Below are positions 1-64,000 of a DNA stretch of 64,000 nt, piece after piece. A program made the translations under genes and the position numbers. The notes under the pieces are model-generated. The model saw only the letters and a list, made by a program, of their open reading frames with translations, was not told where the DNA came from and made no database searches. This stretch comes from an uncultured Poribacteria bacterium. Lineage in GTDB: Bacteria; Poribacteria; WGA-4E; WGA-3G. Within the stretch, counting starts at the first letter, position 1; every line of letters starts with the position of its first letter. Where the stretch lies: the NCBI GenBank assembly GCA_951812525.1, contig OX638316.1:2784506-2848505 (forward strand), in the 5' to 3' direction.

Positions 1-1119
1 AACATCTACTATCAGATGTATCGCATCACCAAGTTGCACGGCATAAAGACGAGTCGAGAGCCGTTGGAATACCTCGAACTCGCCTATCACACCGCATTCG
101 CCTCTTACCAAGACTCCACCTACGAGAGCGTCTACGAAACCAAGAATTACATCGACTACCACCGCGGCAACATGTCCAAAACCCATGCACCAATGGGTTC
201 ACCGATTCTGGCATACCTTCTGAGATCGCTGAAAACGGAAGGCATGCATGCTGAATACCGAGCACTCTTGGATGCCATTAAAGGCTGCCTCCCATTTTTC
301 CTGGAGGAGGAATATCCCTTCGCATCGGAGTATTGTTTCGATCACGCCTCGAAAGCAGCGTTATATTACTTAGCCCAAGTCGCAGACGACGAATCCCTGA
401 AAAAACGCACTGTACAGTCAATCCTCGCCAGCCGCGACGCAACCCCGATGTGGTTTTCTTATTGCACGAACATGCGATATATCGGGTGTTATCCGACACC
501 CCTGATGGCGCGTCCGCTCTTCGACAGATACGAGCAGACAGGGGATCTCCACTACTTACAGAAAGCCTATGGTGCGACCTTAGCCGTCTGGAGTTGTGTT
601 GATCCCTCGGGCAAGGGGTACAATGGCAGAGAGTGGCGGTTCAATCCACCGGAAAAAGGTTCACCCGAATACAACTACTACCGGAACGGCTGTTTCTCTG
701 GCGAAGTCGGCATGGGACTCTATGGCAACCTGAGCATGCTAAAATCCTACCTCGTCCAAGACCCAGATTTCGGACTTATCGGCTATGGATGTGCTGTCTC
801 TGAAACACTGGACGATTACACCCTCATTCCACAAGACGGCTTAGGTGTCAGAGCTGCCTTCGTCCCGCTCGGAGTGTCGTTAGAGATAGTAAAGGCTTGC
901 ATTGAGAAAGTGACCCTCACAAAAGACCTTCGGCGATTAGAGTTAGTTTTATCAAAACCCACCAAACACGCCGATTGTGCCCATATCTCAATCCGCGGCA
1001 TGCCACCTGGAACGTACCAATGCACCGCGGGCAAGATCAAATATCACAAGCAGCTTGAATGGGACATCCCCTATCCGAAAGGGCAAAAGCCTCTCACCGT
1101 AACCCTAACCCTTTCCTAA
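1..1119 (+). CDS. C-terminal part of a large unrecognised protein, possibly carbohydrate-active
   Basis: The reading frame is already open at base 1, so this is the 3' part of a longer gene; the ATG at 16 is internal. The visible 372 residues are rich in aromatic and charged residues (NYIDYHRG, EYNYYRNG, YGCAVSE). The first two thirds look like helical repeats of an alpha/alpha toroid, the last 80 residues like a beta domain ending in a basic strand. I do not recognise catalytic residues. The composition recalls DUF5695-type proteins and alpha/alpha-barrel glycosidases, but that is a guess. The gene is followed by a repeat-rich spacer and no clear terminator. Confidence 0.45.
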   Translation, partial: NIYYQMYRITKLHGIKTSREPLEYLELAYHTAFASYQDSTYESVYETKNYIDYHRGNMSKTHAPMGSPILAYLLRSLKTEGMHAEYRALLDAIKGCLPFFLEEEYPFASEYCFDHASKAALYYLAQVADDESLKKRTVQSILASRDATPMWFSYCTNMRYIGCYPTPLMARPLFDRYEQTGDLHYLQKAYGATLAVWSCVDPSGKGYNGREWRFNPPEKGSPEYNYYRNGCFSGEVGMGLYGNLSMLKSYLVQDPDFGLIGYGCAVSETLDDYTLIPQDGLGVRAAFVPLGVSLEIVKACIEKVTLTKDLRRLELVLSKPTKHADCAHISIRGMPPGTYQCTAGKIKYHKQLEWDIPYPKGQKPLTVTLTLS

Positions 1120-1124
1120 TCTCA

Positions 1125-1380
1125 GTAGGTGCGGTTTTCAACTGCACCAGTCCTCTCTAACAAGCAAACTACACTAAATCTCCCGTAGGTTGGGTAGAGC
1201 ATAGCGAAACCCAACTTCATACCACGGACGTTGGCACAGAGGAGATTCCAAAATCTGCGCAATCTGCGCAATCCGTGTAATCCGTGATTCAGACAATCCA
1301 CCAACCGCCAACTTCCAATCGCGACACATTTTGATTGGCAACTGTGAAACAAACCTGCTATACTTATCTGTAAGATTCAA
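1125..1380. repeat. Cluster of dispersed intergenic elements
   Basis: This spacer holds two hairpins of the GTAGG family: 1125-1148 (arms TGCGGTT and AACTGCA) and 1185-1215 (arms TTGGGT and ACCCAA). A third element at 1252-1323, containing CTGCGCAATCCGTGTAATCC and CAACCGCCAACTTCCAATCG, recurs near 2973, 7711, 11653 (inverted) and 45541. No coding potential is convincing here. Confidence 0.7.
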
Positions 1381-1394
1381 ATTAAAAATCTACA

Positions 1395-2252
1395 ATGCGC
1401 AACACCAAACTCGAACCCCGCACAAAAATCCTGATGATGCTCATTGCAGGATGCCTCGTCATCCTGCTGGATAGCCCAACAGCACTGCTCGTCTGTTTCC
1501 TCGGTAGCCTCGCACTGATTGCCCTATCCGTACCAACGTGGCGACAGATCGGACTCCTCTGCACCTTCCTCTTTTTCACGACGTGGGGCTTAGTCTACAG
1601 TCAAGCGATCTTCTATAACGAATTCCCACGCACCGTGCTATTCACGCTCGTGCCTGCTGATCTACCCCTCATCGGGAAGATGACGGGCGGTATCCGCGTC
1701 TACCGAGAAGGCTTATTTCACGGGATCGTTCAATCTCTCCGTTTCAACACCACCCTCGTCATCGGGTGTTTCATCGTCTGGACAACGCAACCCCGCGATC
1801 TCCTCCTCGCTCTGACCCAGCTACGCGTGCCAGCCACACTCGCTTTTATGGTAACAACGGCACTGCATTTCATCCCAGTCATTGCCAATGAAGCGGCGAC
1901 TGTGTTCCGCTCTCAACGATTGAGAGGCTTCCGCTATCTTAGACTCAATCTACTCGCTACCTGTCGTGGTATACTCAACAGTTTTCGGCCAATCTTAGCA
2001 GGCAATATCCGGCACGCGACGCACCTCAGCGAATCCGTTGAAAGTCGGGGATTCTCACCAGAGGCATCAATAAACCGGACCTCACTAAGAACGTTGAAGA
2101 TGGGAGCGTGGGATTTCAGCCTACTCGCCGGACTATTTGCCTGTCTAATCAGTATCATCGGGTTGAAGCTCCTCTATTTCTGCTACGCCAACGGTATCTA
2201 TTACGCATCGTGGTTGCGAAACGTCTACACCTTCACCCGCGAGATATTGTAA
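1395..2252 (+). CDS. ecfT: Energy-coupling factor transporter transmembrane protein EcfT
   Basis: This is the integral-membrane scaffold of an ECF vitamin or metal importer; EcfT couples ATPases EcfA/A' to a substrate-binding S subunit. The 285-residue protein has about five to six hydrophobic segments: two in residues 15-75, others near 110-160 and one at 235-265. The cytoplasmic coupling region holds two Arg-Gly motifs, QRLRGF near 175 and VESRGF near 215, matching the signature of EcfT coupling helices. Length is normal. No EcfA ATPase or S component lies nearby, so it may work with subunits encoded elsewhere. No ribosome site is evident before the ATG. The next gene is convergent. Confidence 0.85.
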   Translation: MRNTKLEPRTKILMMLIAGCLVILLDSPTALLVCFLGSLALIALSVPTWRQIGLLCTFLFFTTWGLVYSQAIFYNEFPRTVLFTLVPADLPLIGKMTGGIRVYREGLFHGIVQSLRFNTTLVIGCFIVWTTQPRDLLLALTQLRVPATLAFMVTTALHFIPVIANEAATVFRSQRLRGFRYLRLNLLATCRGILNSFRPILAGNIRHATHLSESVESRGFSPEASINRTSLRTLKMGAWDFSLLAGLFACLISIIGLKLLYFCYANGIYYASWLRNVYTFTREIL

Positions 2253-2257
2253 TTGCG

Positions 2258-2288
2258 AAAAAAAAATGCGCGATCCAAAGACCGCGCA
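2258..2288 (-). terminator. Rho-independent terminator of moaB
   Basis: Read on the minus strand, the stem TGCGCG/CGCGCA (2288-2283 with 2272-2267) is followed directly by nine T residues (2266-2258). It sits 22 bases beyond the moaB stop and between convergent genes. Confidence 0.8.
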
Positions 2289-2310
2289 AACACAGAAGCT
2301 TCATCGTTGT

Positions 2311-2832
2311 TTAGCGTCCAACCTCCCACGCCAAATGCTGTAACTCCGGTCCAATCAGTTTTTCCCACGCCAATTGCACAGCAGCCGTTGATCCCGGCGT
2401 AGAGATAACCACTTTCCCGCGATAAACGCCAGCGGTCGCTCTCGATAACATTGCTGCTGCACCGACCTGATCATAACTGAACATCCGAAAAAGTTCCCCA
2501 AATCCAGGTAGTGTCTTTTCCAACTTGCGAATGAGAATATCAAACGTGGTGTCCCGCGGAGCAATGCCAGTACCACCGTTGAAAAGGATAACCTGCGCGT
2601 CGCTTTCCGCCATTTTATCCAATACAGAAGCCACTTGGTCAGGTTCATCTTTTATAATTTGATAAGCAACGACGCTATTCCCCTCTGCAGCGAGCTGTTC
2701 ACGTAAAAATACAGCGTTTTGGTCTGTTTCAGGGGTCCGTGTATCGCTAACAGTGACAATAGCGACAGCGACAGGTCCCTCTTCAGTTGCCATTTCTCGA
2801 TGTTGTTGTGTACTTGTAGAAGTTGTTGACAT
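2311..2832 (-). CDS. moaB: Molybdenum cofactor biosynthesis protein MoaB
   Basis: A MoaB/Mog-fold protein of about 173 residues, which adenylylates molybdopterin in molybdenum cofactor synthesis in the cytoplasm. Visible signatures are VSDTR near the N-terminus, the substrate-loop motif [12 protein letters not shown] in the middle, and STPGSTAAV near the C-terminus. Two starts are possible. ATG at 2844 directly abuts the AAGGAG site (2850-2845), so no spacing is left; ATG at 2832 lies 12 bases from it, slightly far but more workable, and is chosen here. No other moa/moe genes are in the window. Confidence 0.88.
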
Positions 2833-2924
2833 TCGTGGTGTCATCTCCTTTTGATTATTTCTAATATACCTAACTCACTAATAAACCTTTTTTACACCAT
2901 TGGATGCTTTTAAGTTCGTTTCTC

Positions 2925-3043
2925 GTAGGTTGGGTTGAAACCCAACACTTTACTAAAGGTTTGGATACTCCAGAACCCCAGAATCCGCGCCATCTGTGTA
3001 ATTCGAGATTTGCGGCGTACTCGACCAAATGCGACGTGCATTT
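2925..3043. repeat. Intergenic hairpin and a dispersed 39-bp element
   Basis: 2925-2946 is a compact GTAGG hairpin (TTGGGTT/AACCCAA, loop of two). 3005-3043 contains TACTCGACCAAATGCGA and is nearly identical to 21402-21441; it can form AAATGC/GCATTT arms. Confidence 0.7.
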
Positions 3044-3105
3044 AGACAGCCATCCGCCGGATGCCTCACGCGCATTCGGCGTTGATTCTCCCCAATCGCC
3101 AATTA

Positions 3106-5316
3106 CTACTGATTCGGATACGCCTCACTAAGATGTTTCGGCATCGTAAAGAAACGTCCACCCGTCCTTTCAGCGAGAGTCTTCTGAAAATCCGTAGGAC
3201 CCGGATGTCCGATAACATACGCACGGATACCCATCGACTGACATAAGTTAAGCGCACGTTCGGCTGGATATTTTCCTGTTGTCGGTTCGTCTGTCAGAAT
3301 AAGTAAGAATCGGCTTGCATACGGACTGAATTTCACTTTCGGAACACCTTCCACGATTGCGTCAATAAGCTGTTCGTCACCACCAAACGGGTCTTCCATG
3401 AAACTTTCCAACATCGACTCGTTAAGTGGCATCTGTGTCACAACCGCACCGTTGATGACCCTGATCGCATCTTTCGCCTCTGCGAAACGGATAAGCCCGA
3501 TTCGATACTGAATCGGTAGAATGTCCAATCTTCCAATCAGCGTGCTTAAACCCATCATAATTACTTGAGACTTACCACCCATACTCCGACTATAATCGAG
3601 CATGACAACAATATCCACAGCCGGTTCGTATCCCTTTACCGCCCGATCAGGGGATGCCCTGAGTGCTGCCCCATCGTAAATATTCAACCGATTATTTTCA
3701 CTCCGGACGGTGAACATACGCCGCCGGTTCGGATCGTTTATGAGCCACCTGCTACCCCGCTGTTGCGTCATAGCAGTGAGGTTTGTAGAGGCGTTCCAAC
3801 TTTCTGGGTAGATACCGGCGTAAACGTTCAACTTATTGTCCTCTTTTCGGATCGTGTAGATGCGTCCGTTTACATAGTCTGTGATCACCCACAAGTCGCC
3901 TTTCTGTTTCTCCCAGACCGTTGCGCTCCCAAATAGGTTACCAGCACCCGGTAAACTGACCCCATTTCGTTTGAATTCGGTTTGCAACTTCTTGATGGGC
4001 ACATCGCCATCTTCAAGCAACACTTCAAACTGAGACTCCATGCTAAACATCAATTTTCCACTATTGCGGCGGATGTCGGTGACAATGTCTTTAAACACTT
4101 TCAGGAACGCTTGGTTGGCAACACGAGAACTCGGAAGTGTCGTCGCACTCCCAATGTTTCCCGGAATCAGCTGCCACAGTCCACCCGTCATTTCTGCCAA
4201 CCGCTGCTGAAACGGCTCTGTATGCCCAAGTACATTGACCCGAATCTCCTCAAGTTGATACCGCTCGATAACCTTCTTACGCATCGTTGTATAAGCGTCT
4301 GCTTTTCTCAAATGGGTTGATGCTGGCTCGTCGGTCACGAGGACGAGATATTTATCTGCATCAGCATGGAAGGCGATATAATTCGGTGTATCTGTCAGCG
4401 CATCAAGGGCGTGTTCATTGCCGCTAAGTGTGACTTTTTGCATCCGTCTGCGCAGCATACCGACCTCCGGTAACAGAGAGCGAATTTCGAGACGTTGACC
4501 TTCGCTCCGGACGCTGAATTCGGACATACCGAGGTGATACTCCAAGCCGACGAAATCGAATTCATCCGTCATGGCGTACAGATTTGCCGCTACTTTCTGA
4601 ATATTGTCACGCATACTCGCGCTGGTATCCAGTACGAACACGACATTCACTTTATCCAATTGCCGTGTGCCGATGACATGGTCGGCGATACGTTTGAGTG
4701 CTTTAGCAAACGGATCGGTAGGTCCCTTACCACTGCCTTCCGCGGTGTCGTCGCCGTCACCATCCCCTATTGTTCCGATTTCAGAAACACCCGTAGATTC
4801 AAGCCTGTGGAATCCACCACCGCCTTCACCCTGAACGCGTTGCCGTAAACTATCCACACCCGCACCTGGGGTCGTTTCAAACGGGCTCGCTACCGATTCA
4901 GCGATCGGTGTCGCACGGCTATTGTACCGTTCCGCATCTGTCGTTACATCCGGAAGTTTCGTCTCAGTGTCCGATACAGATTTCGTCGCGCTATGCAGAA
5001 GTTCTTCCTCCGACGGACGAAGTGTTTCATCTATTAAATTGGCGGAAGCCAGCAAATCTAAATGCCGTTGGTTCGCATCGGTAGAAGAATCCGTACGCTT
5101 CGGGATCAAAATTTCCTTAGGTGGGGGCGGTTTGAGGGCGCGCCGCTGTTCTCGAAATACTTTCTGATTGATAAGTTCCACCGCCAATGCATCTTCATTA
5201 CCGATTTGTCTGTCCGCATAGAAAGAGAACATAAAAACTATAGCGAAAGTCAGATGGACGATACCGGCAAAAAGCAACGCGCGCATTGAGCGCTGTCGTC
5301 TACGAGAACGATTCAT
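3106..5316 (-). CDS. Envelope protein with two von Willebrand factor A domains and a TonB-like N-terminus
   Basis: The start at 5316 is chosen because GGAGA lies about 8 bases upstream; this gives 736 residues. Residues 1-30 are very basic (RSRRRQR) followed by one transmembrane segment, then a proline stretch (KPPPPKE), as in TonB-type envelope proteins. Two VWA domains follow, near 225-400 with MIDAS motif DTSAS and near 567-736 with DYSRS; both keep the later TDEP strand end. Between them two copies of a beta segment (pattern W-x-I-x-D near a YTIR/FTVR strand and LNxY) resemble a duplicated blade. VWA domains bind partners through a metal ion. It is likely an inner-membrane-anchored periplasmic adhesin or assembly factor; the partner is unknown. 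It is followed 63 bases upstream on the same strand by the TolB-like gene and may be cotranscribed with it. Confidence 0.75.
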   Translation of the reverse strand: MNRSRRRQRSMRALLFAGIVHLTFAIVFMFSFYADRQIGNEDALAVELINQKVFREQRRALKPPPPKEILIPKRTDSSTDANQRHLDLLASANLIDETLRPSEEELLHSATKSVSDTETKLPDVTTDAERYNSRATPIAESVASPFETTPGAGVDSLRQRVQGEGGGGFHRLESTGVSEIGTIGDGDGDDTAEGSGKGPTDPFAKALKRIADHVIGTRQLDKVNVVFVLDTSASMRDNIQKVAANLYAMTDEFDFVGLEYHLGMSEFSVRSEGQRLEIRSLLPEVGMLRRRMQKVTLSGNEHALDALTDTPNYIAFHADADKYLVLVTDEPASTHLRKADAYTTMRKKVIERYQLEEIRVNVLGHTEPFQQRLAEMTGGLWQLIPGNIGSATTLPSSRVANQAFLKVFKDIVTDIRRNSGKLMFSMESQFEVLLEDGDVPIKKLQTEFKRNGVSLPGAGNLFGSATVWEKQKGDLWVITDYVNGRIYTIRKEDNKLNVYAGIYPESWNASTNLTAMTQQRGSRWLINDPNRRRMFTVRSENNRLNIYDGAALRASPDRAVKGYEPAVDIVVMLDYSRSMGGKSQVIMMGLSTLIGRLDILPIQYRIGLIRFAEAKDAIRVINGAVVTQMPLNESMLESFMEDPFGGDEQLIDAIVEGVPKVKFSPYASRFLLILTDEPTTGKYPAERALNLCQSMGIRAYVIGHPGPTDFQKTLAERTGGRFFTMPKHLSEAYPNQ

Positions 5317-5379
5317 AATATTTTCTCCATTTTGATATAACACTGCTTACCACTTGATTCCCATCTGTACCGTTGGACC

Positions 5380-6378
5380 TTATTTCTTTTTCACTTCTCC
5401 CCATGTCGTCGTTAGCAGCTCTGGTTTCGGTTCAACCGGCAACGCATACGCCGGATCAAACCAATCCCCTCCAGAATTCCATCCAATATGTGTCAATTGG
5501 GTTTGAATGCCGCTATTTACATCGAGTTTGAAGATCTGTCGTCCACCATTCGTTCCCTGCGTGTACAGGACATTCTCACCATTTGGCGATAACGCTGGTG
5601 CCCATGCATAGGGACCGGCTTCCTCAATAAGCTGTTGGAGACCGGTGCTGTCCCGGTTTATCATATAGATTGTCTCTTTATCCTGCCATGCATCCCACAC
5701 AGGTCTCTTTGCCTCAACAGGTGGTATCGGATTGTTATTCCAAGTAAAAACTAATTTGTCTCCGGCAGCAGACCAAGACGGCTGGCGTTGCCAAAACAGG
5801 GCTTTCTTGGGTAGGAGTTGTTCTTGCAGCCCTGTACGGACGTTGATTAGTGTAAGTCGCTCAGCTACACTGCAGGCAATTTCTGTCCCATCGGGTGACC
5901 ACGCCGGATAAGAGGCACCACCGGTGAGATTCGCCTCTTCTTGTTCTCCAACGGTTGCGATGTGGATAGTGGTCTTGAGCCTGTCCCAGTCTATAGATGT
6001 ATAAGCGATCTGTTTACCATCGGGCGACCATGTCGGACTTTTTCTATAAATTTTTGTTTTTCTTTTAAAGAAGCGTCGGACGTTCGATCCATCTGGGTCC
6101 ATTAGATACAAGTCTCGTATACCCCCACGGTCAGAGATGAAAAGAACTTTCTCGCCGGTTGGCGACCAAACAGCTTGCAGATCCTGCGCGCGATGCTGTG
6201 TGAGATTTACCTGTTCACTACCGTCCGGATTCATGATATAAACATCGTAATTGCCATTCCGTGAAGAATTAAACACGATTTTGGGGGTGGTCGGTGCTTC
6301 TGCGAAGAGGGGAGAAACACTCACATTCAGTGCCAACAGGGTAGTTATGAGGAAAACTAACAATCGCAATATTTTCAT
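5380..6378 (-). CDS. Secreted TolB-like beta-propeller (PD40) protein with TTWG C-terminal tail
   Basis: Start 6378 gives a clean signal peptide (MKILRLLVFL then a hydrophobic run ending at LFAEA) and a GAGGGA ribosome site; the open frame extends upstream without any such signal. The mature part consists of PD40/TolB propeller blades with the repeating cores SPTGEKVLF, SPDGKQIAY, SPDGTEIAC and SPNGENVLY and the WNxxRNGNYDVYIMNPDG-type blade starts. The 332-residue protein ends in VEPKPELLTTTWGEVKKK, a diverged copy of the tail shared by seven secreted proteins here. Function is probably binding or scaffolding in the periplasm or cell surface; no enzyme residues are seen. Confidence 0.82.
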   Translation of the reverse strand: MKILRLLVFLITTLLALNVSVSPLFAEAPTTPKIVFNSSRNGNYDVYIMNPDGSEQVNLTQHRAQDLQAVWSPTGEKVLFISDRGGIRDLYLMDPDGSNVRRFFKRKTKIYRKSPTWSPDGKQIAYTSIDWDRLKTTIHIATVGEQEEANLTGGASYPAWSPDGTEIACSVAERLTLINVRTGLQEQLLPKKALFWQRQPSWSAAGDKLVFTWNNNPIPPVEAKRPVWDAWQDKETIYMINRDSTGLQQLIEEAGPYAWAPALSPNGENVLYTQGTNGGRQIFKLDVNSGIQTQLTHIGWNSGGDWFDPAYALPVEPKPELLTTTWGEVKKK

Positions 6379-6837
6379 AAAACATTCCCTCAACGAATGA
6401 AACGTGTTTCCATGGTAATGTGGAGAGAGGGTAATAGGTGTTTTCTTGGGATTCAGATTATTATACCATAGGAAAGCGGAATAGATCAAATTAAAGTTGA
6501 CAAGTTCTTTGCGTAATGTTATACTTTTAAAAAATTTTTCACCTGATGCACTTTTTTCTTGCAATTCATAGTAAAAAAGTGCTATAATCTATTACTGTGG
6601 TTCTATCGTTTTCTCGAGGTGACGTATACTATCTCGCAAAAAATAAAAAAAGAATCACACAGCTGGCGGAAACCGACATCGGTTTACCGGTGGAAAGTCA
6701 GCATTAAAATACGTGATTGCACGCAGTACTGCTATCACCGAAAGTAAAATTTGACGAGGCGAAGAGGCTTTGGGAAGCGCGCTTCTTACTCAAAAACTCT
6801 CAACCTTGTGTCCATTGAAGAAGGAGATTTCATAGCT
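6379..6837. other. Divergent intergenic region with promoter and long leader
   Basis: This 459-base gap carries no credible gene. A promoter at 6559-6588 faces right and implies a leader of roughly 240 bases before the ATG at 6838. The leader contains a hairpin AAACCG-ACAT-CGGTTT (6670-6685) enclosed by GCTG/CAGC (6662-6665, 6699-6702), and a GC-rich AAGCGCGCTT palindrome near 6776-6785. I could not match it to a known riboswitch. Confidence 0.55.
6559..6588 (+). promoter_or_regulatory. Sigma70-type promoter for the 6838 gene
   Basis: TTGCAA (6559-6564), 18-base spacer, TATAAT (6583-6588). The predicted transcript start is near 6595. Confidence 0.65.
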
Positions 6838-7560
6838 ATGAAAAAATTCACAATCTTTATCACACTTGCTTGTGTTGTCATGATTACGCCGATGGCACTC
6901 GCGCAAAATTGGCAACCAGCGGGTGATAACTGGATTGCAAAATGGTGGGGACTCGATCTGGTAACGGAGACCGGTGGTTTTAACACATCAGCCGGAATTG
7001 ACTACCTCGCAGAAGGCAGCGGCGGTTTGATTTCAAATGCCTCCGTTTCCACACGCGACGGTGCTGGAAAAACAGCGAATGCCATCGTTAATCTGCCAGA
7101 CAATGGTGGTGCACTCGCTTGGTCCATCGTCGACATTAATGTTGCAGACCAACTCAATATGTCCACAAGCCACGGTCATCCTGATGCAAGAGACATCACC
7201 TGGCACGGCATCATTGCCATCATTTCACCCGATGAACGTACAACAACAATGCACCCCGCCCATGATGATTATGCGCAGATCTGGATCAACGGGGAGCAGG
7301 TCTATGACAATTCCGCGTGGACAGGCGGTGCTCAGGAAGTCACAACGCCAACCGAGATTAATCTCAAGCAAGGCGAAAACTTCTTGCACTTCAAATGTGG
7401 TGAATCCGGCGGCGCAGATTACGTCAACCTCCACTTTGAAGCCACTGACACCGATCTTCTCATCGCACCGACGACGGATAACCTCTTCTTGGATATCCTA
7501 ACACCCGTCGAACCGCAAGGGAAGCTGGCAACCCAGTGGGCAGACCTCAAGCGGAAGTAG
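6838..7560 (+). CDS. Secreted protein of unknown fold with TQWADLK C-terminal tail
   Basis: The ATG at 6838 follows AAGGAG (6821-6826) and begins a textbook signal peptide (MKKFTIFITLACVVM, cleavage after ALAQ). The mature part, about 215 residues, looks all-beta: WNxxGDNW and WWGLDL early, then AQIWINGEQVYDNSAW and GENFLHFKCGE, which resemble a carbohydrate-binding jelly roll such as a galactose-binding-like or PA14-like domain. It closes with VEPQGKLATQWADLKRK, one of the seven shared tails. It is monocistronic, with its own promoter and terminator. Its start context (ATAGCTATGAAAAAA) is nearly the same as that of the tail-bearing gene at 29625. Confidence 0.75.
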   Translation: MKKFTIFITLACVVMITPMALAQNWQPAGDNWIAKWWGLDLVTETGGFNTSAGIDYLAEGSGGLISNASVSTRDGAGKTANAIVNLPDNGGALAWSIVDINVADQLNMSTSHGHPDARDITWHGIIAIISPDERTTTMHPAHDDYAQIWINGEQVYDNSAWTGGAQEVTTPTEINLKQGENFLHFKCGESGGADYVNLHFEATDTDLLIAPTTDNLFLDILTPVEPQGKLATQWADLKRK

Positions 7561-7573
7561 TAATTTTATTCGT

Positions 7574-7612
7574 AAAAAACCCGTATCCTAACCAGGGTAC
7601 GGGTTTTTTATT
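7574..7612 (+). terminator. Rho-independent terminator
   Basis: AACCCGTA/TACGGGTT arms (7578-7585 and 7598-7605) with a 12-base loop are flanked by A and T tracts, 14 bases after the stop. It may also act on the minus strand. Confidence 0.85.
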
Positions 7613-7634
7613 TAAGGCTATTTATAGTGAGTCC

Positions 7635-7785
7635 GTAGGTTGGGTTGAGCGGAGCGAAACCCAACACTACATCTAACGCTCGTAATAGGACAAATTCATT
7701 ACCCGTTAACTATCTAATCCTGTAAATCCTGATTTAGACAACCCACCATCAACACTGGTCGCCAACTGCCAATTGCCAATCGCTA
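7635..7785. repeat. GTAGG hairpin and CAACTGCCAATTGCCAATCGC-type element
   Basis: 7635-7665 carries the arms TTGGGTT and AACCCAA around GAGCGGAGCGA. 7711-7783 repeats the element also seen near 1255, 11653 and 45541 (ATCCTGTAAATCCTGATT followed by GCCAATTGCCAATCGC). Confidence 0.7.
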
Positions 7786-7787
7786 TC

Positions 7788-9446
7788 CTATTCCGGCTCC
7801 ACAATTGTCAAATTCTGATTGACAGATACACCTTCCAATTCCTGTATCGTTCCGTTCTGCCAAACCACAGTAATCTTCTCAACCCGTTGATGTGCATCTA
7901 AGCCGAACAACAGTCGCGTATCGCTTCCCGATGCATAACTTGAACCGCTCTTCACCTCTCTAATCTGGGTCAAACCACCGGCTACAAGTCGCACCTTCGA
8001 ACCAATTCCATCACGATTACTCCGTGTACCGACCAGTTTAATCCCCAACCAATTTTTCAGGTTCCCGCCATCGTTCCGAAGCAGCACAGCGCGTTGATTG
8101 GAATTCATGATAACAATGTCACTATCACCATCGTTATCGTAGTCAGCAGTGGCAGCCGCTCTACCAACGAGCGGTACTGCGAAGTAAGTCCCCGCGCTTT
8201 CCGAAACATCCGTGTAACGACCATCCCCCTTGTTTCGCAACATCTGATCGCGCTGCGCGAAGGTGTCATGGTCCGTCAAGATTCCGATAACATCTTGTGG
8301 ATGACCGTTTGCGCAAAACACGTCCAAGTGTCCATCATTATCGTAATCTACAAAGAGCGGACTGAAACCGACGAACGGCAGTGTCGGCTGTCCCAACCCA
8401 CTATCCGCCGTTGCATCCACAAAGAAAAGACCTTCCTCGTTCTTATAGAGGGTCGCCTTCTCAGAGTTCGCAACGATGAAATCAAACCATCCATCTCCAT
8501 TATAGTCGCCTGCGTCCACACCCATAGAACCTTCGGCGACACCCGCTTCATCATACCCCACACCGATAAATAGACTTTCATCCGTAAAGGTGCCGTCCCC
8601 ATTGTTATGATACAGGAAATTGCGGTTGGTATCATTAGCAACGTAAACATCAGGGAACCCATCGTTATCGTAATCACAAGCAACGGCTGCCATACCTCTG
8701 CCTTCGCTCGGATTTGTCACACCCGCCGCTTCCGCGATATTGGTAAAGGTGCCGTCCCCATTGTTCCGGTAAAGCACATCCGCCGTTCCCTTGTAACTGC
8801 GTGGATGTCCATAACCAACAATACCTTTATAGGTCGTTATCGGCATTGACAACTCATACACAAGGTAGTTGACAACAAAAATATCCAGATCGCCATCCAC
8901 ATCGAAATCGAGATAGACGGCTGCGATACCCCAAAGGGCGTTATCAATCCCCGCAGCTTCAGTGATGTCGGTAAAAGTCCCGTCCCCGTTATTTCGGTAG
9001 AGTATATCGTTTCCAAAATTTGCGACGTAGAGATCCGCATCACCATCGTTATCAATATCTCCTGCGGAAGCCGCCATCCCATAACCTGTGTCCCCTGTGC
9101 CTGACATCTCAGTAACATCTGTAAAGCGTCCATACCCTTCATTCCGATATAGGGCATTTCCGAGTTTCGCCTGCTCCGGGTCTGCCTTTTCTTCTGGAAC
9201 ATTACCACTGTTAACGAAATAAAGATCCGCATCACCATCAGTGTCGTAATCAAAGAAAACGACACCGGATCCCATCGTTTCAATAATATGCTTATGTTCA
9301 GTTTTACCGTTGTTGTGTCTGAATTGGATGCCAGCTTCTGCAGTGACATCCACAAAGGTAGCGGATTGTGCGGCAGCACTGCCTATGCTTAGCAAGAGAA
9401 GTGTGAGTATCTGTAAAAGCGGCTTGGGTGCCTGATTTTTGTGCAT
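7788..9446 (-). CDS. Secreted FG-GAP/VCBS repeat protein with ASPIC/UnbV C-terminal domain
   Basis: A CRTAC1-like protein of 552 residues. A signal peptide ends near residue 27 (GSAAAQ). Residues 30-440 form a seven-bladed FG-GAP/VCBS propeller with calcium-loop motifs such as DYDTDGDADLYF, DIDNDGDADLYV, DYDNDGFPDVYV, DYNGDGWFDFIV and DYDNDGDSDIVI, each next to a NNGDGTFTD strand. Residues 465-552 are the ASPIC/UnbV domain (GSKVRLVAGG, SGSSYASGSDTRLLFGLG-like region, VVWQNGTIQ). It is probably exported and binds calcium. It is the last gene of a minus-strand cluster after TPR and SUMF1 genes, with an 82-base gap. A paralogue sits at 33312-34994, also beside a TPR gene. It does not carry the TTWG tail. 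Confidence 0.9.
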   Translation of the reverse strand: MHKNQAPKPLLQILTLLLLSIGSAAAQSATFVDVTAEAGIQFRHNNGKTEHKHIIETMGSGVVFFDYDTDGDADLYFVNSGNVPEEKADPEQAKLGNALYRNEGYGRFTDVTEMSGTGDTGYGMAASAGDIDNDGDADLYVANFGNDILYRNNGDGTFTDITEAAGIDNALWGIAAVYLDFDVDGDLDIFVVNYLVYELSMPITTYKGIVGYGHPRSYKGTADVLYRNNGDGTFTNIAEAAGVTNPSEGRGMAAVACDYDNDGFPDVYVANDTNRNFLYHNNGDGTFTDESLFIGVGYDEAGVAEGSMGVDAGDYNGDGWFDFIVANSEKATLYKNEEGLFFVDATADSGLGQPTLPFVGFSPLFVDYDNDGHLDVFCANGHPQDVIGILTDHDTFAQRDQMLRNKGDGRYTDVSESAGTYFAVPLVGRAAATADYDNDGDSDIVIMNSNQRAVLLRNDGGNLKNWLGIKLVGTRSNRDGIGSKVRLVAGGLTQIREVKSGSSYASGSDTRLLFGLDAHQRVEKITVVWQNGTIQELEGVSVNQNLTIVEPE

Positions 9447-9528
9447 GTCTGAAACTAATTATTACCGACGAAGTAAAAGTATTTGTGCCGCTGTGTGAGA
9501 ATACCTTCTATTTTTCTCCACATCTAAC

Positions 9529-10383
9529 CTACTTTGAGGCTTTTTCAGCAGTTTTTGCGAGTCGAAAACCTACAAAGGAGGTCTTCAGGTTCGGATAAAG
9601 ATAAAACCGAAATGTCGTGCTACACCGCGTAATTGCATCGATCCAAGAGCCGCCTCGGATAACACGCCAGCTGCCAGCAGTCGGTCCAGTCGGATTCTGC
9701 TTTGGACGTTTCGCTGCCGCTTGCGAACTATACCAATAATAGACATCGCTGTACCAATCGGCTGTCCATTCCCAAACGTTGCCTGCCATATCCATTGCCC
9801 CGTAGTAACTTTTGCCTTTTGGAAAACTACCGACAGGTGCGAGACGATTCTCGTAGCCATCATCCATTGCCGCAGTATTCGCGTGCGGTTCCATTGCGCC
9901 ACCCCAGGGCCATATCCTATTCGTATAACCGCGCGCTGCCTTCTCCCACTCCGCCTCCGTCGGGAGTCGCATACCTTTCCACGCCGCGTAAGCAGCAGCA
10001 TCGTGCCACGATACACCCACAACCGGGTAATTCGGAAACTGTTCCGCTCGTGTGGGCCAGTCGCCAATATGCGGAAGATGCGAGAAGTTTTCTGGTGTGT
10101 GTTGGGGCACCATGTCTGTGGAATTGCTTTCTTGAAGTTTCCAAAACTCGTAGTACTCGGCGTTCGTTACCTCGTATTTGCCGATGTAATAGGCATCAAG
10201 GTAGACTTTATGCATCGGTCTCTCATCAGCCGCTCGACTATCGCTCCCCATCGTAAACGTGCCAGCGGAAATCAATATGAGTTCCGTCTCCTGAGCCGAT
10301 ACCCCGAAACGAATACAGACACTGAAAAGCAGGAGGCATACAATGCTGAAACAACTATTTCTGTTTGGACAAGAGATATTCAT
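9529..10383 (-). CDS. Formylglycine-generating-enzyme-like (SUMF1) secreted protein
   Basis: The start at 10383 (AGGAGC about 11 bases upstream) opens a signal peptide ending near VSAQ; the frame is open further upstream but overlaps the TPR gene. The mature 250-residue domain is a SUMF1/FGE-sulfatase fold: AGTFTMGS at its start, DAYYIGKYEVTNAEYYEF, YPVVGVSWHDAAAYAAW, RLPTEAEWEKAARG, AMDMAGNVWEWTADW, RGGSW and TFRFYLYP near the end. True FGE uses a cysteine pair near RxGxxxxC; I see no such pair in the expected C-terminal strand, so it may be a non-catalytic or otherwise modified family member. It overlaps the TPR gene by 29 bases, indicating translational coupling. Confidence 0.88.
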   Translation of the reverse strand: MNISCPNRNSCFSIVCLLLFSVCIRFGVSAQETELILISAGTFTMGSDSRAADERPMHKVYLDAYYIGKYEVTNAEYYEFWKLQESNSTDMVPQHTPENFSHLPHIGDWPTRAEQFPNYPVVGVSWHDAAAYAAWKGMRLPTEAEWEKAARGYTNRIWPWGGAMEPHANTAAMDDGYENRLAPVGSFPKGKSYYGAMDMAGNVWEWTADWYSDVYYWYSSQAAAKRPKQNPTGPTAGSWRVIRGGSWIDAITRCSTTFRFYLYPNLKTSFVGFRLAKTAEKASK

Positions 10384-11521
10384 AGACGCGATAATGCTCC
10401 TGCGCGAGTCTCTGGTTACCCATGCCTTCGTAGAGTCTGGAAAGGTTGAGGTGATAGTAGGGTTGCTCACCATCGAGTTCGACCGCTTTTTGGAAAGCAG
10501 CGATGGCGTTTTGGGAGTTGCCTTGCATCGCATACACGCTACCGAGTGTGTTATAAAGGATGGCTTCACCCGGATTCAGTTGGATCGCCTTACGTGCCGC
10601 TTCCACTGCGTGTTTAGGATAGTTGAGATTCATGAACGCTCGACTCAACCCATGATGGAAATGGGCGTTATTGGGATCAAGTTCAATGCACTTCTGAAAG
10701 ACCTGAATCGCTTGTCCGTATTTCTTTTGCGTCATTAACATGGCAGCTAAACCTGTCCATGCCTCAAGATTGTTCGGTTCATTGCGTGTAAGGCGCGTGA
10801 GGCGTTCATATTCGGCGTATTCTTTCTGGTACTGCTGAAAAAGTTGCATTTCGGCTCTGCTTTTCTCGCGATCACCCAAACGAAGATACGCCGTACCGAG
10901 TCCAAAGTGTGGATCCGCATAACGGGCAGGTCCGTATGTTATTGCTTGTTTAAAGTTCTCTATTGCTGTAGCGTATTCCTTTAAATTGAGATAGGCAGTG
11001 CCGAGTTCATAGTAGGTGCCTGCCGCTTGCGGTTTCAACACCAGTGCCTCTTTCAGGACAGGGACTGCCTCAGCATACCGTCGCAGTTTCACAAGAGATT
11101 TGCCAAGCACCTCATATCCGCGAGCGTGTTCCGGCGAAAGTTCGACAACCTGTTGCAACGGTGCCACTGCATCTGCCCACTTATCAAGGTTGAAATAGGC
11201 GACACCGAGCGAATAGAGCACCTCAATGTTATCGGGCATCAATGTAATCGAACGCTCGTAGCTCTCAATGGCTTTGTTCAAAAACTCTTCTTGGGCGTAT
11301 GCCATGCCGAGGTAGTGCAGAATCTCAGCATGCTGGGATTCGATCGTAAGTGCCGCTTCAAACTCAGAAATTGCTTCCTGATTGTTGCCTTCAAACATGA
11401 GAACGAAACCTCGCTCCACATGTTGTACGTATCTGCTGTGGTCACCAGGTTTCTGCTCAGCATTGCCAAACAGAGGCAGACAGAGCCAGAGAAGTATAAC
11501 AATTTTTAGCCAATTTCGCAT
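10355..11521 (-). CDS. Secreted TPR-repeat protein
   Basis: Start 11521 gives a signal peptide (MRNWLKIVILLWLCLPLFGNA) with AGGATAG upstream; an open extension to 11578 lacks these signals. The 388-residue protein is nearly all tetratricopeptide repeats, about ten units, with typical helices such as AEILHYLGMAYAQEEFLNKAIESYE, VLYSLGVAYFNLDKWADAV and TYYELGTAYLNLKEYATAIENF (described in parts; each unit is 34 residues). A non-TPR linker near 215-240 is rich in E, R and Q. TPRs mediate protein contacts. As the first gene of the TPR-SUMF1-ASPIC cluster it probably scaffolds these periplasmic or surface proteins. Confidence 0.88.
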   Translation of the reverse strand: MRNWLKIVILLWLCLPLFGNAEQKPGDHSRYVQHVERGFVLMFEGNNQEAISEFEAALTIESQHAEILHYLGMAYAQEEFLNKAIESYERSITLMPDNIEVLYSLGVAYFNLDKWADAVAPLQQVVELSPEHARGYEVLGKSLVKLRRYAEAVPVLKEALVLKPQAAGTYYELGTAYLNLKEYATAIENFKQAITYGPARYADPHFGLGTAYLRLGDREKSRAEMQLFQQYQKEYAEYERLTRLTRNEPNNLEAWTGLAAMLMTQKKYGQAIQVFQKCIELDPNNAHFHHGLSRAFMNLNYPKHAVEAARKAIQLNPGEAILYNTLGSVYAMQGNSQNAIAAFQKAVELDGEQPYYHLNLSRLYEGMGNQRLAQEHYRVYEYLLSKQK

Positions 11522-12379
11522 AAGACTATCCTGATTTTGGGTTTTGATATTCATTGCACCGCAACACCAAAAATACACTTACATTTTAACCTCAGAAACG
11601 AAAAAAGTCAAGGCTTTCCTGTAAGACGATTAAGGTCATTTGGTTTTCGGCAGTTGGCGGTTGATGGTTGGTAGATCGTCTGAATCAGGATTTGCAGGAT
11701 CAGCGCGCATGTGGTGAACCTTTAATTTCACAGTTTTCATAGTAAATAATAAAAAGTGTTGATTTCAAAAAAGGCTATGCGCACACGTGGTGACTGGGTT
11801 TTGGCGGTTTTGTCGGAAGATTGGTTACATAGTTACTATGAAAATTTCATAGGTGAAAGTACTGGTAAAGATACTGGTGAAGATACTGGTGAAGATACTG
11901 GTGAAGATACTGGTGAAGATACTGGTTTAAATGTAAAGCTAAGACAAATTTGGTTCTCGGCGTAAATCAACGTGCGCGTATAGCACTTGCGGCATTCTGC
12001 AGCGGACAATTTGGAAACATCGCCAGCACCACAAACTAACAGGAATCAACGCCGGATTTAGTCTGTGAATAGACTAAATTGCCCACACGCGGCAAAATTT
12101 GTCTTTGCTTTACATTTCCATTCCTTGTATTACATTTGCGCGTCTGGCATTTGGCGTGTGGTACAACACATGCATAAATGCGACTGCCTTTTTTTAGAGA
12201 TTGCCTTTGAATAGACGCCCTAAAAATTGCGTTTCACGGAGAATGTGTTTTTTATTCTTGCGAAGTCAATGGCTGCCTACTACGAGAAAATCCTCCGTGA
12301 AGCCTCCGTGAATTACAGAAAACTTAAGTCGGAACTGGAAACTCCTATTTTATGTGTTTAATTGAAATCAATTTAACCT
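11522..12379. repeat. Repeat-rich gene-poor gap
   Basis: About 860 bases without a convincing gene. It holds a 16-base end match (AAGGTCATTTGGTTTT, 11630-11645) to the 52-base dispersed repeat, an inverted CAGTTGGCGGTTG/GGATTTGCAGGAT element (11650-11702), a 12-base tandem repeat (11852-11923), and two copies of the AATTTGTCTTAGCTTTACATT box: 11929-11951 inverted and 12094-12118 direct. A weak open frame at 11756-11965 spans the tandem repeat and is not called. Confidence 0.65.
11852..11923. repeat. 12-bp tandem repeat, six units
   Basis: Unit GGTGAAGATACT; units 3-6 are identical and units 1-2 differ at one or two positions. It would encode TGED repeats in the plus frame. Slippage-prone sequence. 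Confidence 0.9.
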
Positions 12380-12610
12380 CTACTCTTCATAATCTGGATT
12401 CGTCCGTTTCAACATATCTGTTGTATACTCAGGTTCGTCATCTCCGTATGCGCGTGCAAGGGTTTGCATAGAAAGGCGATGCCAAGTTTCACGTTCCGCT
12501 GATTCTTGTTCCAACTCATACTTTTCAATAAGTGCCTCAACGACTTCCATTAATGAAGCCAGTGGGTGATTTTGGTTTTCACCGATGAGACCTATTAAGT
12601 CGTCTCGCAA
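12380..12610 (-). CDS. Small acidic antitoxin-like protein, possibly truncated
   Basis: A 76-residue acidic frame opening only with TTG; no ATG exists before the in-frame stop upstream, and no ribosome site is evident. The sequence has a helical N-terminus (EVVEALIEKYELEQE) and the segment LARAYGDDEPEYT, which recalls the C-terminal toxin-wrapping tail of some VapB/MazE-type antitoxins. No toxin gene lies downstream on this strand. It could be a relic whose N-terminus was lost, or a spurious frame. Confidence 0.35.
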   Translation of the reverse strand: MRDDLIGLIGENQNHPLASLMEVVEALIEKYELEQESAERETWHRLSMQTLARAYGDDEPEYTTDMLKRTNPDYEE

Positions 12611-12625
12611 GGCAGGGAGTCGCTA

Positions 12626-12654
12626 TTGACACCAACCACTATTTTTGATAAAAT
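12626..12654 (+). promoter_or_regulatory. Near-consensus promoter for the peroxiredoxin gene
   Basis: TTGACA (12626-12631), exactly 17 bases, TAAAAT (12649-12654). The expected transcript start is at or next to the ATG at 12661, so the mRNA may be leaderless. Confidence 0.7.
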
Positions 12655-12660
12655 GCCGCC

Positions 12661-13161
12661 ATGCCACGAAAAAACAAAATCCTCAATATCGGCGATACCG
12701 CCCCGATATTCACACTCCCTTCGCATCAGCGGGAGGAAATTTCCCTTGAAACCTACCGCGACGCGCAAAATGTTGTTCTAACCTTCTTTCGCGGGACGTG
12801 GTGACCGAACAGCCGCCGCCAGTTGGTGACTGTGCAGGAGCATATTGACGCGTACGCAGAATGGACAGCAATCCCGCTTGCGATTGCAGGACAGTGGCCC
12901 CGTGAACTCCGTGGCTACGTCGAAAAAAACGGTATCACATTCCCGTTATTGGTAGACAAAACACGAGAGGTGATAAAAAGTTACGGTGTCTATCACTGGC
13001 TCAGTTTAGAGGCTTACAATATAGCACGTCCCGCAACGTTTGTCATTGACAGAACCGGGATTATTAGATATATGTATATCGGCTCACACCAATTCGATCT
13101 CGTCCAGCAGTCAGAAATCCTCGAATGCCTAAAAGAAATAGCGCAACCTCAAAAAAAATGA
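12661..13161 (+). CDS. Peroxiredoxin-like (AhpC/TSA) protein with in-frame UGA, probable selenoprotein
   Basis: Translating from ATG 12661 through a single in-frame TGA (12802-12804, codon 48) gives a continuous 166-residue AhpC/TSA thioredoxin-fold protein: IGDTAPIFTLPS and VVLTFFRGTW before the TGA, PNSRRQLVTVQEHI after it, then FPLLVDKTREVIKSYGV and RPATFVIDRTGIIRYMYIG. In relatives the residue after FxRGxW is the peroxidatic cysteine of CPxC, exactly where TGA stands, so selenocysteine is the natural reading. A small hairpin with loop AGTT (12821-12824) begins 16 bases after the TGA and could be a bacterial SECIS. The second cysteine of CPxC is serine here. The alternative is a nonsense-mutated pseudogene, but no other lesion is seen. 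It lies 68 bases before ribD. Confidence 0.7.
12802..12834 (+). promoter_or_regulatory. Candidate bacterial SECIS element with UGA codon
   Basis: TGA at 12802-12804. Downstream, CGCC (12817-12820) pairs with GGTG (12825-12828, one G-U) around loop AGTT, and ACAG (12809-12812) pairs with CTGT (12830-12833), with a bulge between. The loop has G in its first two bases and begins 16 bases after the UGA, which matches the published loose bacterial SECIS model. The stems are short. Confidence 0.5.
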
Positions 13162-13229
13162 TTTTCATTTCCAAGCGAAATATGGTATACTATATAGAAG
13201 CATGCACGGATTGTGAGTGATGGATTTTC

Positions 13230-14333
13230 ATGGACGAAGCACATAAAACCTTTATGAAACGCGCACTCGATTTGGCGCGTCGAGGAAGGGGGCGCACGAG
13301 TCCAAATCCGCTCGTGGGTGCCGTTATTGTAAAAGCCGGGCAGGTTGTCGGTGAGGGGTATCATCAGAAAGCAGGGACCCCACACGCCGAGATTCACGCC
13401 TTGAACGCCGCAGGTGAAAACGCTAAAGGCGCAACGCTTTACACGAATCTTGAACCTTGTTGCCATTGGGGGCGGACACCACCTTGCACAGAGGCTGTCC
13501 TTCAAGCGGACATTGCCCAAGTCTACGTCGCAGAAGTCGATCCGAACCCCAGTGTCGCAGGCAAGGGTATCCGTCAATTGCAAGAGGCGGGGATTCGCGT
13601 TCATGTCGGTATATGTGCTGAAGAAGCTGCACAGTTAAATGAAATCCACAGGAGATATATTCAAACCGGCAGACCCTTCGTAATCCTAAAAACCGCCATG
13701 AGCCTTGATGGAAAAATTGCCACTGCATCGGGTGAATCGCAATGGATTACCTCTGAAGCATCGCGGCAGTGTGGACATGAAATTCGAGACACAGTAGATG
13801 CTATCCTCGTCGGTAGTGGAACAGTTGTACGTGATGATCCGGCCTTAACAACACGGCTTAGGAATAGAGACGGACAGGATGCAACCCGTATTGTGTTAGA
13901 TTCATACGGAAGAACATCTACAGAAGCACGCATTTTCAATCCGGAGAGTAGGGCTAATGTTATAATTGCTGTGACACCGAACGCACCGATGCAAAACATC
14001 GACGCTCTCGAAAAGGTGGGTGCCGAAGTGATAACTGTTCCAGAGGTGCATGGCAAGGTCAGTATTAAGCACTTGATGGAGATATTAGGCGAACGTGAGA
14101 TAACGAGTGTCCTGATAGAGGGTGGTGGAGAAATAAACGCCTCTGCGGTAGCAGCAGGAGTCATCGATAAGGTTATGTGTTTTGTCGCACCTAAACTCAT
14201 CGGTGGACGGAATGCACCGGGACCTATTGGTGGCGATGGCGTTCCCAGTTTAAGTGATGTGCCACACTTGCAGCGCATCAGTATTACGCCGATCCCTGAT
14301 TCTGATGATTTTCTAATCGAGGGGTATCTGTAG
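13230..14333 (+). CDS. ribD: Bifunctional riboflavin biosynthesis deaminase/reductase RibD
   Basis: Two fused domains convert 2,5-diamino-6-ribosylamino-4-pyrimidinone 5'-phosphate by deamination and side-chain reduction. Residues 1-145 are the zinc deaminase with H52-A-E54 and the PCCHWGRTPPC zinc motif. Residues 148-367 are the reductase (MSLDGKIATASGESQWI, GSGTVVRDDPALT, LIEGGGEINA, KLIGG). Length is normal. An upstream TATACT (13186-13191) may be the promoter; I see no FMN riboswitch in the 68-base spacer. It is first in a riboflavin cluster and ends one base before ribE starts. Confidence 0.96.
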   Translation: MDEAHKTFMKRALDLARRGRGRTSPNPLVGAVIVKAGQVVGEGYHQKAGTPHAEIHALNAAGENAKGATLYTNLEPCCHWGRTPPCTEAVLQADIAQVYVAEVDPNPSVAGKGIRQLQEAGIRVHVGICAEEAAQLNEIHRRYIQTGRPFVILKTAMSLDGKIATASGESQWITSEASRQCGHEIRDTVDAILVGSGTVVRDDPALTTRLRNRDGQDATRIVLDSYGRTSTEARIFNPESRANVIIAVTPNAPMQNIDALEKVGAEVITVPEVHGKVSIKHLMEILGEREITSVLIEGGGEINASAVAAGVIDKVMCFVAPKLIGGRNAPGPIGGDGVPSLSDVPHLQRISITPIPDSDDFLIEGYL

Positions 14334-14334
14334 T

Positions 14335-15006
14335 ATGTTTACCGGTATCGTCGAAGAACTTGGAACAATTAAAAGTATCCAACGCAAATCCCAAGGGAGC
14401 ACCGTCGAAATTCAGGCGCGTGAAGTTCTCACAGATGCCAAAGTCGGTGATAGTATTTCTGTTGATGGTGCTTGTCTCACAATCGTTTCTCGGACACCGG
14501 AGGTGTTTACCTCGGATATATCCGCTGAAACGCTACGTCGTACAACGTTAGGGGAACGGAAGGTCGGTGAGCAGGTTAACTTAGAACGTCCTCTCCGACT
14601 CAGCGACAGATTGAGTGGACATCTCGTACTCGGACACGTGGATGAGGTCGCGACGATCTGTTCTTGGAAAGACGAAGGCGATGCCTCTTTGATGCAGGTA
14701 ACGATGAGCGACAATGCCAGACGCTACATCACATACAAAGGGTCTGTCACCGTTGACGGTATCAGTTTAACGGTGTCAGGTATTTATGCAGATTCCTTTG
14801 AAGTCGCTTTGATTCCGCATACAAAGGAAGTCACAACCTTAGGAACCAAACGGAATGGTGCCAGAGTCAACCTCGAAGTCGATCTTATTGCGCGCTATCT
14901 TGAGACCCTTCTCAAAAATAGTGATACGGAGACGGCTTGGACTGAACAACCGCGTTCCGAAACACTCAATTTAAGTTTTTTAGCGAAACACGGCTATATT
15001 GATTAA
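14335..15006 (+). CDS. ribE: Riboflavin synthase, alpha chain
   Basis: Dismutates two molecules of 6,7-dimethyl-8-ribityllumazine to riboflavin. The 223-residue protein starts with the invariant MFTGIVEELG and contains two lumazine-binding barrels: residues 1-95 with SISVDGACLTIV and residues 98-195 with GHLVLGHVDEVA and GSVTVDGISLTV. The duplicated SVDGACLT/TVDGISLT motif is diagnostic. It starts two bases after the ribD stop codon, indicating translational coupling. Confidence 0.96.
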   Translation: MFTGIVEELGTIKSIQRKSQGSTVEIQAREVLTDAKVGDSISVDGACLTIVSRTPEVFTSDISAETLRRTTLGERKVGEQVNLERPLRLSDRLSGHLVLGHVDEVATICSWKDEGDASLMQVTMSDNARRYITYKGSVTVDGISLTVSGIYADSFEVALIPHTKEVTTLGTKRNGARVNLEVDLIARYLETLLKNSDTETAWTEQPRSETLNLSFLAKHGYID

Positions 15007-15092
15007 GTGTACAAGTGAAGTTTTTAAATCTCGTCAATTTAAAGGGCGCGTTTTCCAAGCGCACCAGCAGGAAAGTAGGGCGGTAGGCAAGA

Positions 15093-16325
15093 ATGTCAAA
15101 CACATTTAATACGATTCCTGAAGCACTCGCTGCAATCCGAAACGGGGAATTGATTGTCGTCGTTGATGAACCTGACCGTGAAAACGAAGGCGACCTCATC
15201 ATGGCGGCTGAAAAGGTGACGGCGGAGACTATCAATTTCATGGCAAAATATGGGCGTGGATTGATATGTCTACCTACCTGTTCTGAGCGACTTACCGAGC
15301 TTGAACTTTACCCTATGGTGGCATCGAACACCGCGCAGATGCAAACCGCCTTCACTGTCACAATCGACGCGAAAGAAGTCACCACAGGTATCTCCGCCCA
15401 AGAGCGCGCATATACGATCCGCAAATTTATTGATCCAAACGCCACACCTTCAGACTTTGTGCGACCCGGACACATTTTTCCGTTAGAGGCTAAACCCGGC
15501 GGGGTCCTCAGACGCGCTGGGCATACGGAAGCCACTGTTGATTTGGCATGCATGGCAGGACTCTATCCCGCAGGTGTACTCTGTGAAATCCTCAATGAGG
15601 ATGGAAGTATGGCACGGGTCCCCGAGTTAATGGAGTTCGCTGCGCAACACCAACTTAAGATTATTACCGTTTCCGATCTCATCGCATACCGCCGTCAGAC
15701 AGAAACCCTCATTAGACGCGTCGCAACCGCTGATATTCCAACCGCACACGGCGAATTCAAACTTTACGCCTACGAAAGCACTGATACTGAGGGTGAGAGC
15801 GTTGAAGCAGATAAAACGCATATCGCACTCACAAAAGGCGATATTGCCGACGCAACCCCAATCTTAGTCCGCGTCCATTCACAATGCCTCACCGGAGATG
15901 TCTTTGGTTCGCTCAGGTGTGATTGTGGCGAGCAGCTCGAAATTGCCCTGCAAACAATTGAGGAGGAAGGCAGAGGGGTGCTCGTCTATATGCGACAAGA
16001 AGGCAGAGGGATGGGACTTAAAGGAAAGCTTCGCGCATACCAATTACAAGACAATGATGGTTTAGACACCGTCGAAGCCAATGAACACCTCGGGTTCCCT
16101 GCCGACCTCCGAGATTACGGCATCGGCGCACAAATACTCGCTGACCTCGGTGTTCGTAAAATGCGACTGATGACAAACAACCCACAAAAGGTTAAAGGAT
16201 TAGACGGACACGGACTCGAAATCGTCGAACGCGTCCCCTTACAAACCGAGCCGAATCCGTTTAACCGCCGATATTTACAGACAAAACGTTCCAAACTTGG
16301 ACACCTCCTCTTGGACGAGGAATAA
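15093..16325 (+). CDS. ribBA: Bifunctional 3,4-dihydroxy-2-butanone 4-phosphate synthase / GTP cyclohydrolase II
   Basis: Provides both precursors of riboflavin. Residues 1-205 are the DHBP synthase ([31 protein letters not shown]). Residues 210-410 are GTP cyclohydrolase II with zinc cysteines in [18 protein letters not shown], the arginine-rich [14 protein letters not shown] catalytic loop and [11 protein letters not shown]. Both halves keep their catalytic motifs. An 86-base gap from ribE holds no obvious regulator. Confidence 0.97.
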
Positions 16326-16437
16326 ATGATATGAGGAATAGCGTCAGCAATCAGTAATCAGAAGTGCTTGTGGCAGAGGCAAAAGTCTTACATGCCATTA
16401 CCTCTGACCCCTGATAGCTGATAGCCATAGAAAACTT
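16326..16437. repeat. Spacer with imperfect inverted element
   Basis: Contains CAGCAATCAGTAATCAGAAG and, 45 bases later, CCTCTGACCCCTGATAGCTG, which look like arms of a degenerate dispersed element (ACAGAGGCAAAAG/CCATTACCTCTGACC type). It separates ribBA from ribH. Confidence 0.4.
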
Positions 16438-16923
16438 ATGCCAAACGTCTACGAAGGACATCTCCTCGGTGAGGGTCTCACATTCGGAATCGTTGTGAGT
16501 CGATTTAATAGTTTTGTTACCGAAAAACTCCTTGCCGGTGCACTCGATGCCCTAAAACGACACGGAGTTGACTTGGATGAGGTTGATGTTTTTTGGACAT
16601 CTGGTGCTTTTGAGATTCCCGGAGTTGCCAAACGCCTCGCCGGAAGTAACAAGTATGATGCTGTCCTCTGCTTAGGTGCTGTCATCCGAGGCGCAACACC
16701 TCACTTTGACTACGTTGCCGCCGAGAGTGCAAAGGGAATTGCCCAAGCATCCGTCAGCGCAGACACACCCGTCATCTATGGGGTTATCACTACGGACACA
16801 ATAGAACAGGCACTTGAACGCTCTGGGATAAAGGCAGGAAACAAAGGCTTTGAAGCCGCTGTCGCTGGTATTGAGACAGCCAATCTCTATAAAACAATTG
16901 GCAAAGCCTTAAATGACAACTAA
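16438..16923 (+). CDS. ribH: 6,7-dimethyl-8-ribityllumazine synthase
   Basis: Condenses the ribBA and ribD products into lumazine, the penultimate step of riboflavin synthesis; the family assembles as 60-mer capsids or pentamers. The 161-residue protein has [17 protein letters not shown], the substrate loop [24 protein letters not shown] with the catalytic histidine, and [17 protein letters not shown]. All family motifs are intact. No ribosome site is obvious. Confidence 0.96.
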
Positions 16924-16984
16924 AACACACCAGTCGCACCCGTAGGTGCACTTTCCAAAGCAAAAGATATAAACAACAAAAACC

Positions 16985-17599
16985 ATGGTTGCAATTATAG
17001 ATTACGAAGCGGGGAACCTTACCAGCGTTGCACGTGCTTTGACACACCTCGGCTACGAAAATCAGATTACGTTTGCTCCAGAAACAATAGCCGCTGCTGA
17101 ACGCGTTATCTTCCCCGGTGTAGGTGCTGCGAAAGCCACGATGGAGACATTACAGAAGCGCGGGCTTGATGAGGTTTTAATTGATTTCTATCACTCCGGC
17201 AAGCCGATGCTCGGTATCTGCATCGGTATCCAAATTCTCTTCGCACACAGCGAGGAGGAAGACGCAGAATGCTTAGGTCTCCTGCCGGGGTATGTAAAGA
17301 AATATCCGACGACAGAAACGAAAACCGAAACCTTAAAAGTGCCGCAGATCGGGTGGAACGAAGTTTACCAAACGCAACCACATCCAATTTTTGAAGGCGT
17401 TCCGAGTCCCGCACACTTCTACTTTGTGAATTCCTATTATCCTGTACCAGAGACACAGGATGTTGTTATCGGAAAAACGACGTATGGGTTTGAATTCTGT
17501 AGCGCGATCTCACACGACAACCTTATCGCAACGCAGTTCCACCTTGAAAAAAGCGGACGCGTCGGGCTAAAGATGCTCAACAATTTTCTTGCGCTTTAG
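16985..17599 (+). CDS. hisH: Imidazole glycerol phosphate synthase subunit HisH
   Basis: The glutaminase subunit that supplies ammonia to HisF in histidine synthesis. This class I amidotransferase of 204 residues starts VAIIDYEAGNLTSV and carries the nucleophile elbow GKPMLGICIGIQILF (Cys near 80), PQIGWNEV, HFYFVNSYY and the catalytic His-Glu pair in QFHLEKSG near 184. HisF and the other his genes are not adjacent, so it is an isolated his gene behind the riboflavin cluster. No clear ribosome site. Confidence 0.93.
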   Translation: MVAIIDYEAGNLTSVARALTHLGYENQITFAPETIAAAERVIFPGVGAAKATMETLQKRGLDEVLIDFYHSGKPMLGICIGIQILFAHSEEEDAECLGLLPGYVKKYPTTETKTETLKVPQIGWNEVYQTQPHPIFEGVPSPAHFYFVNSYYPVPETQDVVIGKTTYGFEFCSAISHDNLIATQFHLEKSGRVGLKMLNNFLAL

Positions 17600-17675
17600 C
17601 TATAATGTGAGTTCGATAATAAAAATATCCATATAAACCCAACACTTTCACCGACAACCGATAACCATTCAAAAA

Positions 17676-19253
17676 ATGCTAACTTTTTTCCTTGCCCTTT
17701 TTGTACTGCTCATCAATGTTGGGACGCATCTGATTCAGATGCAGGGATATTACACCGCAGCGAGCCATTGCTATTACGGCGTGATGATTCTCGCTGTTAT
17801 ATACGCTCGACCCCGCGAGCAGAACATCCTGTTCGGCATCACAGCAGTAGCGAATTGGGTTTACGTTTTCCGCTATCCGACGCAAACCGAAAGCATCATC
17901 ATAGCACTGCTTTATCCGTTCCTTGTGTTCGGTGTCATCCGGGTCATTCGCCAGTTCCAGACCCAACGCCGTAGCGGTGTCGAAGAGATAGAGGAAATAC
18001 ACAGCGTCAACGCGAATTTGGAAAAACAGATACGCGACATCTCCACGCTTTTTGAGGTGAGCCAAGCAGCAAATGCCAACCTTGAGTTGGAGGGACTATT
18101 TCACCGCATCATTGAGATTCTCTCCAAGCGACTCGGCATCTACCGCGGTGCTTTGCATCTTTATGAAAATGGGAAGGTTGTCACTTCGGTAGAGGCCGTC
18201 TTGGGACTCACACCTGCTGAAATGAAAAGAGGCACTGACGATCAGATGGAAGATATTCAAAAACAGGTGCTTGCATCCGGTAAAGCGATCGGTGTACCAC
18301 AAACTCGGAGTCCGCGGAGTTATGTTAAACTTTTTGAACCAGAGCGTGTCGAATCAAAGGATATAATCGCTTTCTGGTGTATTCCGGTTATTATAGAGGA
18401 GCAGGTCATCGGCACCCTAACGATTGACAAGGCTTCGGATGAATTCTCAGCAGAGGACGACCGACGACTTCTGACAATTATCGCCTCAACTATCGCGCAA
18501 CGCGTCAAAATTCAGCAGACAATTGACGCGCTCGTCGAATCAGAACGCATGGCAACGCTCGGTAGATTGGTCCGAACCATCGCGCACGAGGTGCGAAATC
18601 CTTTGGGTAGTATTCGACTTGGGACGCAACTGCTGCAACACACGAATCCAGCGGCATTAAGTGCTCCAGCCGAGGCATATCCCGAGAAAATACAACTCTC
18701 TCAAAATGAAATTCAAGAATACACCGCAATCATTATCAAAGAGGTGGATCGGCTGAACCGGTTTATTGAGCAGTTACTTGCTTTCAGCAAACCGGCAATG
18801 CAAGCCGCGAAACACATCGACATCCATCAACTGCTTGATAGTAGTCTCGCTATCTGTCGTCCCGAATTAGAACATCGTGCTATCACAATTGTCACCCAAT
18901 ATGACAACGATTGCCCACACATCAATCTGAACGAAGATGGAATAACGCAAGTTCTCCTCAACCTATTTTACAATGCCATTGAGGCGATGGATACAGAAGG
19001 AACATTGACAATTCAGACAGAATACCAACCAGAAGCCGGAAGTGTCTATGTACGGGTTCAAGATGATGGCCCCGGGATTCTACCCGAAGATGTGCCAATG
19101 CTCTTCGATCCGTTTTATACCACTAAACAGAAAGGGACTGGGCTTGGACTCTACATTAGCCAGAAAATTCTCGCCGAACACCAAGGCAGCATTGAGATAG
19201 ATGCTGACCTCGAAGTCGGCACAGCCTTTATTGTGTCCCTCCCTGTCGGTTAA
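17676..19253 (+). CDS. Membrane sensor histidine kinase with GAF domain
   Basis: 525 residues. The first 95 contain three to four hydrophobic helices; a short coiled coil (about 105-130) leads to a GAF domain (about 130-285). The HisKA helix has the phospho-accepting His304 in IAHEVRNPLGS, and the ATPase domain (about 400-525) shows the N box LLNLFYNAIEAM, G1 VQDDGPGI and G2 KGTGLGLYIS. The stimulus is unknown. It is followed 49 bases later by a sigma54-dependent response regulator, its obvious partner, giving an NtrB/NtrC or ZraS/ZraR style pair. Confidence 0.92.
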   Translation: MLTFFLALFVLLINVGTHLIQMQGYYTAASHCYYGVMILAVIYARPREQNILFGITAVANWVYVFRYPTQTESIIIALLYPFLVFGVIRVIRQFQTQRRSGVEEIEEIHSVNANLEKQIRDISTLFEVSQAANANLELEGLFHRIIEILSKRLGIYRGALHLYENGKVVTSVEAVLGLTPAEMKRGTDDQMEDIQKQVLASGKAIGVPQTRSPRSYVKLFEPERVESKDIIAFWCIPVIIEEQVIGTLTIDKASDEFSAEDDRRLLTIIASTIAQRVKIQQTIDALVESERMATLGRLVRTIAHEVRNPLGSIRLGTQLLQHTNPAALSAPAEAYPEKIQLSQNEIQEYTAIIIKEVDRLNRFIEQLLAFSKPAMQAAKHIDIHQLLDSSLAICRPELEHRAITIVTQYDNDCPHINLNEDGITQVLLNLFYNAIEAMDTEGTLTIQTEYQPEAGSVYVRVQDDGPGILPEDVPMLFDPFYTTKQKGTGLGLYISQKILAEHQGSIEIDADLEVGTAFIVSLPVG

Positions 19254-19302
19254 TGTTTGTAGACGCGCTCTGGTGCGCATAACGCAATAGAAGAGAACGA
19301 TT

Positions 19303-20721
19303 ATGTCAAATTTAGTACTTATCGCTGATGATGATGATAGCCTACGACACATACTCGCCGCTACCCTTGAAAGGGCAGGATATGATACCCTCAAAGCGCG
19401 GAATGGGAGAGAAACCTTGGCGTCTGTCAAGAGCGCAGATATTGATGTCATTCTGCTAGATATTTGGTTAGGCGATGCCAACGGTCTTGAGTTAATTGAA
19501 GAAATCCAGAAATACAATAATACCGCCTCGATCATTATAATCACCGCACACGGCACGACCCAAACCGCGATTGACGCGGCGAAGCAACGTGCGTATTGGT
19601 ACCTCACAAAACCGATTGACCAGAAACAACTACTGGATCTCGTGTCCCGCGCCGCCGCCGCCACGAAGCAGACAAAGAACGTCAAGACATCTGTCTTGCC
19701 TGATGTCGATACGCAAGGTAGAATGGTTGGGCAGAGTCCGACTATGCAGGAGGTTTACCTTAAGATTGGACGTGCCGCCGTTAGTGACGAAACCGTTCTC
19801 GTTTTAGGCGAAAGCGGCACAGGTAAGGAACTTGTCGCACAACTAATTCACCAGAACAGCCATCGCTCCCACAATCCTTTCGTCGTCGTCGATTGTGGTG
19901 CCATGCCCTCCAGCCTCATCGAAAGTGCACTCTTTGGACACGTCAAAGGCGCGTATACCGATGCCCACACCGCAAGAACAGGAAAATTCCAACAGGCAGA
20001 CAGCGGGACGATCTTCCTTGATGAGATCGGGGAATTACCAATTGAAGTCCAAATGAAACTCCTCCGCGTCCTGCAGGAGCGAGAGGTGGAACCGATGGGA
20101 GGTACCGAAACCCATTCTGTTGATGTCCGGATCATCGCCGCAACCAATCGTCTGCTTGAAACGGCAATTGCACAAAGAGCTTTCAGAGAAGACCTATACT
20201 ATCGCCTCAATGTCATCCCTATCTCGCTGCCACCGCTCCGAGAACGAAAGGTGGACATCCCGGAACTCATAGATCTGTTTACGCACCGTTTCGTCGAGGA
20301 ATATCAACTATCCGAGATTCGTATCTCTACGGAAGTGGTCAAACTACTCACTGCTTATGAGTGGCCCGGCAACGTACGTGAATTGGAAAATGCCATCAAG
20401 CGAGCACTCGTTATGTGTTCAGGGCAGATGCTGCTTCCAGAGCATTTCGACCCAATTCTGAATCAACCCAGTCCTCTCAGTCAGCAAGGAAATCTTGATA
20501 CGCAGATTTATGCCCTGCTCCACGCGTATATGGAGCAACACATGGAATCCGAGGCACCACCCGGTGAACTTTATGCCGAAATTCGCGCCATCTTTGAGAA
20601 ACCGCTCTTTAAAATTGTGCTTGAACACACCAAGGGAAACAGAAGTAAGGCAGCTGACATCCTTGGGATTAACCGAAACACGCTCCATACAAAACTCGTT
20701 GAGTATAAGCTTGTTTCGTAA
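19303..20721 (+). CDS. Sigma54-dependent response regulator (NtrC/AtoC family)
   Basis: 472 residues in three parts. The receiver (1-120) has the acidic pocket DDDDS and phospho-acceptor Asp53 in ILLDIW. The AAA+ domain (about 143-375) has Walker A GESGTGKE, Walker B TIFLDEIGELP and the sigma54-contact loop at 216-221, which reads GAYTDA instead of GAFTGA. The C-terminal Fis-type helix-turn-helix is RSKAADILGINRNTLHTKL. It activates RpoN promoters after phosphorylation by the upstream kinase. GAFTGA variants with Asp occur in the family, so loss of sigma54 contact cannot be assumed. Confidence 0.93.
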   Translation: MSNLVLIADDDDSLRHILAATLERAGYDTLKARNGRETLASVKSADIDVILLDIWLGDANGLELIEEIQKYNNTASIIIITAHGTTQTAIDAAKQRAYWYLTKPIDQKQLLDLVSRAAAATKQTKNVKTSVLPDVDTQGRMVGQSPTMQEVYLKIGRAAVSDETVLVLGESGTGKELVAQLIHQNSHRSHNPFVVVDCGAMPSSLIESALFGHVKGAYTDAHTARTGKFQQADSGTIFLDEIGELPIEVQMKLLRVLQEREVEPMGGTETHSVDVRIIAATNRLLETAIAQRAFREDLYYRLNVIPISLPPLRERKVDIPELIDLFTHRFVEEYQLSEIRISTEVVKLLTAYEWPGNVRELENAIKRALVMCSGQMLLPEHFDPILNQPSPLSQQGNLDTQIYALLHAYMEQHMESEAPPGELYAEIRAIFEKPLFKIVLEHTKGNRSKAADILGINRNTLHTKLVEYKLVS

Positions 20722-20762
20722 TGGAAAACTGCCCAATAAACCAATTTCTCGTAGGATAGTAG

Positions 20763-20782
20763 GCGAGATTTCTAACTTCGCT
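20763..20782. repeat. Imperfect GCGAGATTT/AACTTCGC hairpin of the GTAGG family
   Basis: Preceded by GTAGGATAGTAG at 20751-20762. The arms keep pairing with one mismatch around TCT. Confidence 0.55.
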
Positions 20783-20843
20783 GGTTCGACTTATATCAGA
20801 TGCCTGAAATAAATTTGAAGGACAACAAAGAAAGATAAAACTA

Positions 20844-21158
20844 ATGGATTTAGGAAGAGTTATTGGAACTGTCGTCGCTACCCGAAAAGACCCAAGCTTA
20901 GAAGGCACACGTCTTTTGCTGGTACAACCTCTGGACGAGAAATACGAGCCTATTTCTGAACCGCTCGTGGCAGTTGATACCTTGCACGATGCAGGGGTCG
21001 ATGAAATTGTCTACATCGTCACTGGAGGCGATGCTGTAAGCGTTATACCTGGAAAACGTATGCCTGTTGATGTCGCTATTGTAGGAATCGTCGATTCACT
21101 CACACTGCTTGAAGAAGTGGACGCGCCAACAGAATCAGAATCCGATACGAGCAGTTAG
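20844..21158 (+). CDS. EutN/CcmL-family bacterial microcompartment vertex protein
   Basis: A 104-residue BMC-P protein, the pentamer that caps vertices of microcompartment shells. The signature is the N-terminal LGRVIGTVVATRKDPSLEGTR strand-loop (in parts), LLLVQPL, VAVDTLHDAGVDEIVYIV and AIVGIVDSL. The acidic tail (TESESDTSS) is extra. No BMC-H shell protein or cargo enzyme is present in the window. It lies 122 bases behind the sigma54 activator. Confidence 0.9.
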   Translation: MDLGRVIGTVVATRKDPSLEGTRLLLVQPLDEKYEPISEPLVAVDTLHDAGVDEIVYIVTGGDAVSVIPGKRMPVDVAIVGIVDSLTLLEEVDAPTESESDTSS

Positions 21159-21526
21159 TCCTCTGTGAAGGGATCTCCGAGCTTTACATTTGCTGCTGTA
21201 AACGCACAATTTGTCTTAGCTTTACATTTGCTGACTCTTAACGCATTGCCGGTAGTCAGTCGTGGTTAGACAGAATTCTGATGTTGTCATAAAATCTTTT
21301 AATCGAATCCAAAGATGTAATCCGTTTCTTGTGTATTCCCGTTATTATAATTGACAATTCTGTATCAAATGGAAGAAGAAGAACGTTGCGCCTTCGCTGG
21401 CGAGATTTTGCGGGGTACTCGACCAAATGCGATCTGCATTTCTAACCTCGCTCCTGTACACAGTTGTTAATTGTATAACTTACGCTAAAGAACCCTAACG
21501 GTCGGAAATGGGGAATTTAAAAAAGT
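21159..21526. other. Intergenic region between the two EutN genes
   Basis: 368 bases without a gene. It contains AATTTGTCTTAGCTTTACATT (21208-21228) with a partial copy of its tail (GCTTTACATTTGCTG, 21181-21195) and the 39-base dispersed element at 21402-21441 shared with 3005-3043. GGAAATGGGG (21506-21515) may contain the ribosome site of the next gene. Confidence 0.6.
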
Positions 21527-21814
21527 ATGTACCTTGCCAAAGTCATCGGCAAAGCCGTTTCAGTCATTAAACATCCGGCGTATCAGAACCTGACATTGCT
21601 GCTCATCCAGCCATTGAGCATAAAATCTCAACTTGTTCGCACCCCGACGATTGCTGTTGACTATGTCGGTGCTGGTGAGGGAGACACCGTGATTGTAGGT
21701 GCTGGTCCCGGCGTTGCACAAGAAGTCTTCGGTGTTGAGGATGCCCCAATCCGTGAACTCATTATGGGCATTGTAGACCATTTCGATATGGCATCTCAGG
21801 AGGAAGAAGCATGA
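21527..21814 (+). CDS. Second EutN/CcmL-family microcompartment vertex protein
   Basis: A 95-residue BMC-P paralogue: MYLAKVIGKAVSVIKHP, LLLIQPLS, TIAVDYVGAGEGDTVIVG and IMGIVDHFD. The GAGEGDTV turn is the conserved pentamer core. It differs clearly from the copy at 20844, so the two probably form different vertices. Its stop overlaps the start of the lipoprotein gene by four bases (ATGA), an unusual partner for a cytoplasmic shell protein. Confidence 0.92.
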   Translation: MYLAKVIGKAVSVIKHPAYQNLTLLLIQPLSIKSQLVRTPTIAVDYVGAGEGDTVIVGAGPGVAQEVFGVEDAPIRELIMGIVDHFDMASQEEEA

Positions 21815-22407
21815 AAGGCGTTATTACACTTTTGAGCTGTCTCTTATTTAGTTGCTTACACTTTAGCGCATGTAGAGTGGCGCAAGTGTTGTCAACACAG
21901 TACAGCCAAAATATCGCAGAAGCCACCTACGGCACAGAGTCAAATCATCCCGGTATGAATGACGGAAATCTCCAAACCCTCGCAACACTTCCAGCGACAA
22001 ATGAGCGAAACTTTATTATCCGGTTTGCCGAGATCCATCCGGTGCGGAAAATTGTTGTTCACAACGGAAATCTTTTCCGGTTTGAAATGCAATACTTGGA
22101 CAGTGAGTCTGAAAAGTGGGAAACTTTTGATACAATTATTCAACGGCGCAATATTGGCGCGGAACGTGCACAAGCCGAGTTCGTTTTTGATAGATTAAAC
22201 TTTCAAACCCAGATGATCCGAATTGCTGTCACTCGAACGGTTGATGACGTAATCGTGAACAAAGTAGTCGCCGAACCTGGGGATAGAATTGTTGACCAGC
22301 GGAAAACACTTGCCGGTTTCTACTACCCACACTACCGCGTTATGCAACCCGCAATCGCTCAAATTCGGGAAATTGAAGTCTATCATCTCGCTAAAAATAG
22401 TAATTAA
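21811..22407 (+). CDS. Putative lipoprotein with discoidin-like domain
   Basis: A strong AGGAGGA site lies within the preceding gene. The 198-residue product begins with a signal peptide ending in a lipobox-like LHFSAC, so Cys21 would be lipidated. The mature part resembles an F5/8 type C (discoidin) beta-sandwich: SNHPGMNDGNLQT at the ligand loops, IIRFAEIHPVRKIVVHNG, and IREIEVYHLA at the end. Such domains bind sugars or surfaces. It is translationally coupled to the EutN gene, but a role in a microcompartment is unlikely; co-transcription may be incidental. Confidence 0.68.
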   Translation: MKGVITLLSCLLFSCLHFSACRVAQVLSTQYSQNIAEATYGTESNHPGMNDGNLQTLATLPATNERNFIIRFAEIHPVRKIVVHNGNLFRFEMQYLDSESEKWETFDTIIQRRNIGAERAQAEFVFDRLNFQTQMIRIAVTRTVDDVIVNKVVAEPGDRIVDQRKTLAGFYYPHYRVMQPAIAQIREIEVYHLAKNSN

Positions 22408-22441
22408 CGTGTTTTCGATAATAAGAATCTATGCGTCCACC

Positions 22442-22468
22442 GCTGACGAGGTTTCTAACCTCGTCAGC
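22442..22468. repeat. Perfect 12-bp-arm hairpin
   Basis: GCTGACGAGGTT-TCT-AACCTCGTCAGC, followed by TTTGCC. It may end the lipoprotein transcript or belong to the dispersed hairpin family. Confidence 0.7.
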
Positions 22469-22560
22469 TTTGCCTATAACTAAAAACCTAAAACCAATTA
22501 CCCGGATTTCAGTTAGATTTGTCTATTTTGGCAAGTCTATCTTTTTGGAGTTAGTCTTTA

Positions 22561-25500
22561 ATGCAAGTTCGTTCGACAAAGATTCGCACAATCCCATACT
22601 TCGTAGTCGCTGTTATCTTTTTCTTTCTCGAAGCGATCCTCTTTTTGTCCTCCACCTTCATTTATTCGTCTGGTATAGCGGATGCAGCACCATCAAACAA
22701 TCGGAGTTCCAGAGTTACCACGCGTGAAGGAATCGGAACGCCAAGAGAGATTGAGTTGGTCCAAACGACCTCACAAGGTGTAACAATCCAACTCCTCATC
22801 CCTGAATCCGATTTTAAAATAGAAACAGATAGCAGCGAACAATTACGAGGTGGCTCGCAGTTTCCACATGTCGAAAATCAGAATATCTCTTTTCCTGGAT
22901 GTCGTTTCACTCCACAACCCCCCGGTGAACTACGTCTCCCCGTGCAATCGACCGTCATCGGTGTACCTGCTGATGTCCGTTTTCAAGTGCGGGTCGTTGA
23001 AAAGGACTTCAGCACGCGCAAAGTACAAAATGTTGGATCTGCTGCAGCACCTCAAGGGACAACGCAATCAAATACTGCGAGAAAAACAGATCGCTTTTTT
23101 CCAACCAATCTCGTAGAAACGAGAGAAGCCGGTTGGATCCGAGAAAACCGCGTTCTTCCCATTCAACTCAATCCTGTCCAATACAATGCTGTTCGCCGTG
23201 AGGTGAGACTCTACCACAGGCTTGTCGTTGAAATCCGTTTTATCCAGTCGAACGATACCCTGTTAGCACAGCGCCAACCGCTAACGCCTGAATCTGCTGT
23301 TTACGATACAATTTTTGAAAACCTACTGGTTAATCCGCAAGATGTCCGCCAGTGGCGTGCTACGACTGTCCGTTTTCCACAAGCACCCAGCATTCCTTCC
23401 ACAGCACCCCGCTATAAGCTCAGTGTTACCATGGACGGAATGTATAGGGTTACAGGACAGGACTTGGAAACCGCTGGCGTTAATTTAAGCATGGTCACAC
23501 CAAGGACCCTGGCATTAACAAACAGAGGGAAACGGGTGCCAATCTTTGTCCGAGGCGAAAACGACGGAAGGCTTGATCCAGCAGATGAAATTATTTTCTA
23601 TGGAGAGCAACTACACGGAGACGACACTTATTTCAATCCTTTTTCCGATGAGAATGTATATTGGCTGACATGGAACGCCGGACCCGGAAGTCGGATGGGA
23701 ACGAGAACATTGCTTCAAGGTACAGGCAACGCTGAGGTACACCAACACTTTCTCACACGTGCCCACTTTGAAAAGGATAACCATTTTAGACGATTCCCCG
23801 ATGCAAATCTGACAGAAAGTCAAAGATATCAAGAATTTAGCCAGGGGTTACAGGAGCGCTCATTTGCTGTGACAGAACTGCCGCCGCTCCCAAATGACAG
23901 TTGGTTTTGGGCACAATTGACTGCCCCTGCGTCGAAACCGTTCGGTGTTACACTTTCCGGTGTCGCAGAAACCGCGTTACCCACAACGATACGGGTTGGG
24001 CTTCACGGTAGATCCAAAACAGAACACCAGATCGATGTATGGTTAAACGATGAAGTCAACCTTGGAGACGCGCATTGGAATGGTGCTACTGAACATCAAC
24101 TTCAAACCCAACGCCCCCAATCTTTTCTGAAGAATGGACGAAATGTCATTCGGATTATGAATCCCGGAAGGGATCAAGAACTCCTTGACATCATTCTACT
24201 CAACTGGATCCAGATCGACTATCGGCGCAATTTTCACGCAAAAGGAAATGTACTACCATTTGCTATCACTCCGGCTCCGGATGAAACAGGTGCTATAAAT
24301 CCGAATTTCGAGGTTATTTTACGTAATTTCGCTACGCCTGACATCGAAATCTACGGAATTGACGGCACCCGTTATGTAGGTTTAGCACCTATTGTTGACG
24401 ATCAACTACCCGGTACTTACCGTCTCCCATTCCGTTCAACCCAGGTTCGACCCAAGGATGTGGACGATCCTTCGATACAATATATCGCCCTGACCCGTAG
24501 CCAATTCCAAAAACCGAAAATTTCGTTGGACACCTCATCGGATTTGCACAGCACCCACAACGCTGCCGATTACATTATCATTACACATCACAGTTTCCTT
24601 CAAGACGTTCAACCGCTTGCCGACTTTCGTAGTCAGCAAGGACTGCGTACCAAAATCGTTGATATCCAAAATATCTACGACGAATTTAATCACGGGATTC
24701 TCAATCCGAACGCTATTCGTGAATTCCTCAGTTACGCCTATCACAATTGGCAACCCCCCGCACCGACTTATGTCTTCCTCGTAGGCGACACAAATGTCGA
24801 TCTTAAAAACCAAATCAGCTTTGTTCCAACAGTGCAGGTGCAGATCCCAGGCTACGGTTCTACAGCAAGCGATCATCAATTCGTCACTTTTCGAGGAACA
24901 GACGCTTTCCCAGATATGCTCATCGGAAGGATGCCAGCGAACAATCGTGTAGATGTCCGTATATTCGTTGAACGCGCAATCAACTACGAAGCAACTTCTC
25001 CTGTAGGCCCGTGGCACAAACGGCTTCTTATGCTCGCCGGTTCGGATCTACGCTTTCACTCCCAGACGGATCGACTCATCTCAAGTAACCAACTCATCAG
25101 CAAATATGAAACCGAACGTATCTACGCACCTTACACAGACGAACCGACTTTCGATGATCGAATCCGATCCCCTATCGCCAGACGCGTTATTGATGCCTTC
25201 AACGACGGTGCTACCCTTGTTAACTATATCGGACACGGCGGTGGTGGTATCTGGTCGTCCAGTCGGATGCTGGACTTTGAAGACCCAGAGCAAAACTTAA
25301 CCAATATTTCACAACTCCCATTGGTTCTCAGCATGACCTGCTATACCGCTTCCTTTGACAGCAGCAAAAATAGCCTCGCTGAGGAGCTGCTCCGATCTGA
25401 AAACGGCGGTGCTATCGCAGTCATCGGAGCAACCAGTATCGGGTTGTTGCAGGGCGACTATCTCCTCAACAGAGAAATTTTCGATGTCATCTTCCAGCAA

Positions 25501-27666
25501 TATACAGAGAATATTGGTGCCATTCTTGCCGAAGCCAAAACCCAGTTTCTTATCAATGCTGCCGGGTATCTTGATCTGGCTGAAGTTTTCACACTTTTCG
25601 GGGATCCGGCGACACGATTGAAACTACCAAGCAAACAAATGCAAGTTACGGTAGAGGTTGGCACCTCGCGCTCCCAAGAGACGCTACTCACTGTTTCTGG
25701 AACGTTCCCTGATCGCACCTTTAGTGGAAATGCAGAGGTTACCGTTGTTCCTACAATCGAAGAAGGTATAGGAATTGAGGAAGCTCCTGAAGATATACCG
25801 TCGGAACAAGAAAACGTCCCTGTCGTCAACGGACAGTTCACCGCACAAATACAAATTCCAACGCGTGCCGAGTTTGACACTGGCGATGTGCAGGTTTACG
25901 CATGGAATGCTGAGAGGGACTTAATCGGTCATACCGCATACAATGTCTTAGCCCGATACGTTGATAATGTTCGGATCGCACCTTATCCCGTTAAACCACA
26001 TCAGCCCGTTTATCTTTACACAGAAGTTCTGGAGGAAAACGAGATTGACGAACTAACCCTCTTTTGGAGCTGGGACGCTTATGAATTTTTCACAATCCCT
26101 GTTAGCCGTCAAAGCGGTACGACCTATAGAAGCGAGCAACCTATCCCCGGATACCCTGAGGGAGATCTCATCGACTATTATTTGGAAGTGAAACTACGAG
26201 GTGGGCGGACGCTGCAAACAGAGGTCGTCACTTATAGATTCGGGCAAATTGCGTCTGAGATTGATCTTATTCCCTTAGATCAGACAATTACATGGAGTAC
26301 GACACCACCCTTCGTACTCTCGGCGCAAATTCGTAATATAGGAAGCAAACCTGTACAAAATGTCCCTGTTCGCTTTTTTGTGAAAGATGTGAGTTCGGAA
26401 ACAGAGACATCCAGTAGAAGCACCACGACTGTTCCTACACTTGAAGAATTACAAAACGCAACGCCTGTTGGCGATGTTCAAATCCTTTCCGAGATCTTAC
26501 CGGGTGGTCAGGTTATGGCAAGTGTGCCGTGGCAACCGTCCCCCGGGGACTATCTCGTCACTGTCTACGTGGATCCGCCCTCTACCGAACTGCCACAGGG
26601 GAGTATCCTTGAACGGCGGGAACAGAATAACAGCGCAATGAAACGATTCGCCGGTAACAGGTTCGTTCTCACCCCTGAAACCCTCGGTCAACCTATCCAG
26701 AGTCCAGACGGCATCTTCCAGGTTACTGTTCCACCGGGGAACCTGCAAGCCAGTACTGTGCTGACCTACTCAGAAGAAACGTTGACGATCACTAACCAAC
26801 CCGATATTGCTGTAGTTTCAACATCCACACCACAGGTCGCCTATCAGCTCGACTTGGGTGAGCAGACCGAATTAGTCGCAAACGTTACTTTCCTAAAAGC
26901 AGCAACGGATGATGCCCATGTCTATAGACGTGACGATGATAACGGCAATTGGGTTCGGGTAGGTAAGGAGACGGCTGGTGACGGAACGATCTCTGCAGAA
27001 GTCAAGCTGCCGGGGACGTTCGCACTGCTATCCCACAGCGATTCAAGTCCACCCGCCGTTGAATTAACTTTTGAACATCAGGGTTTTATTGATGGTGATT
27101 ATGTCTCCGATACGCCGGTTATCTCTGCTCGGATTGAGGATGCAAACGGTGTCGACTCTCGTCCAGAGCACATAATTCTCACCAAAAACGGACAGCGCGT
27201 CTCAGAAGACGAATATATCATCGCCGCATCACCGACTAACAATAATGTGCTATTGGTAACCTATACCCCCATCTTGGAACCTGGGGAGTACAATATCCGG
27301 TTGCAGGCACAGGACGCAAATGGCAACACATCAGACACAGCGCGCGATGCAACCGTGGCAGGTGAATTTGAGATCGCAAACATTGCCAACTTTCCCAACC
27401 CTTTCAAGCCCGGAAGCGGCACGCATTTTGCCTACTACCTCACGGAGAGTGCGGACGAGGTAAGCCTCAAAATCTATACGATAACCGGTCGCCGTATCGC
27501 AGCGATTGACACCCTTGATGCCTCCGTCTCTTACAACGAATTCCACTACGACGGCTACGATGCCGATGGCGAACCGCTTGCAAACGGGGTCTACCTCTAC
27601 AAATTCACAGCCCGCAAAGACGATATCCGCAAACAAAAGGTAGGCAAAATAGCGATCCGAAAGTAG
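22561..27666 (+). CDS. Gingipain-like C25 cysteine protease with type IX-like C-terminal sorting domain
   Basis: A 1701-residue exported protein. Residues 8-45 are a signal segment; about 45-270 resemble the C25 propeptide. The peptidase domain (about 660-1040) has the catalytic His892 in YIGHGGGGIW and Cys927 in SMTCYTASF, the C25 dyad. A CARDB-like Ig domain (LSAQIRNIGSKPVQNVPVRFF) lies near 1250-1360, then further Ig-like modules. The last about 95 residues (FPNPFKPGSGTHFAYYL, LKIYTITGRRI, YDADGEPLANGVYLYKF, GKIAIRK) match the FlgD-like type A CTD of type IX secretion cargo. PorU-type peptidases are the closest functional analogue; whether this is a sortase-like enzyme or a secreted protease cannot be told. 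It stands alone. Confidence 0.88.
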   Translation: MQVRSTKIRTIPYFVVAVIFFFLEAILFLSSTFIYSSGIADAAPSNNRSSRVTTREGIGTPREIELVQTTSQGVTIQLLIPESDFKIETDSSEQLRGGSQFPHVENQNISFPGCRFTPQPPGELRLPVQSTVIGVPADVRFQVRVVEKDFSTRKVQNVGSAAAPQGTTQSNTARKTDRFFPTNLVETREAGWIRENRVLPIQLNPVQYNAVRREVRLYHRLVVEIRFIQSNDTLLAQRQPLTPESAVYDTIFENLLVNPQDVRQWRATTVRFPQAPSIPSTAPRYKLSVTMDGMYRVTGQDLETAGVNLSMVTPRTLALTNRGKRVPIFVRGENDGRLDPADEIIFYGEQLHGDDTYFNPFSDENVYWLTWNAGPGSRMGTRTLLQGTGNAEVHQHFLTRAHFEKDNHFRRFPDANLTESQRYQEFSQGLQERSFAVTELPPLPNDSWFWAQLTAPASKPFGVTLSGVAETALPTTIRVGLHGRSKTEHQIDVWLNDEVNLGDAHWNGATEHQLQTQRPQSFLKNGRNVIRIMNPGRDQELLDIILLNWIQIDYRRNFHAKGNVLPFAITPAPDETGAINPNFEVILRNFATPDIEIYGIDGTRYVGLAPIVDDQLPGTYRLPFRSTQVRPKDVDDPSIQYIALTRSQFQKPKISLDTSSDLHSTHNAADYIIITHHSFLQDVQPLADFRSQQGLRTKIVDIQNIYDEFNHGILNPNAIREFLSYAYHNWQPPAPTYVFLVGDTNVDLKNQISFVPTVQVQIPGYGSTASDHQFVTFRGTDAFPDMLIGRMPANNRVDVRIFVERAINYEATSPVGPWHKRLLMLAGSDLRFHSQTDRLISSNQLISKYETERIYAPYTDEPTFDDRIRSPIARRVIDAFNDGATLVNYIGHGGGGIWSSSRMLDFEDPEQNLTNISQLPLVLSMTCYTASFDSSKNSLAEELLRSENGGAIAVIGATSIGLLQGDYLLNREIFDVIFQQYTENIGAILAEAKTQFLINAAGYLDLAEVFTLFGDPATRLKLPSKQMQVTVEVGTSRSQETLLTVSGTFPDRTFSGNAEVTVVPTIEEGIGIEEAPEDIPSEQENVPVVNGQFTAQIQIPTRAEFDTGDVQVYAWNAERDLIGHTAYNVLARYVDNVRIAPYPVKPHQPVYLYTEVLEENEIDELTLFWSWDAYEFFTIPVSRQSGTTYRSEQPIPGYPEGDLIDYYLEVKLRGGRTLQTEVVTYRFGQIASEIDLIPLDQTITWSTTPPFVLSAQIRNIGSKPVQNVPVRFFVKDVSSETETSSRSTTTVPTLEELQNATPVGDVQILSEILPGGQVMASVPWQPSPGDYLVTVYVDPPSTELPQGSILERREQNNSAMKRFAGNRFVLTPETLGQPIQSPDGIFQVTVPPGNLQASTVLTYSEETLTITNQPDIAVVSTSTPQVAYQLDLGEQTELVANVTFLKAATDDAHVYRRDDDNGNWVRVGKETAGDGTISAEVKLPGTFALLSHSDSSPPAVELTFEHQGFIDGDYVSDTPVISARIEDANGVDSRPEHIILTKNGQRVSEDEYIIAASPTNNNVLLVTYTPILEPGEYNIRLQAQDANGNTSDTARDATVAGEFEIANIANFPNPFKPGSGTHFAYYLTESADEVSLKIYTITGRRIAAIDTLDASVSYNEFHYDGYDADGEPLANGVYLYKFTARKDDIRKQKVGKIAIRK

Positions 27667-27684
27667 TCCATGCTGCTGCCGCTG

Positions 27685-27703
27685 GCGAGGTTTCAAACCT
27701 CGC
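27685..27703. repeat. GCGAGGTTT-C-AAACCTCGC hairpin between convergent genes
   Basis: Perfect 9-base arms with a minimal loop, 19 bases after the protease stop. It may stop transcription from either side, but has no T tract. Confidence 0.65.
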
Positions 27704-27707
27704 TGGG

Positions 27708-28685
27708 TCATCCCCGTGCAAATGCTAAAACATCATAATCCTGCCCACCGTACCTAAACTGATTTTTGAACCGTCCTTCGCAAGTAAACCCAGCGGCATC
27801 TAAAACCGCTGCCTTCTTCTCAGCACCACTATCGACATAACACTGCACCTTTGATTCAGGAAACACCATCGCTGAAAGTAACGCAGGAACATCGTCCGTA
27901 AAATTCGGATGAAAAAAGAGATCCAATACCGCAGTCGCCGGTTGCCATCGGGAGTCACGGCTTACAGTCGCCCAACCAACAATTGCCTCATCCGATGTGG
28001 TCAGCAATTTCGCATCATGGTAGACATCTTTAGTTTCTAAATCGTGTTTGAAATCCAAGAAACCGCCTTCAAAATTCGTAGGACCGTAAACCTTCCATGT
28101 GAGACTCCGCAGCGCATCCCATCCGAGAATCCCTGATAATGCCGTAAGTTTCGGCCAATCGTGCCATTCAACAGACTTTAGTTCCGTAGGTGCAGATGCA
28201 AAATAGCCTTCTTCAAAATCTGCATTCACGTAATACTTCATAAAACCAGATTCTGGAAACACGCTCTCAAATCCGAAGCTATGATAGATATAAAACGGGG
28301 GGCTATTGTAGCCTGTGCCGAGATAGAGCGCACGACCTGAATGTTGTCGAAAATCCTCCATCTGATATCCCATCACACCTTTACACGCACCTTTCCTACG
28401 TTCCTGTGGCAGCGTAAAGACATGTCCCAGGATGCCTACCCCTTCATACTCAACCGTCATGATATTGGTAATCACACGTTCCTCAACCTTACCGACATAA
28501 AAGCGCGTTTCTAACGCATCGAGGGCTCCTGTGACACATCGTTGGATATGCCATTCCCAGTTGCCACCCTTATGCCCGAGGAACTGTTTTACCTCTTCAG
28601 CGTGAGGTGCATCCGGTGCTGTAATTACGCCCACTTCCATCCGTTCTTCTGATTTCAGTACCACTTCTCCGAGCTTATCGTACAT
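27708..28685 (-). CDS. GNAT-like acetyltransferase, two-domain
   Basis: The start at 28685 (MYDKLGEVV) is preferred: GGAG lies six bases upstream, while the ATGs at 28697 and 28691 precede or touch that site. The 325-residue product looks like a GNAT fold: MTVEYEGVGILGHVFTLPQERRKGACKGVM (in parts: acceptor strand, then the acetyl-CoA pyrophosphate loop QERRKGACKG), and YLGTGYNSPPFYIYHSFGFE as the beta5-alpha4 region. The C-terminal 150 residues may form a second, degenerate GNAT domain (IVGWATVSRD, VLDAAGFTCEGRF). Substrate unknown. Confidence 0.65.
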   Translation of the reverse strand: MYDKLGEVVLKSEERMEVGVITAPDAPHAEEVKQFLGHKGGNWEWHIQRCVTGALDALETRFYVGKVEERVITNIMTVEYEGVGILGHVFTLPQERRKGACKGVMGYQMEDFRQHSGRALYLGTGYNSPPFYIYHSFGFESVFPESGFMKYYVNADFEEGYFASAPTELKSVEWHDWPKLTALSGILGWDALRSLTWKVYGPTNFEGGFLDFKHDLETKDVYHDAKLLTTSDEAIVGWATVSRDSRWQPATAVLDLFFHPNFTDDVPALLSAMVFPESKVQCYVDSGAEKKAAVLDAAGFTCEGRFKNQFRYGGQDYDVLAFARG

Positions 28686-28721
28686 AGTCATCTCCATTAG
28701 GTTTGTTTTAGATCAGGGGTA

Positions 28722-28776
28722 TCCATCAACAGAAATCCTTCACATAAGTAAACTTATTTCTTAAAACCAAATGACC
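28722..28776 (-). repeat. 52-bp dispersed repeat, copy A
   Basis: On the minus strand this matches 54167-54220 with two substitutions over about 52 bases. It contains the palindrome ATAAGT-TT-ACTTAT. A 16-base fragment of one end is at 11630-11645. Confidence 0.85.
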
Positions 28777-28934
28777 CTAGTTTTAGATAAATAGAATTGC
28801 AAACTTCTCAAAAATATGGTATACTTAAAACGGCTTGATGTCAAGCCTTAGATGCTTGCATTGTGGTAGTCAATCGCTCAGGTTTAACACGAGTATGCCG
28901 GGGCAGCGCACACAAAATTTCAAATGGAGGAGCC

Positions 28935-29399
28935 ATGGAAACAGAACAGACACTGGTTCTGATCAAACCCGATGGAGTCCAACGTGGGCTTATTGGAGAA
29001 GTTATTGCTCGCTATGAACGCAAAGGACTTAAGATCGTTGGAATGAAATTCCAACAGTTTCCGCGCGTCACGCTTGAAGCACTCTACGCCGTCCATCAGG
29101 GAAGATCTTTTTACGACGTGCTCATTGAATTTATGACTTCGGCACCAATCGTTGCTTTGGTTATTGAAGGGCGGAACGCCATCGAATTAGTACGTATCAT
29201 CAACGGAGATACGAGTCCGACAGACTCGCAACCCGGAAGTATCCGAGGCGATTTCTCCGTGAATATAACACATAATATTGTACACGCATCCGACTCCCCA
29301 GAGAGCGCACAGCGTGAACTCGACATCATGTTCGGACCCGAAGAACGCTACAAATACAACCGAGTGGACGAAGTAATCTTGCATCCCATAGTTGTGTAA
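28935..29399 (+). CDS. ndk: Nucleoside diphosphate kinase
   Basis: Transfers the terminal phosphate between nucleoside triphosphates and diphosphates through a phospho-histidine. The start METEQTLVLIKPDG at 28935 follows GGAGG; 154 residues. Motifs: LIKPDGVQRGLIG at the N-terminus, INGDTSPTDSQPGSIRGDF and NITHNIVHASDSPESA with the catalytic histidine of HASDS. The common HxGRPF reads HQGRSFY here. A TATACT box at 28815 may be its promoter. Confidence 0.96.
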   Translation: METEQTLVLIKPDGVQRGLIGEVIARYERKGLKIVGMKFQQFPRVTLEALYAVHQGRSFYDVLIEFMTSAPIVALVIEGRNAIELVRIINGDTSPTDSQPGSIRGDFSVNITHNIVHASDSPESAQRELDIMFGPEERYKYNRVDEVILHPIVV

Positions 29400-29624
29400 T
29401 GTAGACAAACAGACTACTGAAGTGTGTGGGTCCTAATCAAATAGTATCTTTAAGCCTGATTTAGGCAAGTTGTATTGTGTTCTAACACAAAAGATTTTTT
29501 AAAATTAGTTTTTTCTTGCAATTTTGTGCAATATAATTTACTATGAATTATATATAAAAACAAAACCTAATTGTAGCGGCGCGCTTCCGAAGCGTGCTCG
29601 CGATAAATATTGGAGGGAATAGCT
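29400..29624. other. Intergenic region with promoter-like box and GC-rich leader
   Basis: TATAAT at 29532-29537 lies behind a T-rich stretch with TTGCAA (29516-29521, too close for a standard -35). The leader has the AGCGCGCTTCCGAAGCGTGCT hairpin (29579-29599, imperfect), similar to the one before the gene at 6838, and GGAGG at 29612-29616. Confidence 0.5.
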
Positions 29625-30395
29625 ATGAAAAAAGTTGTATTAATCCTCAGCGTGATGTGTTTTAGCCTCATCGCTGTTCACATCAGCACCGCCGAGATTG
29701 ATTTTGAAACAGCAGTCGGTATTTGGCTCTTCGACGAAGGCAAAGGGGGTGTCGCTAAAGACATATCCGGTGAAGGAAATGACGGAGAAGTCGTCAAGGC
29801 ACCATGGGTGGATGGTAAATTCGGCAAAGCACTCGACTTCGATGGAAAAGCTGGCTGTGTCAAGATTGGACAGAAACTTCTTGAGGCTCTTGAAGAATTC
29901 ACTATTCTGGCATGGATACAAAGCACGGATGATCCACCCGCCCGGACGGGACTCGTCGGACAGAACAACGCTCCTGAGTTCGGTTTTATTACGACGAATG
30001 AGTTGAGCCTCTGGACTCCTTCGGCGGGTCTGACGAATAATCCTTGGAAGCACAAACACGGTGATGGGAACTGGCATCATGTCGGGTGTGTCGCCACTCA
30101 GGATTACGTCCATACTTATATCGATGGTGATTACGTCGAACAGAAAGGCAAGTGGGCAAACCATGGCGCAGCTCCTTTTGACGTTAACATCGGTGGATGC
30201 GGTGTCTGGGATCCAGGTGGAAACTTTTTCCCTGGTCTCATGGACGAAGTCATGATTTTCCACTCAGCTTTGGAACAAGAAGATATTGAAGAGCTGATGG
30301 ACAAAGGCTATGTGAACTATTTGGCAGTTGATCCGGCGGGCAAACTCGGTACAACCTGGGGGCGTATTAAGGAAACGAATCATCACAGGCAATAA
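29625..30395 (+). CDS. Secreted LamG (concanavalin-like) protein with TTWGRIK tail
   Basis: Signal peptide to residue 22 (HISTAE). The mature domain is a Laminin_G_3/LamG jelly roll: VGIWLFDEGKGGVAKD, NDGEVVKAPWVDGKFGKALDF, ILAWIQ, GQNNAPEFGF, NWHHVGCVATQDYVHTYIDG and the FPGLMDEVMIFHSALEQEDI closing strand. Such domains bind glycans. The 257-residue protein ends VDPAGKLGTTWGRIK plus seven residues, one of the seven shared tails. It is a clear paralogue of 35351-36118. Strong terminator downstream. Confidence 0.87.
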   Translation: MKKVVLILSVMCFSLIAVHISTAEIDFETAVGIWLFDEGKGGVAKDISGEGNDGEVVKAPWVDGKFGKALDFDGKAGCVKIGQKLLEALEEFTILAWIQSTDDPPARTGLVGQNNAPEFGFITTNELSLWTPSAGLTNNPWKHKHGDGNWHHVGCVATQDYVHTYIDGDYVEQKGKWANHGAAPFDVNIGGCGVWDPGGNFFPGLMDEVMIFHSALEQEDIEELMDKGYVNYLAVDPAGKLGTTWGRIKETNHHRQ

Positions 30396-30434
30396 CTACT
30401 ATAGGCTCCTCTTACATCTGAGCGACTTTTTGGT

Positions 30435-30484
30435 AAGCTGCGGAGCGGTTAGGAAGGTTTTTTCGCCGCTCCGCAGCTTTGTTT
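30435..30484 (+). terminator. Strong stem-loop terminator
   Basis: AAGCTGCGGAGCGG (30435-30448) pairs perfectly with CCGCTCCGCAGCTT (30466-30479), then TTGTTT. Confidence 0.88.
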
Positions 30485-30569
30485 AACCGAAACCCTTAAA
30501 TCAGGACCGGCAATTTAGACGGTCTTGTACAGTCTGCATAATAACATTAGTTGTGAAGTGAAAAATCCT

Positions 30570-30726
30570 TACTTATAAGGAAGGAGACATTCCTTTTCCT
30601 TATAAGGAAGGAGACATTCCTTTTCCTTATAAGGAAGGAGACATTCCTTTTCCTTATAAGGAAGGAGACATTCCTTTTCCTTCTTATAAGGAAGGAGACA
30701 TTCCTTATAAAGAAGGAGACATTCCA
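30570..30726 (+). repeat. Tandem repeat carrying six AAGGAGACATTCC boxes
   Basis: AAGGAGACATTCC begins at 30581, 30608, 30635, 30662, 30692 and 30713 (spacings 27, 27, 27, 30, 21). In copies 1-5 AAGGAA and TTCCTT pair around the loop GGAGACA. In the last copy the stem is degraded (AAAGAA/TTCCAA) and its AAGGAG sits eight bases before the ATG at 30727. Confidence 0.92.
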
Positions 30727-31470
30727 ATGATTAGGCAAATTCTCTTCTGCCTATTCTGCTGTTGTATATTCACTCGTCTAACTTATGCCGTTGATACCCC
30801 TAAGCTCTTTACAAAAGATAACATACTTGCCGCCGGGTGTTATAATGACGGATTCAGTAGTAGTGATATGACACTTATTATACAACTCACTGTCGGAAAG
30901 GATATTATTTTTGACGAGGGCGTTGAGGTGAAATATCATGTTCCTGACGAAGACGTTGAGGGTTGGACTGAACTCGAATTTAACGATACAAACTGGAAAA
31001 AGGGCATCACCAGCATAGGTTATGGTGATGGTGATGACAATACCGAAATCAAATCAGGTGAGGTTGGCTCACTTTACACGCGCTATCAGTTCGATGTGCC
31101 TGAGGCAGTCACATCGAAAAAAATTATGTTTCGGATTGACTATGACGATTCCTATATCCTGTGGTTGAATGGGGTTGAAATCGGACGTTCAGCCAATATC
31201 GCAACACTCTCTCCTGTAGGCGAAATTCCTGAATGGGATGTATCGAGAATTGTGGATTCAATGCCGGATGTTGAGGCAACGAAAGTGCCTAACGGGAAGC
31301 CTAATAGGGACCGCTGGAAAAAACCGGTGACACCCAGAGAGCGGGACGTACACGAGACAATTCATGAATTTGAGATTGATGTTAAATTTGGTGGCGGATC
31401 AGCGTTATTAGTTGAAGCTGCAGGCAAATTAACGACGACATGGGGACGACTGAAGGGTCATTCACATTGA
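30727..31470 (+). CDS. Secreted protein with PA14/galactose-binding-like domain and TTWGRLK tail
   Basis: 247 residues. Signal peptide to about 21 (RLTYA). The mature region has EGWTELEFNDTNWKKG and SIGYGDGDDNTE, then LYTRYQFDVPEA, MFRIDYDDSYILWLNGVEIGRS, the usual pattern of a galactose-binding-like beta sandwich found in surface glycoproteins. It ends VEAAGKLTTTWGRLKGHSH, a shared tail. Translation depends on the last of six repeated ribosome sites, so this gene is a candidate for post-transcriptional control. Confidence 0.8.
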   Translation: MIRQILFCLFCCCIFTRLTYAVDTPKLFTKDNILAAGCYNDGFSSSDMTLIIQLTVGKDIIFDEGVEVKYHVPDEDVEGWTELEFNDTNWKKGITSIGYGDGDDNTEIKSGEVGSLYTRYQFDVPEAVTSKKIMFRIDYDDSYILWLNGVEIGRSANIATLSPVGEIPEWDVSRIVDSMPDVEATKVPNGKPNRDRWKKPVTPRERDVHETIHEFEIDVKFGGGSALLVEAAGKLTTTWGRLKGHSH

Positions 31471-31519
31471 GAGGAAACGAATCATCACAGGCAATAAGCC
31501 TGTCTTCTTGCAAAATTTA

Positions 31520-31556
31520 TAGGCGCGCTCGGTAAAAGTCCAACCAAGCGCGCCTA
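31520..31556. terminator. TAGGCGCGCT/AGCGCGCCTA stem-loop between convergent genes
   Basis: Perfect 10-base arms (31520-31529, 31547-31556). No T tract on the plus side; on the minus side ATAAATTTT follows. Termination is plausible, direction unclear. Confidence 0.55.
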
Positions 31557-31646
31557 TGAATCACCTTCCCTTGATCACACCTATATATTTATGGTAAAAC
31601 CTAGAAATAAATGGACATCTTTGTAGCATAAACTGTTAGTTTGTAG

Positions 31647-31679
31647 CAGTATGAATGCTCATTAGTGGCATTCATACTG
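31647..31679. terminator. CAGTATGAATGC/GCATTCATACTG stem-loop
   Basis: Perfect 12-base arms with a nine-base loop, 41 bases beyond the stop of the minus-strand TPR gene. Only TTT follows on the plus strand. Confidence 0.5.
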
Positions 31680-31719
31680 TTTAAGAATGTCCAATTAATT
31701 CTAATATCTACCATAGTTG

Positions 31720-33315
31720 CTACTTCGATTCATGCAACTCCTTCAGCATTTCTAACGCAACCTTATTATCGGGTTCCAACTGTAAAATCTTTTCAAAGGT
31801 ACGGATCGACTCTGGAATATTTCCAAGTTTCTGATAAGCAACCCCCAACGCACCATAAGCGCGAACGTGCGCCGAATCAATTGCGATAGCTCTTTTAAAC
31901 TGCGTGATTGCTTCGGGGTAATGTCCCTGCGTCAGAAAGATTAAGCCGAGTCTGTAAATAGCTTGAACGTCTGTTGCATCATGGGCGATAACCAGTTTGT
32001 AATGCGATTCAGCCTCCGTATAACGGTGTTTTTTCCAATATGCGCCTGCAAGATTACGGTGTAGAGACAATTTTGCTGGCTGCAGTTCAAGTGCCTTTTG
32101 ATAGTGCATGATTGCCTCTTCAAGCTGATTCGTATTCTCATACACCATCGCCAGATTCCCATGGACGTTCGAGAAAAAAGTGCTATAATCCGAAAGAGTC
32201 GACTGTCTTTGAGGCTTGTCTTTTGCTTGCCTGCTGTTCAGTAACTGTCCATGCTGAAGTGCCTTTTGACAAGCACGAATTGCTGTATCTATCTGCCCTA
32301 TTTCATAGTAGATTTGTCCCATGTAGTTGTAAACTTGTGCTTTCAGATAGGTAATCTCCTCTGCACGCCGCTCTTTCCGGATCTCCGCATCGTTATGGAG
32401 TATTGATTGTGTACGCACTAACACCTCAAGCGCATCCTGATGTCTCGCCGTATGGAGAAGTGAAACACCGTAGTTAAGCCATACCTCTACATCTTTTTGC
32501 GTATCTGAGATCAGCGGCTCGAATTCAGCAACAGCGCGGGCATAATCTCCTATAGACATATAATGCCTACCACGTTCGGCATACAGTGGCGCAGTTACAC
32601 CGGCTTGTAGGACTTCCCACCACACCGGATCTGGTAACTCATCGTATTGGCTCGGATGGCGTGCCGCTTGCGCGTGTTGTTTTGCCGCTGCTGTGTTTCC
32701 TGAGGCAATAGCGATTTGTGCCATCAAAGCGTGTGCTTCGCTCTGACCCGGATTCAAGAGAAGCGCACGTTCCAAATGCTTCCGCGCATTGTCTATCTCT
32801 TGTCTTGACAGCGCAATCTCCCCCAGCCAGAGTTCAGAAAACGGGTTAGTCGGTTGAAGCTGCTTGGCGCGTTCCAGGTGATGGTGCGCTGTATCAAGCC
32901 GTCCTAAAATGCGAAGTGCCGAAGCGAGATAGAGATGTGCAGGCACGTATTTTGAATCCAGAGCGAGCGCACGGGTGAGATGTTCAACAGCTGTTTCCGG
33001 GTGATGCTGCTTGTTCAGCCTTCCCAGCAAGTAGTGCCAACGGAACACATCAGGAGCGAGTTCTGTTGATCGGCGGTAACAGGGTATCGCCGGAAGTTCC
33101 CAGCCGTGACTCAGGTAGACATGTCCCAAGTACCCCCATACAGCCGCATTGTCGGGAGAGGCGCGGACTGCTTCTTGAGCATCTTTAATTGCATCTAAAA
33201 GCAGTTCTTCCTCAACTAAGCTAAGATCCGCGGGTTCTGGTACATCAATCTCACCGACCGCAGATGTATGCGTGTTGATTAAAATAAGGAAGAGACAGGG
33301 AATAAGTTTCTTCAA
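31720..33315 (-). CDS. Secreted TPR-repeat protein, partner of ASPIC protein
   Basis: 531 residues, signal peptide about 1-18. About twelve TPR units run from residue 40 to the end (WGYLGHVYLSHGWE, LGEIALSRQEIDNARKHLERAL, VHGNLAMVYENTNQLEEAIMHY, AYGALGVAYQKLGNIPESI), with a less regular centre around 215-330. The start codon overlaps the stop of the ASPIC gene by four bases (33312-33315), so the two are coupled. Together they repeat the TPR/ASPIC association seen at 7.8-11.5 kb; the proteins probably interact in the periplasm or on the surface. Confidence 0.9.
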   Translation of the reverse strand: MKKLIPCLFLILINTHTSAVGEIDVPEPADLSLVEEELLLDAIKDAQEAVRASPDNAAVWGYLGHVYLSHGWELPAIPCYRRSTELAPDVFRWHYLLGRLNKQHHPETAVEHLTRALALDSKYVPAHLYLASALRILGRLDTAHHHLERAKQLQPTNPFSELWLGEIALSRQEIDNARKHLERALLLNPGQSEAHALMAQIAIASGNTAAAKQHAQAARHPSQYDELPDPVWWEVLQAGVTAPLYAERGRHYMSIGDYARAVAEFEPLISDTQKDVEVWLNYGVSLLHTARHQDALEVLVRTQSILHNDAEIRKERRAEEITYLKAQVYNYMGQIYYEIGQIDTAIRACQKALQHGQLLNSRQAKDKPQRQSTLSDYSTFFSNVHGNLAMVYENTNQLEEAIMHYQKALELQPAKLSLHRNLAGAYWKKHRYTEAESHYKLVIAHDATDVQAIYRLGLIFLTQGHYPEAITQFKRAIAIDSAHVRAYGALGVAYQKLGNIPESIRTFEKILQLEPDNKVALEMLKELHESK

Positions 33316-34994
33316 AAAGATACCCCCTTGCCGTGATGAACCGTGACACGCCGGTTAGCAGCTGTCCCAGGAAATTTTTCGCGACTCCCATCCGTCCAGT
33401 GCACTTCAATCGACTCAACCGCATCAATCGTTCCCAATCCGAAATGAACGCTTGGTTCGTTGCTACTGAGGTAACTCGTTCCGGACAGGACGTGAGCCGT
33501 CAAGGCACGTGATCCAGTCCGCAGTGTCACTTGCGCACCCAGTGCATCGCGATTCTCGGTGATGGCTCGCACGAAAAGCCAACGGTTTTCGGACGTAGGG
33601 GAATCATTTCGGAAAATGCGTATCCGATTGTCAAGGCTGCTCACCACCATATCAACATCACCATCGCGATCAATATCCCCGAATGCCATCCCGCGGCTCA
33701 CCTCAATCTGTCCTGTGAAATCAGGCGCGCGCGAACTCACATCGTTAAAAGTAATACTCGCCGCTGTTTTTTCATGACCTGTCCCAGAATTTTGGAAGAG
33801 CAAATTTGGCTCAGCGTAGAAATTCCAAAATTCGCCAACGTTTGCACGCTCCAAGATAGCCCCGCGCTTCACGCGCCCATTAACAAGGGCAATATCCAGA
33901 TCCGTATCGTTGTCGAAATCGAGGAATCCGCACCCAAAGCCTGTAAAAAGCAGATCGCGTCCAGCAAAGCCTGCTACCTCAGTTATGTCAAGGAACACAG
34001 CGTACGGGGAAGCGGTATAAAGGGTATTCGTTTCACCGGACAAATGGGTTGCAAAGAGGTCTACTCGCATATCGCCATTGACATCCCCAACAGCAATCCC
34101 CATGCTACCTTCGGGTTGTCCGTAAGTGTTAAACGCAAGCCCGCGGATGATCGCTTCCTCGACAAAAGTCCCATCTGTCTGATTTACCCAGAGTTGGTTT
34201 GCCTCCCCGTCGTTCGCAACGTAAAAGTCCAGCCACCCGTCGCCAGTCAAATCGAGGCAGACAACACCGAGCCCTCTACCAGGCATTGCGGCAATGCCTG
34301 CCTGTTGGGTCACATCGGTGAACGTGCCGTCACCTCTGTTTCGGAATAGGCGATCCGGTGCTGCATCAAAAACTTGTGGGTTACAGTAATCTGGGGCACT
34401 ATGCTTCCCGCGGCACACCGATGTGGGGTCGTATTGAACGTAATTGGCGACATAGAGATCAAGGTATCCGTCTCTGTCGTAATCACCGAAGGTTGCCGAT
34501 GTTCCCCAGGCATCGTTTAACATGCCTACCTCTGCCAGACTAAAAGTTCCGTCGCCGTTGTTTCGATAGAAGGCATCTGGTCCATAGTTTGTCACATAGA
34601 CATCAGCATCACCGTCGTTATCCACATCACCGATTGCAACACCTTGACCGTAACCTGCGTCTCCGATACCAGCAGCTTCCGTAACATCAATAAACGAGCC
34701 ATCGGATTGTTGTCGAAAGAGTCGGTTGGGGGCGGGAGTATCGGTGCTTCCGGGTGGAGGAAATCGGATATGCAGGATGTCCAGTGCCGTATCATTATCG
34801 TAGTCAAACAACGCGACGCCGCTCCCGATTATTTCGGGCAGCGCGTGCGTACCTGCTGGCCAAGGTTCCTCTGTTTGCGCAAAGCCGAGTGCTGAAGTCA
34901 CTTCTGTAAAGAGAGGAGTGTCAGTTTCTGCTTCAGCTGTCTGTAAAATGACAAGGAGAAAGATGAAAACTGTAGTGTATAGTCTAACAAACAT
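33312..34994 (-). CDS. Secreted FG-GAP/VCBS repeat protein with ASPIC/UnbV domain
   Basis: 560 residues, paralogue of 7788-9446. Signal peptide to about 22 (QTAEAE). Propeller blades carry calcium loops DYDNDTALDILH, DVDNDGDADVYV, DYDRDGYLDLYV, DLTGDGWLDFYV, DVNGDMRVDLFA, DFDNDTDLDIAL and DIDRDGDVDMVV. The ASPIC domain at about 475-555 reads GAQVTLRTGSR, SGTSYLSSNEPSVHFGLG and VHWTDGSREKF. It lacks the TTWG tail. The first gene of a two-gene operon with the TPR protein. Confidence 0.91.
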   Translation of the reverse strand: MFVRLYTTVFIFLLVILQTAEAETDTPLFTEVTSALGFAQTEEPWPAGTHALPEIIGSGVALFDYDNDTALDILHIRFPPPGSTDTPAPNRLFRQQSDGSFIDVTEAAGIGDAGYGQGVAIGDVDNDGDADVYVTNYGPDAFYRNNGDGTFSLAEVGMLNDAWGTSATFGDYDRDGYLDLYVANYVQYDPTSVCRGKHSAPDYCNPQVFDAAPDRLFRNRGDGTFTDVTQQAGIAAMPGRGLGVVCLDLTGDGWLDFYVANDGEANQLWVNQTDGTFVEEAIIRGLAFNTYGQPEGSMGIAVGDVNGDMRVDLFATHLSGETNTLYTASPYAVFLDITEVAGFAGRDLLFTGFGCGFLDFDNDTDLDIALVNGRVKRGAILERANVGEFWNFYAEPNLLFQNSGTGHEKTAASITFNDVSSRAPDFTGQIEVSRGMAFGDIDRDGDVDMVVSSLDNRIRIFRNDSPTSENRWLFVRAITENRDALGAQVTLRTGSRALTAHVLSGTSYLSSNEPSVHFGLGTIDAVESIEVHWTDGSREKFPGTAANRRVTVHHGKGVSF

Positions 34995-35350
34995 ATCATC
35001 CTACCGGTTTTGGCGTGTAAAATTCCTACACTGTGTGCCATAAAGAACGATCTGAATTCGTGCTGTCCTGCCGTATTTTATCAGAATTTTGTTCTCCTTA
35101 CTACTAATTTTTTTTGAAAATTAATGCATTCTGTGTTACAATAGGAAAATAGTATCGTTAATAAAAGTTATAAAAAACTTGCATTTTAATGCAAAATGTG
35201 TCAATATATTTATATCTGCTATTTCTGGTAACGCTGCGAAAACATCAGACATTCAATATGTCCTGATGGCTTCAGAAACAGCGGAATAGGCTAAAAAGAC
35301 ATGCCCGCCTCGCGGCGCGGTAAATCTCTAAAGAAAGCGAGAGGATTCAA
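34995..35350. other. Divergent intergenic region with structured leader
   Basis: 356 bases with no gene. A possible promoter TTGAAA...TACAAT lies near 35113-35141. TTGCATT-TT-AATGCAA is a small hairpin at 35179-35194. A two-part structure at 35218-35282 precedes the LamG gene and is listed separately. GAGAGG near 35339 serves as ribosome site. Confidence 0.55.
35218..35282 (+). ncRNA. Candidate structured 5' leader element
   Basis: Outer stem GCTATTTCTG (35218-35227) with CAGAAACAGC (35273-35282), nine of ten pairs. Inside it, CATCAGACAT (35243-35252) pairs with ATGTCCTGATG (35258-35268) with one bulged C and a five-base loop. No known riboswitch matches. Confidence 0.45.
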
Positions 35351-36118
35351 ATGAAATTTAATGCTTTAACAGTTATTCTGTTCAGTCTTGGACTGATGGC
35401 TATTAGTCTTGTTGCTGTCAACAGCAGTAGTGCCGAAATTGATCCCAGTAGTGTCGTAGGTATTTGGTTGTTTGATGACGGTGCTGGAGACGTGGCGATG
35501 GACTCATCAGGAAACAATAATCACGGGACGATCGTCAATGCTCCAATTTGGGTGGATGGACGGTTCGGTGGTGCCTTAGGGTTTGATGGTGCTGGCAACT
35601 GTGTCACTACGAATCAAAAACTTCTCAACGGTCGGCGCGAGTTCACTGTCGTCGCTTGGGTGAATAAGGGAAATATCACCGAAAATCGCATCGGCATTAT
35701 CGGACAAAACGATTCACCGGAATTCGGTTTTATTAACCCAACTACTGTTACCTTGTGGACACCAAGTGCTGGCAGCAATAATAATCCATATCCACATCCA
35801 TCTGGTGAATGGCATCACGTGGCTGCTGTCGCTACACGAGAATTCACCAAGGTTTACGTAGATGGAGAGGCAAATACTGTGAATGGAGCATGGTCCAATC
35901 ACGGCAGATCCGATTTCAACGTCAATATCGGTGGATGTGGCGTTTGGGATGCGACCGGAAACTGGTTCACAGGAGCGATGGACGAAGTGGGTCTCTTCCA
36001 TGCCCCTCTGTCAGATGATGATATCAATGACTTGATGAATAACGGTTTGACCGCACTCGGGGTCGCAGTTGAACCTGCTGGAAAGATCGCTGTCACTTGG
36101 GGTATGCTTAAGCGGTAA
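35351..36118 (+). CDS. Secreted LamG (concanavalin-like) protein with TWGMLKR tail
   Basis: 255 residues, paralogue of 29625-30395. Signal peptide to about 28 (NSSSAE). The LamG domain repeats the same landmarks: VGIWLFDDGAGDVAMDSSGN, NHGTIVNAPIWVDGRFGGALGF, VVAWVN, GQNDSPEFGF, EWHHVAAVATREFTKVYVDGE, DEVGLFHAPLSDDDI. The tail VEPAGKIAVTWGMLKR ends the protein one residue after the LK. It probably binds glycans at the cell surface. Confidence 0.87.
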   Translation: MKFNALTVILFSLGLMAISLVAVNSSSAEIDPSSVVGIWLFDDGAGDVAMDSSGNNNHGTIVNAPIWVDGRFGGALGFDGAGNCVTTNQKLLNGRREFTVVAWVNKGNITENRIGIIGQNDSPEFGFINPTTVTLWTPSAGSNNNPYPHPSGEWHHVAAVATREFTKVYVDGEANTVNGAWSNHGRSDFNVNIGGCGVWDATGNWFTGAMDEVGLFHAPLSDDDINDLMNNGLTALGVAVEPAGKIAVTWGMLKR

Positions 36119-36203
36119 GACTCATCTAATACGGACAAGGATTTTGGGGGAAAGCGGAGTCCCTGCCGCATCCCCTCCTTAACCTGTATCTCTGAACAAG
36201 AAA

Positions 36204-36260
36204 GCCCCGGTTTGAGTCCTGTTTAAATAAAACAGTTCCCAAAACTGGGGCAAAAATTTT
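36204..36260 (+). terminator. Compound stem-loop GCCCCGG...GGGGC
   Basis: GCCCC (36204-36208) pairs with GGGGC (36247-36251) and encloses a second hairpin CTGTTTAAATAAAACAG. The following AAAAATTTT is a weak T tract. Likely terminator for the LamG gene. Confidence 0.55.
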
Positions 36261-36369
36261 AAAGTCACATCGCGGCACGACATACTTGTTGCCGTATGCT
36301 TAACAACGTCACTTCAATCTAATTCCACACGCTATGTAGCGCACTCACATGGAAGGCACCTAACAAAGA

Positions 36370-36651
36370 TTACATCTCCGCGCCGTCATGACGACGATCA
36401 CGGCGTTGCTCTCTAGGACGTGCCGGGTTGACTTTCAACGGACGTCCCATCATTTCTTGACCATCCAACGCTTCTATCGCTCGCTCGCCGTCCTCTTGGT
36501 TTTCCATTTCAACGAAGCCAAATCCTTTAGAGCGACCATCGTACCGGTCACGGATAATTGTGGCGGTAGCGACCGGACCATACTCACTGAAGAGTTCTTC
36601 AAGGTCCTCTTCCGTCGCCGCATAAGGCACGTTGCCAACGTAGATATTCAT
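36370..36651 (-). CDS. RRM-type RNA-binding protein
   Basis: A 93-residue single RNA recognition motif: RNP2 IYVGNVPYAA at the start, RNP1 KGFGFVEM near 43-50, and a basic tail (RPREQRRDRRHDG). This matches bacterial Rbp proteins known in cyanobacteria and others, many cold-induced. AAGGAG precedes the start. A perfect consensus promoter lies 335 bases upstream, so the mRNA would carry a leader of about 330 bases, as cspA mRNAs do; cold or post-transcriptional control is an inference. Confidence 0.92.
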   Translation of the reverse strand: MNIYVGNVPYAATEEDLEELFSEYGPVATATIIRDRYDGRSKGFGFVEMENQEDGERAIEALDGQEMMGRPLKVNPARPREQRRDRRHDGAEM

Positions 36652-37096
36652 CTCGTTTCTCCTTTTAGAAATTATGTCTGCCCTAACCCGATATTATGAA
36701 TACAGCCAGCACATCCATACGCACCGATACTTTTCAAAATACCAGAAAAGGGATAAAAATACGGGAAAATGAGAAAACTGAGCACTGTCAGCATTTTCAA
36801 AGGCAGAAATTTGGCAGCAAGCGTAGGAAAGATTGGCAAAAGTAACTCTTATCAATCTCTTGTTGGATCCCCGTTACATCACAGAATGAGAATGCCTCTG
36901 GTTCCAAACCGTAGAACTGTCAAAACACTACTCGTAACTTTGCCAGCGGACACTATCGCATTTCCCTTACATAAATTTACATTAAATTATACCATAAGTA
37001 TTGTTGTTTGTCAACTATATTAATTTAATTGCCATAAATGTTGTCAATTTATCATAAATGCCTCGCCAAAAGCGCATGCTTGCTTGAGCAAGTATA
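36652..37096. other. Intergenic region carrying a long leader of the RRM gene
   Basis: 445 bases without a convincing gene. A minus-strand promoter lies at 36986-37014, and 36652-36979 would be transcribed as leader. A second TTGACA on the minus strand (37045-37050 region) lies further upstream. Confidence 0.55.
36986..37014 (-). promoter_or_regulatory. Perfect consensus sigma70 promoter of the RRM gene
   Basis: On the minus strand: TTGACA (37014-37009), 17-base spacer, TATAAT (36991-36986). It points at the RRM gene. Confidence 0.8.
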
Positions 37097-39994
37097 TCAC
37101 TTCGCTACCATCCAATTATCCCCAATACCCGCTTCTGTACGAAGCGGTACACGGAGCGACATGGCATTCTCCATCTCCTCACAGACAATCTTTGCGTGTT
37201 CTTCCGCGAGTGCCTCCGGTATTTCCAGCACTAATTCATCGTGAATCTGTAAAAGCATTTTCAACTGGAGGCTATCCCTATCAATGCGATGCTGTACCTG
37301 CACCATTGCTGCCTTCATCAGATCCGCAGCGGAACCTTGCACCACCGTATTAATCGCCAGTCGTTCGCCAAGGCTACGCCGACTTCGGTTGGTGGCATAG
37401 ATTTCTGGAATCGCACGGCGTCTACCTGTGAGCGTGCTGACATACCCGTGATCTGAAGCCTCTTGCACACACTCCTGTAGAAAACGATCTATCCCTGGAA
37501 AACGCGTTTTATAATCGTCAATGAGGGCACTTGCCTCCTTCACGGTCATGCCCTTAATCCGACGCGAGAGACCTGTTGGAGAGACCCCATAGATGATGCC
37601 GAAATTGATAGTCTTTGCCTTATCGCGGAGCTCTCGTGTAACCGACGCTGTCGGCACTTCAAACACCTGCGAGGCAACCGCTGTGTGGATGTCCAAATCT
37701 TGGGTAAATGTCTCAATGAGGCTTTCATCTTCACTGAAGTGCGCCAAGATACGGAGTTCAATCTGTGAATAGTCAGCACAGATTAACTTATGTCCCTCTG
37801 GTGCCGTGAAGGCGCGTCGTAACTGTCTCCCAATCTCTGTGCGGACCGGAATGTTCTGTAGATTCGGTCGGTCGGATTTCAGACGTCCTGTCGCTGTCGT
37901 TAATTGATAGAGATGCGTGTGAATACGTTCTGTTTTGGGATCAACAGCACTCTGGAGTTGTGCCAGATAGGTGCTTTGTAACTTGCGAAATTGGCGGTAT
38001 TCAATGATTAAACGCGGCACGCTCGTTTTCGGATCGTTGATATCCTCTCTCAGGGAGAGTGCCTCTAACACAGTCACATCTGTCGAGACTTTACCGCCCC
38101 GAGTCCGTTTCACGGGTTTGAAGCCGAGCTCCTCAAACAGCACTTGCGCCAGTTGCCTAGGTGAGTCAATATTGCACGGATAGCCAACTATTTCGTGTAT
38201 CTGTGCTTGCCGTGCATCAACGAGTTCGCTGATCACAGTGCTCTGACGTTTAAGTTCCTCCTTGTCACAGACAATACCATTATATTCCATCTCAGCGAGA
38301 ATAGGGGCGAGCGGTGATTCTATATCACGCACCAATGCCGTAATGTCCATCTCATCTAATTTTGGCGTTAGAAATTGGTAGAGCCGTAGCGCAATGTCAG
38401 CGTCTTCTGCAGCATAGATCGTCGCTTGCTCCAACGGGATTTCGTCAATCGTTCTCTGTTCTTCTGCGTCTGCCTCAAGCACTAAACCTAAGCCCGCCAT
38501 CTCGTCCCTGCTGTCGTCATCAGTGGTAGCATCACGGGGAACCGCTGTTAACTCTTCAAAAGAGATCATTTTGTGATTCAAATGCAACAGTGCCAGCGTA
38601 TCAAGGCTGTGAGATGGTGTCCGAGCATCAACCAATTGACTCGCCAACAGCGTATCGAAGACGGCACCTTGGAGTTTAATCCCATTTCGGATGAGGATAC
38701 CCGCATCGAATTTCAGGTTATGACCACATTTAGATAGATTGGGATTTTCTAATACAGGTTTGAGTGCGGATAGCGCGGTATCCGCATCGAGATGGGTTTC
38801 GGAATGCGGTGAGCGGACTGGAACATAAACCCCTTGCTTCGGTTGCCACGAAAAACTCAGACCACAGAGCATTGATTCGCGTTCTAAACCATCTGTTTCA
38901 GTATCGAAGCAGAAAATCTCCTGCGCTGAAAGCGTCTCAACGAGTTCTTTCAATTCGGAGTGCGTAACAATTGCCGAATAGTCTCCTGTTTCGGCGGTAT
39001 CGTAGTCTCCCTTGTGCAAAATAGAGTCCGTTTTTCGTGCTAACGCTGCAACGCGTTCTTTGCGCGTTGTGGGTTCAGCAACTGTTGACGCTTGGGACGC
39101 AGTGTTACTGTCCGCAAGTTCGGTTACAACCTGTTGATAACGCTTGAGGTCCAATTCTTGTAGCAGCGGAAGGATTTTCTGAGGTTCAAGCGGTTTGACG
39201 CGAGCCTGCTCTAATGAAAAGTCTAAAGTCGCATCTCTCTTCAACGTCACAAGTTGTTGTGCCAGGGCAATTTGCGAACGTGCCTTCTCCAAATTCTCAC
39301 GACGCTTCCCTTTAATTTTATCAATATTATCAAAAATCCCGTCAACAGAACCGTACTCGCCAATCAATAGTGCTGCCGTCTTCAAACCGATTTTGTCAAC
39401 ACCGGGGACGTTGTCTGAAGTATCTCCCATCAACGCAAGTACATCAATCACCTGTGAGGGTTTTATACCTTTTTTTTCCCATAGCGATTCAACGTCAATA
39501 GTCTTATCGTTGTGGAGATCTAACATCGCGACCCGATCACAGAGAAGCTGTTCCAAGTCTTTGTCTCTCGAAACGATAGTGATCTCTACATTTTTTGCAT
39601 CCGGATCCTCAAGCACCGACTGTGTAACAGATGCTATGATGTCGTCTGCTTCCAAATCTGCTGCGCCGAGTGTTAATATCCCGAATGTTTCAAGCAATTG
39701 CAAAATGCGATGAATCTGTGTCACGAGATCATCAGGTGGGGCAGATCGGTTAGCCTTATAGTCTGCGTACAGGTCATTGCGGAACGTTTTACCCGGTGTA
39801 TCAATCGCAGCGACAAGATACTTCGGACGGAGTTGTGTAAGGATTCTTATGAGTGTTCCCGCGAAGCCAAACACGGCGTGTGTCGCTTCACCTGTGACGC
39901 TACTTGTCAACCCATTGCGGATTGCATAGTACGCCCGGAATATCTCGGCGTGTGTGTCTATAATATAGAAAGTCTCTTTTTGTTCATCTTCCAT
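37097..39994 (-). CDS. polA: DNA polymerase I
   Basis: 965 residues with all three domains. Residues 1-300: 5'-3' exonuclease (LEADDIIAS, GDTSDNVPGVDKIGLKTA). About 330-560: 3'-5' exonuclease with intact ExoI DTETDGL, ExoII HNLKFD and ExoIII YAAEDAD, so proofreading should work; an acidic insert (TTDDDSRDE) sits before ExoIII. About 570-965: polymerase with motif A DYSQIELRIL, motif B RDKAKTINFGIIYG and motif C IHDELVLE. It repairs and replaces RNA primers. It starts 17 bases after the reductase stop and is the last gene of the ubiD-reductase-polA operon. Confidence 0.97.
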   Translation of the reverse strand: MEDEQKETFYIIDTHAEIFRAYYAIRNGLTSSVTGEATHAVFGFAGTLIRILTQLRPKYLVAAIDTPGKTFRNDLYADYKANRSAPPDDLVTQIHRILQLLETFGILTLGAADLEADDIIASVTQSVLEDPDAKNVEITIVSRDKDLEQLLCDRVAMLDLHNDKTIDVESLWEKKGIKPSQVIDVLALMGDTSDNVPGVDKIGLKTAALLIGEYGSVDGIFDNIDKIKGKRRENLEKARSQIALAQQLVTLKRDATLDFSLEQARVKPLEPQKILPLLQELDLKRYQQVVTELADSNTASQASTVAEPTTRKERVAALARKTDSILHKGDYDTAETGDYSAIVTHSELKELVETLSAQEIFCFDTETDGLERESMLCGLSFSWQPKQGVYVPVRSPHSETHLDADTALSALKPVLENPNLSKCGHNLKFDAGILIRNGIKLQGAVFDTLLASQLVDARTPSHSLDTLALLHLNHKMISFEELTAVPRDATTDDDSRDEMAGLGLVLEADAEEQRTIDEIPLEQATIYAAEDADIALRLYQFLTPKLDEMDITALVRDIESPLAPILAEMEYNGIVCDKEELKRQSTVISELVDARQAQIHEIVGYPCNIDSPRQLAQVLFEELGFKPVKRTRGGKVSTDVTVLEALSLREDINDPKTSVPRLIIEYRQFRKLQSTYLAQLQSAVDPKTERIHTHLYQLTTATGRLKSDRPNLQNIPVRTEIGRQLRRAFTAPEGHKLICADYSQIELRILAHFSEDESLIETFTQDLDIHTAVASQVFEVPTASVTRELRDKAKTINFGIIYGVSPTGLSRRIKGMTVKEASALIDDYKTRFPGIDRFLQECVQEASDHGYVSTLTGRRRAIPEIYATNRSRRSLGERLAINTVVQGSAADLMKAAMVQVQHRIDRDSLQLKMLLQIHDELVLEIPEALAEEHAKIVCEEMENAMSLRVPLRTEAGIGDNWMVAK

Positions 39995-40011
39995 TTAGCC
40001 TGTTTTGCCTC

Positions 40012-41082
40012 CTAATCCGGAAAATGCCATCGACGCAAGGAGTCTGATGCTGACAAGCCAGCCTCCTGACCGAGTGCAAACGCCGTTGCAATGAGATTCC
40101 GCTCGCCGGATATGATGTCGCCTGCCGCAAAAAGACCAGGAATCGGCTCATCTTGGCTATCCAGCATCTGCATGTCCTCGTTCGCGATAATCAAACCCTC
40201 CTCGTCTTTCTGGTAATCCCACCCTTCAAGGAACTTCGTATTCGGAATCAACCCTTCATCAACGAGGAATCCGTGGAAGAACAATTCGCTACCATCAATC
40301 ATCTCAAATCCCAAGAGATTGGTTTTTTCGCCAATGTGCCGTTTGATTTTTGTTTCAATGATATTAATTTTGCGTTCCTGTATCTGTTTCAGCACGGGTG
40401 GTGACATACCGTGTGGTCTGCCGTTCGTTAGGATTGTAATTTTATCTGTGAAGTCCTGTGCACCGATTGCTGCTTCATAGATGTAATCGCCAACACCGAG
40501 AAGTGCGAGATGCTCGTTCACGTGCAAATGTCCGTCGCAACGGATGCAAACATGCCACCCTTTTCGGTTACCTGCATAGCGAAAGACGCTGGCGTATTGT
40601 TTATACAACCGCTCCTCGCCTGCTTCAAACTCAATATCGGGCCACTTGTCATCAAATCCTGCCGCAACGACAACCGTCCGAGATTTAAAACGCACTACCT
40701 CTAAATCCCTACCACGTTTGAGTGTTTTCGTGGACGCTTCGAGTTCAAACAGGTCGCCGTTCCGTTCGAGTTTCATTAGCAATCCATCGCGTATATCAAT
40801 ACCAGTTTTACGGTTCTCTCCACCGATCATGAAGTCAACAACAGGTCGGCTCTCCATCCACCGCATGAGTTCCTTCGCAAAATTGGGTCCGATGATGCCT
40901 GGGAATACCGGAGCATCTTCAATCTCTACCGACTTAGACCAGTAAGCACGACCACGGCTAAAACTGACCTTTCCAGAATGGAGTACCAAAACATGCCGCA
41001 TTTGATGACTCGCTGAAACCGCGGCTTGTGCACCGGCAGGTCCCGCACCAATCACTGCCACGTCATAAATCGTCTCTGCCAT
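40012..41082 (-). CDS. FAD-dependent thioredoxin-reductase-like oxidoreductase
   Basis: 356 residues. N-terminal FAD-binding GAGPAGAQAAV (about 11-21), central NAD(P)-binding GVGDYIYEAA, and the FAD closure GLFAAGDIISGERNLIATAFALGQEAG (in parts) at the end. A redox-active CIRCDG lies at about 198-203, the spacing and place of CxxC in thioredoxin reductase. The NAD(P) site lacks the classic GGGxSA sequence, so the reductant is uncertain. It is longer than E. coli TrxB. It lies 18 bases after ubiD and 17 before polA. Confidence 0.82.
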   Translation of the reverse strand: MAETIYDVAVIGAGPAGAQAAVSASHQMRHVLVLHSGKVSFSRGRAYWSKSVEIEDAPVFPGIIGPNFAKELMRWMESRPVVDFMIGGENRKTGIDIRDGLLMKLERNGDLFELEASTKTLKRGRDLEVVRFKSRTVVVAAGFDDKWPDIEFEAGEERLYKQYASVFRYAGNRKGWHVCIRCDGHLHVNEHLALLGVGDYIYEAAIGAQDFTDKITILTNGRPHGMSPPVLKQIQERKINIIETKIKRHIGEKTNLLGFEMIDGSELFFHGFLVDEGLIPNTKFLEGWDYQKDEEGLIIANEDMQMLDSQDEPIPGLFAAGDIISGERNLIATAFALGQEAGLSASDSLRRWHFPD

Positions 41083-41100
41083 CGTTTTTCTCCTAATTTC

Positions 41101-42546
41101 TCAAAACCCATATTTCTTCCACTTTTCGTTTACCAACGTAATCACTTCATCGGACATCCGGATCTCGTCGGGCCACTCGCGTTGATATCCTTCTTCCTGC
41201 CATTTCGTTGTCGCATCAATGCCCATTTTCGACCCAGCACCCATAAGCGGTGCAGCGTGATCTAACACATCAACAGGTCCTTCTACAATTGTCACATCTC
41301 GTTTCGGATCAACATTGCTTCCAACATAGAATAGCACCTCTTCCACGTTCTGAACATCGACCTCTTTATCGACAACGATGATAATCTTACTGAACATCAA
41401 CTGCCCGAGTCCCCACAAACTATGCATTATCTTTTTTGCCTGATACGGGTATCGTTTATCAATAGAAATTAGTGCAAAATTGTGAAATACACCGAATAGA
41501 GGCAAATTCATATCCACCAGTTCAGGAAGCTGGGTTTTGATTAAGGGCATAAAGATGCGTTCGGTTGCCTTCCCCATATAACAATCCTCCATAGGAGGTT
41601 TGCCGACAATAATCGTCTGATAAATCGGTTTCTTACGATGCGTAATCGCTGAGATATGGAGCAGCGGGTATTCGTCCGCTAAAGAATAAAATCCTGTATG
41701 GTCTCCGAACGGTCCCTCTATGCACATTTCATCTGGCTCAATGTAACCTTCAATCACAATATCCGCATCCGCAGGCACAAGCATATCAATCGTCTTAGCT
41801 GGCACCATCTGAACGTTCGATTTTCGCAGAAAACCAGCGAATAGAAGTTCATCAATGCCAGAAGGAAGGGGTGCCGTACCGATGTAAGACATCACCGGAT
41901 CTCCACCGAGCGCAATCGCAACAGGCATCTGCTGTCCTGCTTGTTGATATTCTCGATAATGCGCCGCACCATCGTGGTGGATCTGCCAATGCATCGCCAA
42001 CGTATGTGGAGTTAACTTCTGTAAACGATACGTCCCGACATTTCGTTGACCTGTTTTCAGGCTATGCGTAAAAACTTGAGGCAGGGTAATATACCGATCA
42101 GCATCAAGGGGCCAGCATTTAATAAGCGGTAGCACATCCAAGGATGCCTCTTCACCCGTAAGGACAACCTCTTGACATGCCCCACGTTTGACGGTTTTCG
42201 GCGGAAAGTTTGCCAGTTGGGACACGAGACGAAGGACTTTCACTTTGTCAAGAAGTGAATCTGGTGCTTCCAGTTTAATCATCGCCTCAATTTCGGATGC
42301 AATCTCGGCAAGATTATCAACACCGAGTGCCATCGCCATCCGTTGATATGAGCCGTAAGTATTAATCAGCAGCGGCATGTCGCTGCCTTCAACATTTTCA
42401 AATAGAAGGGCGGGACCTTCTGATTTACTCACGCGATCGGTAATTTCACTGATTTCTAAGTCGGGTGACACAGTCGTTTTAATACGTTTGAGTTCACCTG
42501 CCCGATTCAAGGCTTTCACAAACTCTTCAAGGCTTGCGTATGCCAT
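41101..42546 (-). CDS. UbiD-family decarboxylase, menaquinone biosynthesis type
   Basis: 481 residues. UbiD enzymes are prenylated-FMN-dependent (de)carboxylases of aromatic acids; this length and the motifs SEGPALLFENVEG, GTYRLQ, GGDPVMSYIGTAPLP, IEGPFGDHTGFYS (the catalytic glutamate region) and KKIMHSLWG fit the subtype acting in menaquinone or ubiquinone synthesis. The flavin prenyltransferase UbiX is not in the window. The first gene of an operon with the reductase and polA; a GTAGG hairpin element lies 42 bases before its start. Confidence 0.88.
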   Translation of the reverse strand: MAYASLEEFVKALNRAGELKRIKTTVSPDLEISEITDRVSKSEGPALLFENVEGSDMPLLINTYGSYQRMAMALGVDNLAEIASEIEAMIKLEAPDSLLDKVKVLRLVSQLANFPPKTVKRGACQEVVLTGEEASLDVLPLIKCWPLDADRYITLPQVFTHSLKTGQRNVGTYRLQKLTPHTLAMHWQIHHDGAAHYREYQQAGQQMPVAIALGGDPVMSYIGTAPLPSGIDELLFAGFLRKSNVQMVPAKTIDMLVPADADIVIEGYIEPDEMCIEGPFGDHTGFYSLADEYPLLHISAITHRKKPIYQTIIVGKPPMEDCYMGKATERIFMPLIKTQLPELVDMNLPLFGVFHNFALISIDKRYPYQAKKIMHSLWGLGQLMFSKIIIVVDKEVDVQNVEEVLFYVGSNVDPKRDVTIVEGPVDVLDHAAPLMGAGSKMGIDATTKWQEEGYQREWPDEIRMSDEVITLVNEKWKKYGF

Positions 42547-42827
42547 ACCCAGTCCTTTCTATTTATACGGATCGCTCTCGCCATCCCCGTAGGTTGGGTA
42601 GAGCAAAGCGAAACCCAACGATACATCTATGGTAAATTTTAGAATTATGTATACATAAGGCATCTGCGAGCATACGTCGGGATTCGGAAATCCCTCCTAC
42701 AGAAGAGCCCTGAAATGTATGCGAGCATACGTCGGGATTCGGAAATCCCTCCTACAGAAGAATCCTGAAATGTATATGTATTTTCATAATTCATCACAAA
42801 TAACGCTACTTCTCAATACGTGACATT
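42547..42827. repeat. GTAGG hairpin and 55-bp tandem duplication
   Basis: 42589-42619 is a hairpin element with arms TTGGGT/ACCCAA. 42666-42720 and 42721-42775 are a tandem pair of 55-base units differing at two positions; each contains GGGATT-CGG-AAATCCC (42679-42694, 42734-42749), which is the hairpin family in reverse (CTGTAGGAGGGATTT on the minus strand). Confidence 0.88.
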
Positions 42828-44690
42828 TTACTTAGAACCCAATTTCCCAAAAATCTGTTTTAGTCCTTGTTGGTAGTTAGGGTTTTCCGGTTCAAGTTCT
42901 AACGCCTTTCGGATCGCCTTCTCTGCTTGCTGATAATCACCGCGTCGAAAGTCAATGAGGGCAAGTGTGTTGTAATAGGTTGCCGCATTCGGATCCAAAC
43001 GGATCGCTTCTTGTGCATAACGCCGGGCTAATTCTAAATCCACACCTTGCTTATTGTCCTTTTTATTTCCGGTTGCGAACTTCGCGCTTAACCGCGCCAG
43101 GGAATGATACGCCTTCGGCAAACCGGATGCAAGATAGGCTGTCTCCGCTGCATTGAAATTCCCTTTACCTGCCTGCATTTCACCGATAAGATAGTAGGTC
43201 TCTTTCAAAAATGACGGTTCCGTTGACAATTGTTCTGCTTTTTCCAAACCGGATAACGAAAGTTCAACCGCCTTTTCAAGCGCGACTAATGCTGCGTTCG
43301 TCAAATCCTCAGTGGATGGAGCGTCTGGTAGTTCCCTCGCATCTCTTTCAACTGCTTTCGCTTGATGCGCATAACACAGTCCCAAGTTGTGGTATATCTC
43401 TGCATTGTCAGGTGCTAAGGTAAGTGTTGCCTTGTATGCATCAACCGCCTCTTCATAACGCTCCTGGTTCAGCAAAATTATCCCAATCTTCAGATGAGCA
43501 TCTAAAAGACCAGGTGCCAGCGAGACCGCACGTCGGTAATGTTCCAGCGCGAGTTCCACCTCATTCTGCCTGAAATATGCCAACCCGAGTCCTGCGTATG
43601 CCTTCGCGAAATCTGGTTGAAGTTTCAACGCCTTCTGCTGCGCCACAACTGCTTCCGGGTATCTCTCAAGCATCGTGTAAGCAATACCTATGCCGTTATA
43701 CGCAGGCACAAGTGCTGCGTCCATGCCAAGTGCTTTCTGGTATTCCCAGACCGCTTTCTTATAGAATCCGTTTGTAAGGTAGACCCTACCGATATTAGCG
43801 AGGATCTGAGCTCGTTCTCTTGTCCGTTGTGTCCGTTGCAATGCCCCTCGCAATTCGTGCAACGGCTCCAGTGTTGCTTTCTGTTTCTCAAAAAGTGCCA
43901 TCTGTTCGCGTGCAGCCGCCCTATCCCCAGTGCGAAGGTAGGCTTGCGCAAGATTATAGAGTACTTCAACCAATGTGACATCGTATGCGTACGCAGCACG
44001 ATACGATGCTATAGCATCAGACCACTGCTTTGCTTGGGCATAGAGAAGCCCCAGTTGATAGTGTGCAGCTGCGAATTCCGGTGCGATAGCAATTGCCTTT
44101 TGTTGATGCCGTATCGCTGCTGCACTTTCCCCGCGTTTGCTGTAGACATTCCCAAGTTGATGATGGATCATCTTATCAGTTGGATCCAGACCAATCGCCA
44201 TTTTGTAGGCATCAAGTGCTTCTGCGTAACGGTGTGTGCTGGCATAAGCACTCGCTAACGCCGCGTGGCTATATGCCCAATTCGGTCTATACGTAATCGC
44301 TCGCCGATATGCTGCAATGGCATCCTCAAACTTTTCAAGTCCGGTATATGCCAACCCTAAACCGTAGTAAGCCTCTGCCGTAATATCTGAGTTCGGCGTG
44401 CTATTCGTATGCCCCGCAACTGTGTCTACTTCGACAGTTGCGAGCAGCTGTTGATACGCCTCAATTGCTTCTGTATACGCCTCAATTTGTAGATAAGCCT
44501 TTGCGAGTTGCAGCCGAGTCTCGATCTGAGAACCGTCGGCAGCAAGTTGTGCTTTGTAGGCACGAATCCGCTCTGTGATATCCCGGGTGCCTATTTCTTG
44601 GCACGACCCATCTGGGACGTGCCAGATGGTAAAGTGGCATCCTATGAGTGCCACCACTGCAATTGTGTAATAGGAAAATCTCCGTACCAC
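42828..44690 (-). CDS. Secreted TPR-repeat protein
   Basis: 620 residues from a GTG start at 44690 with a weak ribosome site. A signal segment (YYTIAVVALIGCHFTIW) covers about 6-23. About fourteen TPR units fill residues 35-620 (AYYGLGLAYTGLEKFEDAI, HHQLGNVYSKRGESAAAI, AYNGIGIAYTMLERYPEAV, YNTLALIDFRRGDYQQAEKAI), interrupted near 430-500 by an insertion with EDLTNAALVALEKAVELS. Likely a periplasmic scaffold. It lies between the secreted 44726 gene and the ubiD operon, all on the minus strand. Confidence 0.88.
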   Translation of the reverse strand: MVRRFSYYTIAVVALIGCHFTIWHVPDGSCQEIGTRDITERIRAYKAQLAADGSQIETRLQLAKAYLQIEAYTEAIEAYQQLLATVEVDTVAGHTNSTPNSDITAEAYYGLGLAYTGLEKFEDAIAAYRRAITYRPNWAYSHAALASAYASTHRYAEALDAYKMAIGLDPTDKMIHHQLGNVYSKRGESAAAIRHQQKAIAIAPEFAAAHYQLGLLYAQAKQWSDAIASYRAAYAYDVTLVEVLYNLAQAYLRTGDRAAAREQMALFEKQKATLEPLHELRGALQRTQRTRERAQILANIGRVYLTNGFYKKAVWEYQKALGMDAALVPAYNGIGIAYTMLERYPEAVVAQQKALKLQPDFAKAYAGLGLAYFRQNEVELALEHYRRAVSLAPGLLDAHLKIGIILLNQERYEEAVDAYKATLTLAPDNAEIYHNLGLCYAHQAKAVERDARELPDAPSTEDLTNAALVALEKAVELSLSGLEKAEQLSTEPSFLKETYYLIGEMQAGKGNFNAAETAYLASGLPKAYHSLARLSAKFATGNKKDNKQGVDLELARRYAQEAIRLDPNAATYYNTLALIDFRRGDYQQAEKAIRKALELEPENPNYQQGLKQIFGKLGSK

Positions 44691-44725
44691 TTGCTACCGT
44701 CCGTATAGTCGGATGGAAGTCCTAC

Positions 44726-45409
44726 CTAAAAGGCTTGTTTGAGGCGACCCCAGGTCGTTGCAAGCTTCTGATTCGGATCAACAGAAAGGGTATCTATGAC
44801 ATTATCACCGGTAATCATAACATCATCAAAACTCACACCGGTCTCCCATCCCCACACACCAATCATTCCGGTTTTGTAGGTGCTGTCTGTCTGTTCTCCC
44901 TGAAGTTCACCATTGATATGAAGTTGGAATAGATCGCCTTCAACGATAACCTTAACGTCATACCATTCTTCGTTTTCTATCTTCAGTTTTCCAGCGGCAC
45001 CGATATTACTGTTAATCGCGTTCCGCGTATCCCATGCCCCTTTGTTGTGCCTCCAAAGCTCAGACTTATTGTTCGGGATGTTCAGGTAGTAGACATAGTA
45101 CTCCATCTCGCTTTGTGCCCGAAAGATCAAGCCTCCCCAATTGCCTTCGTCCATCCGAATCTTCGCTTCGACGGTGTAGTCATCCCATTTCTCTTCACCG
45201 ACGAGAGAATGTTCAGCTTTCCCGCCTCTTTCGAGTTGGTAGATACCACCCTTGATTGCCCAGTCGCCATTAGCAACTTCCCAGTCATCGTGCTTTTCCT
45301 CGAAGTCCCATAGTTGGGTGCCTGCGAAGGTTGGTAGCGAAAGTAGCATACTTAAAAGCACCATAGAACCTAAAGCCGCTAACTTCGCGGATCTTATAAT
45401 CATTTCCAT
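44726..45409 (-). CDS. Secreted concanavalin-like (DUF1080-like) protein with TTWGRLK tail
   Basis: The ATG at 45409 is six bases from GGAGG. Signal peptide to about 29 (LPTFAG). The mature domain is a 3-keto-disaccharide-hydrolase/DUF1080-like jelly roll: LWDFEEKHDDWEVANGDWAIKGG (in parts), DDYTVEAKIRMDEGNWGGLIFRAQ, YYVYYLN, EWYDVKVIVEGDLFQLHINGE and GMIGVWGWETGVSFDDVMI. No catalytic residues of a hydrolase are certain. The 227-residue protein ends VDPNQKLATTWGRLKQAF, a shared tail. Confidence 0.83.
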   Translation of the reverse strand: MEMIIRSAKLAALGSMVLLSMLLSLPTFAGTQLWDFEEKHDDWEVANGDWAIKGGIYQLERGGKAEHSLVGEEKWDDYTVEAKIRMDEGNWGGLIFRAQSEMEYYVYYLNIPNNKSELWRHNKGAWDTRNAINSNIGAAGKLKIENEEWYDVKVIVEGDLFQLHINGELQGEQTDSTYKTGMIGVWGWETGVSFDDVMITGDNVIDTLSVDPNQKLATTWGRLKQAF

Positions 45410-45540
45410 AGCTTTCCTCCGGTTTTACAGGATAGTTTAGACATTCATTAACGCATCTCTCGCTATTACAACAGCAGAGATTCTCTAAATAGAATAACGT
45501 AAAAGAACAAAAAATGCAACCTTAACTTCGGAGATGTAAT

Positions 45541-45592
45541 CCGCTGTTCTGACAACTAACCGCCAATTGCCAATCGCCAACCGCTGATTAAT
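45541..45592. repeat. CGCCAATTGCCAATCGCCAAC dispersed element
   Basis: Matches the ends of elements at 1305-1323 and 7765-7783. It precedes the promoter of the BMP gene. Confidence 0.55.
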
Positions 45593-45596
45593 ACAC

Positions 45597-45625
45597 TTGC
45601 TTTTCAGCACATAATCGTTTATCAT
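45597..45625 (+). promoter_or_regulatory. Probable promoter of the BMP gene
   Basis: TTGCTT (45597-45602), 17 bases, TATCAT (45620-45625). Confidence 0.45.
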
Positions 45626-45687
45626 AATACCGTTGAAACGCATCAGTTCTATCTATCCAAAACCGACATAATCGAAAGGAAAATATT

Positions 45688-46665
45688 TTGCACATAAGGA
45701 TTCTCATCACGCTTCTTATTGTTTTTTTTCTTACAATACAGACAGCCCCCGCTTCACTAAAAGTGGGTCTTATCTATGATGTGACAGGACGTGGAGATCT
45801 TTCGTTTTGTGATGCCGCTTACGCAGGCGCGAAAAAAGCGAAGGATGCGTGGGGATTCAAACTCACAGAGGTTACGCCCAGTCAAAGTACTGATACCGAA
45901 TTAACACTCCGCAGGCTCGCGAAACTCAAGTATGACCTTATCATCGGTGTCGGTTTTCTTTTTCAAGAGCCGATGAACCGCGTAGCAGTCGATTTTCCTG
46001 ACGTCAAGTTCGCACTTATCGATGCAATCTTAGAGCAACCCAATGTCGCTTCACTCACCTATCGAGCACACGAAGGGACATTCTTAGCAGGTGTCATCGC
46101 AGCCTTAAAAACAGAGACAAAACGGATTGGCTTTGTCGGTGGGATGAAGGTGCCGCTGGTTGAGGCTTTTGAAATCGGATACCATGCCGGTATTCAGGCA
46201 ACCAACCCCGACATTGAATTCGTAGCCGACTATGTAGGTGTTACACCCCAAGCATTCAATGATCCCACGCGAGGCAAAGAACTCGCATTGGCGCAATATA
46301 ACCGAGGGGTAGATATTATCCTTGCTGCAGCTGGTGCCAGTGGTCTCGGCGTGCTTGAAGCCGCAAAATCCGAGCAGAAATCGATTATCTGGGTCGATTC
46401 TAATGGGAACAATCTCGCGCCTGGCTTGGTTCTCACAAGTGTTATCAAAGGCGTAGAAATATCTGTCTATGAAACGATAAAAAGTGTTCAAGAAGGCAAT
46501 TTTTCTGGCGGTCTAAAAGATTATGGGCTTAAGGAGGGTGGCGTTGCGTACATCGTCGATGATGATAATCGCTCTCTGCTTCCAGACGAAATTTTGGAAC
46601 AGGTCGAGGCATTTAAGGCGAAAATTATCGCTGGCGACATCGCCGTACCGCATGAACGGCAGTAG
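45688..46665 (+). CDS. BMP/PnrA-family substrate-binding protein of a nucleoside-type ABC importer
   Basis: A TTG start with AAAGGA eight bases ahead gives a 325-residue protein with a signal peptide (residues 1-21). The fold is BmpA/Med: LKVGLIYDVTGRGDLSFCDAA, GVGFLFQEPMNRVA, YRAHEGTFLAGVIAAL, IGFVGGMKVPLVEAFEIGYHAG (in parts), DIILAAAGASGLGVLEAA and IWVDSNGN. Such proteins bind purine nucleosides. No lipobox cysteine is present, so it may be free in the periplasm. The ATPase gene follows two bases later. Confidence 0.9.
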   Translation: MHIRILITLLIVFFLTIQTAPASLKVGLIYDVTGRGDLSFCDAAYAGAKKAKDAWGFKLTEVTPSQSTDTELTLRRLAKLKYDLIIGVGFLFQEPMNRVAVDFPDVKFALIDAILEQPNVASLTYRAHEGTFLAGVIAALKTETKRIGFVGGMKVPLVEAFEIGYHAGIQATNPDIEFVADYVGVTPQAFNDPTRGKELALAQYNRGVDIILAAAGASGLGVLEAAKSEQKSIIWVDSNGNNLAPGLVLTSVIKGVEISVYETIKSVQEGNFSGGLKDYGLKEGGVAYIVDDDNRSLLPDEILEQVEAFKAKIIAGDIAVPHERQ

Positions 46666-46667
46666 AC

Positions 46668-48221
46668 ATGGAACATCCACCGATTATTCAGATGCGCCGC
46701 ATCAATAAACGGTTTGGAAACGTACAGGCAAACGCCGATGTGGACTTCACACTCCGCCGCAGTGAAATTCATGCTATTGTCGGTGAAAATGGTGCTGGCA
46801 AATCCACACTGATGAAAATCCTCTACGGCTTGTATCATCCTGATGCCGGTGAGATCTTCGTAGATGGACACCCTGTGACCATCGCCTCTCCACGCCACGC
46901 GATGCGACTGGGTTTGGGAATGGTGCAGCAACACTTCACCCTTATCCCTGTTTTCACGGCACTTCAGAACATCGTTCTCGCCAAAGAGCCTCGCAAATTT
47001 GGCACGTTACTTGATTACCAGCAGGCAGAAGAACGGATTACAGCACTCACAGCACAACTCGGTTTTGATGTGCCACTGAATACGCCTGTCGAATCTCTGC
47101 CGATCGGCACACAACAGCATACCGAAATCCTGAAGGTCCTCTACCACGGTGCCGACATCCTAATCATGGATGAACCGACTGCAGTGCTCGCACCCCAAGA
47201 AATTGAGGGACTTTTTAATTGCATGCGCAACCTCAAAAATGAGGGGAAGAGTCTCATCATTATCACACACAAACTCGATGAAGTGATGGCGATAGCCGAT
47301 ACGGTCACGGTGATGCGAAATGGACAGTCCGTCGCAATATCTCCCATCGCCGACACCAATCCGACCACCTTAGCAGAAATGATGCTCGGTGAACCTGTCA
47401 TTCCAACATCTGTAACACGCGAGCATCTCGAAAATACAACACCGATGCTTCGCTTAGAAAAGATTACGCTCTCTGCCGATTCGGATGCCAAGAAGGGGCT
47501 TGCACAATTCGTCAGCAGACACACTCACAAGACCCCTTCCGCCGATTTACATGGATCCAGTAAGCCGCATCTCGACCAAATCGATCTCGAAATTTTTCCC
47601 GGTGAAATCGTCGGTATAGCAGGTGTCGAGGGGAACGGACAGACAGAACTCGTTGAAGTCCTGACAGGTCTACGGGAGATTCATAGCGGAAGCCTTACTT
47701 TAAACGGCGAACGAATCGCTCACATACCCGCGGATAGACACCGACACGGTATTAGTTTAAACGACCGGATTGATGATAACTTCATCATCGGTCATCATAA
47801 GAATAGACGTTACTGCCGACACGGGATGCTGCAGCGAAAATCAATTCAGCGAGCAACGTTGAACGCATTGGATAAATACCAAATTCGTGTCGGAGACATC
47901 GCGCATCCAATCAAAACGCTCTCCGGTGGGAATCAACAGAAAGTTGTTGTTGCGAGAGAGTTAGAAGGACGGCCTGAACTTATTATTGCCGCACATCCGA
48001 CACGAGGATTGGACATTCACGCAGCCAGGTTTGTCCACTCACGACTGATTCACGCACGCAACCGTGCCAAAGCCGTTTTGCTTGTCTCCTCTGAACTTGA
48101 TGAACTGCTCCACCTTAGCGACAGGATTGCAGTGATGTACGATGGCAAAATTGTCGGGATTGTCAAACCTGCCGAAACAAACAAGCAAGAATTAGGCGCA
48201 TTGATGCTCGGTTTGAATTAG
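46668..48221 (+). CDS. Double-ATPase subunit of a nucleoside/sugar-type ABC importer
   Basis: 517 residues with two fused nucleotide-binding domains, as in YufO/NupB and RbsA. The first has Walker A GENGAGKST (about 38-46), signature LPIGTQQHTEI and Walker B LIMDEPTA. The second keeps a degenerate Walker A GVEGNGQTEL and LSGGNQQKVVVARE. A linker insert (KKGLAQFVSRHTHKTP) separates them. The BMP gene is upstream, but the two permease genes that normally follow are missing; the next gene is a small coiled-coil protein. Permeases may be encoded elsewhere or lost. Confidence 0.93.
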   Translation: MEHPPIIQMRRINKRFGNVQANADVDFTLRRSEIHAIVGENGAGKSTLMKILYGLYHPDAGEIFVDGHPVTIASPRHAMRLGLGMVQQHFTLIPVFTALQNIVLAKEPRKFGTLLDYQQAEERITALTAQLGFDVPLNTPVESLPIGTQQHTEILKVLYHGADILIMDEPTAVLAPQEIEGLFNCMRNLKNEGKSLIIITHKLDEVMAIADTVTVMRNGQSVAISPIADTNPTTLAEMMLGEPVIPTSVTREHLENTTPMLRLEKITLSADSDAKKGLAQFVSRHTHKTPSADLHGSSKPHLDQIDLEIFPGEIVGIAGVEGNGQTELVEVLTGLREIHSGSLTLNGERIAHIPADRHRHGISLNDRIDDNFIIGHHKNRRYCRHGMLQRKSIQRATLNALDKYQIRVGDIAHPIKTLSGGNQQKVVVARELEGRPELIIAAHPTRGLDIHAARFVHSRLIHARNRAKAVLLVSSELDELLHLSDRIAVMYDGKIVGIVKPAETNKQELGALMLGLN

Positions 48222-48296
48222 AGAGGAGATTCCTCCTGCGATTTATATTGACAAATTCGCAAGAATAGGGTGTACTATGCAATGGAGGAAAACACG

Positions 48297-48716
48297 ATGA
48301 AACGGACTTTATTTTTTTTTCTCGCATTGTTTGTGATTATATCGCCTGTTTTTGGTGAGTTAACCCCTCAGGATCTTGATAAAATTCGTCTGATTGTCAA
48401 GGAGGAGGTTGCTACATCTGAGAAACAGCTCAAAGAGGAAATTGCTGCATCTGAGAAACAGCTCAAAGGGGAGATTGCTGCGTCCGAAAAGCGTATGAAG
48501 GAATACGTTGACATCAAATTTGATAGTGTTAATGAAAGGCTTGTTTTAGTTGTCGGATTTGTGTCGGCATTGATAATACTTATTGTTGTAACTGTGGGTA
48601 TTCCTCAAATTATCATGGCGTGGCGAGGAAAAAGTGAGCAAGAACAAAATAAACGAATTGAAGAATTAGCACGAGAGATAGAAACGCTCAAACAACAACG
48701 CATTATAAATCCCTGA
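48297..48716 (+). CDS. Small membrane protein with 11-residue coiled-coil repeats
   Basis: The ATG at 48297 lies eight bases behind GGAGG; 139 residues. Signal peptide (MKRTLFFFLALFVIISP, then VFG), then three near-identical 11-residue repeats (SEKQLKEEIAA, SEKQLKGEIAA, SEKRMKEYVDI), a hendecad coiled coil. One transmembrane helix (LVVGFVSALIILIVVTVGI) follows, then a charged C-terminal helix (EQEQNKRIEELAREIETL). Probably an oligomeric inner-membrane protein. A TTGACA (48248-48253) suggests its own promoter. Function unknown. Confidence 0.8.
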   Translation: MKRTLFFFLALFVIISPVFGELTPQDLDKIRLIVKEEVATSEKQLKEEIAASEKQLKGEIAASEKRMKEYVDIKFDSVNERLVLVVGFVSALIILIVVTVGIPQIIMAWRGKSEQEQNKRIEELAREIETLKQQRIINP

Positions 48717-48726
48717 AGGCACTGAA

Positions 48727-49575
48727 ATGATAATTGATTCACATACACACGCCTGGCCCCGATGGCCCTATCAACCGCCAGTCCCAGACGACGAAAGTCG
48801 TGGCAGGGTCGAACAACTCCTCCACGAAATGGATCTGCAAGATGTTGATAAGGCGGTGCTTATCTGTGCTCGCATTGATAGAAACCCGGAAAACAACGAT
48901 TACGTCGCCGCTTGCGTTAAACGCTACCCCGATCGGTTAATCCAATTCGCCGATGTCGATTGTTCGTGGACAGACACCTATCACACAGATGGCGCATCCG
49001 AACGCCTCAGAACAGCCGCAGAGACTTACACCCTTAAAGGCTATACCCATTATCTCAGGGGTGATGACAATGGAGACTGGTTCTTTTCCGAGGAGGGGCA
49101 ACGTTTCTTTCAAACGACAGCAGAACTCGGATTAATCGCCAGTATCGCTATGGGAAGTCAGCATCACGAACCACTCCAAAAACTCGCAGCACAGTTTCCG
49201 ACTGTGCCATTTCTGTGTCATCACATGGGTGGTGCGCGAGCGGGTGAAGAACATCCGTATCCGCAACTCAAGCAGGTACTCGCCTCAGCAGACGTTCCAA
49301 ATATCCACATCAAGATGTCGGGTTTCGCCTATGTCTCACAGGTGCCGTGGGATTATCCGCAATCGGATACACACTGGATTGTCAGGGCACTTTACGAACA
49401 CTTCGGTCCCAATCGTCTCTGTTGGGGTTCCGACTATCCAGTCGTTCGCAACTTTATGACCTATCAACACGCCCTTGAAGCGTTTCGAACCCACTGTCCA
49501 TTCATTCCAGAGGCAGACAAAGCAGAGATTTTAGGCGGAACACTCCACCGACTCCTATCGAACGCTGGGAAATAG
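48727..49575 (+). CDS. Amidohydrolase-family metal-dependent hydrolase
   Basis: 282 residues of an Amidohydro_2 TIM barrel: MIIDSHTHAW (metal HxH), LLHEMDLQDVDKAVLI, GLIASIAMGSQHH, FLCHHMGG with two further histidines, IHIKMSGF, and RLCWGSDYPV with the metal aspartate. These enzymes hydrolyse or decarboxylate small ring compounds; the substrate is unknown. It starts ten bases after the coiled-coil gene, probably same transcript. Confidence 0.87.
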   Translation: MIIDSHTHAWPRWPYQPPVPDDESRGRVEQLLHEMDLQDVDKAVLICARIDRNPENNDYVAACVKRYPDRLIQFADVDCSWTDTYHTDGASERLRTAAETYTLKGYTHYLRGDDNGDWFFSEEGQRFFQTTAELGLIASIAMGSQHHEPLQKLAAQFPTVPFLCHHMGGARAGEEHPYPQLKQVLASADVPNIHIKMSGFAYVSQVPWDYPQSDTHWIVRALYEHFGPNRLCWGSDYPVVRNFMTYQHALEAFRTHCPFIPEADKAEILGGTLHRLLSNAGK

Positions 49576-49620
49576 CTTTTTCAACCCACTCACCACTGAT
49601 AACTCAAAACTCAAAAAAAG

Positions 49621-49650
49621 TTGCTTTTTTAATTCAATTTAAGGTATAAT
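49621..49650 (+). promoter_or_regulatory. Promoter of the 49729 gene
   Basis: TTGCTT (49621-49626), 18 bases, TATAAT (49645-49650). Confidence 0.6.
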
Positions 49651-49728
49651 AACGTTCAAGATCGAATAAGTATAGTGTTACTATTACGCCCAGTAAGGTG
49701 AATCTCAAAATAAAAGGGAGAGATTAAG

Positions 49729-50382
49729 ATGAAAAGCATCTCTGTTTTAACAGCACTCGCACTGACCTTGATCGCAGGTTTCGCCTTTGCGACGGAAACC
49801 CCAACCGTGCAAGGTGAGTACATCGAAGCAAGATCCGCGAGTGTCTATGTCGGGGCATGCCACTTCGGTGCCGAATATGTAGAAGGCGGCAGAGAGGCAA
49901 CCCTCGTTTGGAACATCCAGCATGGAAGTTGGAACAATGTTTCGCTTGATGGCTTAACCGTTGTCGCCGTCGTCAGCGCGAAAAGCAACTTGGATATCGA
50001 TACCGAAACCCGTAAGAGCGTGTTGTACTTAGACCCGAGCACGACAGCAGAACAACGTGCTGCAATCAGCAGCCTGCTGACAACGAAACAAGCAGACGTT
50101 TTGGGTGAAGTCGTCGCGACACAAACTGCTACGATTGAATTCATGAAAGAGGGCACCAAATACGATGTAACAGTCGGTGACGCTCTCACACTATCCGCCA
50201 ATCGCTATCCATGTGCAAACTGCACACAGCCACATCAAATCTGGTATAAACCGCTGACGGCGATTCAGGATGCCATTGTCGGTAAGTCTGAAATCTACCA
50301 GTATAAAGATGCCCATCTTCCAGTGAAGTGGCAGCAAAGCGGATCAGCGAACAACGTTTTCGTTGGCAGTTTTTCGATGTAA
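49729..50382 (+). CDS. Secreted DUF1326-like protein
   Basis: 217 residues; signal peptide to about 21 (AFATE), AGGGAGAG ahead of the ATG. The mature part follows DUF1326: VQGEYIEARSASVYVGACHFGAE (where the usual cysteines of EACxC are replaced by ARSAS), NIQHGSWNNVSLDGLTVV, VLYLDPSTTAEQRAAI. A CANC pair appears near 163-166 and a lone Cys early, so a metal or disulfide site is possible. No TTWG tail. Family function is not known. Confidence 0.7.
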   Translation: MKSISVLTALALTLIAGFAFATETPTVQGEYIEARSASVYVGACHFGAEYVEGGREATLVWNIQHGSWNNVSLDGLTVVAVVSAKSNLDIDTETRKSVLYLDPSTTAEQRAAISSLLTTKQADVLGEVVATQTATIEFMKEGTKYDVTVGDALTLSANRYPCANCTQPHQIWYKPLTAIQDAIVGKSEIYQYKDAHLPVKWQQSGSANNVFVGSFSM

Positions 50383-50390
50383 TACATCGC

Positions 50391-50467
50391 GTCTGTAGTT
50401 GCCCAACGGCAGCTACAGACACCCCATACATAGTTCCTATCTCCTTGTAGAGCGATCTCCTGATCGC
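50391..50467. repeat. Two adjacent hairpins
   Basis: GTCTGTAG-T-TGCC-CAAC-GGCA-G-CTACAGAC (50391-50420) and GTAGAGCGATC-TCCT-GATCGC (50447-50467). Both fit the GTAG-led hairpin family; the first may also terminate the 49729 transcript. Confidence 0.7.
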
Positions 50468-50574
50468 GATGCCAGTTTCGCATTTCGCACCCCTTCCATA
50501 GCACCAAGTAACAGCCGAAAACTAAATAGACCTGCGGTTTTATTTTTTTTGCCCTTTTATGAGTAGGAGAATTC

Positions 50575-51426
50575 ATGAAAACAGATACAACTCTCAAAGA
50601 ACGGAAGTTTAGGCTGACTCCTGAAGAACGATCCTCTTGGGACGAGAACGGGTATTTTGTCCGCCACGGCGTTTTTAGCGAAGAAGAAAACGACCTTTTA
50701 ACACAAGTCGCTGATGACATTGCGCTCGGAAAAATACCCTTCCCTGACCATCGTATCTTTCAAAACGCTTTAGTGAGAGATGGAAAAGTTAAAGCATCGG
50801 GTATCTACGGGATGCACAGTATCCATCAAATGAATCTTTATTCGCCCGAGTTTCTTGCACGTACTCGTGATCGGCGCCTAACCGACCCGGTTGTTGACAT
50901 CTTGGGTCCAGATCTCCTCGGTCTCAACAGCCTCTATATTTGGAAGCCGCCAAAAATTGGTTTAGGGTTCCCGTGGCATCAGGATAGATGGTATACGCGG
51001 CCTCAGTTTAAAACCGAAACGACAGTCGGCACGTGGACGGCGATTGATCCGGCAAATATAGAGAATGGGTGTCTATACGTGATCCCAGGTAGCCACAAAA
51101 CCGGTATTCTTGATCATGTTGAACTGGAAGGTTCACAACAACAGGAGTTTAAACAGGCAGTCGGCGCGCGGGACGAAGATGGGGTTGCTGTTGAAATCCC
51201 GCCGGGGAGTGTTATCTTCTTCGACAACCGGATCCTTCATAAGAGTACGGATAATAACACTGAGCATTTTCGCCGGAGTAACATCGCACATTATATGAGC
51301 GCAAAAGCAGAACGCGTGCCACATAAGAATTATATGCGTCCCGTTATGTGGGTTAGAGGTAAGATATATCCAGCTCTGTCTGAAGGAGTGCATCGGGACG
51401 TTTTACCGATTACAGAATCCAATTAG
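50575..51426 (+). CDS. Phytanoyl-CoA dioxygenase (PhyH) family protein, tandem copy 1
   Basis: 283 residues, preceded by TAGGAGA. A cupin-fold Fe(II)/2-oxoglutarate oxygenase: iron ligands His135 and Asp137 in GLGFPWHQDRWY and distal His222 in ILHKSTDNN, followed by the 2-oxoglutarate arginine in FRRSN. N-terminus reads LTPEERSSWDENGYFVRHGVF. These enzymes hydroxylate small or lipid substrates. First of four head-to-tail paralogues with gaps of 19 and 48 bases and one overlap, so probably one operon. Substrate unknown. Confidence 0.9.
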   Translation: MKTDTTLKERKFRLTPEERSSWDENGYFVRHGVFSEEENDLLTQVADDIALGKIPFPDHRIFQNALVRDGKVKASGIYGMHSIHQMNLYSPEFLARTRDRRLTDPVVDILGPDLLGLNSLYIWKPPKIGLGFPWHQDRWYTRPQFKTETTVGTWTAIDPANIENGCLYVIPGSHKTGILDHVELEGSQQQEFKQAVGARDEDGVAVEIPPGSVIFFDNRILHKSTDNNTEHFRRSNIAHYMSAKAERVPHKNYMRPVMWVRGKIYPALSEGVHRDVLPITESN

Positions 51427-51445
51427 AATAAAGTAAGGTGAATGA

Positions 51446-52297
51446 ATGAATACAAATACAGCATCCAGAGGTCGGGAGTTTGGACTGACTTCTGGCGAGA
51501 GATCCTCTTGGGAGGAGAATGGATACTTTGTCCGTCTCAATGTTTTTACCAAAGAAGAAAACGACTTTTTAGCGCAAATCGCTGATGATATCGCCATCGG
51601 AAAACGACCCTTCCCAGACTATCATATTTTTCAAAACGCATTAGTCAGAGATGGTGAAGTCAAAGAACAAGGTGTCTACGCAATGCACAATATCCAATAT
51701 GTAAGTTGTAATTGCGAGGAATTCCTTGCGCGTACGCGCGACGCTCGTCTAACCGATCCTGTTGTTGACCTGCTCGGTCCAGATCTCCTCGGTCTCAATA
51801 ACCTCTATATTTGGAAACCGCCAAAAATCGGTTTAGGGTTCCCGTGGCATCAAGATAAATGGTATTTCAACCATCAGTTTAAAACCGGAATGACAGTCGC
51901 AACATGGACTGCGATTGATGCAGCGGACAAAGGGAACGGGTGTCTGTATGTTATCCCGGGTAGCCACAAAAATGAAGTTCATGAGCATGTTGAACTTGAA
52001 GGTTCACAGCAAGGAGAATTTAAACAAGCAGAAGGTGTTCGTGATGAGGATGGCGTTGCCGTAGAAGTTCCTGCTGGTGCTGTCGTCTGGTTTAATAGCC
52101 AGATCCTGCATAAAAGTACGAATAACTACAGTGAACGCTTTCGCCGTTGTAACGTCGCACATTATGTCAGTGCAAAAGCAGAATGGACACGTCCTGAGGC
52201 TATAAATAAAAAACGGCCGCCGATGTGGATTCGTGGTGAGACATATCCGGGTATGGCGGATGAAGTTCAATGGGACGTTATACCAATTTTAGAATAG
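51446..52297 (+). CDS. PhyH family protein, tandem copy 2
   Basis: 283 residues, colinear with copy 1. Metal ligands kept: GLGFPWHQDKWYF (about 135-137) and QILHKSTNNYSERFRRCN. It has AVVWFNSQ before the distal histidine, where copies 1 and 3 have VIFFDNR and VVFFNNE. GERSSWEENGYFVRLNVF opens it. The substrate-facing segment near 70-95 (GVYAMHNIQYVSCNCEE) differs from copies 1 and 3, and resembles copy 4, suggesting two substrate classes. Confidence 0.9.
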   Translation: MNTNTASRGREFGLTSGERSSWEENGYFVRLNVFTKEENDFLAQIADDIAIGKRPFPDYHIFQNALVRDGEVKEQGVYAMHNIQYVSCNCEEFLARTRDARLTDPVVDLLGPDLLGLNNLYIWKPPKIGLGFPWHQDKWYFNHQFKTGMTVATWTAIDAADKGNGCLYVIPGSHKNEVHEHVELEGSQQGEFKQAEGVRDEDGVAVEVPAGAVVWFNSQILHKSTNNYSERFRRCNVAHYVSAKAEWTRPEAINKKRPPMWIRGETYPGMADEVQWDVIPILE

Positions 52298-52345
52298 TAT
52301 GTCGTAATGAATCATGCTATGTAGAGGTTATGAAAAGGAACATTC

Positions 52346-53209
52346 ATGGACACAAATACAATATCCGAGGAACGAAAGTTTAGATTGACGCCTGAAGAAC
52401 GATCTTCTTGGGACGAAAATGGCTACTTCATCCGTTACGACGTTTTCACCAAAGAAGAAAACGACTTTTTAGCGCAAATCGCTGATGACATTGCCACCGG
52501 AAAACGACCTTTTCCTGCTAAAAATGTTCACCAAAACGCATTAGTCAGAGACGGAAAAACTGAAGCATCGGGACCCAATGCGATGCACTGTATCCATCAT
52601 ATAAATAATTATTCACCCGAATTTCTTGCCCGCACCCGTGATCGGCGCCTAACCGACCCTGTTGTCGACTTAATCGGTCCGAATATCTTAGGTCTCAACA
52701 ATCTGTATATTTGGAAACCGCCAAAGATTGGCTTAGGGTTCCCGTGGCATCAAGATAGATGGTATTTTAACAATCAGTATATAACCACAAAAACGGTCGG
52801 AACGTGGACTGCCATTGATGCAGCAGATATAGAGAATGGGTGTCTATATGTTATCCCGGGTAGCCATAAAAATGGCGTTCAGCAGCATGATGACCTTGAG
52901 GGATCACAACAGAACGAGTTTAAAATCGTACACAGTGCCAAGGACGAAGACGGGGTCGCTGTTGAGGTGCCACCGGGGACTGTCGTATTTTTCAACAATG
53001 AGCTGCTTCATAAAAGCATGCATAACCACAGTTCTCGCTTTCGCCGGTGTAATGTTGCGCATTATATTTGCGCAAATTCAGGACGTGTTCCTCATAAGAA
53101 TGTAAATACGGTCCGTCCAGTCATGTGGGTTCGGGGTGATACATACTCAGAAAAGATGGAACCTGTTTGTCGGGACGCACTACCTATTCCAGAAGAACAG
53201 GAGAATTAA
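52346..53209 (+). CDS. PhyH family protein, tandem copy 3
   Basis: 287 residues, AAAGGAACATTC ahead of the ATG. Metal ligands kept in GLGFPWHQDRWYF and ELLHKSMHNHSSRFRRCN. The segment near 70-95 reads GPNAMHCIHHINNYSPE, like copy 1. Its TAA stop overlaps the ATG of copy 4 by one base. Confidence 0.9.
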   Translation: MDTNTISEERKFRLTPEERSSWDENGYFIRYDVFTKEENDFLAQIADDIATGKRPFPAKNVHQNALVRDGKTEASGPNAMHCIHHINNYSPEFLARTRDRRLTDPVVDLIGPNILGLNNLYIWKPPKIGLGFPWHQDRWYFNNQYITTKTVGTWTAIDAADIENGCLYVIPGSHKNGVQQHDDLEGSQQNEFKIVHSAKDEDGVAVEVPPGTVVFFNNELLHKSMHNHSSRFRRCNVAHYICANSGRVPHKNVNTVRPVMWVRGDTYSEKMEPVCRDALPIPEEQEN

Positions 53210-54066
53210 TGGGCAAAAACACATCACCACTGGAACGGAAATTTGCTTTAACACCTGATGAACAATCATCGTGGGAGGAAAACGGATATATTGTCCGTTA
53301 TGACGTTTTCACCGAAGAAGAAAACGACATCTTACGGCGGATCGCTGATGATATTGTTGATGGAAAACGGCCTTTCCCGACAGAGAAGATCCAGCAAAAT
53401 GCCTTAGTAATAGACGGAAAAGTTGAAGCATCGGGTATCCATGCAATGCACAAAATTTATCATGTGAGTTGTTATTGCCCTGAATTCCTCGCACGTGTAC
53501 GTGATCGGCGTCTAACCGATCCGATTGTTGACTTAATTGGTCCAAATCTGCTGAGTCAAGGTAATCTCTATATTTGGAAAGCACCAACGATTGGCTTAGG
53601 GTTCCCGTGGCACCAAGATAAATGGTATTTTAACTGGCAGTATAAAACTGATATGACCGTCGGCACGTGGACTGCTATTGATGCAGCTGATGTGGATAAT
53701 GGGTGTCTATACGTTATTCCGGGTAGCCACAAATATGGCGTTCTTGATCATGAGGACCTTGAAGGCTCACAACAGGCAGAGTTTAAGGTCGCACGCGACG
53801 CTAAGGACGAAGATGGTGTCCCGGTTGAAGTGCCAGCCGGAGGTGTAGTTTGGTTCAACAACCAACTCCTCCATAAAAGCACTCATAATCATAGTGATCG
53901 CTTTCGGCGTTGTAATGTTGCACATTATATGAGTGCAAATGCAGAACGTGTACTTAAAAAGCAGGGACAGAATGTCAATCCTGTCATGTGGGTTCGGGGG
54001 GATGCCTACTCAGAAAAGATGGAACCTATATATCGTGACGTTTTACCTATCTCAGAATCCGATTGA
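53209..54066 (+). CDS. PhyH family protein, tandem copy 4
   Basis: The true start is ATG 53209, inside the stop of copy 3 (TAATG) with ACAGGAGAA upstream; the frame is open from 53167 but only as a shadow. 285 residues with HQDKWYF, LLHKSTHNHSDRFRRCN and LTPDEQSSWEENGYIVRYDVF. The segment GIHAMHKIYHVSCYCPE resembles copy 2. The second half is almost identical to copy 3 near the end (RGDAYSEKMEP), so recombination between copies is likely. Confidence 0.91.
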   Translation: MGKNTSPLERKFALTPDEQSSWEENGYIVRYDVFTEEENDILRRIADDIVDGKRPFPTEKIQQNALVIDGKVEASGIHAMHKIYHVSCYCPEFLARVRDRRLTDPIVDLIGPNLLSQGNLYIWKAPTIGLGFPWHQDKWYFNWQYKTDMTVGTWTAIDAADVDNGCLYVIPGSHKYGVLDHEDLEGSQQAEFKVARDAKDEDGVPVEVPAGGVVWFNNQLLHKSTHNHSDRFRRCNVAHYMSANAERVLKKQGQNVNPVMWVRGDAYSEKMEPIYRDVLPISESD

Positions 54067-54368
54067 AAGGCGAAGGAGAAAAATTTAGGCACGCTTGATA
54101 GGAAAGCAGGTTTTCTTTAACAGGTCGCCAGTGTAAATGGTGATCGGTAAAACTTCACATTAGTAAGGTCATTTAGTTTTAAGAAATAAGTTTACTTATG
54201 TGAAGGATTCCTGTTGATAGATGCCTGAATTAATTCAGGTTCCGTGTCCTGTCCCGAACAAGTTCGGGCGTCCGGATATAAATTATTGGAAAACTGAATA
54301 CCCCTACACATCTGTGATATACTATGGATACGATATTACGCTATCTCATATTCAGAGGAGGTTCAAAA
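54067..54368. other. Intergenic region with dispersed repeat and promoter
   Basis: 302 bases. 54167-54220 is copy B of the 52-base repeat (the inverted partner is 28722-28776). CCCGAACAAGTTCGGG is a palindrome at about 54255-54270. TATACT near 54317 is a -10 candidate. No gene seen. Confidence 0.65.
54167..54220 (+). repeat. 52-bp dispersed repeat, copy B
   Basis: GGTCATTTAGTTTTAAGAAA through CTGTTGAT; two mismatches to the reverse complement of 28722-28776. Confidence 0.85.
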
Positions 54369-56165
54369 TTGGAGTATCGTACATATAAACATCGGAAACC
54401 AGCAAATGTTGCCGAAATCGCTGTAGTGCTCATTTTTTTGCTTGGTATTATCGCTGTAGGCACTGCCCAAACGCCGACTGCAGCAGAACATTTGCAAACC
54501 CCAGACGGAGTGGCTATTGTTGAAAGACCTTTTTCAACGGATCCCGATAAATTTAGTTTTGCTATTATCGGCGATAAAACAGGAGGAGGTTACGATAAGT
54601 GGCCAGTTTTTGACCGAGCAATTGACGAAATCAATGTCCTGAAACCCGACTTTGCCATCATGGTGGGTGATCTAATACAGGGATATACCTATGATGTGGC
54701 GCAGGTCGAGGCAGAATGGAAAGAATTTTGGCAGCACCAGTCCGATTTGATAATTCCGTTTCTGCCCCTACCGGGCAACCACGATATTACAAATCCAATG
54801 ATGTACGACTATTGGAAAAAACATCTCGGACGCACCTATTCAGCGTTTACCTATAAAGGCTGTCTATTTATCCTACTCAATACAGAAGAAAAATACAGTC
54901 AACCTGAAGGCAGTGAAGGCTGGGCAGAAACGTGGTTTGGTGATGCCCAAATTAAATATATAACAGACGAATTGGCAAAGCACAAGAACGTCCGCCACAC
55001 ATTCGTCATGCTACACAAGCCGGCATGGCTACACGAGAACTCCGGTTGGACCCAAATTGAAGAGGCACTCGCCGATCGGACGTATACCGTGTTCGCTGGA
55101 CACTACCATAACTTGACCCTGCACTCCCGCAACGACCGGCGATACTTCGTACTCGGCGCAACAGGCGGTGGATTCACACCACGAGAGGCACGGGAAGCAG
55201 GTGCTTTTGACCACTACAGTATTGTAACAGTAGATGGAAACGAGGTTAACGTCGCGATTGTTGAACCCGGTAACATCTATCCAGCTGACCTCTCAACCGC
55301 CGAATTCGACGAAAAAATCAGAAATCTAATCGCATTCCAGTCCCACCTTAAAATTGAGCGGGCACTTCCTACTTCTGGCGGCGAACTTGAAATTGCGTTG
55401 AAAAATAAACTGGAAAAAGATGTCGAGGTAGATCTTGTTTTCCATTCAAGCGAGAACTGGCAGATCGCACCAAGTAAGCTGGCATTCGCACTCAAACCTG
55501 GACAGGATGCAACAGGAAGTGTTATGCTCTCTGTGCTATCGGAGGAACTGTTACCTCTGCCGATCTACGACTATTCCGTTCTCTACGGCGGCGAACAGTT
55601 ATACCGTCGCACTGAAATGGTTTATCCAATCAACCCTTCGGTAATGCATCAGCTCACTGACTGGATGCTTCTTGGACCCTTCAACCTTGATGTAACAGAA
55701 GAGATCGCTGCGTTGGATGTTTTTCCACCAGATTTCATCGCTAACCCTCCACCCACTTATGACAAATCAGCTGATAAAACCTACCAAGGAAAGCATGGAG
55801 ACATCCAGTGGCAAGCACACCATGTTGAATCGGGACGTGTTGACTTAGATGCAGTCTTCAATAAGCCCGAATGGGCGTCCGCTTACGGTGTAACCCATAT
55901 CAAAAGCCCTGACGAACGGGAGGTTTTTGCACAGATTCGATGGTGGAGCAACCTCGGTAGAGTTTTCGTTAACGGCGTTGAGATAAATCTCGCAGCAGCA
56001 CCCGGAGAGCACCTTTTCTACGGCAGAGCCTACGTTGAACTACCACTGAAAGCAGGGTGGAATACCGTAACCGTTCATTCAGGGGACTACACCGGAGGAT
56101 GGAGTTACCAGATGGCGGTTGACAATACGAAGAACGTACTCGAATTTAGTACAAACCCAGATTGA
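54369..56165 (+). CDS. Secreted calcineurin-like metallophosphoesterase with C-terminal beta domains
   Basis: A TTG start at 54369, eight bases after GGAGG, is favoured over the in-frame ATG at 54324, which would lie inside the promoter. The 598-residue product has a signal segment (VAEIAVVLIFLLGIIAVGTAQ) and a metallophosphoesterase domain (about 50-310): FAIIGDKTGGG (first motif, D-x-T instead of D-x-H), MVGDLIQG, LPGNHD, VMLHKPAW and GHYHN. It acts on phosphate esters or phosphodiesters; the changed first motif should be noted. The remaining about 280 residues are beta-rich modules (LLGPFNL, GRVFVNGVEI). It separates the PhyH array from the PhyH-HD pair. Confidence 0.85.
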   Translation: MEYRTYKHRKPANVAEIAVVLIFLLGIIAVGTAQTPTAAEHLQTPDGVAIVERPFSTDPDKFSFAIIGDKTGGGYDKWPVFDRAIDEINVLKPDFAIMVGDLIQGYTYDVAQVEAEWKEFWQHQSDLIIPFLPLPGNHDITNPMMYDYWKKHLGRTYSAFTYKGCLFILLNTEEKYSQPEGSEGWAETWFGDAQIKYITDELAKHKNVRHTFVMLHKPAWLHENSGWTQIEEALADRTYTVFAGHYHNLTLHSRNDRRYFVLGATGGGFTPREAREAGAFDHYSIVTVDGNEVNVAIVEPGNIYPADLSTAEFDEKIRNLIAFQSHLKIERALPTSGGELEIALKNKLEKDVEVDLVFHSSENWQIAPSKLAFALKPGQDATGSVMLSVLSEELLPLPIYDYSVLYGGEQLYRRTEMVYPINPSVMHQLTDWMLLGPFNLDVTEEIAALDVFPPDFIANPPPTYDKSADKTYQGKHGDIQWQAHHVESGRVDLDAVFNKPEWASAYGVTHIKSPDEREVFAQIRWWSNLGRVFVNGVEINLAAAPGEHLFYGRAYVELPLKAGWNTVTVHSGDYTGGWSYQMAVDNTKNVLEFSTNPD

Positions 56166-56180
56166 AGGTCTACAAACCAA

Positions 56181-56244
56181 TAGGTGCGGTTCCCCATTTT
56201 ATGCTATTAAAGCATAATTTGTCTTAGCTTTACATTCCGCACCA
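56181..56244. repeat. GTAGG-type hairpin interrupted by nested element
   Basis: Outer arms TGCGG (56185-56189) and CCGCA (56237-56241). Between them lies TTATGCT-ATTAA-AGCATAA plus ATTTGTCTTAGCTTTACATT, the same insert seen at 58653-58692. Confidence 0.75.
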
Positions 56245-56322
56245 AACCCTTAAAACTTGACGAAAGATTCTTTCTACGTTATACTCACACCTAAGAGGAT
56301 TTTCTTCAAGAGGAAGGGTATT

Positions 56323-57111
56323 ATGTCCAATCACCTCAATCCGAGGTTTCATCAAGACTGGAAAACGAACGGCTACCTGAAAATTCCGGGTTTCTTCTCT
56401 ACGGAGGAGGCGGCTGCTTTACAGACTTGGGTCTCTGAAATATCGTGCTGGAAGCCAACGCCTGAAAAATGGATGCATCATTATGAATCCACACCCAACG
56501 GACCTCGGCTCTCCCGTTCAGAAAATTTCGTGCCTTACCATACCGGTATGAAAGCCACTGTGACAGGCGGCAAAGTGTTGAATATTGTTTCTGAGTTGAT
56601 GGGTGAACAGGCAGTCCTCTATAAAGAGAAAATCAACTACAAATATCCCGGCGGAGGCGGTTACGCTGCCCATCAGGATGCACCCGCCTACGAGTTCGTT
56701 GACTACCATATTACCTGCTTAATTTCGGTAGATTCCGCAACACCTGAGAGCGGCTGCCTCTATTTCGCATCTGGTCGGCACCTAGAGGGATTCATTGCGC
56801 TTGACGAAAACGGATGCGTCGCTCCCGAAACCGCTTCGACAATGCAATGGGTCCCTGTTCCCACAGATCCAGGAGATATTCTCTTGTTTGGTTCTTACAT
56901 TCCTCACAAGAGTCCCACAAATCGTTCCGACCAACCGAGACGAATTATCTATCTTACTTACAATGCACATTCTCAAGGCGACTTGCGGGAACAATATTAC
57001 GCAGACAAGAGACAGGCTTTCTCAGAATACGCAAAAGACGGTTCAAACCGAGACAAGCAAATTAGCAAAATAGCACATTTTCAAGGAAAAGTGGTGAATC
57101 ATGGCATTTGA
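56323..57111 (+). CDS. PhyH-family dioxygenase resembling PhnY/TmpA phosphonate hydroxylases
   Basis: The start at 56323 has AGAGGAAGGG upstream; the frame upstream is unsupported. 262 residues: FHQDWKTNGYLKIPGFF, metal ligands His117 and Asp119 in YAAHQDAPAY and His195 in SYIPHKSPTNRS, the arginine in QPRRIIYLTYN. It overlaps the HD-domain gene by 11 bases. In known PhnY-PhnZ and TmpA-TmpB pairs a PhyH-type enzyme hydroxylates the alpha carbon of an aminophosphonate and an HD oxygenase cleaves the C-P bond. The same pairing suggests that role here; the exact substrate is not shown. Confidence 0.8.
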   Translation: MSNHLNPRFHQDWKTNGYLKIPGFFSTEEAAALQTWVSEISCWKPTPEKWMHHYESTPNGPRLSRSENFVPYHTGMKATVTGGKVLNIVSELMGEQAVLYKEKINYKYPGGGGYAAHQDAPAYEFVDYHITCLISVDSATPESGCLYFASGRHLEGFIALDENGCVAPETASTMQWVPVPTDPGDILLFGSYIPHKSPTNRSDQPRRIIYLTYNAHSQGDLREQYYADKRQAFSEYAKDGSNRDKQISKIAHFQGKVVNHGI

Positions 57112-57733
57112 TAGCAAATTTCAGATTTCAAGTGATATTGAAAAATACGTTGATCCGAGTCTCGCACAGGAAATGAGCGTCGCAACACCAGAACAAAAGG
57201 TTAACTCGCTCTTCAGTTACATAGAAAAGCGGGGGCAGTCATTTTACGACGAAGTAGTGACACAGTTAGAACACGCACTTCAATGCGCTGCACTTGCAAA
57301 GCAGAAGAAGGCCAATCCTACACTCATCACAGGGGCATTGCTCCACGACATCGGACATATTATCTTAGATGAGCACAGTGCTCGTGAAGCCTTCTTGAAT
57401 ACAGATCTGAATCATGAAGAGGTTGGCGCGCGGTATATGGAACCCTTTTTTCCAGAAGCCGTTACGATCCCTATCCGACTACATGTTCCAGCAAAAAGGT
57501 ATCTATGTACAACCGATGCCTCCTACTACGATGGGCTATCCGAAGCGTCAAAAAGGAGTCTCAAACTTCAGGGCGGTATCATGTCAGACGAGGAACGACA
57601 GGCGTTTGAAAAAATACCGTATTTCGAGGACGGACTCGTTTTACGCCGATGGGACGATCTCGCAAAAGTGAAGGCATTAGACACACCGGGATTAGAAACC
57701 TACCGAGACATCGTGAAACAGTGCTTGCAGTAG
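57101..57733 (+). CDS. HD-domain oxygenase/phosphohydrolase resembling PhnZ
   Basis: 210 residues. Candidate metal ligands are His58 (LEHALQCA), His82-Asp83 (LLHDIGH), His105 (NHEEVGARYM) and His128 (LHVPAKRYL), with a late Asp in RRWDDLAKV. The HVPAKRYL segment and the LKLQGGIMSDEER stretch look like those I recall for PhnZ, a diiron HD oxygenase that cleaves 2-amino-1-hydroxyethylphosphonate to glycine and phosphate. The lid acid Glu51 is kept (YDE), but the neighbouring tyrosine is shifted by one. Translational overlap with the PhyH gene supports a joint pathway. A plain HD phosphohydrolase is the alternative. Confidence 0.78.
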   Translation: MAFDSKFQISSDIEKYVDPSLAQEMSVATPEQKVNSLFSYIEKRGQSFYDEVVTQLEHALQCAALAKQKKANPTLITGALLHDIGHIILDEHSAREAFLNTDLNHEEVGARYMEPFFPEAVTIPIRLHVPAKRYLCTTDASYYDGLSEASKRSLKLQGGIMSDEERQAFEKIPYFEDGLVLRRWDDLAKVKALDTPGLETYRDIVKQCLQ

Positions 57734-57802
57734 CATCCAGTGGGTTATTATAGTTTTATACTGCTGGAGGGATTTACCAATCTTGCCTTATCCTCAATCT
57801 GG

Positions 57803-57896
57803 GTAGGTGCGGTTTCCAACCGCACCGAAATGCACCAAACGTCACGATAGATAACATTCACATAGCATTTTCCTGTAGGAACGAGTTGTACTCGCA
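57803..57896. repeat. Two hairpins of the GTAGG family
   Basis: 57803-57826: GTAGG-TGCGGTT-TCC-AACCGCA. 57875-57896: GTAGGAA-CGAGT-TGT-ACTCG-CA. Different arms, same leader. Confidence 0.75.
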
Positions 57897-57924
57897 ACCT
57901 ATAAAAACCACAGAGGTATAAAAA

Positions 57925-58599
57925 ATGAGTTATGAAATGATCGAATCAAAATTCATAGCAACGCCAGAAAAAGGAGAGGTTTCTTCAATACTGATACGTC
58001 CAGACAACGCAAAATGGCTGTTGGTGTTAGGGCATGGCGCGGGCACCAACATGCGACATTCAACCCTCCAGACGATCGCCGAACGGTTAGCAGATATAGG
58101 CATCGCAACTTTTCGTTACCAATTTCCTTACATGGAACGCGGTGGCGGTGGTAGAGAGTCGGAGGCGGTTGCCCTCCAAACCGTTCGATCTGCTGGGGCT
58201 GCTGCACATGAAGCTGCAAGCGATTTATCCATCCTTGTCGGCGGACATTCCTATAGCGGACGCATGTCATCAATGTCCGCAGCGAAGGAACCGATTGAGC
58301 ATGTCAAAGGTCTTGTATTTTTCGCATTCCCGTTGCATCCTTCTGGAAGAGAAGGAACGGAACGGGCAGAGCATCTTAGCGATGTCACTATCCCAATGCT
58401 GTTCTTGTCTGGCACCCGTGATAAATTAGCAGTCCTTGACCTGTTGGAGCCAGTCTGCGAAAAACTTGACAAGGCGACCTTACACCTACTGGACACAGCG
58501 GATCACGGGTTCAAAGTGCTCAAACGCCGCAAAACGGAGGAAGACGTTTTCGTAGAGATGGCACGAGTTATCAGTGAGTGGGCTAGCAAACTCGAATAG
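57925..58599 (+). CDS. Alpha/beta hydrolase of the KANL3/Tex30 type
   Basis: 224 residues. LVLGHGAGTNMRHSTLQ is the oxyanion region, GGHSYSGRMSS the nucleophile elbow with serine, TRDKLAVLD holds the acid and DTADHGFKVLKRR the catalytic histidine. This is the dienelactone-hydrolase-like KANL3/Tex30 family; substrates are mostly unknown. It lies 190 bases beyond the HD gene behind a repeat pair, so it may be a separate unit. No strong ribosome site. Confidence 0.87.
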   Translation: MSYEMIESKFIATPEKGEVSSILIRPDNAKWLLVLGHGAGTNMRHSTLQTIAERLADIGIATFRYQFPYMERGGGGRESEAVALQTVRSAGAAAHEAASDLSILVGGHSYSGRMSSMSAAKEPIEHVKGLVFFAFPLHPSGREGTERAEHLSDVTIPMLFLSGTRDKLAVLDLLEPVCEKLDKATLHLLDTADHGFKVLKRRKTEEDVFVEMARVISEWASKLE

Positions 58600-58634
58600 G
58601 AAAGAATTACCTCTGGCTTTGAATTAGAGTAAAT

Positions 58635-58705
58635 GTAGGTTGGATTGAACTGAAATTGTGCTATTAAAGCACAATTTGTTTTTGCTTTACATCGTGAAAC
58701 CCAAC
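58635..58705. repeat. GTAGG hairpin split by nested AATTTGT element
   Basis: Outer GTAGGTTGGATT and AAACCCAAC flank an insert with perfect AAATTGTGCT-ATTAA-AGCACAATTT arms (58653-58677) and TGTTTTTGCTTTACAT. It corresponds to the insert at 56199-56235. Confidence 0.78.
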
Positions 58706-58770
58706 ATCTTATTTGAAACCTTCCTAAATTAATGCTATACTGGTTTCAACTTCTCAAAGGAGAAAAACAG

Positions 58771-59184
58771 ATGGCACAGGTCTATACCGCTCAAATTCAA
58801 CACCGCGGTGAATGGTGGATCGGTTGGATACGAGAAATAGCCGGAATCACTTGTCAAGGAAGAACACGAGAAGAATTGCTTGAGACACTGAGAATCACAC
58901 TTCTCGAGGTTTTAGAATATGATTCTCAAGAAGCAGTTTGCCAATCGGAAAGTGAGTATGAGGTAGTAAAAATCGCAATTATGGAGTCTATACCTTGGAT
59001 GGAGCAAAAACAGGATCCCACAACCGGAAAGAACTCAACGGCACAACGCCTAATTGAGACTATGGAAAAACCACCCTATCTCACCGATGAGGACGTTGAT
59101 GCACTACACCAGTCAATCGAAGAAGGAAAAATACCTATAAAGTTTGATTCGCCTTTTGAGTCGGATGAACGCGAACAGAAATGA
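58771..59184 (+). CDS. HicB-like antitoxin of a HicB/PIN toxin-antitoxin pair
   Basis: Start 58771 lies six bases behind AAAGGAGAA; 137 residues. Residues 1-60 resemble the HicB/UPF0150 partial RNase fold (YTAQIQHRGEWWIGWIREIAGITCQGRTREELLETL in parts). Residues 85-137 are an acidic tail with PYLTDEDVDALHQSIEEG and IPIKFDSPF, which resembles toxin-wrapping tails of VapB-type antitoxins. It overlaps the PIN gene by four bases (ATGA). Confidence 0.8.
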   Translation: MAQVYTAQIQHRGEWWIGWIREIAGITCQGRTREELLETLRITLLEVLEYDSQEAVCQSESEYEVVKIAIMESIPWMEQKQDPTTGKNSTAQRLIETMEKPPYLTDEDVDALHQSIEEGKIPIKFDSPFESDEREQK

Positions 59185-59597
59185 ATAAATATCTGCTTGA
59201 AACATCAACGTGGAGTCTGTTGATGAAAGATAATCCGAAAGTTAAAGAGCACTTAAATTCTTTAGGCGAGTCTGACTATCTTTTTACTTGTCCTATTGTT
59301 AAGGGTGAAATTCTGTTCGGAATTGCTCGACTCCCTGCCGGAAAAAGACGACAGGATCTCGAACAAAAAGCGAATGAATTATTTGCTACAGTCCCGTGTG
59401 ATCCAATTCCAGAAGATGTAGGCGATGGCTATGCAAAGATAAAAATTGCGGCGCAACAACAAGGAACACCTTTAGATGAGTGCGATCTTTGGATTGCTGC
59501 GACAGCTTTAACTCTCGATGCAATTCTGGTAACTTCTGATTCAGATTATCAGAGAATAGTCGAAGTAGGGTTGCGTTTGGAAAATTGGGAGAATTAA
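59181..59597 (+). CDS. PIN-domain (VapC-like) toxin
   Basis: 138 residues of a PIN ribonuclease fold: YLLETSTWSLLM (the first acid is Glu where Asp is usual), PIVKGEILFGIARLP with the second acid, LDECDLWIAATAL and LVTSDSDYQRI with the third and fourth. VapC-type toxins cut RNA, often tRNA. Coupled to the antitoxin by a four-base overlap. Confidence 0.86.
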   Translation: MNKYLLETSTWSLLMKDNPKVKEHLNSLGESDYLFTCPIVKGEILFGIARLPAGKRRQDLEQKANELFATVPCDPIPEDVGDGYAKIKIAAQQQGTPLDECDLWIAATALTLDAILVTSDSDYQRIVEVGLRLENWEN

Positions 59598-59620
59598 CAA
59601 GAGAAGAAACAATAAAAACA

Positions 59621-60763
59621 ATGCCTACGCCCACCTTCAAAATTACCGCCATTGAAAGCCAACTTTACGAGTGGGACAAACCTCCTATCTGGAACGGTAT
59701 GCACGTCTACGATAAAGGCAGGCTCCATCTGGTAAAGGTAACAGCAAAAAACGGAACAGAAGAGATAGTCGGATACGGTTTCAATGGTGGCACCGCCGCA
59801 ACCCGTCCCCTCTCCATATTTCCAAAATTTGTAGATCTATTCTGTCCGGTCTTGATTGGACACGATGTAACCGACACCGCCTACGTCTCACGGTTAGCAG
59901 AGAACTACAAAATCTACGGTCCGGGTGGCTATCACACGCAGGTTTTAGCAGCAATAAACCAAGCCTGCTGGGATATCCGGGGGAAGCTTGAAGGGAAGTC
60001 GGTTCACGCCTTACTTGGAGGCACTCAGCAGCGTATCCGCACCTATATAGCTGGCGGCTACTACGGTAAAGGAAAGGGATTTGATGAACTCCGAGAAGAG
60101 ATGATCCGCAATAGAGACGAATTCAATGCCACCGCTGTGAAAATGAAAATCGGAGATCCAGATGCAGGGCTTGAAACAGACCTCAAACGGATTGAAGCAG
60201 TTCGTGAGGCAGTCGGTCCCGAAATTACCGTAATGGTGGATGCCAATTGTGCCTTATCAATTCAAGAGGCACGTGCGTACCTACCTGCACTTCAGGCAAA
60301 CGACATCTTCTGGTTTGAAGAACCAATTCACAGCCACGATTATAGAGGGCATAAAGCGTTACGAGTAGTTGCAGAGGATTACGGTATCCAGATCGCCACT
60401 GGAGAAAACGGATACGGCGTACACTATTTCCAAACGCTTATCGACTATGACGGTGCCGACGTTTTCAATCTGGATGTCGCCATACTTCCTGGCTATGAAC
60501 CAGCGATGAAGGTAGTAGAAGAAGCGTCCGCAGCCGAAAAGCTAATCGCACCACACGGTGCACAAGAATTGCAAATCCACGTTGCCGCAAGCCGAGCCAA
60601 CGGTTTAATGTTAGAGTATTATCCACCTGCTGTTGACCCGTTGCGTGGTGAAATGTTCTTACCTGTGATGGTTTTAGAGAGGGATGGCTATGTCACGGTC
60701 CCGACTCGACCGGGTATCGGTTTTACCCCAAATTGGGAATTACTAAAGCACCATCGCGTGTAA
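59621..60763 (+). CDS. Mandelate racemase/muconate-lactonizing enzyme family protein
   Basis: 380 residues of the enolase superfamily. The capping domain spans 1-125; the barrel has AVKMKIGDPDAG with the KxK base, VMVDANCALS, FWFEEPIH and ATGENGYGV for the metal acids, and APHGAQELQIH with a histidine. This points to an MR-subgroup acid-sugar dehydratase or similar; the substrate is open. I chose the ATG at 59621; an in-frame TTG at 59585 overlaps the PIN gene. The ribosome site is weak. Confidence 0.87.
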   Translation: MPTPTFKITAIESQLYEWDKPPIWNGMHVYDKGRLHLVKVTAKNGTEEIVGYGFNGGTAATRPLSIFPKFVDLFCPVLIGHDVTDTAYVSRLAENYKIYGPGGYHTQVLAAINQACWDIRGKLEGKSVHALLGGTQQRIRTYIAGGYYGKGKGFDELREEMIRNRDEFNATAVKMKIGDPDAGLETDLKRIEAVREAVGPEITVMVDANCALSIQEARAYLPALQANDIFWFEEPIHSHDYRGHKALRVVAEDYGIQIATGENGYGVHYFQTLIDYDGADVFNLDVAILPGYEPAMKVVEEASAAEKLIAPHGAQELQIHVAASRANGLMLEYYPPAVDPLRGEMFLPVMVLERDGYVTVPTRPGIGFTPNWELLKHHRV

Positions 60764-61087
60764 CCTAGCGTGTCACTAACCTTTTGTAGGTGCGATTTTC
60801 TTACCTCTGTGATCTTCACTCCTTGGTAGGTGTGGTTTCTAACCGCACTTCTCTCCTCCATGGTAGGTGCGGTTTCTAACCGCACCAGTTTTCCCTCAAC
60901 TGGCAACTTAGACAGAGAATATATTCGCGTACCTATGGCGAATTTCAAATACTGCCCACCCGATAAATACTTGTCACCAATTTTAAATTCCCTCGTTAAG
61001 TGAAATTATGTAAGGTACCGGACCTAAACATATTACGATAAAAAGAGCACGCCTTTTTTCTTTTCTCGCGTGCAAGGAGCTCCTTTT
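60764..61087. repeat. Gap with tandem GTAGG hairpins
   Basis: 324 bases. 60787-60797 holds GTAGGTGCGATTTTC (half element), 60825-60848 GTAGG-TGTGGTT-TCT-AACCGCA, and 60861-60884 GTAGG-TGCGGTT-TCT-AACCGCA. 60885-61060 shows nothing I recognise. AAGGAGC (61074-61080) is the ribosome site of the next gene. Confidence 0.75.
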
Positions 61088-61618
61088 ATGGATCGAAGTG
61101 TTGAAGAATATCAAAAAGACCTCTTATGGCAGACTTCGCTTGAAACCTTCTATCGTGTTGCTTATGCTGAGAGCCTCATGAGTTCAGTACTCCAGAAATG
61201 GAAGCCGGTGGATAGTGCTATCAAAAGCATCGTGACTGTCACTACCATCGCTTCTGTCATGGTAGGTTGGATGTCATGGGGATCGGCAGCAGGAAAAGTT
61301 ACATGGTTGGTAATAGCGGGAAGTGCTGCGTTGTTGGGTCTTCTGCATGTTATCCTTAAAATTTCAGATCGTATATCCGATTTGAGTCACAACGCACAGT
61401 ATTTCAAGAGTTTACGACTCAATTTGGAACGGTTCATCTATGAAATGGAAGTCAACCCAGACTTTCCACTGGAGTCATTCAAAGATACCTTTGAACAGTA
61501 TCGCGAATGGTTATTGGTCGGTTCGCAAATGTTGAAAGAAGATTTCCTACTAACGCACCGGCACCGCCAGAAAATTCAGAACAAGTTGAACCAGCAAATG
61601 GGAGATATGATTCTATGA
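61088..61618 (+). CDS. Two-TM SLATT-like membrane protein
   Basis: ATG 61088 is seven bases from AAGGAGC; 176 residues. After a 45-residue amphipathic head come two transmembrane helices (SIVTVTTIASVMVGWMSWG, WLVIAGSAALLGLLHVIL) and a long cytosolic helical part (ISDRISDLSHNAQYFKSLRLNLERF, EDFLLTHRHRQKIQNKL in parts). This layout is that of SLATT domains, two-helix membrane effectors often found with nucleotide-signalling or defence genes. No sensor or cyclase gene is nearby. The assignment is by layout only. Confidence 0.55.
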   Translation: MDRSVEEYQKDLLWQTSLETFYRVAYAESLMSSVLQKWKPVDSAIKSIVTVTTIASVMVGWMSWGSAAGKVTWLVIAGSAALLGLLHVILKISDRISDLSHNAQYFKSLRLNLERFIYEMEVNPDFPLESFKDTFEQYREWLLVGSQMLKEDFLLTHRHRQKIQNKLNQQMGDMIL

Positions 61619-61863
61619 AAGAGCAACCCGTTGGTGTCGGGAGAGATCCTATTGACCATTCAGTAGGGCAGCGACCAATCAACGAAACTTACGAACCGCC
61701 GAATCCTATTCCGCAGTTCCGACCGCGTCCGAAACTACAACAAGCACAACCACCTCCTACGAGGAGACCGGGATACCCGACACTCACTAAGAAATTGACA
61801 CAAGAGGCTCAACCTGAGGTGTCCACAGATTCAAGGGTAGCAAATCCCAAAAAAAGTAGTTGA
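61615..61863 (+). CDS. Small proline-rich protein coupled to the SLATT-like gene
   Basis: 82 residues starting at the ATG that overlaps the previous stop (ATGA, 61615-61618), with GGGAGA nearby. The sequence is disordered, rich in proline and glutamine (EPPNPIPQFRPRPKLQQAQPPP). No homologue recognised. Coupling to the membrane gene suggests a common job. Confidence 0.6.
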   Translation: MKEQPVGVGRDPIDHSVGQRPINETYEPPNPIPQFRPRPKLQQAQPPPTRRPGYPTLTKKLTQEAQPEVSTDSRVANPKKSS

Positions 61864-61888
61864 CTTAATTTCTGAATTCTGCTAAAAT
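61860..61888 (+). promoter_or_regulatory. Promoter of the LamG gene at 61924
   Basis: TTGACT (61860-61865), 17 bases, TAAAAT (61883-61888). The -35 overlaps the upstream stop codon. Confidence 0.65.
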
Positions 61889-61923
61889 CCTCTCAAAATT
61901 CAGAAAATGAGAGGTTAAGAATC

Positions 61924-62718
61924 GTGAGACAGGTTTATGTGGTTTTGCTTATTAGTGTATTCGCCATAACTTCTGCGTTTGCTGGAATCCCTGATGACAA
62001 GGATCTGCTCATGTGGATCGGTGAAGGGAGCGGAAACACAGCAGTTGATGGCACAGGAAACGGAAATGATGGCACCCTCCATGGTAATGCCAAATGGGTT
62101 GCGGATGGCAAATTTGTCACCGGAATTTCTCTCAAAGGCGCAGAAACCTACATGGAAGTGCCCGACCTTATCACTGAAGCTGGAAGTCTACTGTTCTGGT
62201 TCAAACCCGATTGGGACGGCAAGGACGGCGAGGATTACCGGATTTATGATGCCAGTTTTGGACCCATCTATTTCTTCATCTCCAAGGGTGCTAACCACGC
62301 TGACATCAACCCCGAAGACTTTGGCTTCTATTTTGAAGCTGCTGACGATGCAGATTGGCAGGACGTTGAATTTGATCCAGCAGGGGTCATAACAAAAGAT
62401 AAATATTTTCATGTCGCAGCAACTTGGGATTTCGATGGCGGGAACCCGTTCCTATATATCGATGGGAAGGAAGCCGCAACCAGTGGTAAGAAAATTACTG
62501 GTGGTTTTCCACAGTTGCACGAAAAACCCAGATTCGGATGGGAGACGATTCCCTATATTCCGCTCCAAAACGGAGCAGAAGGTATCATTGATGAAATCTC
62601 ATTTTGGTCACGCGCACTTGAAGAGGATGAGATTCAGGAGATGATGGATACAAGTTTGGATGTCGAAGCGGCAGGGAAATTGACTGTTACGTGGGGTGAT
62701 TTAAAGGCGACCCGATAA
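61924..62718 (+). CDS. Secreted LamG (concanavalin-like) protein with TVTWGDLK tail
   Basis: GTG start with AGAGG upstream; 264 residues. Signal peptide to about 21 (ITSAFAG). The LamG domain differs from the 29625/35351 pair: DKDLLMWIGEGSGNTAVDGTGN, NDGTLHGNAKWVADGKFVTG, LLFWFKPDWDGKDGEDYRI, FHVAATWDFDGGNPFLYIDGK and GIIDEISFWSRALEEDEI (each in parts). It ends VEAAGKLTVTWGDLKATR, a shared tail. Own promoter and terminator. Confidence 0.86.
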   Translation: MRQVYVVLLISVFAITSAFAGIPDDKDLLMWIGEGSGNTAVDGTGNGNDGTLHGNAKWVADGKFVTGISLKGAETYMEVPDLITEAGSLLFWFKPDWDGKDGEDYRIYDASFGPIYFFISKGANHADINPEDFGFYFEAADDADWQDVEFDPAGVITKDKYFHVAATWDFDGGNPFLYIDGKEAATSGKKITGGFPQLHEKPRFGWETIPYIPLQNGAEGIIDEISFWSRALEEDEIQEMMDTSLDVEAAGKLTVTWGDLKATR

Positions 62719-62772
62719 TAGTGCGGTTAAGCAACTGTAATTCTAAATACGTTAAGTATAAAGCCTTTTTCT

Positions 62773-62810
62773 AAGTCTGGCGATACAACTCGCCAGACTT
62801 TTTATTTTTA
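62773..62810 (+). terminator. Rho-independent terminator
   Basis: AAGTCTGGCG/CGCCAGACTT (62773-62782, 62791-62800) followed by TTTATTTTTA. Confidence 0.92.
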
Positions 62811-62912
62811 CTATCAACCGCCAAAAAGGTAACTTCAACAGGCATCAAGATACTTGAAATCACTAAAATACCAGTGAAACTCAACACATTGACAGGGACA
62901 ATTTCCAACTCT

Positions 62913-64000
62913 TCAAAGCAGCGGTTCAGTTGTTTTACCTAAAACCCGTGGCAGCCAGAGACTCAAATCTGGAACATAAGTTACCAACACCAACGCTATC
63001 AACAACAAGGCAATGAACAAAAGGACCGAGCGGTAAAGCACGACCACTGACCGATCAAACTTCATACTGGAAATGAATAGATTCATTCCCACTGGTGGCG
63101 TCAAATAACCGATTTCGAGGTTCGTTAAGACAATGATACCGAGGTGTGCCTTATCGATCCCGAACTGTTCTGCGATCGGTAGCAACAGCGGTACAACAAT
63201 AATAACCGCTGAAAAAATATCCATCAGACACCCGACAATCAGGAGGAATATATTGAGTCCGATGAGCGTAACAATACGATTTTCTGTTGTCGCTTGGATC
63301 CAGTCAAGGATAGTTGTAGGTACGTCGAGTGTGATGAGGTAGTTTGTCAAACCTAAAGCGATACCGAGGATGATGAGGATTGCACCGACAAGCAGTGTGC
63401 TCTCCTTGACGATACGCGGCAAGACTTTCACTGACATCGAACGGTGGATGCCAATTTCTACGATAAGAGCATAGATAGCTGTTAGCGCAGCCGCTTCATC
63501 CAAGGTAACGATACCAGATATGATACCCCCTAACACAAGAAACGGCAACAGTAGTTCCCATTTCACGTTCCAGAGCGTTCGGATGAAGACGCGTCCGTCA
63601 AAGGATGTCGTCTCAGTCCGTTTGATGACACTCCATCCACAACAGTAAAGACTTAGAATACTCAGAATAAGCAGACCGGGGATCATACCCGCAAGGAACA
63701 TCCTCTCGATAGGTACTTGCGCGATAATCGCGTAGAGGATCAGCGGAACACACGGGGGAAACAGAAGCCCAATACTGCCAGATGCCGTCACCAACCCGAG
63801 TGAAAATCTTTCGTTATAACTCTGACGCAGGATCGGATATAACAACCCGCCGAGGGCGATAATCGTTACACCCGATGCCCCCGTGAAAGTTGTAAAGAAG
63901 GCACAGGTGCCGAGTACCACTACGGCGATACCACCCGGTAACCAGCCGACACTTGCCCGCGCGAACGCCACCAACCGCTGCGGTGCCTGCCCTTCAGCGA
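62913..64000 (-). CDS. TRAP transporter large permease (DctM), 5' part cut off
   Basis: The frame runs open past base 64000, so the N-terminus is missing; about 362 residues are visible. It is the DctM/SiaM-type permease of TRAP importers of organic acids: GWLPGGIAVVVLGTCAFFTTFTGASG near the start, many hydrophobic helices, GLLFPPCVPLILYAIIAQV, ATTENRIVTLIGLNIFLLIVGCLMD, and NLEIGYLTPPVGMNLFI. The small permease and binding protein would lie beyond the window. The protein ends KTTEPLL. Confidence 0.9.
   Translation of the reverse strand, partial: AEGQAPQRLVAFARASVGWLPGGIAVVVLGTCAFFTTFTGASGVTIIALGGLLYPILRQSYNERFSLGLVTASGSIGLLFPPCVPLILYAIIAQVPIERMFLAGMIPGLLILSILSLYCCGWSVIKRTETTSFDGRVFIRTLWNVKWELLLPFLVLGGIISGIVTLDEAAALTAIYALIVEIGIHRSMSVKVLPRIVKESTLLVGAILIILGIALGLTNYLITLDVPTTILDWIQATTENRIVTLIGLNIFLLIVGCLMDIFSAVIIVVPLLLPIAEQFGIDKAHLGIIVLTNLEIGYLTPPVGMNLFISSMKFDRSVVVLYRSVLLFIALLLIALVLVTYVPDLSLWLPRVLGKTTEPLL

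What the first reader, a model, noticed from the sequence alone, without database searches (positions are those of the whole stretch)
12661..13161. Peroxiredoxin with UGA at the peroxidatic position, likely selenoprotein
The single in-frame TGA (codon 48) replaces the cysteine of the FxRGxW-C-PxC motif, with intact family sequence on both sides. A short stem-loop with an AGTT loop starts 16 bases after it, as a bacterial SECIS should. The resolving-type second cysteine is serine. If real, it indicates selenocysteine use in this lineage and a one-selenium mechanism.
Basis: partly seen in the sequence, partly recalled or inferred. Interest (0 to 1): 0.75.

Follow-up and report, generated by a model that had tools for sequence, protein, structure and literature searches.

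The report
Selenium-containing peroxiredoxin-fold protein of Poribacteria
This gene of a sponge-associated Poribacteria bacterium almost certainly makes a small selenium-containing redox protein shaped like a peroxiredoxin, but its selenium sits in the thioredoxin-type position and it has none of the peroxiredoxin catalytic residues, so it is a new variant of a known kind of protein.

Summary
Window 12661-13161 is one gene with an in-frame TGA at codon 48 (12802-12804). The TGA is present in all 64 distinct, gap-free orthologue sequences compared and in 66 of 67 orthologues in a search of 85 Poribacteria genomes; the exception has TGT (Cys). Selection is equally strong before and after it. The complete genome carries selA, selB, selD (itself with a TGA) and tRNA-Sec with a UCA anticodon. 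Codon choice after the TGA favours a stem with an AGUU loop 16 nt downstream, fitting the bacterial SECIS model, although pairwise covariation is not significant.

The interpretation needs correcting. The protein has the peroxiredoxin fold (AF2 model, closest AhpE/Bcp), but Sec48 is not at the peroxidatic position. It replaces the Thr of PxxxTxxC; the peroxidatic Cys position is Ser51, and the Prx Pro and Arg are Arg44 and Pro124. It is a thioredoxin-type UxxS site, with no Cys conserved throughout. Most likely it is a monoselenol thiol-dependent reductase or peroxidase using external thiols. Published lists give TxxU, UxxC/UxxU and UGC for PF00578 and UxxS only for the related PF13911, so this is a new variant of a known kind, fixed across most of one Poribacteria order.

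The parts
12661..13161 (+). Coding sequence of the 166-residue Prx-fold selenoprotein (TGA at codon 48 read as Sec; normal stop TGA 13159-13161)
   Evidence: ungapped orthologues; dN/dS 0.094 before and 0.079 after the TGA
12790..12822 (+). Active-site stretch RGTW-U-PNSRRQ (codons 44-54)
   Evidence: invariant in 64 unique orthologues
12802..12804 (+). TGA (Sec) codon 48, in the position of the first Cys of a thioredoxin CxxC / the Thr of Prx TxxC
   Evidence: one natural TGT (Cys) orthologue L122
12811..12813 (+). Ser51 codon: occupies the peroxidatic-Cys position of peroxiredoxins (second Cys of CxxC)
   Evidence: alignment; Ser in 64/64
12815..12830 (+). Putative SECIS apical stem-loop: 6+6 nt stem around an AGTT loop (12821-12824), 16 nt between TGA and loop
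   Evidence: codon-constrained nulls; CAG 64/64 and TTR only at codons 54-55; covariation not significant
12892..12897 (+). Gln78-Trp79 codons: invariant, in the loop after a strand of the model; possible GPx-like helper residues (hypothesis)
   Evidence: 64/64; secondary structure; Gln kept in Armatimonadota and Chloroflexi Cys homologues
13030..13032 (+). Pro124 codon: thioredoxin-type cis-Pro position, where peroxiredoxins have the catalytic Arg
   Evidence: alignment to AhpE; 64/64 Pro
13230..14333 (+). ribD-like riboflavin gene, next gene downstream in most relatives; possibly co-transcribed, not part of the site
   Evidence: sequence, synteny in 45 of 57 loci

Best explanation
The gene encodes a Prx-fold ('Prx-like') selenoprotein. 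UGA codon 48 is decoded as selenocysteine by SelB/tRNA-Sec with a SECIS hairpin just downstream (inferred from sequence, about 97% likely). Sec48 sits at the start of the first active-site helix in the thioredoxin-type nucleophile position of a UxxS site, with Ser51 where peroxiredoxins have their peroxidatic Cys and Pro124 where they have Arg (shown by alignment). Most likely the selenolate attacks a peroxide or an oxidised thiol, and because no Cys is conserved throughout the orthologues, the selenenic acid or selenosulfide is resolved by external thiols (a low-molecular-weight thiol or a thioredoxin-type partner). That is a one-selenium cycle like GPx (UxxT) or monothiol glutaredoxin (CxxS). 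The substrate is unknown; I put a hydroperoxide at about 50% and mixed or low-molecular-weight disulfides at about 35%. The stated confidence is for identity and register (selenoprotein, UxxS thioredoxin-type site), not for the substrate.
For: Sec decoding: selB 336 bits, tRNA-Sec 78.1 bits with a TCA anticodon adjacent to selB, selA 594 bits, selD 358 bits with its own TGA. Conservation: TGA in 64/64 unique ungapped orthologues and 66/67 in the phylum; equal purifying selection on both sides. Cys homologues at the column: L122 TGT, Armatimonadota and Chloroflexi CxxC. TGA is not reassigned: the same gene and relatives end in TGA, TAA or TAG. SECIS: mean stem pairs 5.17 of 6 against 3.60 +/- 0.11 under synonymous resampling; AG-loop stems 21/64 against 4.9 +/- 2.0. 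Register: ungapped alignments. Fold: pLDDT 88, best PDB hits Bcp4 and AhpE. No conserved Cys: 36 of 64 have none in residues 1-160; the rest almost all have one at residue 156. Class rules (Prx = cxxC with Arg at the cis-Pro position; GPx and monothiol Grx = Cxxc): PMC2757866.
Against: No protein or selenium data exist here. Pairwise covariation in the SECIS stem does not exceed shuffles, and 15 of 64 sequences fail a strict 4-bp contiguous bSECIS rule. The synonymous nulls treat related sequences as independent. The catalytic cycle and substrate are inferred only.
Confidence: 0.85

Rival explanations
1. A true 1-Cys-type peroxiredoxin in which Sec is the peroxidatic residue.
For: Prx fold, AhpE-like 1-Cys relatives are the nearest structures; Sec-Prx of TxxU type exist, including a two-domain one in this genome (L005/L006).
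Against: U48 aligns without gaps to Thr of TxxC, S51 to Cp, P124 to the Prx Arg and R44 to the Prx Pro; all are invariant in 64 orthologues.
Confidence: 0.05
2. A monoselenol thiol transferase or disulfide reductase (deglutathionylation-like) rather than a peroxidase, working like monothiol glutaredoxin.
For: UxxS matches the CxxS class, typified by monothiol Grx (PMC2757866); thioredoxin-like cis-Pro124; UxxC paralogues are called Prx-like thiol:disulfide oxidoreductases (PMC13188914).
Against: No partner or substrate evidence; the Prx/GPx-type insertion in the fold is more usual in peroxidases and CcmG/ResA-type proteins.
Confidence: 0.35
3. The TGA is a real stop, a pseudogene lesion or an assembly error.
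For: TGA is a stop codon elsewhere in this genome, including the end of this gene.
Against: Same TGA in 66/67 orthologues from independent assemblies, downstream dN/dS 0.079, full Sec machinery.
Confidence: 0.01
4. TGA is read as another amino acid by readthrough or code change (e.g. Trp or Cys).
For: None found beyond the in-frame TGA.
Against: TGA terminates this gene and its relatives interchangeably with TAA and TAG; Cys or Sec occupies the column in homologues; tRNA-Sec with a UCA anticodon is present.
Confidence: 0.02

Closest known systems
Prx-like thiol:disulfide oxidoreductase selenoproteins (PF00578, UxxC/UxxU)
   Same: Same Pfam domain, same Sec position (thioredoxin first-Cys register), FxRGxW-U-P motif; UxxC paralogues are in this genome
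   Different: Second Cys is Ser in every orthologue (UxxS), no Cys conserved throughout, specific GQWPRE motif
AhpC/TSA (PF13911, cd02970) UxxS selenoprotein reported from the Olavius algarvensis symbiont
   Same: UxxS motif in the AhpC/TSA superfamily (PMC9312934, PMC13188914)
   Different: P0001 matches PF00578 at 5.5e-27 and not PF13911 at E<=0.1; 9 of 17 orthologues match PF13911 weakly (best 9e-4).
AhpE of Mycobacterium tuberculosis (1-Cys Prx)
   Same: Fold and length; among the nearest solved structures
   Different: AhpE has the Prx Pro, Thr, Cp and Arg; here Arg44, Sec48, Ser51 and Pro124 stand there
Glutathione peroxidase (UxxT)
   Same: Sec in the first-Cys position followed by xxT/S (PMC2757866)
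   Different: Not matched by a GPx Pfam family; GPx catalytic Trp-Asn not identified
Sec peroxiredoxin (TxxU)
   Same: Same Pfam domain
   Different: Sec three residues further on, at Cp, with Prx Arg kept

Membership tests
Bacterial selenoprotein | In-frame TGA with conserved coding sequence on both sides | tested here: met
Bacterial selenoprotein | Cys homologues align at the TGA | tested here: met
   L122 TGT orthologue; CxxC homologues L144-L147
Bacterial selenoprotein | selA, selB, selD and tRNA-Sec in the genome | tested here: met
[quoted passage not shown]
   window: CGCC-AGTT-GGTG at spacing 16; -12.3 kcal/mol over 48 nt. Across 64: 49 meet the contiguous-stem rule against a null of 30 +/- 3.3; covariation not significant
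Bacterial selenoprotein | Selenium incorporation shown experimentally | not testable with these tools
   needs 75Se or mass spectrometry
Peroxiredoxin (catalytic) | AhpC-TSA domain and Prx fold | tested here: met
Peroxiredoxin (catalytic) | Peroxidatic Cys or Sec in PxxxT/SxxC | tested here: not met
   Ser51 at Cp, Sec48 at Thr, Arg44 at Pro
Peroxiredoxin (catalytic) | Conserved active-site Arg | tested here: not met
   Pro124 aligns with AhpE R116, Pro in 64/64
Prx-like UxxC/UxxU selenoproteins (PF00578) | PF00578 domain with Sec in the first-Cys position | tested here: met
Prx-like UxxC/UxxU selenoproteins (PF00578) | Cys or Sec at the +3 position | tested here: not met
   Ser51 in 64/64
AhpC/TSA PF13911 UxxS selenoprotein | UxxS motif | tested here: met
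AhpC/TSA PF13911 UxxS selenoprotein | PF13911 as the best domain | tested here: not met
   absent for P0001 at E<=0.1; weak in 9 of 17 orthologues
Glutathione peroxidase | GPx domain match | tested here: not met
   no GPx family among the Pfam hits
Glutathione peroxidase | Sec-Gln-Trp-Asn catalytic tetrad | tested here: inconclusive
   Gln78-Trp79 invariant in the loop after a strand, but no coordinates were available to measure distances

The most novel reading that the evidence does not exclude
A separate line of monoselenol peroxidases has evolved on the Prx-like scaffold: Sec at the thioredoxin/GPx nucleophile position with Ser at +3, helped by the invariant Gln78-Trp79, giving a GPx-like mechanism without a GPx-family gene, and kept by most of a Poribacteria order of sponge-associated bacteria.
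Probability: 0.3. Interest if true: 0.55.

Novelty: new variant of a known kind. Interest (0 to 1): 0.42.

Why it matters
It documents a phylum-level Sec trait in Poribacteria; the open-access text search found no paper naming selenoproteins together with Poribacteria. It adds a UxxS subfamily to PF00578, where published lists have TxxU, UxxC/UxxU and UGC. It is a clean natural test of what a lone selenol can do in a Prx fold stripped of all Prx catalytic residues. The single natural Sec-to-Cys orthologue with an intact SECIS-like stem offers a ready comparison. A standard ORF caller cuts this gene at the TGA or starts it at 12823 (TTG).

Tried and rejected
Rfam scan of the window: no match; ARAGORN found no tRNA in the window, so the machinery had to be sought in the genome. 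Covariation test of the SECIS stem was not significant, so structure support rests on codon choice and energy. Poribacteria plus selenoprotein literature: none; 'selenocysteine' plus 'Poribacteria' gave a sponge-bin paper noting SelA/SelB enrichment in symbionts of various phyla (PMC5649159). The original UxxS paper (NAR 2007) was not held. Considered and rejected: pseudogene, assembly error, code reassignment, peroxidatic-Sec Prx. A riboflavin-linked function was considered because of ribD adjacency, but family f4 loci lack the neighbour within 3 kb, so it is not used as evidence.

Full report
What is there. Window 12661-13161 (+) is a 166-codon frame with one internal TGA at codon 48 (12802-12804), read as MPRKNKILNIGD...FFRGTW-U-PNSRRQL.... 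It matches AhpC-TSA over residues 10-138 (E 5.5e-27). The window lies in a 5.06-Mb single-contig genome at C1:2784506-2848505. Named orthologues place the lineage in Candidatus Poribacteria.

Is the TGA real and translated? In a search of 85 Poribacteria genomes, 67 have an orthologue of at least 186 bits; 66 carry one in-frame TGA and one has none. Sixty-four unique sequences align without gaps over codons 1-160, with TGA at codon 48 in every one and no other stop. Median dN/dS is 0.094 before and 0.079 after the TGA. The one exception, L122, has TGT with the AGTT stem still intact at 6/6 pairs. Its genome keeps selB. In the phylum search the only orthologue without a TGA is in G064, which from its size and position I take to be the same genome; its genus-mate G063 has the TGA. 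So this is most simply a recent Sec-to-Cys change, or possibly a base error. The ends of the orthologues vary between TGA, TAA and TAG, so TGA is not reassigned.

Machinery. The genome has selB (336 bits, over cut-off), tRNA-Sec (78.1 bits, cut-off 47) with a TCA anticodon next to selB, selA (594 bits) and selD (358 bits, itself with TGA in CAG-U-ASK). selB is found in 53 of 60 relatives. Of the 45 genomes with orthologues, 42 have selB, and the three without are 81-83% complete. Two family-f6 genomes lack both selB and any match to this protein.

SECIS. [quoted passage not shown] The window has CGCC-AGTT-GGTG at spacing 16. Across orthologues, codon 54 is CAG in 64/64, Leu55 is only TTG/TTA, Ser51 only AGC/AGT, and Arg52-53 almost only CGY. 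Synonymous resampling gives 3.60 +/- 0.11 stem pairs against 5.17 observed, and -4.4 +/- 0.34 against -7.7 kcal/mol. AG-loop stems at 16-18 nt occur in 21/64 against 4.9 +/- 2.0. Two cautions: related sequences are not independent, and covariation counts do not exceed shuffles.

What kind of protein. The AF2 model (pLDDT 88.4) is nearest to Bcp4 and AhpE. The ungapped register is decisive: FFRGTWUPNSRRQL aligns with FYPLAFSPVCAEQV (the genome's own Cys Prx, L004) and FYPKDFTGGUTAEL (its Sec Prx, L006), and the same offset appears against AhpE. So R44, U48, S51 and P124 stand where Prx has Pro, Thr, Cp and Arg. In the thioredoxin-fold atlas, Prx is the cxxC class with Arg at the cis-Pro position, while GPx and monothiol glutaredoxins are the Cxxc class (PMC2757866). 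The protein therefore belongs functionally with the latter. Thirty-six of 64 orthologues have no Cys at all in residues 1-160; nearly all others have a single one at residue 156, so an intramolecular partner is not conserved. Nearest homologues outside the phylum are CxxC (L144-L147).

Mechanism (inferred). Sec48 is the nucleophile; external thiols resolve it. A peroxide is the likeliest oxidant, and a disulfide transferase role is the main rival. Gln78 is invariant and kept in the Armatimonadota and Chloroflexi Cys homologues but not in the UxxC paralogues. Its place in the loop after a strand recalls the GPx Gln (recalled from general knowledge, not tested). That is a hypothesis only.

Known or new. 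Published tables list PF00578 selenoproteins with TxxU, UxxC/UxxU and UGC, and a UxxS AhpC/TSA protein under PF13911/cd02970 (PMC9312934, PMC13188914). By those authors' own rule, same domain with a different Sec motif means a different subfamily, so this is a new variant. Weak PF13911 hits in some orthologues leave open a link to the published UxxS protein, which I could not retrieve.

Noticed in passing
L006:1501 onward (G000:C1:844747-845625): One open frame holds two tandem Prx domains, each with its own in-frame TGA at the peroxidatic position (FTGGU and FGRGU): a double-Sec two-domain peroxiredoxin with a leader-like N-terminus.
   Followed up: partly
L002, L003 (G000:C1:791149-791541, 397876-398319): Two further Prx-like selenoproteins with UxxC (FFRGVWUPFC and FYRTGTUGNC).
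   Followed up: partly
L163 (G000:C1:1603115-1603447): A redoxin-domain protein with SWUGCREQ, i.e. a UGC-type Prx-like selenoprotein, in a longer multi-domain frame. In all, 6 of the genome's 13 AhpC-TSA matches contain an in-frame TGA.
   Followed up: partly
L122 (G060): Natural Sec-to-Cys orthologue (TGT) with intact SECIS-like stem in a genome that keeps selB.
   Followed up: partly
window 11857-11925: Short tandem array of a 12-bp unit (GATACTGGTGAA-like) in the gap upstream of the gene.
   Followed up: no
window 13230-16923: Riboflavin cluster (ribD, ribE, ribBA, ribH by sequence likeness) directly downstream; the selenoprotein gene precedes ribD/ribE in 45 of 57 relatives' loci but not in family f4.
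   Followed up: partly
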